33,236 bases of DNA, from contig CANQLG010000021.1 of NCBI GenBank assembly GCA_947624645.1, positions 1-33,236 of the forward strand, in the 5' to 3' direction. The translations under genes and the position numbers were made by a program. Origin of the DNA: Candidatus Gastranaerophilales bacterium (GTDB taxonomy: Bacteria > Cyanobacteriota > Vampirovibrionia > Gastranaerophilales > Gastranaerophilaceae). The stretch's first letter is position 1, and every line of letters starts with the position of its first letter. Positions 1 through 33,236 of the stretch are shown in pieces. A model generated the notes under the pieces. That model saw nothing but the letters and a program-made list of their open reading frames with translations. It ran no database searches and had not been told where the DNA came from.

Positions 1-276
1 TTCTGCACCGTCAGAACAATACAAATATACTTCATAAAACAAACCGTTATCTTCAGAAATAAATATTTTATAATCTTGATTGTTATTATAAACGGAATAT
101 AAAAGTTCTTTAACATTATCAGGATATTTCCCGTTCTCTGACTTATAGTTTTCAATTGATGTTCTGTATTTTTTATCTAATTGAAATGATTTGTATAACT
201 TGTACAAATTTCTTGACAAGAATAAAAGCAATATAATAATTATTAATAAAATACAAAAACCTTTTAGTAATTTCAT
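1..276 (-). CDS. small membrane-anchored protein, 3' end beyond window edge
   Basis: Ninety-two codons are open from an ATG at 274-276 to the window edge. A purine-rich ribosome binding site (AGAGGG) lies seven bases upstream. Residues 5-20 form one very hydrophobic helix. The rest is polar and contains an IENYKSENGKYPDNVKEL stretch, which resembles the 'Y...NG.YP' segment after the helix in pseudopilins. There is no prepilin-peptidase motif (GFTLIE), so I do not call it a pilin. I do not recognise the family. The gene has its own promoter with a nine-G spacer tract (303-333), shared with the gene at 1210-1632, so its expression may switch on and off. Its C terminus is not visible. Confidence 0.6.
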   Translation of the reverse strand, partial: MKLLKGFCILLIIIILLLFLSRNLYKLYKSFQLDKKYRTSIENYKSENGKYPDNVKELLYSVYNNNQDYKIFISEDNGLFYEVYLYCSDGAE

Positions 277-302
277 AAACCCTCTTATCTTTAGATAAAG
301 TA

Positions 303-333
303 ATTATAACACTTTTACCCCCCCCCGAAGCAA
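303..333 (-). promoter_or_regulatory. promoter with G9 tract in the spacer (gene at 1-276)
   Basis: Reading the minus strand: TTGCTT (333-328), a 19-base spacer made of C, nine G and TAAAAGTGT, then a perfect TATAAT (308-303). The start codon is 26 bases further on. A 19-base spacer is longer than the preferred 17, so losing one or two G would improve it. The same layout occurs at 1660-1690. Confidence 0.7.
318..326. repeat. homopolymer G9 (minus strand), promoter spacer
   Basis: Nine consecutive C on the plus strand, inside the -35/-10 spacer of the promoter at 303-333. Elsewhere in this AT-rich window C or G runs are no longer than about five, except at 1675-1683 and 21166-21175. Such tracts are typical slipped-strand mispairing sites. 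Confidence 0.85.
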
Positions 334-372
334 ATTAGCATGTTAATAAAACTTAATAAATAACTTGACATA

Positions 373-402
373 TTGAAATCGGGCATGCCGGCATGCTATA
401 AT
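373..402 (+). promoter_or_regulatory. promoter of the DUF3800 gene
   Basis: TTGAAA (373-378), an 18-base spacer, then TATAAT (397-402) preceded by TGC, an extended -10. The spacer is largely filled by the palindrome at 383-396. Transcription would start near 409, giving an 80-base leader before the start at 489. Confidence 0.6.
383..396. promoter_or_regulatory. 14-bp perfect palindrome in promoter spacer (candidate operator)
   Basis: GCATGCCGGCATGC equals its own reverse complement. It ends directly against the -10 box of the DUF3800 promoter, so a bound dimeric protein would block polymerase. The regulator is unknown; the DUF3800 protein itself or an unlinked repressor are possibilities. 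Confidence 0.5.
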
Positions 403-408
403 AAAATT

Positions 409-466
409 AACGGGCTGGGCATATGCTCTCGGTCCACCGCAAGCGAGGGTACTCCTCGCTTTTAAT
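409..466 (+). ncRNA. structured leader / terminator-like RNA upstream of DUF3800 gene
   Basis: Three consecutive foldable elements lie between the promoter and the gene: GGGC-AUAU-GCUC (417-428), CGG-UCCA-CCG (430-439), and an 8-bp stem AAGCGAGG/CCUCGCUU (441-448 with 454-461) followed by UUUAAUUU, which looks like an intrinsic terminator. The block is far more GC-rich than the coding DNA around it. Families of conserved RNA structures beside DUF3800 genes (the 'DUF3800 RNA motifs') have been described by comparative genomics; this may be a member, but I could not test it against a covariance model. Confidence 0.5.
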
Positions 467-488
467 TTGAGGAATTAAAGGTTTAAAT

Positions 489-1169
489 GTGAAAGAGCTT
501 AGTATTTTTATTGACGAATCAGGTGATTTTGGCAATTATTGTGAAAATTCACCTTATTATATTGTAACTTTGGTTTTTCATAATCAAGAAAATAAGATTG
601 TTGAAGATATAAATAAACTAAATATTTCTTTGAACGAATGTTCCTTAGGAGAACATACAATCCATTCGGGTCCTTTGATAAGAAGAGAAAAAAATTATAC
701 CAATATTGATATAAAAGAACGCTTTAAAATATTTAATAAATTATTTCATTTTACAAGAAATGTTGATATAAAATACAAAAATATAATTATTAATAAAAAA
801 TCAATTTTATCTCAGTTGGATATGAGTAATCAAATATCAAAAAACTTGTCTATATTTATAAAAGAAAATTTTAAATATTTTTCAAGTTATGAAAAGATTA
901 TAATTTATTATGATAACGGGCAATTTCAATTAGCTAATATATTAGTTGCTGTTTTTAGTTCTTGGTTTGCCGATAATTTTGAATATAAAGTTGTATGTCC
1001 TAACGATTATAAACTGTTCCAAACAGCAGATTTAATTTGTACACTATCATTGATTGAACATAAAATTAACTATAATAATTGTCTTACAAAATCTGAAAAT
1101 ATGTTTTTTGGTTCAATTTCTAATTTAAAAAGAAATTATCTTAAACAATTAAAAAAGAAAAAATTTTAA
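489..1169 (+). CDS. DUF3800 family protein
   Basis: 226 aa starting at GTG, with an AAAGG ribosome binding site seven bases before it; an ATG two bases upstream runs straight into TGA. The family signature is clear: IFIDESGDFG at residues 6-15 holds the acidic pair D9/E10. A YYDNG segment lies around 140-144 and the closing FQTADLICTLSLIEHK at 178-192 contains D181. The family is thought to have an RNase H-like fold with these acids as a metal site, but its substrate and role are unknown. DUF3800 genes are common in accessory and defence-like regions and often lie beside conserved structured RNAs, as here (409-466). The gene is convergent with the membrane gene at 1210-1632. Composition is more AT-rich than the ribosomal genes, as expected for acquired DNA. 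Confidence 0.8.
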   Translation: MKELSIFIDESGDFGNYCENSPYYIVTLVFHNQENKIVEDINKLNISLNECSLGEHTIHSGPLIRREKNYTNIDIKERFKIFNKLFHFTRNVDIKYKNIIINKKSILSQLDMSNQISKNLSIFIKENFKYFSSYEKIIIYYDNGQFQLANILVAVFSSWFADNFEYKVVCPNDYKLFQTADLICTLSLIEHKINYNNCLTKSENMFFGSISNLKRNYLKQLKKKKF

Positions 1170-1209
1170 TATTAAGTAGGTTTGTTTAAATTCAACTACA
1201 TACTGATTA

Positions 1210-1632
1210 CTACTTGCTTAATTTTTTTATTCTATAAAAATAATATATTATACTTAATGCCAATAAAATAAGGAAAATTATCAGCAATCTAAATGATACA
1301 ATTAATATCGGAATAGCTAAAAAATAATAAAATACAAACAAAATCCGACTTAATAATTTTAAAAATTTATTATTAATTGATTTTTTAGCTTGAACTTTTT
1401 CTGTGAAAATAAAATCTACACACAAAATTATTAATGAGAGGTAAACCATTACAATAAAACATAAGAATCCGTTAACTGCAACTGCATAACCGTATGTAGG
1501 TCCGCCGGGATTTAAAAAAGCACAAATACTTTCAATAGCAAGCCAAATTGCAAAAGTTATTACTACAAATCTGTAATATAAACTCTTCGTCAAATTAAAT
1601 TCAACTATTTTATGTATTTCATCTTCACTCAT
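1210..1632 (-). CDS. small four-helix membrane protein of unknown family
   Basis: 140 aa, ATG at 1630-1632, with GAGG ten bases upstream. After a short charged N terminus there are four hydrophobic segments at about residues 20-38, 47-75, 92-108 and 108-134, ending in the positively charged IKKLSK. A glycine/proline loop (LNPGGPTYGYA) follows the first helix. I do not recognise a family and no catalytic motif stands out. It has its own promoter with a G9 spacer tract (1660-1690), almost identical to that of the gene at 1-276, so the two are probably controlled in the same stochastic way. It is convergent with the DUF3800 gene, 40 bases away, and looks like accessory cargo rather than a core gene. 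Confidence 0.65.
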   Translation of the reverse strand: MSEDEIHKIVEFNLTKSLYYRFVVITFAIWLAIESICAFLNPGGPTYGYAVAVNGFLCFIVMVYLSLIILCVDFIFTEKVQAKKSINNKFLKLLSRILFVFYYFLAIPILIVSFRLLIIFLILLALSIIYYFYRIKKLSK

Positions 1633-1659
1633 AAAACAACCTCAATTGTAACCAAAGTA

Positions 1660-1690
1660 ATTATACTACTTTTACCCCCCCCCGATTCAA
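1660..1690 (-). promoter_or_regulatory. promoter with G9 tract in the spacer (gene at 1210-1632)
   Basis: Reading the minus strand: TTGAAT (1690-1685), a 19-base spacer of C, nine G and TAAAAGTAG, then TATAAT (1665-1660), 27 bases before the ATG. It matches the promoter at 303-333 base for base except at two spacer positions across the 30 bases from the tract through the region after -10. Confidence 0.7.
1675..1683. repeat. homopolymer G9 (minus strand), promoter spacer
   Basis: Nine consecutive C on the plus strand, placed identically to the tract at 318-326 relative to its -10 box (nine bases between tract and TATAAT). Confidence 0.85.
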
Positions 1691-1749
1691 TTTAAAAATT
1701 TAATATCTTTGTTACCAAACAGAATATATATAATTTCACTTAAATAGGG

Positions 1750-1778
1750 TTTAAACGGCTTTTAAAATTTGTTATAAT
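1750..1778 (+). promoter_or_regulatory. promoter of candidate small RNA
   Basis: TTTAAA (1750-1755), 17-base spacer, TATAAT (1773-1778). The predicted start, about seven bases on, coincides with the beginning of the closing stem of the candidate RNA at 1785-1880. No reading frame follows on this strand. Confidence 0.5.
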
Positions 1779-1784
1779 ATATTT

Positions 1785-1880
1785 GATAGAGTAATTATGA
1801 AGCACAGAAATTATTCGCCTGCTGTGCGGGTGGTAGAATACATCGATGAATGGGTACCGACCTTCCTTAATTACTCTATT
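1785..1880 (+). ncRNA. candidate free-standing structured RNA, unknown family
   Basis: The interval is closed by a perfect 12-bp stem: AUAGAGUAAUUA (1786-1797) pairs with UAAUUACUCUAU (1868-1879). Inside are two hairpins: GCACAG/CUGUGC (1802-1807 with 1822-1827) and GGUGGUA with UACCGACC, one base bulged (1829-1835 with 1855-1862). This is a three-way junction of about 95 nt. A sigma-70-type promoter lies at the right distance, and UUUCCUUAUAUAUUUUUU follows the stem. It has no SRP-RNA GGAAG core, no tRNA boxes and no riboswitch core that I recognise. The palindromic stem means the opposite strand could also fold, but the promoter favours plus. The rest of 1633-2045 holds only this, the promoter at 1660-1690 and the terminator at 1995-2019. 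Confidence 0.45.
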
Positions 1881-1994
1881 TCCTTATATATTTTTTGATT
1901 ACCTCAAAAGTATTTTTGTTGGTAATTTTTTATTAAATCTCCAATTTTTATAATTGAACAATTTTTTATTCCATCTCACAAGTTAAATAAAAAA

Positions 1995-2019
1995 GGAACT
2001 CCCGATTTTGGGGAGTTCC
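1995..2019. terminator. intrinsic terminator after rpsI
   Basis: GGAACTCCC and GGGAGTTCC form a 9-bp perfect stem around a 7-base loop. In the minus direction it is followed by a run of T, ending the infA-rpsI operon 27 bases after the rpsI stop. The other side has TCTTTT, so it may act both ways. Confidence 0.85.
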
Positions 2020-2045
2020 TCTTTTGTAATACATTCGGAAAAATA

Positions 2046-2441
2046 TTAACGTTTTGAGAATTGGAATCTTTTTCTTGCTCTCTTGCGTCCGTATTTTTTA
2101 CGTTCTTTAACTCTTGCATCACGGGTTAATAAACCTTCTGATTTTAAAACCGTTTTATAATCTTCATTAGCTTTTAAAAGAGCTCTTGCAATACCATGCT
2201 TTATAGCTCCTGCTTGAGCTGTTACGCCGCCGCCTACTGTTTTAACTCTTACATCATATTTTTCTTGGTTATCAGTTAAAGCTAAAGGTCTATAAACCAT
2301 CATTTCTAAAGCTGCACGGCCACCGAAATAATCAGCAAATGTTTTACCGTTAACAAAAACTCTGCCTTTTCCTTTTACCAGCTTAACAACGGCAATTGCG
2401 GTTTTTCTTCTACCTGTTGCCATAATTTCTTTATCTGCCAT
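2046..2441 (-). CDS. rpsI: 30S ribosomal protein S9
   Basis: 131 aa, the usual length of bacterial S9. It has the N-terminal ATGRRKTA motif, the GGVTAQAGAIKHGIARALL core and the very basic tail RKKYGRKRARKRFQFSKR, whose last lysine-arginine reaches the P-site tRNA in the 30S subunit. The ATG overlaps the rplM stop codon by one base (TAATG), so translation is probably coupled. It is the last gene of the block; a strong terminator follows. Confidence 0.97.
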   Translation of the reverse strand: MADKEIMATGRRKTAIAVVKLVKGKGRVFVNGKTFADYFGGRAALEMMVYRPLALTDNQEKYDVRVKTVGGGVTAQAGAIKHGIARALLKANEDYKTVLKSEGLLTRDARVKERKKYGRKRARKRFQFSKR

Positions 2442-2881
2442 TATTTAGCCTCCGTTTCATTGTATAATACAGGTTTTTGTGCAGCATGCGGATGCTCGGA
2501 ACCTGCATATACTTTTAACTTGTTAAATTGTTCCTGACCTAATGTATTATGCGGTAACATACCCTTTATAGCTTTTTCTATTGCTTTTGTCGGGTCTTTT
2601 TCCATTAATTCTTTAAATGATGCTGATTTTAATCCGCCCGGATAACCTGTATGGTGGTAATAAATTTTATCTGTTTCTTTTTTACCCGTAACCGTAATTT
2701 TATCAGCGTTTATTATTATTACAAAATCGCCTGTATCTACGTTCGGAGTATATTGTGGTTTGTGCTTTCCTCTTAAAAGGTTTGCCGCTAATACTGCAAG
2801 TCTTCCTAATGTTTGACCTTCAGCATCAAGCAAATACCATTTTCTTTCTACTTCAAGAGGTTTAGCTGAATAAGTTTTCAT
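2441..2881 (-). CDS. rplM: 50S ribosomal protein L13
   Basis: 146 aa from the ATG at 2879-2881, giving the typical start [18 protein letters not shown] longer start at 2896 is possible, but the GGAG ribosome binding site lies between the two ATGs and serves the shorter one. The L13 hallmarks are present: [38 protein letters not shown] and the [23 protein letters not shown] segment near the C terminus. It binds 23S rRNA early in 50S assembly. It overlaps the end of truA by 20 bases and couples to rpsI, the standard rplM-rpsI pair. Confidence 0.97.
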
Positions 2882-3659
2882 GTGCTTTCTCTCCATTTAT
2901 GTTATTATATATTACTTCTATTAATGTCAGCCCCTCGGGGCTTATGGTCGAACCTGCTTTTGTTATATCCTTAGAGTCAAGAATTTCTTTCATTACTTCG
3001 GGGTTAAAAGAATTTCTTTCCATCCATAGGAGAGTTCCGACGATCAATCTGATCATATTGTACAAAAATCTGTCTGCAATAAAATCTATGTATATATAAT
3101 CGCCTTGCTTAACCGCTTGCGCTTTATACATCTTGCAAACCTTGGCAGGGTTAGTCGTTCTTGATTTCTTAAAGGCGGAAAAATCATGTTCGCCTATAAG
3201 ATACGAGAGCGACTTATTCATCCTTTCTATATCCAAAGGATACCTTACCGGTAAACAATGTTCGTCCCAGCAACTTCTTTGAACTCTGTTTGCAATAACA
3301 TATCTGTAATGCCTTGCAACGGCGCTCTTTTGTGCGTGAAACGATTTCTCGACTTGTTTTAATCCTTTAACGCTTATTGTATTTGGCAATATACCGTTTA
3401 ATGAATTAACGAACTTACTCGGATTTAGTTCAAGCTCTGTATCAAAGTGGGCAACTTGCCCTTTTGCGTGAACACCGGCATCGGTTCTGCCTGAGAATAT
3501 TGTTTTGATTTTTGTTTTTGTCAATGTACTGATTGCTTTTTCCAGTTCATCCTGTATTGTTATAACAGGCTTGTTCCTGTTAGGCATTTTATTTGGCTGC
3601 TTTTGGCTGCCTGCGTATGATGTTCCTATATACTCTATTTCAATCAAGTATCTTGTCAT
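2862..3659 (-). CDS. truA: tRNA pseudouridine(38-40) synthase TruA
   Basis: 265 aa. It isomerises uridines 38-40 in the anticodon arm of many tRNAs. The catalytic motif [18 protein letters not shown] is present, with the nucleophile Asp60. Other family blocks are [23 protein letters not shown] and [15 protein letters not shown]. The start ATG overlaps the rplQ stop by one base (TAATG), and its own end overlaps rplM. This rplQ-truA-rplM-rpsI order is found in cyanobacteria and, with extra genes, in Firmicutes. All key residues are intact. Confidence 0.95.
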
Positions 3660-4087
3660 TATACCAATTGAATTAAAGCCATTTCCACGCCATCACCGCG
3701 TCTTGGCGGTAAGTGATATATTCTTGTATATCCGCCGTTTCTTGTTTCATATTGTTTTCCGATTTCAGAAAATAATTTTCTTAAAACCGTTTGAGGTCTT
3801 AATTTTTTACCCTCTTGAAGCGCATCAAATACTTCACCTGTTTTTGAATCTACATATTTTTTTGTTTCAACATTGAATATGTATTTAGCAGCTTGACGTC
3901 TTGCATGTAAATCGCCTCTTTTTGCAAGAGTAATAATTTCTTCCGCATAAGGTTTTAACGCTTTTGCTTTAGAAATAGTTGTTTTGATTTCGCCATGTAA
4001 GAACAACTCGGTTGCTAAAGATCTCAACAAGGCATTTCTTTGGTCTTGCGGTCTTGAGAGTTTGTTTCTTGTGCATTGGTGTCTCAT
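3659..4087 (-). CDS. rplQ: 50S ribosomal protein L17
   Basis: 142 aa. It starts with MRHQCTRNKLSRPQDQRNALLRSLATELFLHGEIKTT, the conserved L17 N-terminal half, and has the RNGGYTRI signature near the C terminus. It is longer than the usual 115-125 aa because of an inserted stretch around residues 72-97 (ETKKYVDSKTGEVFDALQEG and following) between the two halves. It sits at the polypeptide exit tunnel side of the 50S subunit. It lies 25 bases after rpoA, the near-universal rpoA-rplQ pairing. Confidence 0.96.
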   Translation of the reverse strand: MRHQCTRNKLSRPQDQRNALLRSLATELFLHGEIKTTISKAKALKPYAEEIITLAKRGDLHARRQAAKYIFNVETKKYVDSKTGEVFDALQEGKKLRPQTVLRKLFSEIGKQYETRNGGYTRIYHLPPRRGDGVEMALIQLV

Positions 4088-4112
4088 TTTATTTATCCTT
4101 TTGTATTATTAT

Positions 4113-5087
4113 TTACACTTCCTCAAGTTCAACACCCTCGGGGTTTGGTTGAAGTTCCAAACCTACTTGGTGCAATTTTTCTATTACTTCATCAGATGAC
4201 TTTTTACCGAAGTTTTTAATATTCAATAAATCGTGTTCCGATTTTTTAAGTAATTCAGCTAAAGAATTTATACTTGCTCTTTTTAAGCAGTTGTATGCTC
4301 TTACGGAAAGTTCCAAGTCTTCGATAGATATACTCGGAGTTTGAGCTTCTTCTTCAACTTCTTCAACTACATGCTGATTAGGTAATACGGCAGGTTGTCC
4401 TGTGATTGAAGCTATCTGCATAAAGTGTTCTATCAATAAGTTAGCAGCTTGGCTTAATGCGCTTGATACATCTATACTTCCGTTTGACCAAATTTCAAGA
4501 GTTAATTTATCATAATCAATAACATCGCCGACACGTGTATTTTCAACATTGTAGCTTACTCTCTTTATTGGCATAAATGATGCATCAATCGGTAATAAAT
4601 CTATTGGAATATTGCCTTTATTTTCTTTAAGAACATCTACCGTTCTGTATCCTTTACCTGTTTCAACAGTGATATCGGCAGAAATATTTCCGCCTTCGGA
4701 AATTGTACAAATCAACCAATCGGGGTTTACAACTTTAACACCTGCCGGTAATTGTAAGTCGCTTGCTAAAACAGGTCCCGGTCTATCAACATCTAATCTT
4801 AAATGTTGAGGATCTTTATCTTCTGTTTTTATTGTTAAACCTTTTAAATTTAACATTATATCAATAGCATCTTCTACGATACCGGGGATTGAAGTATATT
4901 CGTGAGTAATACCCTCAATTCTTATTGATGTAACGGCAGCACCCTCTAAAGATGATAATAATACTCTTCTTAAAGCGTTACCGATTGTTGTACCAAACCC
5001 TTTTTCTAACGGTTCTACTACAAATTTACCGTATTGTGAACCGTCTGATGAGGTTGTTGTATTTATACATTTAATTTTCAATTCCAT
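4113..5087 (-). CDS. rpoA: RNA polymerase alpha subunit
   Basis: 324 aa, full length. The N-terminal assembly domain (residues 1-235) has FVVEPLEKGFGTTIGNALRRVLLSSLEGAA, the helix that binds beta and beta'. An acidic linker (VEEVEEEAQTP) leads to the C-terminal domain (about 255-312), with ELSVRAYNCLKRASINSLAELL. That domain contacts UP elements and activators. The gene follows rpsD by 18 bases. Nothing unusual is seen apart from a slightly extended C-terminal tail. Confidence 0.98.
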   Translation of the reverse strand: MELKIKCINTTTSSDGSQYGKFVVEPLEKGFGTTIGNALRRVLLSSLEGAAVTSIRIEGITHEYTSIPGIVEDAIDIMLNLKGLTIKTEDKDPQHLRLDVDRPGPVLASDLQLPAGVKVVNPDWLICTISEGGNISADITVETGKGYRTVDVLKENKGNIPIDLLPIDASFMPIKRVSYNVENTRVGDVIDYDKLTLEIWSNGSIDVSSALSQAANLLIEHFMQIASITGQPAVLPNQHVVEEVEEEAQTPSISIEDLELSVRAYNCLKRASINSLAELLKKSEHDLLNIKNFGKKSSDEVIEKLHQVGLELQPNPEGVELEEV

Positions 5088-5105
5088 TATAATTATCTCC
5101 TACAA

Positions 5106-5708
5106 TTATTTAGAATAATACTCGATTACAAGTTGTTCCTTAAGTTCAGGGTCTAATTCTTCACGTTCGGGGATTCTGTCAAAGGTAACTTTCATAGCTT
5201 CCTTATCAATTGTAATCCATGCCGGTGCCAATGCTAAATCTATTGATTCCGAAACAGACTTAACAAATTCACTGCTTGAATTTTTGAAAGTAATAACATC
5301 ACCTGCTTTTACTGTATAAGAGGGAATGTCTACTCTTTTTCCGTTTACCAATACGTGACCGTGGTTTACTATTTGTCTTGCTTGTTTTCTTGAAATAGCA
5401 TAACCCGTTCTGAATAAGATGTTATCAAGTCTTGATTCCAATAATTGCAAAAGAACGGTACCTGTAACACCCTTGCTTCTTGAAGCTTCATTGTAGTATC
5501 TAACGAATTGTTTTTCGCTTAATAAATATGTTAAGCGGATTTTTTGCTTTTCATTCAAGTGAATAGCATATTCTGAAAGCTTTTTTCTTGCGGCACCATG
5601 CTGACCGGAAGCGTTTTGTCTTAAGGACGAAACAAGCTTTCTGTTTGATAAATCCGTAACTCCGTAGTTACGAAATAATTTATTTGATGGTCCTGTATAC
5701 TTAGCCAA
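5106..5708 (-). CDS. rpsD: 30S ribosomal protein S4
   Basis: 200 aa. The typical S4 start MAKYTGPSNKLFRNYG is followed by the RNA-binding S4 domain around residues 88-150, with SRLDNILFRTGYAISRKQARQIVNHGHVLVNG. There is no N-terminal cysteine zinc cluster, so it is the Zn-free form. S4 is a primary 16S rRNA binder that nucleates 30S assembly and in some bacteria represses this operon. Its position between rpsK and rpoA matches many bacteria, while cyanobacteria usually keep rpsD elsewhere; that is one point against a strict cyanobacterial origin. Confidence 0.97.
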   Translation of the reverse strand: MAKYTGPSNKLFRNYGVTDLSNRKLVSSLRQNASGQHGAARKKLSEYAIHLNEKQKIRLTYLLSEKQFVRYYNEASRSKGVTGTVLLQLLESRLDNILFRTGYAISRKQARQIVNHGHVLVNGKRVDIPSYTVKAGDVITFKNSSSEFVKSVSESIDLALAPAWITIDKEAMKVTFDRIPEREELDPELKEQLVIEYYSK

Positions 5709-5729
5709 TTTATGACTCCTTACTTCTTA

Positions 5730-6116
5730 TTATACTCTACGTCTTTTTGGAGGACGGCAGCCGTTATGAGGTATCGGTGTTACGTCCTTAATTAATGTTA
5801 TTTCGAGTCCTGCAGCTTGAATAGCTCTTATAGCTGTTTCTCTGCCTGAACCCGGTCCTTTTATGTAAACTTCTACTTTTTTCATACCTTGGTCTATTGA
5901 TTGCTTAGCAACTTTTTCTGCTGCCGATTGCGCTGCAAACGGGGTACCTTTTCTTGCACCCTTGAATCCGCATCCGCCTGCTGATGCCCAAGCAATAGCG
6001 TTACCTTGTGTATCAGTTGAAGTTACGATTGTATTATTAAAGGTTGATTGTATATGTACAACACCTTGTAATACATTCTTTTTTTCTTTCTTTTTTGTTT
6101 TTACCGGTCTAGCCAT
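5730..6116 (-). CDS. rpsK: 30S ribosomal protein S11
   Basis: 128 aa. A basic N terminus ([13 protein letters not shown]) is followed by the S11 core [22 protein letters not shown] and [20 protein letters not shown], and it ends with the invariant [16 protein letters not shown]. It lies on the 30S platform near the Shine-Dalgarno helix. It is in the operon between rpsM and rpsD, with about 20 bases on each side. Confidence 0.97.
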
Positions 6117-6136
6117 TGTTTATATTACTCCTATAA

Positions 6137-6502
6137 TTACTTCTTATTAGTTATTGGGCCTGTTTTCTTACCGCGTCTTGTTCTTGCGTTTGTTTTTGTT
6201 CTTTGTCCTCTTACGGGAAGTTTGCGTCTGTGGCGCATTCCTCTGTATGAGTTAATTTCGCTCAATCTTTTAATATTCAGTGATTCTTCTCTTCTTAAAT
6301 CACCCTCAATTGTGTAGTGTGAGATTTCATCTCTCAATTTTTTGATGTTGTCATCAGTTAAATCGTCTGTTCTTAAATCTTCGGATATCCCGCATGCTGC
6401 TAATATTTTAGCGCTTCTTGCAGGTCCTATTCCGTAGATATAGGTTAATGCGATTATCATTCTTTTATTACGAGGTAAATCTACCCCCGCAAGTCTTGCC
6501 AT
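6137..6502 (-). CDS. rpsM: 30S ribosomal protein S13
   Basis: 121 aa. [26 protein letters not shown] is the conserved start with the H2TH-like helix. [27 protein letters not shown] near the end is the tRNA- and 16S-contacting tail. A strong AAGGAGAG ribosome binding site precedes the ATG. Normally rpmJ lies directly upstream; here a 384-base GC-rich repeat region (6503-6886) separates them, within what should be one transcript. Confidence 0.97.
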
Positions 6503-6580
6503 AGTCTCTCCTTTTGTTTATGTTTTACTTTGATTGTTTTAGTTTTTTTGTTTTTCGCTTGTTACGGGCTACTGCTCTCT

Positions 6581-6665
6581 CGGGCTCGGGTGCAGCGGCA
6601 CCTTTAAAATTTGATTTAACTTATTATATTTAATCCAACTTTAAACCGGCTCTGCCGGCGCCCTA
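6581..6665. repeat. GC-rich hairpin repeat, copy 1
   Basis: An 85-base unit beginning CGGGCTCGGGTGCAGCGGC and ending CCGGCGCCCTAC. It is flanked internally by two hairpins (GGTGC/GCACC and CCGGC-TCT-GCCGG) around an AT-rich centre. The copy at 6793-6880 matches it almost throughout; most differences are in the AT-rich centre. Confidence 0.85.
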
Positions 6666-6666
6666 C

Positions 6667-6690
6667 GGAATTTCGCCGTCTTGAAATTCC
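6667..6690. repeat. inverted repeat of the GC-rich element family
   Basis: GGAATTTC, eight bases, GAAATTCC: a perfect 8-bp stem. The related site at 18005-18028 has GCAATTCC, the matching eight-base loop and GAAATTGC. The arms differ between sites but still pair. Confidence 0.7.
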
Positions 6691-6711
6691 TTTTCGCTCG
6701 CAATTTCGCTT

Positions 6712-6890
6712 CTGATTTTCCTCTCGGCTCAATCTTCTTCTTCGTTTCAAAAGCCTTTCGGCTTTTTGCACTCCGACCGATTTGCGCCTCTTCGGGCTCG
6801 GGTGCAGCGGCACCTTTAAAATTTGGTCTAACTTATTTATATTCGAGCCAAACCTTAAACCGGCTCTGCCGGCGCCCTAGCTAAAATCAG
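6712..6890. repeat. GC-rich element at the rpmJ stop codon, complementary ends
   Basis: CTGATTTT (6712-6719) is the exact complement of AAAATCAG (6883-6890). The second arm contains the rpmJ stop codon, and CCCTAG lies just inside it. The unit includes repeat copy 2. Together with 6581-6711 this fills the space between rpsM and rpmJ; no credible gene lies here. Confidence 0.6.
6793..6880. repeat. GC-rich hairpin repeat, copy 2
   Basis: An 88-base near-copy of 6581-6665 in the same orientation, about 212 bases away start to start. The same two GC hairpins are kept. Its AT-rich centre (TTATTTATATTCGAGCC) also matches a stretch at about 32051-32069 between rplR and rplF. Confidence 0.85.
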
Positions 6891-7000
6891 CCTTGTCTTT
6901 GTTTATGTTTCGGGTTTTCGCAAATTATTGCTACTCTCCCTTTTCTTTTTATTACTTTGCATTTGTCGCAAAGTGGTTTTACTGATGTTCTTACTTTCAT
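6887..7000 (-). CDS. rpmJ: 50S ribosomal protein L36
   Basis: A short gene of 37 aa. It begins [21 protein letters not shown] and ends [11 protein letters not shown]. The zinc ligands C11, C14, C27 and H32 of the classic L36 form are all present. It follows infA by 17 bases. Its stop codon lies inside one arm of the GC-rich repeat element at 6712-6890, which now separates it from rpsM. Confidence 0.95.
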
Positions 7001-7017
7001 TTCTATTTCCTTTTTTA

Positions 7018-7233
7018 TTATTTCAATCTGTATGTTATTCTGCCTCTGGTTAAATCGTATGGTGTCATCTCTACTTTTACTTTATCTCCCGGTAATATCT
7101 TTATAAAGTTCTTCCTTATTTTTCCCGATATATGTGCCAGTATTTCATGACCATTCTCTAACCCTACTCTAAACATTGCGTTCGGCAGTGATTCTATTAT
7201 TGTTCCTTCAAATTCTATTACGTCTTTTGACAT
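7018..7233 (-). CDS. infA: translation initiation factor IF-1
   Basis: 71 aa, the standard length. The single OB-fold is recognisable from [20 protein letters not shown], then [21 protein letters not shown] and the closing [12 protein letters not shown]. It binds the 30S A site during initiation. It is the first gene of this transcript: a promoter (7262-7289) and a GAGGA ribosome binding site five bases from the ATG lie directly upstream. In most bacteria map or adk-map precede infA; neither is here. Confidence 0.97.
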
Positions 7234-7261
7234 ATTTTCCTCTTACAAAATACGTTGTTAT

Positions 7262-7289
7262 TTTATATCCTACATGTTAAATTTTTCAA
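7262..7289 (-). promoter_or_regulatory. promoter of the infA-rpsI operon
   Basis: On the minus strand TTGAAA (7289-7284), 16 bases, TATAAA (7267-7262), about 28 bases before the infA ATG. It sits in the 291-base divergent gap (7234-7524), which holds no other gene. Confidence 0.55.
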
Positions 7290-7524
7290 ATCAAGCTTTT
7301 TTTCTTATCAGCTTTATTTTTTAGCATGTTTTATTTTAAAATTTTATTATTGTTTTTTTAATCTTACGAGATATACAAACGCTGTAATATTCTGTAAATC
7401 ATATTATTTCGTATTTTTTGCACCGATTTGTAAATTTTTCTTAATATATCAACATTTCTTATAATTAAAAAAACAATAAGTTGTTTGATTATTTTTATTA
7501 AACCGTGATAACATTAATTATTAT

Positions 7525-8472
7525 ATGAAAAGAATTTTTGGAATAATTTTAATTAATTTATCAGTACTTTTCGTCCTAGCGTTCATTATAGAGGGGTTTG
7601 TCTGGGGCTGCGAAAATCTCAGAATGAAAGCACATCACGAAAAATATATGGGAGTTTGGCCTATTCCTTTTCACCCCGGAGTTAAATCTTTTAATATTGA
7701 TTTGGATTATTACCCTAACCCCAAAGAAGGGTGGGGCAGAGCCACCGAGGGATTAAATTACAAAAAACCGCCGATTGTTGTTTTTGGCTGTTCCTTTGTT
7801 TACGGCTATTTGCTTGATAAAAATCAAACCATTACTTATAAACTCGCTCATAAAGCTAAACGCCCCGTATATTCAAGAGCTTTCCAAGGCTGGAGTATTC
7901 AACATATGCTTTATCAGGTCAGACAAGATAAATTCTATAAACATGTTCCGGAGCCTGAATATGCTGTTTATATTATGATGTTCGACCACTTTAGAAGAAT
8001 TTATTCTATAAATTTTCTGTCAGGACATCTGCTAAACGAAGAACGTAATCTGCGCTATAAACTTAAAGACGGCAAACTTATTCAAATCACAGACTCTAAC
8101 CCCATATTTAACTTTATTAAACGTTCTTATGCAGTTAATAAACTTCATCAGGCATATATTAATAATATTGTATTAAAACCTGCTAACTATGATAATTATT
8201 CTAAATTTGCACTTGAACATTTTATTGAAAGCAAGCAAGAAATGCAAAAACATTGGAAAAACACTAAATATGTTGTTTTATATTATAATTCATTTTATAA
8301 TCAGGAAAAATTTACAAAAGAGCTGGAAAAAAACGGGTTTGAGGTTATTTATCTTCCGGAACTTGTTCAGGCCGATTTAGATGAAGAACAATATAAAATC
8401 CCTGACGGCCACCCAAATGAAAAAGCTTGGGATATAATATCCGATGCTCTCATTAAAAAACTTAAGTTATAG
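7525..8472 (+). CDS. membrane-anchored SGNH/GDSL-hydrolase-like protein, copy 1
   Basis: 315 aa. An N-terminal hydrophobic helix (residues 5-25) anchors an exported domain. VVFGCSFVYG (85-94) fits SGNH block I with Ser90 as nucleophile, and PDGHPNEKAW (293-302) fits the closing block with Asp294 and His296. SGNH enzymes of this shape add or remove acyl groups on surface polysaccharides; the substrate here is unknown. It is the first of three tandem paralogues and the only one with a complete-looking Ser-Asp-His set. The start has no clear ribosome binding site. Confidence 0.7.
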   Translation: MKRIFGIILINLSVLFVLAFIIEGFVWGCENLRMKAHHEKYMGVWPIPFHPGVKSFNIDLDYYPNPKEGWGRATEGLNYKKPPIVVFGCSFVYGYLLDKNQTITYKLAHKAKRPVYSRAFQGWSIQHMLYQVRQDKFYKHVPEPEYAVYIMMFDHFRRIYSINFLSGHLLNEERNLRYKLKDGKLIQITDSNPIFNFIKRSYAVNKLHQAYINNIVLKPANYDNYSKFALEHFIESKQEMQKHWKNTKYVVLYYNSFYNQEKFTKELEKNGFEVIYLPELVQADLDEEQYKIPDGHPNEKAWDIISDALIKKLKL

Positions 8473-8480
8473 GTATAAAA

Positions 8481-9437
8481 TTGAAAAAAATTTTCTTTAT
8501 AATCATTATAAATATTTTGGTATTTTTGGGGCTTTTCTTTACTTTAGATTTTGCAATATATAAATACTATGCAGCCATATATTATAATGATCATCCAAAA
8601 TCCAGTCCTATACAAAGATTCAAATATATGCCTAATCATCCTTCATATTATAACAATATAGCGAATTTTTTTAACGGGGGAAATAATATCTATGAGGGCA
8701 GAGCTCCCGTAGGGCTTGAATATAAAAGCTCACCTATTGTTATTTTCGGCTGCTCTTATGCATACGGTCAATATTTAGAGCCAAATCAAACTTTCGACTA
8801 TAAATTATCACATCTAACAAAAAGACCCGTTTATAATAGAGCCCTCCCGGGGAACGGGCTCCCTCTTATGTATTATCAAAGTCAGGATAAATCACTTTAT
8901 ACTCAAATTAAACCTCCTGAACATATTATATATGTTATGATTAAACATCATTATTACCGCTCTATGCTTTATTATTTTGATATTGTTGATATTTTTGACC
9001 TACTCCATTATCATCTTAAAAATAATAACTTAGAATTTGATGATTATGATAATAAATTTTTTAATTTCTTTAAATCTTTATATATTTCTAAAGTTCTTAA
9101 CCATATTTATACCGATAGATTTATTAATAATATAAAAAATAAAGACAAAGTACTTGATTTAACCGAAAAATATTTTGTTGAAAGCAGAAAAGAATTTGAA
9201 ACAAATTGGAATAAAAAAATTAACTTTACCGTAATTTTATATGATGACTACAATATTTATTATAAAAATGATTTAAAAAAGAGACTTAAAAATAAAGGCT
9301 TTAATGTAATAGATACCGATGAACTGACAAATGAAAATTTAAGATGTGAAAAATATGTAATGACCGAAAACCATCACCCTAATGAAAAAGCTTGGGATTT
9401 GATTACAACAAAAATAGTAGAGAAACTTAATTTATGA
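8481..9437 (+). CDS. membrane-anchored SGNH-like protein, copy 2
   Basis: 318 aa from a TTG start eight bases after copy 1. It has the same plan: N-terminal helix (about 4-26), IFGCSYAYGQYL with Ser92, shared blocks NQTFDYKLSHLTKRPVYNRA, and a C-terminal ENHHPNEKAWD with His299. The aspartate two residues before the histidine in copy 1 is Asn297 here. The triad may therefore be incomplete, or another acid (Glu296) may serve. It probably arose by duplication and is co-transcribed with its neighbours. Confidence 0.65.
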   Translation: MKKIFFIIIINILVFLGLFFTLDFAIYKYYAAIYYNDHPKSSPIQRFKYMPNHPSYYNNIANFFNGGNNIYEGRAPVGLEYKSSPIVIFGCSYAYGQYLEPNQTFDYKLSHLTKRPVYNRALPGNGLPLMYYQSQDKSLYTQIKPPEHIIYVMIKHHYYRSMLYYFDIVDIFDLLHYHLKNNNLEFDDYDNKFFNFFKSLYISKVLNHIYTDRFINNIKNKDKVLDLTEKYFVESRKEFETNWNKKINFTVILYDDYNIYYKNDLKKRLKNKGFNVIDTDELTNENLRCEKYVMTENHHPNEKAWDLITTKIVEKLNL

Positions 9438-10402
9438 TAAAAAAATTTTTTAAAATATTATTGTGCAACATACTTGTATTTGTGTCTTTGATTTTCATAA
9501 CGGATGTTATTATATATCTTTATTATTCCGGCACATACCACAAATCACACTATCAGATATTTGAATTACCAAAATTTTCATACGTTATAAAACCTTATTA
9601 CGGAATTGATATTGAAACCTATTTTAACGGAAGTAATAATGTATTCAGGGGAAGAAAACCGGATGGTTTGGAATTTTCAAAAAACCCACCTATTGTTGTT
9701 TTCGGTTGTTCTTTTGCTCACGGTCAATTTTTAAATTATAATCAAACATTCAGTTATAAGCTTTCTCAAATCCTTAAGCGTCCCGTCTATAACCGTGCCG
9801 TACCGGGAAGAGGTATTGGTTGTATGTATTGGCAAAGTATCAACAAGCATTTTTACAAATCCGTTCCTCCGTGTAATGATGTTATTTATATTATTCTTGA
9901 TGACCATTACAGACGTCTTTTAATTAATTATATTGATATACTTGATTTATATATGATTGGACATTTTACACAAAAAGGAAATAATCTGTATTTAGACGGA
10001 AATAATTATTTGAAAAATTTAATCACTTCCTCTTATACATACAAAATACTTAATGGGAAATACGTCACTTGGTATATTAATAACCCTAAGCATGAAAATG
10101 AACTTACTGATACAGTACTTTTATACTTTATAAAAACCCGAGAGAATCTTCAAAAACATTGGAAAATTCCCGTTAATTTTACGATTATATATTACTATAA
10201 TAACTTACCTTTACAGTATAAACAGACTCTTTTTAAAAAATTTGAAGATAATAATTTTAAAGTAATTGAGACTAATAAACTTACAGATATTAATTTAAGT
10301 TCTGAAGAATACAAAAATTCTCAAAATTTACATCCTACTGAAAAAGCGTGGGATGTTTTAACTCCGCTTATTGCAAAAGAACTATTAAGAAAAGATAACT
10401 AA
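9434..10402 (+). CDS. membrane-anchored SGNH-like protein, copy 3
   Basis: 322 aa. The ATG overlaps the stop of copy 2 (ATGA), which shows tight coupling. N-terminal helix about 6-30. VVFGCSFAHGQFL has Ser93, NRAVPGRGIGCMYWQS is the second conserved block, and QNLHPTEKAWD closes with His300. As in copy 2 the Asp of the last block is Asn298, and the residue before it is Gln, so no acid remains at that spot. Copies 2 and 3 share more with each other than with copy 1. It ends convergently with purB, overlapping four bases. Confidence 0.65.
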   Translation: MIKKFFKILLCNILVFVSLIFITDVIIYLYYSGTYHKSHYQIFELPKFSYVIKPYYGIDIETYFNGSNNVFRGRKPDGLEFSKNPPIVVFGCSFAHGQFLNYNQTFSYKLSQILKRPVYNRAVPGRGIGCMYWQSINKHFYKSVPPCNDVIYIILDDHYRRLLINYIDILDLYMIGHFTQKGNNLYLDGNNYLKNLITSSYTYKILNGKYVTWYINNPKHENELTDTVLLYFIKTRENLQKHWKIPVNFTIIYYYNNLPLQYKQTLFKKFEDNNFKVIETNKLTDINLSSEEYKNSQNLHPTEKAWDVLTPLIAKELLRKDN

Positions 10403-11691
10403 ATATCAAATTTTTTGTATATATAGTCAATGTTTTTCAGATAATCATTTATATCAAAACATTCTAAAATTTCTTTATCAAAAAGATATTTTTTCACATC
10501 ATTGTCTTTTAACAAATTTTCTTTGAAATTTCCTTGATTATTAAAAGCATCCAGTGCGTTTTTTTGAACAATTTTATATGCATCTTCCCTTGAAAGCCCT
10601 TTATCGCATAATTTTAAAAGTACTTTTTGTGAAAATACTATCCCCCCGAATAACTTAGTATTTTTGAGCATATTTTCCTTATGCACCACAAGATTTTTGA
10701 TGACATTTGATAGCCTTGCGAGCATATAATCGACCAGAATGGTTGAATCAGGGAAAATAATTCTTTCGGCGCTTGAATGAGATATATCTCTTTCATGCCA
10801 AAGAGGGATATTTTCTAAGGCAGCAAGAGAATTAGCTCTTACTATTCGAGCCAGTCCCGATAAATTTTCACCCGATATGGGATTTTTTTTATGCGGCATA
10901 GCCGATGAACCTTTCTGCCCGTCAGTAAATCTTTCTTCGATTTCCAAAACTTCAGTCCTTTGAAGATGCCTTAGTTCAACTGCAATTTGTTCTATAACAC
11001 TTGATATTACCGCTAATGATTGAATAAACCTTGCATGGATATCACGGGCAATAATTTGGGTCGAAAATTTAGCAGGTTTTAACCCCAAATATTCGCAAAC
11101 CTGTTTTTCTATTTCAGGGTCGATATTACTATAAGTGCCGACAGGCCCTGAAATCTGACCGATACGAGATTCTTCAAGAACATACTCAAAATTACGTTTT
11201 GCTCGTTCAAACAAATCCAGCCATCCGCATAGCTTAACCCCAAAAGTCATCGGCTCGGCATGAACTCCGTGCGAACGCCCTATACATATTGTATTTTTAT
11301 GTTCCTTTGCCTTTTCTTTAACGATTTTAATAATATCATCCAAATCTTTTAATATAATTTCTCCGGAATCTTTAATTTGGAGCGCTAAAGCAGTATCTAT
11401 TACATCCGAGCTTGTCAGTCCCATATGCATATATCTTGAATTTTCACCGATATTTTCATTTATATTTGTGAGAAAAGCAATTACATCATGGTGAGTTTCA
11501 CGTTCAATTTCATCAATTCGTTCAACAGAAAAAGAAGCTTTATTTAATATGTCTTTCAAAGCATCGTCAGGGATTTTACCCGATTTATTATAAGCCTTGC
11601 AAACTGCAAGTTCAACAGCCAAATAATATTTAAATTTAGAATCCAAGTCCCAAATAGATTTCATTTCATTTCGACAATATCTGTCTATCAT
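10399..11691 (-). CDS. purB: adenylosuccinate lyase
   Basis: 430 aa. It cleaves SAICAR to AICAR and adenylosuccinate to AMP plus fumarate in purine synthesis. The fumarase/aspartase superfamily signature GSSAMPHKKNP is at 261-271. The general-acid histidine lies in GRSHGVHAEP (138-147) and the substrate loop MGLTSSDVIDT at 90-100. Length and motifs match the short bacterial PurB. It has its own promoter (11716-11744) and stands divergent from leuA. No other pur gene is in the window. Confidence 0.95.
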   Translation of the reverse strand: MIDRYCRNEMKSIWDLDSKFKYYLAVELAVCKAYNKSGKIPDDALKDILNKASFSVERIDEIERETHHDVIAFLTNINENIGENSRYMHMGLTSSDVIDTALALQIKDSGEIILKDLDDIIKIVKEKAKEHKNTICIGRSHGVHAEPMTFGVKLCGWLDLFERAKRNFEYVLEESRIGQISGPVGTYSNIDPEIEKQVCEYLGLKPAKFSTQIIARDIHARFIQSLAVISSVIEQIAVELRHLQRTEVLEIEERFTDGQKGSSAMPHKKNPISGENLSGLARIVRANSLAALENIPLWHERDISHSSAERIIFPDSTILVDYMLARLSNVIKNLVVHKENMLKNTKLFGGIVFSQKVLLKLCDKGLSREDAYKIVQKNALDAFNNQGNFKENLLKDNDVKKYLFDKEILECFDINDYLKNIDYIYKKFDI

Positions 11692-11715
11692 AATTCTTCC
11701 TTTTTCAATTCTTTT

Positions 11716-11744
11716 ATTTTACAATAAGACTATAAAGAGTTCAA
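11716..11744 (-). promoter_or_regulatory. promoter of purB
   Basis: On the minus strand TTGAAC (11744-11739), exactly 17 bases, TAAAAT (11721-11716), 24 bases before the ATG of purB. Confidence 0.55.
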
Positions 11745-11766
11745 GAAAGGTGAAAGGGAGTAAATA

Positions 11767-13278
11767 GTGCAAAGACAACCGTTTTTCTACGATATAACAC
11801 TAAGAGACGGCAACCAGTCGTTAAAAAAACCTTGGAATACACTCGAAAAAGAAATAATATTTAAACATCTAACCGAATTTGGAGTACAAGGCATAGAAGT
11901 CGGATTTGCAGCAGCTTCCGATATGGATTATGAAGCCTGTTCATATCTTTCGGGTATCGCACCCAATAATACAGTAATATCCGCATTGGCAAGATGTACC
12001 CAAAATGACATCATCAAAGCAGCTCAATCAATTCAAGCAGCTAAAAAACGCAGAATCCATACTTTTATAGCTATGAGTCCTTTTAATATGCAGTATGTTC
12101 TGAACAAATCACCTCTTGAAGTTAAAAATCAAGCCATTGAAGCCGTTAAATTTGCAAAATCAACTATCGGAGCCGACGGTGAAGTCCAATTTTCCGTTGA
12201 ACATTTTGGTGATTGCCATGAAAATATTGATTTTGTTATAGAATCACTTAAAGAAGTTGTCAGAGCAGGTGCTACAATTATAAATTTACCTAATACGGTT
12301 GAAAGAACCCGTCCTAAATTATTTATAAATTTGGTTGAAAAAGTATATAATGCACTGCCTAAAGATATAATTATTTCCGTACACAATCATAATGACCTTG
12401 GAATGGCAACAGCAGTAACGGTAGAAAGTTATTTTGCAGGCGCAATTCAGCTTGAATGTGCATTAAATGGTTTGGGAGAACGAGCAGGAAATACCAATAT
12501 GTATGAAGTTGCAGTTGCACTGCATAATTCAGGTGTTATTGTACCGTTAAATCTTTCCAAAATATATGAACTTGCCCTAACAGTATCTGATATGTCGGGA
12601 GTGGCAATATATGAAAAAGCACCTCTAATAGGACCCGACGCATTAGCTCACAGAAGCGGAATCCACCAAGACGGCGCCGTTAAAACAAAAGATATGGAAA
12701 AAGGTGCTTATAGACCTATCCATCCATCATTAATAGGTAGAAAAGATGATGAAAAATTGGGCTTCACTTCTCAATCAGGTAAAACCGCAATTTTCGAAAT
12801 TATTACCGAAGCCGGTTATCCGATTTCCATACAAGAAGCTCAAAGACTTGCTCCTATTGCAAAAGAAACCGCCGAAAAAATCGGAGAGCTTTCTACCCGC
12901 AATATCCTTGATATTTATTATAACAATATTCTCAATGTTAAAGGTGCTTTCAGATTATCCAATATTGAAAAAATTTCCGAAGATAATATCAAACTTAACT
13001 TTTTCTTTAACGATAAGGAATATAACATTGAAATCAGCGGTAACGGCCCTGTTGATGCTTGTATTAAAGCTATTCAAAAAGCAGGATTTAACTGCGAATT
13101 CTTAAATTACGAACAAAAAGCTTTAAATATGGGTTCGGATGCTGCGGCTATGACAATTATGTATTTTAAAGCGCCTAACGGACAGACCATTATTTCAAGA
13201 GCTTGCGATGAAAGTACGGTTAAAGCTAATATTAAAGCTATTTTTAACGGACTTAATATTATTTATAACATAGGATAA
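11767..13278 (+). CDS. leuA: 2-isopropylmalate synthase (LeuA2-like)
   Basis: 503 aa from a GTG start with AGGGAG six bases upstream. It condenses acetyl-CoA with 2-oxoisovalerate, the first committed step to leucine. The TIM-barrel part has TLRDGNQSL (11-19), the metal site HNHNDLG, the GLGERAGNTN loop and HRSGIHQDG. The last 130 or so residues form the LeuA dimerisation/regulatory domain (feedback by leucine in relatives). DGNQ rather than DGEQ resembles the actinobacterial-type LeuA. Homocitrate or related synthases share the fold, but the full architecture favours LeuA. No leuBCD is nearby. Confidence 0.85.
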   Translation: MQRQPFFYDITLRDGNQSLKKPWNTLEKEIIFKHLTEFGVQGIEVGFAAASDMDYEACSYLSGIAPNNTVISALARCTQNDIIKAAQSIQAAKKRRIHTFIAMSPFNMQYVLNKSPLEVKNQAIEAVKFAKSTIGADGEVQFSVEHFGDCHENIDFVIESLKEVVRAGATIINLPNTVERTRPKLFINLVEKVYNALPKDIIISVHNHNDLGMATAVTVESYFAGAIQLECALNGLGERAGNTNMYEVAVALHNSGVIVPLNLSKIYELALTVSDMSGVAIYEKAPLIGPDALAHRSGIHQDGAVKTKDMEKGAYRPIHPSLIGRKDDEKLGFTSQSGKTAIFEIITEAGYPISIQEAQRLAPIAKETAEKIGELSTRNILDIYYNNILNVKGAFRLSNIEKISEDNIKLNFFFNDKEYNIEISGNGPVDACIKAIQKAGFNCEFLNYEQKALNMGSDAAAMTIMYFKAPNGQTIISRACDESTVKANIKAIFNGLNIIYNIG

Positions 13279-13283
13279 TCCTT

Positions 13284-15299
13284 ATGAAAAAATTTTTAAT
13301 ATTATTTTTATTGTTATGTATAGCATTACCCTCTGATGCATTTACAACGGGATTTATAACTAATGAAAAAATATTAGATTCCATTCAAACAGAAAATATA
13401 ATTTCCAAAGATACGGAAAAACATTTAAAATCAGCCATAACAAAAGTATACGGCGAAAAACAAACCGATGAAATTTATGTAAATATCTTGAAAATAATAA
13501 AAGACACAAGATTAAAGCGGAATCCTAAACTTAAACAAGAAGACCTTGAACGTGTTGATGACTGGTATAAAGACGAGATAATATATATGTTCTACGTTGA
13601 CAGGTTTGGAACAGATGATGATATGAAACCTAATACCTTTAAAAACACTGTTAAGATGTTGAGATATTTAAAAACTTTAGGTGTAACAACCATATATATG
13701 CTGCCATTTGCGGATTCACCGATGGGTGATGCCGGATTTGACGTTAAAAATCCGCGTGATGTAAGAAAAGATCTCGGTGGTATGGATGAATTTATTGTAT
13801 TTATTACGGAAGCTAAACGTCAGGGATTTAAAATTAAATCGGATTTAGTACTCAATCATTTTTCTGATAAACACGATTGGTTTGAATCTATACAAAAAGG
13901 TGATTCGGATAAATTGAATTATTTTGTTGTTTCGGACAAAGAACCTCAAAAAACAGTATATAAAGATGAAAAACTCGGTTATATTGCGGAATATAAACAT
14001 GAAAACGGAAAAATTTCAAAACGTAGATTAATTTTTCCCGATATAACAGATTCTCATTACAGACAAGTTAACATAAACGGTAAAGATTATTATTTTTATC
14101 ATACGTTTTATCCGTTTCAATTGGATATAAACTGGGAAAATCCCAATGTATTATATTATAACCTTGAAACGATAGCATTTTGGGCTAATATGGGCGTTGA
14201 TATATTCAGAATGGATGCAATACCCTATCTTATAAAAGAAGAAGGCACAACAGGAGAAAATAATCCTAAAACTCACGAAATAATTAAAATATTAAGTACA
14301 TTTTTACAAGAAATAGCACCAAGAAGTGTAATTCAAGCGGAAGCATGCCAACCGCCCAAAAAAATTGTAAATTATTTCGGCACCGAACATACGGTTGATA
14401 TTAACATTGATAATAAAACAAAAGAATTAACCCGCACAAATGAAGTTCAAATAGCTTATCATTTCCCCTATATGCCTGCAATTTGGGCAAGTGTGGTATC
14501 AGGTGACAGTTCATATTTTTGGAAAATCCATAAACAAACGCCGCCAATTCCTGATAGTGCAAGTTGGGCCATATTTTTAAGAGTACATGATGAGCTAACG
14601 CTTGAAATGGTTAATCAAAAAACCAGAGAACTTATATTGGAAGATTTAGCCGATAAAGGTGCTGAATTTAGAAAAGGTTTCGGCATCAGCGGCAGAATGG
14701 CTAATTTTCTGGATAATAATCCCGAAAGAATCAACATGACTTTTGCCATTTTGCTTTCAATGAAAGGGATTCCTATAATATATTACGGAGATGAAATCGG
14801 AAGCCAAAACAATTATTCTTACGCAAAACGCTGGGCTAAAATCAGAGAAAGAAGAAACAAAACCAAAGATTCTGATATGCTTTCATATTTTGACAGTAGA
14901 GATATACACAGAAGCGCTATTGCCCGTAACGTATTTTATAGAGCAATAGACAATCCCAATTCTTTTAAAGGTAAGATTTTTAAAAACGTTAAAAGATTAA
15001 TTGAAGTTAGAAAAAATTATCCTACACTGTCTCGGGGAGATTTTATTGAGGTAAAATCAAATAAACCTCAGGTTTTCAGTTATTTAAGGACAGGAAAATA
15101 TGATAAAATACTCATTCTCAATAATTTATCCGATGAAAAAGTATATGCACAGCTTGAGCCTGGTATAATTAATCTTACGGATAAAAATCAACTTGAAATG
15201 AAAGAACTTATAACTAAGGAACAAAAAATTTTCCCGATAGAAAATAAAAAGATTATAGTAAAATTAAAGCCCTATGAAACAATGTGGTTGAGCTTTTAG
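13284..15299 (+). CDS. secreted GH13 alpha-amylase family protein, trehalose-synthase-like
   Basis: 671 aa. An apparent signal peptide (MKKFLILFLLLCIALPSDA) is followed by an uncharacterised 70-residue segment and a GH13 barrel. Conserved regions are DLVLNHFSDKHDWF (187-200), IFRMDAIPY with nucleophile Asp311, QAEA with acid Glu353, and FLRVHDELTLEMV with His435/Asp436. The last is very close to the FLRNHDELTLEMV of trehalose synthase (maltose-trehalose isomerase), here with Val for Asn. A C-terminal beta domain follows (about 560-671). Trehalose synthases are normally cytoplasmic, so an exported version may act on envelope or gut sugars. It lies only five bases after leuA. The exact reaction is uncertain. 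Confidence 0.75.
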   Translation: MKKFLILFLLLCIALPSDAFTTGFITNEKILDSIQTENIISKDTEKHLKSAITKVYGEKQTDEIYVNILKIIKDTRLKRNPKLKQEDLERVDDWYKDEIIYMFYVDRFGTDDDMKPNTFKNTVKMLRYLKTLGVTTIYMLPFADSPMGDAGFDVKNPRDVRKDLGGMDEFIVFITEAKRQGFKIKSDLVLNHFSDKHDWFESIQKGDSDKLNYFVVSDKEPQKTVYKDEKLGYIAEYKHENGKISKRRLIFPDITDSHYRQVNINGKDYYFYHTFYPFQLDINWENPNVLYYNLETIAFWANMGVDIFRMDAIPYLIKEEGTTGENNPKTHEIIKILSTFLQEIAPRSVIQAEACQPPKKIVNYFGTEHTVDINIDNKTKELTRTNEVQIAYHFPYMPAIWASVVSGDSSYFWKIHKQTPPIPDSASWAIFLRVHDELTLEMVNQKTRELILEDLADKGAEFRKGFGISGRMANFLDNNPERINMTFAILLSMKGIPIIYYGDEIGSQNNYSYAKRWAKIRERRNKTKDSDMLSYFDSRDIHRSAIARNVFYRAIDNPNSFKGKIFKNVKRLIEVRKNYPTLSRGDFIEVKSNKPQVFSYLRTGKYDKILILNNLSDEKVYAQLEPGIINLTDKNQLEMKELITKEQKIFPIENKKIIVKLKPYETMWLSF

Positions 15300-15370
15300 A
15301 AAACTTAACAAATACCTAAAGTTTTTTTAAATTCTTCCGACATAATAAATAAGTGTAAAAAGGATTTTTT

Positions 15371-17464
15371 ATGTCTGAAGGTGTTAATAAAGTCGGAAAT
15401 ATAGAGTCATATAAATATTTAAATCAGGAATTGCAAATATATGATACTGATAATGACGGGCAATTATCCGTTTTTGAAATGGATAATATCCAAGATAAAT
15501 CAGGCCTGGAATTGTTAATGGAGGAAATAGGCGGTCAAATACAACAAGAAGATGTTCCCAAAAATATAGAAGCATTAGAAAATAAATTAACTTCCGTAAA
15601 AGAAGAACAAGGTATATTCAGTTCAGCTTGGAATTCTATCAAGTGTTTTACAGGTATAGGTTCGAGTACAAAAAAATGCGAACAAGCAATACAGGATTAT
15701 AAAGACGGAAAAATATCATATGAAGAAGCTGATTCTATAATATCAGGTTTTTCAGAAAAACAAAAAAGTTCGGTAAATCTTGTATCAAATATTTTAACGG
15801 GTGTTGCAGCAGTAGCAGTAGTTGGTTCTGCTGTTATGACGGGCGGATTATCACTTGGAGTAATATTAACGGCAGGTGCTGTGGGCGGGGCAACAAAAGC
15901 AGGATTAAAATTTATAGACAGAGCAACAAATAAAAAACATGGTGATGCACTTGATGCAAAAGAGATTGCAAAAGATGCGCTGACCGGAGCTGTTGACGGT
16001 GCAGTATCTGTCGCAACAATGGGAATGGGAGCAACAGCAGTAAGTGCCAAAACAGTCGCATCACAAACAATTCAAGAAACTGTAAAACAAGGAGCAATAG
16101 CAGGTGCTAAAGCAGGTGCAATAGCAGGCGGTATTACAGGAGCTTCAGATTATACTATTGAAGCTGCTTTAGAAGAAGATGTTGATTTTAACGCAGGTGA
16201 TTTAATTTCTCAAACAGTCCAAACAGCAGTAGGAGGAGCTGTTGCAGGCGGTGTTATGGGCGGTATAAGTTCCGGATTCCAATATAAGACAACAGCAAAA
16301 ACACTGGAAGCAAGAATGGCTAAATATCCTAAACTTTCCAAAGAAGAAATAGCCGAATTAAGTGACCAAGCAGCAAGATTACATAACAGTTATGAAAAAA
16401 ATATTAATCAAGCTACAAAACAAATTGATGATGAATTTGGTTCAAGTGCACAAAAAATTACGGGACGTGCAAAAGGTGACAATTCAATTTTTGATAAATT
16501 AGCAGATAAATATTCGGAAGGAAAATTTACCACTATTAATGATGAAAATTGTTTCAGAGCGATTGCAGACGGATATGGAACAAGAATTCAAATGAGCAGT
16601 TTAACTGCCGAACAATCTCGAAGCATTATCGAAAAAGGGCTGGAAGGTTCAGATATTACCTATGAACAATTTGTTAAATATGTTTCAGGTGATACTATGG
16701 GGCTTGATGATTCTGCTATTGAATCTCTTAAAGACTTAAGTACACCTATTATTAATACTCTTAAAGAAGCTCAAAATAAAGAAGTATTTGAAACCTTAAT
16801 CAGCGGTATTAAATCAGGGGAAATTACCATTACCGAAATTAATAATTACGGCGATGATATTTCTTCATATTTTACAAAATCTCAGCTTGAAGAAATTGCT
16901 GATGCATATAATTCCGTAACCGGTCAAAAGTTAACCGTCGTAACAAAAATGGATGATGAGTTTTTTAGAGAACATCCTAATTTCACAGTTGGAGAAAAGG
17001 GTAAGTTTACTGTTGAAACAGAAAAATTTATTTTTACTGACAAAGGTGCTATGAAAGATTCGGGATATGCTTCAACCCAAGCTAATACCGTGCATACATT
17101 TAATGATGATACAATTGGCTTAGGCGAACTCCAAATACGAGGTACAGAAGTTAATGATTTTGCTGATATTGAACATATTCCTTATGATATAAGACAAGGC
17201 AAAATTACCGAATCTGATACAAAATATTTCGACATATATTCCACTATAAAAAGTATGTCTAAAGAAAGTTATAAGGCTTATAATTCTTATTTAACAAAAG
17301 TTTATGACTGGTTAAGGCTCAAAGAATTGGGCGTTGAATCAGCAGAACCTATATTAAGCGGAACTTTTTTTACGGAAGCAACAAAAGAAAAAGCCGCAAC
17401 GGATATAACAGAGCAAGTTATTTCATTACTGTCTCGCAGCGGGCTTAGTTTATATAAACACTAG
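15371..17464 (+). CDS. EF-hand / glycine-zipper protein with RelA/SpoT-like C-terminal end (toxin-like)
   Basis: 697 aa; AAGGA ribosome binding site six bases before the ATG. A perfect EF-hand loop (DTDNDGQLSVFE, 25-36) opens the protein. Two alanine/glycine-rich hydrophobic stretches follow (about 135-185 and 205-305), with zipper patterns such as GAKAGAIAGGITGA, typical of membrane-inserting parts of polymorphic toxins. The C-terminal 140 residues contain GYASTQ (565-570), ELQIRG (586-591), FADIEHIPYDIRQGK (597-611) and tyrosine-rich helices. This string resembles the GY.S..., E(I/L)QIR and EH..Y segments of RelA/SpoT nucleotide pyrophosphokinases. There is no signal peptide. I infer a possible secreted effector that makes alarmone-like nucleotides; the similarity is short and needs a profile search. 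Confidence 0.45.
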   Translation: MSEGVNKVGNIESYKYLNQELQIYDTDNDGQLSVFEMDNIQDKSGLELLMEEIGGQIQQEDVPKNIEALENKLTSVKEEQGIFSSAWNSIKCFTGIGSSTKKCEQAIQDYKDGKISYEEADSIISGFSEKQKSSVNLVSNILTGVAAVAVVGSAVMTGGLSLGVILTAGAVGGATKAGLKFIDRATNKKHGDALDAKEIAKDALTGAVDGAVSVATMGMGATAVSAKTVASQTIQETVKQGAIAGAKAGAIAGGITGASDYTIEAALEEDVDFNAGDLISQTVQTAVGGAVAGGVMGGISSGFQYKTTAKTLEARMAKYPKLSKEEIAELSDQAARLHNSYEKNINQATKQIDDEFGSSAQKITGRAKGDNSIFDKLADKYSEGKFTTINDENCFRAIADGYGTRIQMSSLTAEQSRSIIEKGLEGSDITYEQFVKYVSGDTMGLDDSAIESLKDLSTPIINTLKEAQNKEVFETLISGIKSGEITITEINNYGDDISSYFTKSQLEEIADAYNSVTGQKLTVVTKMDDEFFREHPNFTVGEKGKFTVETEKFIFTDKGAMKDSGYASTQANTVHTFNDDTIGLGELQIRGTEVNDFADIEHIPYDIRQGKITESDTKYFDIYSTIKSMSKESYKAYNSYLTKVYDWLRLKELGVESAEPILSGTFFTEATKEKAATDITEQVISLLSRSGLSLYKH

Positions 17465-17514
17465 CAAAAAATGTATTCCTGTTGTTTTAATATGATATAA
17501 TTAGAAAGAGTTTT

Positions 17515-17949
17515 ATGGATAAAATTAATAATTATACAAATCAATATAATACTCCAATGGCAAAGGATCAATCTAAAGTGCTGAATAAATCAGAAAGAAT
17601 GAATATTCTCATTCCTAAATCCAAAGAAGTTTTTTCTCAAATTGTTGAAAAAGAAGTACCCGAAAACGGAAACTTTAGAAAAGTTTTCATTACTATGAGT
17701 ATTCCGGAATCTCAAAATCAAGGTTTAATTGCCGTTGAAGAAAGTTCTAAAGATTCTAAAAATTTGAGAAATCTGCTTTTAGGTGTTCGGCATAAAGACA
17801 GAGACAGACTTGCTTCTGTTTATTTATTACAAAACTGCCCTAAAGCTGAAATCATTAAATTTTTAAATGATAATTCTAATATACAAGATATCATTGATAC
17901 CATAAATAAACTATCAGATGAAACTGATGATTATTATTCATCTTTATAA
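17515..17949 (+). CDS. small protein downstream of the toxin-like gene, unknown
   Basis: 144 aa, GAAAGAG ribosome binding site just before the ATG, 50 bases after the toxin-like gene on the same strand, followed by a strong terminator. It is soluble and charged, without signal peptide or membrane helix. The N-terminal 40 residues look disordered. A beta-rich middle (NFRKVFITMSIPESQNQGLIAVEE) and a helical end (LASVYLLQNCPKAEIIKFLN) follow. I recognise no family. Its position would suit an immunity or chaperone partner, which is inference from context only. Confidence 0.55.
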   Translation: MDKINNYTNQYNTPMAKDQSKVLNKSERMNILIPKSKEVFSQIVEKEVPENGNFRKVFITMSIPESQNQGLIAVEESSKDSKNLRNLLLGVRHKDRDRLASVYLLQNCPKAEIIKFLNDNSNIQDIIDTINKLSDETDDYYSSL

Positions 17950-17956
17950 TAAAAAA

Positions 17957-17979
17957 GACCTCTATTGAGGTCTTTTTTT
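17957..17979. terminator. bidirectional intrinsic terminator
   Basis: GACCTC-TATT-GAGGTC flanked by A6 on the left and T7 on the right, so the stem extends and works in both directions. It ends the 15371-17949 gene pair and also lies downstream of dnaK on the other strand. Confidence 0.85.
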
Positions 17980-18003
17980 GATTAAATTCGAACTTTGTTC
18001 GTA

Positions 18004-18141
18004 CGCAATTCCGCTGTCTTGAAATTGCTGTCCGCCCAACCCCTGCAACCTCGCTTCAAAAACCTTTGGTTTTCCCGCTCGGTCGGGTTGCTGCTCCCTC
18101 GGGCTCCCTCGCTTCGCTCGACTCCGCCCTGCGCAATTCCG

Positions 18142-18143
<2 letters not shown>
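18004..18143. repeat. GC-rich element at the dnaK stop codon
   Basis: A GC-rich block of about 140 bases in AT-rich surroundings. It is bounded by a 12-base direct repeat CGCAATTCCGCT (18004-18015 and 18132-18143), the right copy overlapping the dnaK stop codon. GAAATTGC at 18021-18028 can pair with either GCAATTCC. The right end (CTTCGCTCGACT then CCCTGCGCAA) matches that of the element next to rplF (CTTCGTTCGACT then CCCTACGCAA). Confidence 0.7.
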
Positions 18144-20004
<1,861 letters not shown>

Positions 20005-20069
20005 TTATTTTTCCAACTATATTTTTTATAACATTTTTTTTTTGACTTCTTGAAAAAATAAACAAAAAA

Positions 20070-21636
20070 TTAATATTTCATTTCTTTTTTATTTAAGATA
20101 AAATCTTCATCTGACAATTTGTTGAAATCCGCAATATTTAACTCATAATCCGTAAATACACCGCCATTTTTTTCAAATTCTTTTTTTGATTCTTTCTCTT
20201 CTACAAATAAGTATTTTATTTTTATTTCTTTTTGATAATTAATATTATTTAAAAACTTTATATATGGTGAAAAATCATAGTATATATTTTCTTGGCGATT
20301 ATCAAAATCCTTAAAAAATCCCCAGTAATAAGCACTATCAAATAAATTTTTACTTAAATATGCCGGTTTATTCTTAAGATTAGCCAATTTTATTATTTTT
20401 TCCGCCTTATAAGTTTCCGTTTTGTAGGGAATTATGGAATATTTCAGTTCATGGCAGTAAAAGTTATAATCTTTATTTAGTAATATCAAAGCTACTATTG
20501 ATAAAATAATACACATAAAATATTCTTTAAATATTTTATTCTTTATCAACAGATTTAATAATATTAAATTAAATGATAATAGCAATATGTTTAACATTAC
20601 ATGTAAATCAGGATGAATTAACCAATACTGTCCTTGCGTATAATAGCTTCTGCCTAAACCTATAAGCATTGAAAAGAAGAACAATATTCCAAATAAAAAA
20701 CATAATACTGTTTTCACTGTTTCTTTTTCTGTATATTTATCTTTCGTATTTTTGTTAAAAAGCAGAATAACAACCTGAGCTATAAGTAATATATATAAAA
20801 CAGAATGTTTTAAAATAACATATTTAAAATAATCAAGACTAAAAGAAGGAACGGATTTTAAGGTATCAATTATATATTGCGTATTAAAAAAATTATCTTC
20901 GGCATGCCTTGTAAAAGCGCCGGCTTTTAAAAGTATTATAAATCCTAAAATTGAAATTATTATATATATCCCAAGTTTAAGTAACTGTTTTTTATTTTTA
21001 TTCTTACTAAAAATACTTATAATAAAATATAAAACAAATCCGATTAAGACAGCTATCAATACTAATTCATTTGAAATACCACACAAAAATATAAAAAGAC
21101 ATGTAACAAAAAAGTAAAATAAACCGCAATTATCGTTCAAATCTTTAAGAAAGAAATAGAGCGTACCCCCCCCCCATCAGAAAAGCAGGAAAAAGCATTC
21201 TATAAAATCCTTCATAGATAAATAATAACAAAACATATTGTTCTTGAATAAAAAACATTATTAAAGCACTTGTAAATAAAAATGCTAACGGATATAAAAT
21301 GTTTATTTTTCTATTCAGATATAATAAATTAGTAATTGAAATAAACAGAATAATAAACAAAACCGCTTCAATATTACAATAATAGTTAGCTTTAAAAAAA
21401 CTGGGATGCATATTTAAAGCATTTGGCAATAAAGATGAAAACAGTCTGCCCAAAATTGAAGATAAATAGATACCTCCATCAGGATTAATGAATAAACCTT
21501 TAATATTTTTGCAAACTAAATCCAAATCATCAACAAAAATAAAAGAATAACTAAATAAATATTTTAAAATAAAAAATTCTAAAAAAATAAATAATAATAA
21601 ATACACAAAAATTAGAATTTTATTTTTACAAAACAT
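20070..21636 (-). CDS. multi-pass GT-C-like membrane protein, frame broken at a G10 tract (phase-variable, OFF)
   Basis: Two frames abut at the ten G of 21166-21175. The upstream part ends ...AFLMGGGYALFLS-stop; the downstream part continues in another frame with membrane helices to 20070. With nine G the frame reads MGGGTLYFFLKDLNDN and joins them into one protein of 521 aa from the ATG at 21634-21636. A longer start at 21675 lies upstream of the predicted transcription start, so I prefer 21636. The protein has about 11 hydrophobic helices, an Asp-Asp pair after the first helix (FIFVDDLDL), as in GT-C glycosyltransferases, and a soluble C-terminal tail of about 130 residues. DUF6056-like or polysaccharide-modifying proteins are the nearest idea; the substrate is unknown. 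It is divergent from nanE. Confidence 0.7.
21166..21175. repeat. homopolymer G10 (minus strand) inside coding sequence
   Basis: Ten C on the plus strand, read ATG GGG GGG GGG on the minus strand. The present length puts the downstream 356 codons out of frame; nine or twelve G restores them. Confidence 0.9.
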
Positions 21637-21660
21637 AAACCTATATCCAAAATAATAACT

Positions 21661-21692
21661 TTTATTATAATACAAATTTGCTATATAATCTA
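21661..21692. promoter_or_regulatory. overlapping divergent promoters of nanE and the GT-C-like gene
   Basis: On the minus strand TAGATT (21692-21687), 17 bases, TATAAT (21669-21664), 28 bases before the ATG at 21636. On the plus strand TTTATT (21661-21666), 17 bases, TATAAT (21684-21689), which would start transcription at or next to the A of the nanE ATG. The two promoters occupy the same DNA and would compete. Confidence 0.4.
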
Positions 21693-21696
21693 TAAT

Positions 21697-22383
21697 ATGG
21701 AAATCATAAAAGCATTAAAAAACGAAGTAATAATATCCGTACAGGCGATGCCTGATGAACCGTTATATAACGAAATTGCATTAACAGCGATGATGAAATC
21801 CGTTATAAACGGCGGAGCAAAAGGATTACGTTTGGCAGGAGCCAGAGATGTTGCCAATGCTAAAAAATTGTTTGATGTACCGGTAATAGGATTAACCAAA
21901 CCCGATAAACTTCCTGATAATTGGCGAGAAATTGTTTATATAACTCCGACTTTAAAAGAAGTTGATGAGTTAATAAAAGCAAATGCTGATATTATAGCAA
22001 CTGACGCAACGCAAAGACCAAGACCAAAAGAAAGTTTAAAAGAAATTCTTCAATACATAAAAAGCCATAATAAACTTGCAATGGCGGATATTTCTACATT
22101 TGAAGAAGGTATAAATGCGAGAGAACTTGGTTTTGATATAATATCAACAACACTATCGGGATACACTCAATATTCACCTATGAAAAGTGATAAACCTGAT
22201 TTTGTGTTGCTTAAAAAATTAACAAAAACGCTTGATTGCCCCGTAATACTTGAGGGCAGAATTTGGTCGCCAAAAGAGGTCGATAAAGCTTTTGAACTGG
22301 GATCGTACAGCGTTGTTATCGGTTCTGCCGTAACTAGACCTCAACTGATTACCAAAAGATTTTGTATAAGAGGACAAAAATGA
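21697..22383 (+). CDS. nanE: N-acylglucosamine-6-phosphate 2-epimerase NanE
   Basis: 228 aa. It converts N-acetylmannosamine 6-phosphate to N-acetylglucosamine 6-phosphate, joining sialic-acid catabolism to aminosugar metabolism. The TIM-barrel landmarks are ISVQAMPDEPL, GLRLAGARD, IGLTKPD with the catalytic lysine, YITPTLKEVDEL, ATDATQRPRP and the VILEGRIWSPKEV block near the end. No ribosome binding site precedes the ATG, and the best promoter would make a leaderless message. The stop overlaps the kinase start (ATGA). No nanA lyase or transporter is in the window, so peptidoglycan- or glycan-derived ManNAc is as likely a source as sialic acid. Confidence 0.9.
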   Translation: MEIIKALKNEVIISVQAMPDEPLYNEIALTAMMKSVINGGAKGLRLAGARDVANAKKLFDVPVIGLTKPDKLPDNWREIVYITPTLKEVDELIKANADIIATDATQRPRPKESLKEILQYIKSHNKLAMADISTFEEGINARELGFDIISTTLSGYTQYSPMKSDKPDFVLLKKLTKTLDCPVILEGRIWSPKEVDKAFELGSYSVVIGSAVTRPQLITKRFCIRGQK

Positions 22384-23294
22384 AACAAATTTTAGCAATA
22401 GATGCGGGCGGTACCAAAATAACCTGCGCAGTTATTAATGAAAACGGAGAATTTTTAACGGAAATCGAAAAATTCCAAACTCCCAAAAAAATTGATGAGT
22501 TAATAAAACTATTCAAAGACATAATAACAAAATACGAAAAAACCATTGATATGACGGCATTTGCAACAGCAGGTGCGGTAAACACGGATAATACAAAAGT
22601 GGACTCTTCTACTCCCAACATGCCTGATGGTTATAATAAACTTGATTTTTCACAACTAAGCGCCAAACCTGTTTTTGTAGAGAATGATGCAAATGCGGCA
22701 GCGTGGGCAGAATATAAAACAGGTGCAGCAAAAGGCGAAAACAATACAATTATTATTACAATAGGAACAGGTGTTGGGGGAGGATTTATTGTTGACGGAA
22801 AACTGCTTAGGGGTAAATCCGGAAGAGCAGGTGAAGTAGGCAGTATGAAAATCAACTCCAAAGGCAGAGTCTGCACATGCGGAAGAAAAGATTGCTGGGA
22901 AAGCTATGCTTCAGGTTCAGGACTTAAACAAACTGCAGAATTTGTTGCAGCTGTTGACGATATATTTAAAACAAGCATATTCAGCTCAAAAAATCCGGAT
23001 GAAATATCTACTTATGATATTATTGAAGGCTTAAATAAAAATGACGCCTACTCAAAAAAAGTATTTAAAATTTTTAAACAAGACTTAATCACGGGACTTA
23101 TAAACATAACTAATATTTTTGATCCTGAAAGTATCATTATTTCAGGCGGACTAGGTAAGTTTTTTGACACTAAAGAACTTGAACAAGCGGTAAATAGTGA
23201 AATTGTCGTTTCTCCCATAAAAGTTAAATTAGCTAAAGCAGGTAATTATTCGGGCATGATTGGCACTGCACTTTTAGCATGCCAAAAATATTAA
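22380..23294 (+). CDS. ROK family sugar kinase (candidate N-acetylmannosamine kinase)
   Basis: 304 aa from the ATG at 22380, chosen for its AGGA ribosome binding site and ATGA overlap with nanE; an upstream ATG at 22362 has no such support. The ATP site IDAGGTKITCAV (7-18), ENDANAAAWAE with catalytic Asp103, IGTGVGGGFIVDG and the zinc knuckle CTCGRKDCWESYASG (165-179) mark a ROK kinase. The usual zinc-ligand histidine in GEVGH is Ser155 here (GEVGSM). Coupling to nanE suggests ManNAc kinase (NanK), but glucokinase or GlcNAc kinase cannot be excluded from sequence alone. Confidence 0.8.
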   Translation: MKQILAIDAGGTKITCAVINENGEFLTEIEKFQTPKKIDELIKLFKDIITKYEKTIDMTAFATAGAVNTDNTKVDSSTPNMPDGYNKLDFSQLSAKPVFVENDANAAAWAEYKTGAAKGENNTIIITIGTGVGGGFIVDGKLLRGKSGRAGEVGSMKINSKGRVCTCGRKDCWESYASGSGLKQTAEFVAAVDDIFKTSIFSSKNPDEISTYDIIEGLNKNDAYSKKVFKIFKQDLITGLINITNIFDPESIIISGGLGKFFDTKELEQAVNSEIVVSPIKVKLAKAGNYSGMIGTALLACQKY

Positions 23295-23325
23295 CTTAAG
23301 GTATAATTATCATAGTGAGGTTATT

Positions 23326-23733
23326 ATGAAAATTGTACTTAATATTTTATGCTTGATTTTAACATTCTTTTGCATATATTTTCCGTTTTCTTATTTTCAC
23401 AAAAACATAGATATAAAAGAAATAAGAATCAGCCATATTCTTGTTAACACGGAAGAAGAAGCTGCTAACATAAGAAAACAAATTACGGAAAATAAAAAAT
23501 CTTTTGAAGATATGGCAAAAGAATACTCTTTATGCGAAACAAAATCTCAAGGCGGAGATGTAGGATATAAAACAAGAGGAATTTTACTTCCCGAACTTGA
23601 AGAAGCCGCTTTTAATCTCAAAAAATATCAAATTTCAGCTCCCGTTAAAACATCTCAAGGCTGGCATTTGGTAAAGTTATTTGATGTAAAATATTTTTCA
23701 GATAAAGAAAACTTTCAACGCAGGTACTTTTAA
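23326..23733 (+). CDS. membrane-anchored parvulin-type peptidyl-prolyl isomerase
   Basis: 135 aa, short. One N-terminal helix (3-24, uncleaved anchor or signal) leads straight into a rotamase domain: IRISHILVNTEEEA (36-49), FEDMAKEYSLCETKSQGGDVGY, LEEAAFNLKK and the closing TSQGWHLVKLFDV. These match the parvulin/PrsA/SurA isomerase fold, including the active-site HIL and GWH histidines. It probably folds proteins at the outer face of the membrane. It has a GAGG ribosome binding site and follows the ROK gene by about 30 bases, so it may be co-transcribed. Confidence 0.8.
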   Translation: MKIVLNILCLILTFFCIYFPFSYFHKNIDIKEIRISHILVNTEEEAANIRKQITENKKSFEDMAKEYSLCETKSQGGDVGYKTRGILLPELEEAAFNLKKYQISAPVKTSQGWHLVKLFDVKYFSDKENFQRRYF

Positions 23734-23740
23734 TTACTAT

Positions 23741-23769
23741 TTGAATAATTTTTATTTTTTTTATATAAT
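23741..23769 (+). promoter_or_regulatory. promoter of the coiled-coil gene at 23795
   Basis: TTGAAT (23741-23746), exactly 17 bases, TATAAT (23764-23769), 25 bases before the ATG, with a GAGG ribosome binding site in between. Confidence 0.65.
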
Positions 23770-23794
23770 CCTAGTCAAGATAACGAGGTAAATT

Positions 23795-24481
23795 ATGACA
23801 AGAAATCAACTGCCGGACGGTGTTGGGAAAAAGATAGTTGAAGCTTTAAAAAGGCAAGCAGAAGCTGATATTACACCTATTACTAAAGAGGAAGATAATA
23901 TTTCAAGTAATATTTCCAATAATATTCCTTTAACGGAAATTCAAGATTTGAATGAAGTTCCTTATGAACAACCGATAAATGAAGAAGCTTCCGATAATGT
24001 TATTGTGGAAGAAGAAACATTCAATTTACCATCAGGCATTTATCAGGAAAAAGCAGAGGAATCGGATAACACTAAAAATATAGACCAAACCAATAATATC
24101 ATTAATCGTCAAGAACAATATTTATATAATGAAAATATAAACAATCAAACCTTATACGGAACACCACAGGTAAATATACCTGCAAATGTAGCAACTTTAA
24201 AAAATCTTATAGCTACATTGCCTGCCGGAGTAACAAAACAAACAGGCGCACAAATCATCAGACAAACTCTTGAAGCTATGGGACTTCCCATGACAAATGT
24301 GTTAAAAGAGGCTCAGGGACTTCAGGATGAATTAAAGAGCTCTACAAGAGAGTGTATGCTAAAAATTCAAGATTATAAAACTCAAATATTGCAGCTTGAA
24401 AATTCAGTTCAGGAATATCAAAAGAATATTTCTCAAATCAATGACCTGATAAGTTTATTTCTATTAACAAACACCAAATAG
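23795..24481 (+). CDS. coiled-coil protein of unknown function
   Basis: 228 aa, no signal peptide or membrane helix. The first 20 residues (MTRNQLPDGVGKKIVEALKR) look like a short amphipathic helix. Residues 30-130 are acidic, asparagine-rich and probably disordered. Residues 133-165 (ATLKNLIATLPAGVTKQTGA and following) look folded, and 165-222 form a coiled coil (LQDELKSSTRECMLKIQDYKT...). I recognise no family. It has a good promoter of its own and is convergent with the TIGR02757 gene, one base apart. Confidence 0.65.
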   Translation: MTRNQLPDGVGKKIVEALKRQAEADITPITKEEDNISSNISNNIPLTEIQDLNEVPYEQPINEEASDNVIVEEETFNLPSGIYQEKAEESDNTKNIDQTNNIINRQEQYLYNENINNQTLYGTPQVNIPANVATLKNLIATLPAGVTKQTGAQIIRQTLEAMGLPMTNVLKEAQGLQDELKSSTRECMLKIQDYKTQILQLENSVQEYQKNISQINDLISLFLLTNTK

Positions 24482-24482
24482 T

Positions 24483-25241
24483 TTAAATTTTATTGTTAAC
24501 TCCATACCCGAATAAAGCGAAGTCATATTTAACAGGGTCATTGGCATCTAAGTTTTTTAAGTTATTTGTAAGTTCGATAACGCTTTCATAGGCGTTATCG
24601 TTCCTTTTTAATAGACCTAATTGCCTGCTTATTTTAGCAACATGGGTATCTAACGGGATTAAGAGTTCAGATTTCGGGATAAAATCCCAAATACCTATAT
24701 CTACACAGCTTTTTCTGACAAACCAACGCAGCATCATATTCATTCGTTTTAAAGCACTTTTTTTCGCAGGGTTTGGAAGCAAATGATAAAATCCTTTTGT
24801 TACGGATTTTTCTTCTACTCTTGAATAAAAATAATCAACTACACCCTGAAACATATCCCAAACTTGTTTTTTACGCATATAAGAATATTTAAATAAACTC
24901 TCCAATGTCTCATTTTCATTATATAAAATATTCAAAATCCTTATAATTTCAACGAAATCACAGTCTTTTGAAAATCTGTAATCACAAGATTTTATTTGAT
25001 TATTTTTATAATCAAAATCCTTTACAAACTCATAAGGACTATTTTTCATAATATTAAATATATAATTCAGTTTAGATATAAAAACTTCTCTTTTTCCGTA
25101 AGCAAACATAGAAGCTATAAAGCCTGCAATTTCAATATCTCTTGGGGTGTGAAATTTATGAACAAATTGTACAGGGTCATCTTTAATAAAATCAACAGTT
25201 TCATACTGTTCAATATATTTATCCAGCTGCAATTTAAGCAT
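24483..25241 (-). CDS. TIGR02757 (DUF2400) family protein
   Basis: 252 aa. The family is recognised from RDIEIAGFIASMFAYGKREVF near the N terminus and from the C-terminal run MNMMLRWFVRKSCVDIGIWDF, LLIPLDTHVAKISRQLGLL and DPVKYDFALFGYG. Members are conserved but uncharacterised; the arrangement recalls helix-hairpin-helix DNA glycosylases, though no catalytic assignment is secure. The gene overlaps tadA by eight bases and so belongs to the tadA-kinase-regulator transcript. Confidence 0.8.
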   Translation of the reverse strand: MLKLQLDKYIEQYETVDFIKDDPVQFVHKFHTPRDIEIAGFIASMFAYGKREVFISKLNYIFNIMKNSPYEFVKDFDYKNNQIKSCDYRFSKDCDFVEIIRILNILYNENETLESLFKYSYMRKKQVWDMFQGVVDYFYSRVEEKSVTKGFYHLLPNPAKKSALKRMNMMLRWFVRKSCVDIGIWDFIPKSELLIPLDTHVAKISRQLGLLKRNDNAYESVIELTNNLKNLDANDPVKYDFALFGYGVNNKI

Positions 25242-25671
25242 TTCTCAATCCTTCAAAATAATTATTTAAAATTGAACTGCATTCTTGTTCTAAAATACCG
25301 CCTTTAACTTCAATATCATATCCCATAATGATTCGCATATCAGACTTAGACCCGAAAGCACCGTTCAATAAATCAGGAGTACCAAAATATAACTTGTCTA
25401 TCCTTGCTTGTAAAATAGCACTTGCACACATTGGGCATGGTTCAAGCGTTACATACATTTCGCATCCGTTTAAACGCCAATTTTTAAGTTTTTTATTGGC
25501 TTTTTCAATAGCAAGAATTTCGGCATGATGAACGGTATTTTGATTTTTTTCACGCCTGTTAACGGCTTTGGCAATAATTTTACCGTCTTTTACAATTATT
25601 GCACCGATGGGTATATCCTTATCGGATGTCTTTGCAATTGCTATTGCTTCTTTCATAAACTCAAGCTTCAT
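25234..25671 (-). CDS. tadA: tRNA-specific adenosine deaminase
   Basis: 145 aa. It deaminates adenosine 34 to inosine in tRNA-Arg(ACG). The cytidine-deaminase-fold zinc site is complete: HHAE (48-51, His49 ligand and Glu51 proton shuttle) and EPCPMCASA with Cys79 and Cys82. ILQARIDKLYFGTPD is the usual TadA follow-on block. Genomic guanine or cytosine deaminases share the fold, but this sequence is closest to TadA. It overlaps the histidine kinase gene by 11 bases. Confidence 0.9.
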   Translation of the reverse strand: MKLEFMKEAIAIAKTSDKDIPIGAIIVKDGKIIAKAVNRREKNQNTVHHAEILAIEKANKKLKNWRLNGCEMYVTLEPCPMCASAILQARIDKLYFGTPDLLNGAFGSKSDMRIIMGYDIEVKGGILEQECSSILNNYFEGLRNA

Positions 25672-27355
25672 TTTGTTCCTCTTTATATAACGGTAATAAT
25701 AATTTAACGGTAAAAATATTATCTTCCGTTGATTTTAAACTTACACTTCCTCCCATTGCTTCTATAAGCCCTTTTACTATATATAATCCTAATCCCGTTC
25801 CGCGTGTTGTTCTTGTTGTTCTGTCATCTATTCTGATAAATTTATCAAACAGCTTATTTAGTATCGATTTTTCTATATAATCTGCTTTATTTATAACTTT
25901 TATTACAGCTTTTTCACCGTCAGATTTTGCGGTTATTTTTATTTCACTATCCGGATATGCATATTTATTGGCATTACCTAGTAAATTTATCATTACTTGT
26001 TCCAGTCTGTCTTTATCTGCATATATCAATGGAAAATCGTTTGTAATTTCATTATCAATCTTTCTGTCTTCTATATTTTTTACCGAATATATAGATGCCT
26101 CAACAATATTTAAAAGATTGACAGCTTCAAAATTAATATTTAGTTTAGCTCCTTCTATATCGGGAATAACCAATAAATCCTCTATCATACGGGATAATCT
26201 TTCCGACTGTTGTTTTATTATCAATAATGATTTATGTTTAGTCTCATCATCAATCTCAATATCAGTCCTTAAGAGCCTTGAAGTATAGCCTCTTATACTG
26301 GTTAAAGGCGTTCTTAATTCATGACTTACCGTATCCACAAGATTCGAGCGGAAACTGTCTAAAAGTTTTAACTCTTTATTTTTTTGTTTTAATTGTTTAT
26401 ATGTTGCGTTGATTTCCGTAATCATCCCGTTAAACTCTTCCGCAAGAAATATTATTTCTCTTGGAGTAAAAATATTTATTAACGGGAGAATAGGTTTTTT
26501 GTAGTTTCCTCTCGAAACGGCTATTATTCCTTTAAACAACTGCCTGATATTAAAATATAGATAATAGCAATAAAATAAAGTAAGCATTATTGTAACCATT
26601 GCGGCAATTAAAAATGAAGCTAGTATTTTTAATCTTGCTTTATTAATTGTAGACTCCGTCAATTCTTTTGACGTATTTACAATAATTATTAAACCTAAAC
26701 CATCCATTTTAAGATAAACTCTGGGTTGATTTTTTATCTCGTCAAATCTAGTGGCAATATTATTAACAAGATTTATGGGAAGCTGTTTCAAACTTTTATT
26801 AAAATCTTGTTCATCATAATTATGCGAAAATATTAATTTACCTGTTTTATCTACAACATAAATTCTTCTGTCTTTTTCATTACCAAGATTATTAAATATA
26901 TTATCTTTAATAACTTTAGTGTTTATTTCCGCTTTTAAATATTTATCATCATGAATTTTGTCAGTAAGCCACAATTCTTCGGTATCGGAATTAAAAATTA
27001 TAGGATTATCCTTATCAAAATCACTGTTTTCGGATGGTCTTATGATTTCAAAATCTTTAAACACAACAGAATTTATAGCTAAATCCCGTAAAAACAACTT
27101 CTGTTGAGATTCAAGCGGAATATGTTTTACCGCAATAGTAATTTCATTAACACGGTGTTGATCCGAACTTATAACCGAAAAAATATTATTTTCAATAATT
27201 TTAGCAATCATAGTAGCGGAATTGCCAAGCTCTTGTCTTATAGAGTGCTGACTGACATTATTTATAACAAACCATGCAATAACAGAAGGTACTAAAACCC
27301 CAATTAGAGATATAATTATAATTTGTTCAACAATTTTAAGTCTTTTAAATTTCAT
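25661..27355 (-). CDS. membrane sensor histidine kinase
   Basis: 564 aa from the ATG at 27353-27355, whose A overlaps the stop of the response-regulator gene; a GTG one codon earlier is possible. Order: first helix (about 12-33), an extracytoplasmic sensor domain of about 210 residues with a PAS/Cache-like look, second helix (about 245-268), a HAMP-like linker, the dimerisation helix with VSHELRTPLTSIRGY (phospho-accepting His345), then the ATPase domain with NLLGNANKY (N box) and GTGLGLYIVKGL (G2 box). The ligand is unknown. It pairs with the OmpR-type regulator immediately upstream. Confidence 0.9.
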   Translation of the reverse strand: MKFKRLKIVEQIIIISLIGVLVPSVIAWFVINNVSQHSIRQELGNSATMIAKIIENNIFSVISSDQHRVNEITIAVKHIPLESQQKLFLRDLAINSVVFKDFEIIRPSENSDFDKDNPIIFNSDTEELWLTDKIHDDKYLKAEINTKVIKDNIFNNLGNEKDRRIYVVDKTGKLIFSHNYDEQDFNKSLKQLPINLVNNIATRFDEIKNQPRVYLKMDGLGLIIIVNTSKELTESTINKARLKILASFLIAAMVTIMLTLFYCYYLYFNIRQLFKGIIAVSRGNYKKPILPLINIFTPREIIFLAEEFNGMITEINATYKQLKQKNKELKLLDSFRSNLVDTVSHELRTPLTSIRGYTSRLLRTDIEIDDETKHKSLLIIKQQSERLSRMIEDLLVIPDIEGAKLNINFEAVNLLNIVEASIYSVKNIEDRKIDNEITNDFPLIYADKDRLEQVMINLLGNANKYAYPDSEIKITAKSDGEKAVIKVINKADYIEKSILNKLFDKFIRIDDRTTRTTRGTGLGLYIVKGLIEAMGGSVSLKSTEDNIFTVKLLLPLYKEEQNEA

Positions 27356-28068
27356 CACTCAGCTTCCGTATCACCAAAAGGAGTAAGTTTATAACCAACA
27401 TTAGTAACTGTTTGAAGATAATCGGGGATTTTTGGATTATCCTCTATTTTTTGTCTTAAACCGCCTACATGTACTCTAAGCATTCTGACATCATCATCAG
27501 AATTATAGCCCCAAACCTCATTTAAAAGCATGGCAAGACTGACGGCACTGTTAAAATGCTGCATAAGACAATATAAAATTTCAAATTCTGTTGGAGTAAG
27601 TTTAATTCGTTTTCCTTTTATTTCCGTTTCCAATGAATCAGGGAAAATTTCAATATCACCGACTTTTAAAATTTCTTGTGAAACGGAAGAATTTTTAGAA
27701 GCGGGGCTTCTTCTTACAAGAGCACGGACTCTTAACAGTACTTCTTGAATATCAAAAGGCTTAACAATATAATCATCAGCTCCCATATTAAACCCTTGAG
27801 TTTTATCATTAATAGTACCTTTAGCGGTCAGCATTAATATCGGAATATCCGGCTTGGATGCCCTTATATTTTTACAAACATCAAAGCCGTTCATTTTTGG
27901 CATCATAACATCCAATAATATTAAATCATAACAACCGCTAAGTGCTTTTTGAAGAGCTTCTTCACCGTCTTTAGCACAATCAACGCTATAACCGCTATGA
28001 GATAAATCAAACTCCAAAAGTTCTCTGATTTCATTATCATCATCTGCTATTAAAAGTCTTTGTGCCAC
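27355..28068 (-). CDS. OmpR/PhoB-family response regulator
   Basis: 237 aa. The receiver domain (1-120) has the acidic triad DDD (9-11), phospho-acceptor Asp53 in LLDVMMPKMNG, Thr81 and Lys103 in IVKPFD. The winged-helix DNA-binding domain (about 135-230) has LTPTEFEILYCLMQ and DDVRMLRVHVGGLRQKIED, and ends with YLQTVTNVGYKL. It should bind direct repeats upstream of its target genes, which are unknown. It is the first gene of the regulator-kinase-tadA-TIGR02757 run, each overlapping the next. Confidence 0.93.
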   Translation of the reverse strand: MAQRLLIADDDNEIRELLEFDLSHSGYSVDCAKDGEEALQKALSGCYDLILLDVMMPKMNGFDVCKNIRASKPDIPILMLTAKGTINDKTQGFNMGADDYIVKPFDIQEVLLRVRALVRRSPASKNSSVSQEILKVGDIEIFPDSLETEIKGKRIKLTPTEFEILYCLMQHFNSAVSLAMLLNEVWGYNSDDDVRMLRVHVGGLRQKIEDNPKIPDYLQTVTNVGYKLTPFGDTEAE

Positions 28069-28106
28069 ATTAACCCCTTTTAAAAATTATTATCTCACTT
28101 AGACTA

Positions 28107-29333
28107 TTATCTGACAAGTTTTTCAACAATACCTTTAAGCGCAATTTTAACATGAGCATAATTTAACCCGCCCTGCATATAAGCTGCATATGGGGGACGA
28201 ACCGGACCATCTGCCGAAAGCTCAATTGTAGAACCCTCTATAAAAGATCCTCCTGCCATAATAAGTTTATTATCATATCCCGGAACTTTATCAGGCATAG
28301 GAGTTAAGTATGATTCAACAGGCGAATACATTTGAAGTGTCTTACAAAACTCTATTAAGGGTTCGGGTGCTCCGAATTTTATTGTTTGTATAATGTCTGT
28401 TCTTATTTCATTAGGCTTTGGAGTTGAAATAAAACCGATATCGTCAAATACCTGTGAAGCCAATATAGAACCTTTTACGGCTTCAGACACAACAGAAGGT
28501 GCCATAAACAACCCTTGAAATATCAGTCTTAATTGATTTAGCATAGCACCGCCTTCTGAGCCGATACCCGGAGCAGTTAATCTGTATGCCGCTTGATTTA
28601 CATATTCTTCTTTACCCGCAATATATCCCCCGGCTTCCACTATTCCGCCTCCCGGATTTTTTATTAACGAGCCGGCTATTAAATCCGCTCCGACTTCTAA
28701 CGGTTCTAATTTCTCTACAAATTCACCATAGCAGTTATCTACAAAACATATGCACTTGGGGTTTATGTTTTTTACCGTTTCTATAATTTTTTTTATAGTT
28801 TCAATATTCAATGATTTTCTTAAAGAATAACCTCTTGAACGTTGAATTAATACCATATTTGTTGATTTATCAACTTTATTTTTTATTTCGTTAAAATCAA
28901 TATCTATACCATTAAGTAAATCAACTTCATCATACAAGACTCCATGCCCGATTAAAGAAGCTCGTTTATCACCACGCTTACCGATAACTTCTTCCATAGT
29001 ATCATAAGGAGCTCCCGCCACACTTATCAGTTTTTCTCCGCTTCTTAAATTTCCAAATAAACAACACGCAAGTGTATGTGTGCCTGATACAAAATGATTT
29101 CTGACAACGGCTTTTTCGGCTTTAAATACATCAGCAAAGACTTTATCCAAAGCATCCCGACCCATATCATCATGCCCGTACCCCGAAACAGTATAAAAAT
29201 GTTCCAGCCCTATTTTATTATTATAAAAGGCTTTTAATACTTTTTCCTGATTATATTCTTTTATTTTATCGACAAGCTCAAAGTATTGTTTTACTTTAAT
29301 TTCAGCATTATCTACTATTTTATTTTTTTCCAT
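28107..29333 (-). CDS. methionine gamma-lyase-like PLP enzyme (YnbB / aluminium-resistance family)
   Basis: 408 aa. A fold-type I PLP enzyme: the cofactor lysine is Lys225 in AGSLIKNPGGG, and the ring-stacking/aspartate region is CICFVDNCYGEF with Asp199. YGHDDMGRDALDKVF, HFVSGTHTLACCLFGNLRSG and LTPMPDKVPGYDNKLIMAGG-like blocks identify the YnbB family, found mainly in Firmicutes and Cyanobacteria and often annotated as aluminium-resistance protein or methionine gamma-lyase. The true substrate is not settled. It reads towards the response regulator with 38 bases between. Confidence 0.85.
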   Translation of the reverse strand: MEKNKIVDNAEIKVKQYFELVDKIKEYNQEKVLKAFYNNKIGLEHFYTVSGYGHDDMGRDALDKVFADVFKAEKAVVRNHFVSGTHTLACCLFGNLRSGEKLISVAGAPYDTMEEVIGKRGDKRASLIGHGVLYDEVDLLNGIDIDFNEIKNKVDKSTNMVLIQRSRGYSLRKSLNIETIKKIIETVKNINPKCICFVDNCYGEFVEKLEPLEVGADLIAGSLIKNPGGGIVEAGGYIAGKEEYVNQAAYRLTAPGIGSEGGAMLNQLRLIFQGLFMAPSVVSEAVKGSILASQVFDDIGFISTPKPNEIRTDIIQTIKFGAPEPLIEFCKTLQMYSPVESYLTPMPDKVPGYDNKLIMAGGSFIEGSTIELSADGPVRPPYAAYMQGGLNYAHVKIALKGIVEKLVR

Positions 29334-29392
29334 ATTTTAATGAAATCATAAAAAATTTACATAATCAACAGGCTAAACATTATATCAATCAA

Positions 29393-29405
29393 TTGTACGG
29401 TACAA
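29393..29405. promoter_or_regulatory. inverted repeat between the YnbB-like and LCP genes
   Basis: TTGTAC-G-GTACAA, a perfect 6-bp inverted repeat in the 125-base divergent gap. It could be an operator for either gene; no regulator is known. Confidence 0.3.
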
Positions 29406-29458
29406 AATTTATATTTTTTGAAGTAAAATATTACAAGCATACGTAGGATTATTTATTT

Positions 29459-30799
29459 ATGTCTGAATTAAAAAATAAAGATGAGCAATACAGTGTCTTT
29501 TTAAAATATAAAGAAAAAAACGATAAAAACGAAAATAAACTGCTGGTAATATTAAGGTTTGTTTTTATAGTAATATTGGTTGTAGCCTTAACAAATTTAA
29601 TAATGCATATCATAACAAACTATGATGACATAAAAACAACTATTGATAGCATTACGGATAAAAATATAGCAGGAGTAAAACCAAGTGCAAAGCCTGATTT
29701 AACTCCATCAAAATTTAATTTTAAAATGTTAAGCCGATATCAAAATATTCTGATTTTGGGAGTTGATTCAAACGGACCGAATACGCTGCCATTTTCGGGT
29801 GTCAGATCAGATACAATGATAATATTAAACATAGATACCAGAGGAAAAAGTGTAAATGCAATATCAATTCCTCGTGACAGTAAAGTATATTTGGCAGATG
29901 AACATGGCGTACAAAAAATTAACGCAGCCTATGCTCTCGGAGGTATTGAATTAACAAAAAGAACTATTGAAGAAACACTTGGCATAAGAATTCATAATTA
30001 TATAATCATTAACTCGGAAGGTGTTAGAAAACTTATAGATACAATCGGTGGTGTGCCTATTCATATTGACCAAAATATGCATTATAATGATTATTCAGCT
30101 AAACTGCATATAAATTTTACAAAAGGAGATTATATTCTTAACGGAGAACAAGCCGAAGCATATTTGAGATTCAGAAAAGATAATTTAGGCGACATAGGCA
30201 GAGTTCATCGTCAGCAAAAATTTATTAAGGCGCTTATTGAACAAATAAAAGCACCCGAAACTTTAACAAAAATTCCCGAAGCGTTAAAAATAGCAAATTT
30301 ATATACAAAAACAGATTTAAATTTATATCAAATGTCACAATATGCAGCAATATCAAGAGATATAGATTTAAATAAAGTCGAATTTATGATGCTCCCCGGA
30401 GCTCCTAACAAAAAAGGTATAACAAGTTATTGGATTTTGGATCCCGAAAAAACTCAGCAAGTCATAAACAGATTAATATACAGACAAAAACAAGAACTTG
30501 CCAAAGATGATTTTACCGTCGGAATTTTATATTCAAGATCAAAAGAAATAGAAGCAACAACATTAAGAGAAGATTTAAAGACCCAAGGTTATGAAGTTGA
30601 CTGCATGGGCAGATCTTCTCAAATTACAGATTCTCAAATTATCGGTTATAATACTCAAATCTCTAATGACATGATAAGATTAATGCAAAAAAGAATTCCT
30701 CAAATATCAAAATTTCATTATGTTCACAGTCCGGTAAGAAATTTTTGTAATACCAGCGATGTTGTAATAACAATAGAAGATTCAAATTCATTAATATAA
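29459..30799 (+). CDS. LytR-CpsA-Psr (LCP) family protein
   Basis: 446 aa. A cytoplasmic N terminus and one helix (28-49) are followed by the LCP domain (about 95-265): ILILGVDSNG, GVRSDTMIILNID, AISIPRDSKVYL, HNYIIINSEGVRKLIDTIGGV, and GEQAEAYLRFRKDNLGDIGRVHRQQKFIKAL with the arginines that grip the lipid pyrophosphate. A LytR C-terminal domain (about 345-445) follows. LCP enzymes transfer glycopolymers from lipid carriers to peptidoglycan or other cell-wall acceptors. Its presence with the SGNH trio and the GT-C-like gene points to a decorated envelope. It lies 25 bases before mazG. Confidence 0.9.
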   Translation: MSELKNKDEQYSVFLKYKEKNDKNENKLLVILRFVFIVILVVALTNLIMHIITNYDDIKTTIDSITDKNIAGVKPSAKPDLTPSKFNFKMLSRYQNILILGVDSNGPNTLPFSGVRSDTMIILNIDTRGKSVNAISIPRDSKVYLADEHGVQKINAAYALGGIELTKRTIEETLGIRIHNYIIINSEGVRKLIDTIGGVPIHIDQNMHYNDYSAKLHINFTKGDYILNGEQAEAYLRFRKDNLGDIGRVHRQQKFIKALIEQIKAPETLTKIPEALKIANLYTKTDLNLYQMSQYAAISRDIDLNKVEFMMLPGAPNKKGITSYWILDPEKTQQVINRLIYRQKQELAKDDFTVGILYSRSKEIEATTLREDLKTQGYEVDCMGRSSQITDSQIIGYNTQISNDMIRLMQKRIPQISKFHYVHSPVRNFCNTSDVVITIEDSNSLI

Positions 30800-30824
30800 A
30801 TTTTTAAAAAAATAGTGAGAAAGT

Positions 30825-31577
30825 ATGAATTATCCCAATATAGAAAGATTAATAGAAATTATAGCAATTTTGAGAAGCGAAAACGGATGTAAATGGGATA
30901 GAGAGCAAACCCACGCATCATTGAAGCGCAACATGCTTGAAGAAGCCTACGAAGCGGTAGATGCAATTGATGATAATGATTTCAAACATATAAAAGAAGA
31001 ACTCGGTGACGTTTTATTGCAGGTTGTATTACACTCACAAATAGCTAAAGAAGAAAATGTATTTGATATAGAAGATGTTGCAAAAGGTATTTCAGAGAAA
31101 CTTATCCACAGGCATCCTCACGTATTTGGTAATGTAAAAGTTAATTCAACTGACGAAATATTGGATAATTGGGAAAAATTAAAACAAGAAGAAAAACCTC
31201 ACAGAAAATCAATAATGGATGGGATTTCACGTTCTCAATCAGCCTTAATGAGTACGCAAAAAATCAGTAAAAAGGCCGTAAATGTCGGGTTTGAATGGCC
31301 GGATGAACAAGCTTTATACGATTGTGTATTATCTGAAATAAAAGAGTTTAAAGAAGCAAAAACTGCCGAAAATAAAGAAGAAGAACTGGGCGACATTCTA
31401 TTTGCCATTGTAAATCTTGCACGATGGAATAAAATAGATGCGGAACAAGCTCTATTAAAAGCAAATAAAAAATTTATCAAACGATTTAGAACAATGGAAT
31501 CAATTTCAGATAAACCGCTTGAACAGTTATCACTTGAAGAATGGGATAAACTTTGGAATGAAGCAAAAAAAGCCTGA
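30825..31577 (+). CDS. mazG: nucleoside triphosphate pyrophosphohydrolase MazG
   Basis: 250 aa with two MazG domains, as in the full-length E. coli type. The N-terminal one has NMLEEAYEAVDAID and EELGDVLLQVVLHSQIA (metal-binding acids); the C-terminal one has EIKEFKEAK and EEELGDILFAIVNLARW. CKWDREQTHASLKRN is the typical opening. It hydrolyses non-canonical or excess NTPs, and in some bacteria lowers alarmone levels. Its stop codon lies inside the terminator at 31571-31597. Confidence 0.93.
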   Translation: MNYPNIERLIEIIAILRSENGCKWDREQTHASLKRNMLEEAYEAVDAIDDNDFKHIKEELGDVLLQVVLHSQIAKEENVFDIEDVAKGISEKLIHRHPHVFGNVKVNSTDEILDNWEKLKQEEKPHRKSIMDGISRSQSALMSTQKISKKAVNVGFEWPDEQALYDCVLSEIKEFKEAKTAENKEEELGDILFAIVNLARWNKIDAEQALLKANKKFIKRFRTMESISDKPLEQLSLEEWDKLWNEAKKA

Positions 31578-31597
31578 GAAAATTCTCAGGCTTTTTT
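31571..31597. terminator. bidirectional intrinsic terminator between mazG and rplR
   Basis: AGCCTGAGAA and TTCTCAGGCT form a 10-bp stem over a 2-base loop, flanked by A7 and T6. It ends mazG on the plus strand and the rplR transcript on the minus strand, so transcription of the spc block stops here. Confidence 0.9.
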
Positions 31598-31611
31598 AAA
31601 AAACAAAAAAA

Positions 31612-31980
31612 TTAGAAATTCAATCCTGCTTCTCTTGCTGCATCAGCTAAAGCTGCAACACGTCCGTGGTATAAGAAACCGCCTCTGTCAAAAACGACAT
31701 CTTTTACACCTGCTTTTAAAGCTTTTTTAGCAATTGCTTCACCAACTGCCTTTGCACTTTCGATATTACCGCCATGAGATAAATCTTTTCTCATATCTTT
31801 ATCTAAAGATGAAGCTGATACTATTGTTATACCTTTTACGTCATCTATAATTTGAGCGTATATGTGTTTTGTGCTTCTGTATACGGCTAACCTTGGGGAT
31901 TCGGTTGTTCCCATAAGTTTAGCTCTTAATCTTTTGTGTCTTTTTTGTGTTGCTTCTTTTTTGTTTACTTGTTTAATCAT
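31612..31980 (-). CDS. rplR: 50S ribosomal protein L18
   Basis: 122 aa. A basic N terminus ([17 protein letters not shown]) precedes the L18 core [19 protein letters not shown], and the close [27 protein letters not shown] is diagnostic. It binds 5S rRNA in the 50S central protuberance. In nearly all bacteria rpsE follows rplR; here a strong terminator comes 15 bases after the stop, so the usual operon is cut at this gene. Upstream a 231-base repeat-bearing gap separates it from rplF. Confidence 0.97.
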
Positions 31981-32096
31981 TTTTCTTTCCTTTCACCCAG
32001 ACCTTCTTACTTATGTAAGGGTCTATATTGGCAATCTTATATTTAGTTTTACTTATTTATATTTGAGCCTATATATGAGCCCGCTCTACGGGGCTT

Positions 32097-32210
32097 GGAT
32101 TTTGCTTTCTCTCGAACAAGTAGTTCACTTCGGGCTTTGCCCTGTCGTTCACTTTGCTCTCACATGTTCGGGTTCGCTCACTTCGTTCGACTTTACCCTA
32201 CGCAAAATCC
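32097..32210. repeat. GC-rich element at the rplF stop codon, complementary ends
   Basis: GGATTTTGC (32097-32105) is the exact complement of GCAAAATCC (32202-32210), which abuts the rplF stop codon. Inside lie GGGC-TTT-GCCC and other small hairpins. The AT-rich stretch just outside (ACTTATTTATATTTGAGCC, about 32051) matches the repeat copies between rpsM and rpmJ. The whole 31981-32211 gap holds no credible gene. Confidence 0.65.
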
Positions 32211-32211
32211 G

Positions 32212-32751
32212 TTACTTCTTACCTGTCTTACCGGCTTTTCTTCTGATGTGTTCGCCTTCGTATTTAATACCTTTACCTTTATAAACTTCAGGCGGTCTCT
32301 TGCTTCTTATTAATGCTGCAATATCACCAACTGTCTGTTTATTTGGACCTGATATCGTTATCTTTGTATTTTGGTCAACCGATATTTTTATTCCCTCGGG
32401 AGCTGGTATATCAATAGGATGTGAATATCCTAATGCTAAGTTTAAAGTATTACCTTGCATTTGAGCACGATAACCAACACCTACAATCTCAAGTTTCTTG
32501 GTAAATCCTGTTTTTACACCGTTAATTACATTCGCTACCAAAGTTCTTGATAAACCATGCAATGAACGTGATTTTCTATCGTCATTTGCTCTTGTTAAAA
32601 CAACTGAATTTTCTTGCTTTTCAACTTGTATTTCAGGACGAACAGTTACCTTTTCAGTTCCTAAAGGACCTTTTGCAGTTACTGTTTGACCATCTATTGT
32701 TACCTCAACACCTGCCGGTATTTCTATGGGTAATTTTCCTATACGTGACAT
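32212..32751 (-). CDS. rplF: 50S ribosomal protein L6
   Basis: 179 aa. The start MSRIGKLPIEIPAGVEV and the second-domain signature PEGIKISVDQNTKITISGPNKQ..GDIAALIRSKRPPEVYKGKGIKY are typical of L6. It sits near the factor-binding site of the 50S subunit. It follows rpsH by 35 bases. A GC-rich hairpin element begins one base after its stop codon. Confidence 0.97.
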   Translation of the reverse strand: MSRIGKLPIEIPAGVEVTIDGQTVTAKGPLGTEKVTVRPEIQVEKQENSVVLTRANDDRKSRSLHGLSRTLVANVINGVKTGFTKKLEIVGVGYRAQMQGNTLNLALGYSHPIDIPAPEGIKISVDQNTKITISGPNKQTVGDIAALIRSKRPPEVYKGKGIKYEGEHIRRKAGKTGKK

Positions 32752-32786
32752 TTTTTTATCTCCAATTAAATTATTTACTTACTTTA

Positions 32787-33188
32787 TTACCATACGTAGC
32801 AAAGAACTTCACCGCCGACATTTTCTTTTTTTGCTTTTCTGTCGGTTAATAATCCTTTACTTGTTGATATGATTGCTATACCCATTCCGCCTAACACTTG
32901 AGGTATATCTTTTGCTTTTACATAATTTCTCAATCCCGGTCTTGATACTCTTTGAAGATTTGAAATTACCGGTTTTGATTTTTCATCATATTTTAATGTG
33001 ATTTTTAAAGTTTTAAAGCTTGAGTTTTCTTTATCAACAACTTGATAGTCTTCTACATAGCCTTCTGATTTTAATAATTTTGCCAATTCAATTTTTAATT
33101 TTGAACTTGGCATATCTACTTCATTTAAAGAAACCATGTTAGCGTTTCTTATTCTTGTGAGCATATCTGCTATCGGATCTGTGTTCAT
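32787..33188 (-). CDS. rpsH: 30S ribosomal protein S8
   Basis: 133 aa. It begins MNTDPIADMLTRIRNAN and ends with the diagnostic block GMGIAIISTSKGLLTDRKAKKENVGGEVLCYVW. S8 binds helix 21 of 16S rRNA and in E. coli represses the spc operon. An AAGGAAA ribosome binding site lies upstream of the ATG. The gene upstream in the operon (rpsN or rplE is expected) lies beyond the window edge. Confidence 0.97.
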   Translation of the reverse strand: MNTDPIADMLTRIRNANMVSLNEVDMPSSKLKIELAKLLKSEGYVEDYQVVDKENSSFKTLKITLKYDEKSKPVISNLQRVSRPGLRNYVKAKDIPQVLGGMGIAIISTSKGLLTDRKAKKENVGGEVLCYVW

Positions 33189-33236
33189 TTTTTATTTTCC
33201 TTTACTTTTTACTACTTACTGAAATTTATTCGGCAG
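33189..33236 (-). other. end of the preceding operon gene, too short to identify
   Basis: These 48 bases hold the rpsH ribosome binding site and, further up, stop codons in all three frames (short possible tails such as LPNKFQ or RINFSK). They do not match the usual endings of L5 or S14 well enough to choose. Confidence 0.3.

Follow-up and report, generated by a model that had tools for sequence, protein, structure and literature searches.

A poly-G tract within a GT-C-fold glycosyltransferase gene of a gut Candidatus Gastranaerophilales bacterium: a probable phase-variable switch, assembled out of frame

Homopolymeric repeats occur both inside coding regions and in promoters, as with the poly-C tracts of the Helicobacter pylori fucosyltransferase genes futA and futB and the promoter-spacer tracts of Neisseria porA and opc. 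To our knowledge, Campylobacter lacks MutS/MutL mismatch repair. Campylobacter carries phase-variable surface-glycan genes with poly-G/C tracts (phasome catalogue PMC6321876; review PMC8355987); of the C. jejuni genomes that the catalogue names, the richest has 81 putative phase-variable SSRs. In nadA of Neisseria, a repeat alters the spacing of promoter elements (PMC2791445). According to a 2025 review (PMC11868660), the major open questions include why phase variation at many loci is seemingly confined to pathogens, and whether database bias is behind this pattern.

The window, i.e. the whole 33,236-nucleotide stretch analysed here, belongs to a 2.14-Mb genome (99.8% complete, 71-contig draft) of a non-photosynthetic member of the Cyanobacteriota of the animal gut. 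A GT-C-like gene is split in it by a run of ten Gs, and the features concerned are:

21145–21636, minus strand: assembled 5' portion of the GT-C-like gene, with ATG 21636 as its start and the stop as its end
21166–21175, minus strand: G10 homopolymer, the proposed slippage switch
20070–21165, minus strand: 3' part of the GT-C-like gene, consisting of ORF 21140–20070 and the open codons up to the G10
18142–19983, minus strand: dnaK, directly downstream of the GT-C gene

The G10 lies 461 nt 3' of ATG 21636, within a transmembrane stretch (PAFLM-GGG). The upstream ORF (21675–21145) has 176 codons when read from an in-frame TTG at 21675 and 163 when read from ATG 21636, which is the more likely start. 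The downstream ORF (21140–20070, 356 codons) lies on the same strand in a shifted frame, and at the local base composition an open stretch of this length has a chance of about 2e-12. Beyond the G10, the assembled frame stays open for six codons, reading Tyr Ala Leu Phe Leu Ser, and then reaches TAA. Joining the two frames, which are linked only via the tract, yields 521 residues, with no further stop or frameshift between the G10 and the end of the gene. G8 was matched 7 times (overlapping matches) in the window against 0.11 expected, and none of 100 shuffles reached 7; the G10 is an above-chance homopolymer within an ORF and, judged by sequence, a change in its length would toggle between a full-length and a truncated product of one gene. 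The preliminary description had located the G10 correctly in position and strand and had proposed a single frame of about 521 codons, in agreement with the joined frames and with the alignment of homologues along the whole length. It had also stated that the first frame ends after 11 more codons; the frame does end soon after the tract, but only the six codons follow it, and 11 fits roughly when counted from the tract start.

Homologues of the GT-C gene were identified in 16 other genomes of the genus (E < 1e-15), most of them as uninterrupted single ORFs of about 500–540 codons, and the closest one shares 54% identity over residues 1–517 in one open, stop-free frame. The claim that the two ORFs are one gene, against which homologues encoded as two genes had been named as counter-evidence, is borne out by these unbroken full-length ORFs. 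Where the relatives have MAGMV-like residues in the alignment, the tract encodes MGGGT, with one residue more, in a membrane segment in which an extra or missing glycine is plausible. Against the closest homologue, dN/dS is 0.275/0.852 on the 5' side of the G10 and 0.359/1.135 on the 3' side, i.e. alike in both halves at about 0.32. Since both halves are equally constrained, the gene is not decayed, and since the 3' part is constrained like the 5' part, it must be translated now or have been so until recently; with the intact 3' frame, this upholds the earlier view that decay is not advanced.

No homologue of the GT-C gene has a tract at exactly the same site. Three paralogues, however, have tracts elsewhere, each a G9 in frame: L071 (the same gene as L018) near the 3' end, L148 in a second species at the same place as L071 (94% of the gene), and the distant L025 in a third species at 12% of the gene. 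By their positions, tracts arose independently at different places within this gene family, a pattern not expected from drift in a single pseudogene.

The neighbouring dnaK is 96–97% identical to that of Candidatus Gastranaerophilales bacterium MAGs, many of them from rabbit gut ('Lapin'). In at least four such MAGs, a full homologue of the GT-C gene occupies the slot directly upstream of dnaK in the same orientation, L071 being one of them. Because it is absent from this slot in most relatives, the GT-C gene can be regarded as accessory from these comparisons. Divergent from it, on the plus strand, lie a gene for a NanE-like epimerase (21697–22383, by-eye reading) and then one for a ROK kinase (22362–23294, Pfam), which together suggest amino-sugar or sialic-acid use.

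The AlphaFold model of the closest intact homologue is confident (pLDDT 88.5, pTM 0.90) and has the multi-helix GT-C transmembrane fold, at 54% identity to the protein studied here. When the model was aligned with solved structures by VIA-align, all of the top 41 rows (Z 14.2–7.8) were members of the GT-C superfamily or GPI-transamidase subunit U, the first unrelated chain following at Z 7.1. The GT-C rows comprised OST/AglB/PglB, PMT, ArnT, AftA/AftB/Emb, DPY19, ALG and PimE, with Z values of 14.2 for AglB (3waj), 14.0 for Pmt (6p25), 12.8 for ArnT (5f15), 12.5 for AftA and 10.8 for PglB. The best Foldseek matches were OST, DPY19 and PglB, with a probability of 0.9–1.0 but E values of only 0.02–0.2. 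GT-C enzymes have functional acidic residues in loop 1. The pair D36 D37, located right after the first helix, shows no variation among 12 sequences and is conserved to 90% or more in a set of 26; it forms an acidic motif in the first extracytoplasmic loop, with a putative catalytic role, and by position it fits the GT-C loop-1 acidic site.

None of the 26 members of this protein family matched a GT-C family in Pfam, the closest homologue had no match in NCBIfam, and the PDB sequences contained no relevant match. The protein is not assigned to any of the named GT-C families (PMT, ArnT, PglB, Aft), having no curated profile match. With no Pfam or NCBIfam family for the protein, the enzyme activity is predicted from the fold. 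At the level of fold, at which the GT-C label of the preliminary description was right (Z values up to 14.2 against 7.1 for an unrelated chain), the split gene is predicted to encode a polytopic GT-C-fold glycosyltransferase, and from this fold the product is likely to act on the cell surface or surface glycans.

The G10 is one of many tracts in this genome, which contains 47 runs of at least 9 Gs and none of exactly 7. In the 375 kb of tract-bearing sequence to which tract-gene annotation and gene-level tallies refer, we found 75 G5, 9 G6, 0 G7, 4 G8, 30 G9, 12 G10, 3 G11, 1 G12 and 1 G13, whereas an order-3 Markov model predicts about 0.5 runs of 9 or more. The length spectrum is bimodal, with a gap at 6–8 and a hump at 9–10, and is likewise so in sister species. 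The annotated tract-bearing genes of the fetched regions are mostly surface or glycan genes, and the tracts could be divided into 3 classes:

Class (a), within glycan or surface ORFs: GT2, GT6, GT10, GT56-like (weak), radical SAM, acyltransferase-3, TupA-like and other ATP-grasp, AlgX/DHHW-like SGNH and DUF1574/DltD-like
Class (b), immediately 3' of the start codon: prepilin genes (three) and giant ORFs
Class (c), in a promoter module: TTGCNN, G9–11 and TAAAAGTGGTATAAT, with the start codon about 20–30 nt further

Class (a) further comprises an aldo/keto reductase gene and others that carry no surface label. The coding tracts preserve the frame in some genes and break it elsewhere; both situations are common, as is expected if the state is free to vary. 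For example, four tandem AlgX/DHHW-like SGNH paralogues (L048:7429–14243, minus strand) each contain a C9 or C10 at a similar place, with one of the four in frame. On contig C63, a GT6 gene (blood-group-transferase family; L044:1850–2320, plus strand) is interrupted by a G10, and a GT10 fucosyltransferase gene (L044:2701–3480, minus strand) has a C13; phase-variable host-type glycans are a possibility raised by this pair, both genes being on one 4-kb contig for which a binning caveat applies.

In class (b), the prepilin genes (L054:6762-, L054:19049- and L055:7394-, contig C7) have a C9 or C10 (or G10) a few codons after the ATG and are all out of frame, the N-terminus reading MDKRNTPPP and then, in the other frame, GFTLAEVLITLVIIGVI. 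This theme of near-start C9/C10 or G10 tracts in prepilins seems to recur in sister species and in another genus (L189, L201/L204, L205/L206/L208, L220). The giant ORFs (1350–2400 codons; L050:8420–15619, L052:286–7176, L062:1538–6724, L042:6389–10450 and L049:6781–11085) each have a G9 or G10 no more than about 100 nt from the start, two of the five being out of frame across the tract, and three of the five contain Chlamydia-PMP-like repeats (one strong match, two weak). A number of tracts are close to contig ends, at most a few hundred bases away (C19:33887, C30:26662, C37:20795, C63:7, C18:34462, C21:318), as if the assembly had been broken by length heterogeneity. A C8 at C33:6085 was dropped as a candidate switch; it is located within a terminator-like hairpin, AAAAGCACCCCCCCCTAAGGGGGTGCTTTT.

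Ten exact copies of the class (c) module are present in the genome, preceding genes for Kelch-repeat and other secreted-looking proteins:

318–326, minus strand, window: G9 between a -35-like TTGCTT and a -10 TATAAT (303–308), before gene 1–276 (minus strand)
1675–1683, minus strand, window: G9 in the same module, with its -10 TATAAT at 1660–1665, before gene 1632–1210 (minus strand)
C1:104602, C11:8315, C30:26662, C33:1242, C33:4113, C33:7429, C37:20795 and C47:8270: the remaining exact copies

At both window sites, the tract lies between a -35, assigned by consensus only, and a -10, with a gene shortly downstream, so a change in its length would alter the -35/-10 spacing. The preliminary description had overlooked that these two tracts are of a promoter class. 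Other promoter-region tracts precede WG-repeat proteins. The module was matched 11 times against once for a reversed control, both here and again in genome G006. It was found throughout the genus and reads TTGCNN, G8–11, TAAAAGTGG and TATAAT, about 20–30 nt upstream of the start codon; a search of 59 further genomes from across the family, of which a single one belongs to the same genus, gave no copy of its exact form. Orthologous promoters differ in tract length over a range of 8–11, which is a comparison between species and no proof of within-population switching: 1) the window-1675 gene has G9 here, and G11 and G9 in two other species; 2) at the C37 gene, the G9 of this genome stands against G10 in a species with a 99% identical protein (over 102 residues), while a third species has G9; 3) at the C33:7429 gene, the lengths found across three species are G9, G10 and G8. 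At the window 318 site, C9 is opposed to C10 despite 94% identity over 355 bp. Scanning of viral contigs gave no match to the promoter module or to the context of the G10 tract, and phage carriage of the switch was rejected.

A census of runs of at least 9 Gs was made in 286 genomes of the order, 264 of them from the family of the window. Within the genus, the number of tracts ranges from 0 to 119 per genome. In the family, at least 12 of the 264 genomes have 100 or more, the richest being G084 (176), G199 (151), G195 (132) and G089 (128), and the genera g34 and g35 have near-zero tracts. In six other families of the order, represented by 22 genomes, the number per genome is 0–6. Since mutS1 is present almost everywhere, in 285 of the 286 genomes (241 above the curated cut-off), tract-rich and tract-free alike, loss of mismatch repair via mutS was rejected as the cause of tract abundance. 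In the distant relative G084 (L216–L220), each of the 13 tracts in 100 kb has precisely ten Gs, against a spread of 8–13 elsewhere, owing either to an assembler effect or to strong selection; as this uniformity differs from what free slippage predicts, caution is needed, and not every tract may be slipping freely. It is probable that the GT-C gene is an element of a clade-wide contingency system, in which genomes of the window's family carry from dozens to over 170 poly-G tracts, placed in the coding regions of glycan enzymes, prepilins and giant surface proteins as well as in a reusable promoter module.

We consider it very probable that the two ORFs are one GT-C-fold glycosyltransferase gene, in which slipped-strand mispairing at the G run causes phase variation, and that the assembly shows it in the OFF state. 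Slipped-strand mispairing would alter the length of the tract by single bases. With 9 or 12 Gs, a single 521-codon frame would give the full-length enzyme (ON), whereas with 8, 10 or 11 Gs translation would end within the membrane domain after about 165–175 residues (OFF), the assembled G10 representing the latter state. By analogy with ArnT, PMT and Aft, the enzyme would transfer a sugar, supplied by a lipid-phosphate donor, to a glycan or protein of the envelope. A high rate of slippage, its reversibility, the substrate of the enzyme and the phenotype are what we infer for this switch, along with host immunity, phage or glycan niche as the selective force. The reading as a poly-G switch, already put forward in the preliminary description, draws strong support from its context: the dozens of tracts, many in surface genes, the bimodal spectrum, the independently placed tracts of the paralogues and the length differences at orthologous promoters.

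Other explanations for the split frame are conceivable. An error of assembly or sequencing, in which all cells have nine Gs and an intact gene and the G10 is a homopolymer miscall, is quite unlikely, although the assembly is a draft in 71 contigs, homopolymers are the commonest site of indels, and G9 would be in frame and is the commonest tract length of the genome. Such an error leaves unexplained the 47 runs of 9 or more with none of 7 and the varied tract lengths in sister species, and many other tract genes are out of frame too; moreover, it would alter the called state at one locus but not the nature of the tract. Even less likely is a pseudogene, permanently inactivated by a random frameshift in the G run. 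The out-of-frame assembled state and the absence of this accessory gene from the dnaK slot in most relatives would agree with it, but the codons after the tract are free of other stops and frameshifts and under the same constraint as those before it, and runs of G9–G11 are much more frequent than expected and cluster in surface genes.

Ribosomes and RNA polymerase are prone to slip on long homopolymers. Programmed frameshifting, in which slippage of either along the G run lets the G10 form yield full-length protein, could account for the many coding tracts that are out of frame in the assembly. It is, however, not needed when tract length itself differs at orthologous sites; tracts are also found in promoters, outside translation, and homologues produce the protein without any tract. 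We therefore regard it as very unlikely in place of a length switch, to which leaky expression by frameshifting may add without replacing it.

No description of poly-G switching in this clade was found in the open-access literature, in keeping with the earlier remark that switching of this type is poorly described in such organisms, and a clade-wide phasome has apparently not been described so far; the one paper found to link the clade with phase variation concerns flagellin diversity and has no bearing on the matter. Since an uncultured and apparently commensal lineage of gut Cyanobacteriota has such repertoires, with 100 or more tracts per genome in some species, pathogenesis need not be their driver, which bears directly on the question raised in the 2025 review; phage and mucosal antibody are natural candidates, and close species with 0 versus more than 100 tracts offer a ready comparison. 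Many seemingly 'broken' surface genes of gut MAGs may not be dead but in an OFF state, and the consensus of a single MAG conceals a large number of surface states.

Compared with ArnT, PMT, PglB/AglB and AftA/B, the protein described here has the polytopic membrane fold and an acidic pair in the first outer loop in common, but it lacks the large soluble domain of PglB/OST and, unlike the named GT-C families, any sequence-family match in Pfam, NCBIfam or PDB. As in H. pylori futA/futB, homopolymers are found in transferases for host-type glycans (GT10 with C13, GT6 with G10), although tract positions and organism differ and this likeness is separate from the GT-C gene. Campylobacter (PMC6321876, PMC8355987) resembles this clade in having G/C tracts of similar length in glycan and surface ORFs, dozens per genome and in mixed frame states; some relatives here have 100–176 tracts of at least 9 Gs, against the 81 putative phase-variable SSRs of the richest among the C. 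jejuni genomes that PMC6321876 names, and the sets of this family are among the largest known. Campylobacter belongs to another phylum, whereas here the promoter tracts form one repeated module and mutS1 is present. As with the spacer tracts of Neisseria, repeat length at 318 and 1675 sets promoter spacing and would tune transcription, but here a near-identical module of poly-G and TAAAAGTGGTATAAT precedes many genes in one genome and occurs genus-wide. This kind of switch is already known; for its occurrence in this clade, for a set of this size and for a promoter module shared in this way, no description was found in the open-access literature.
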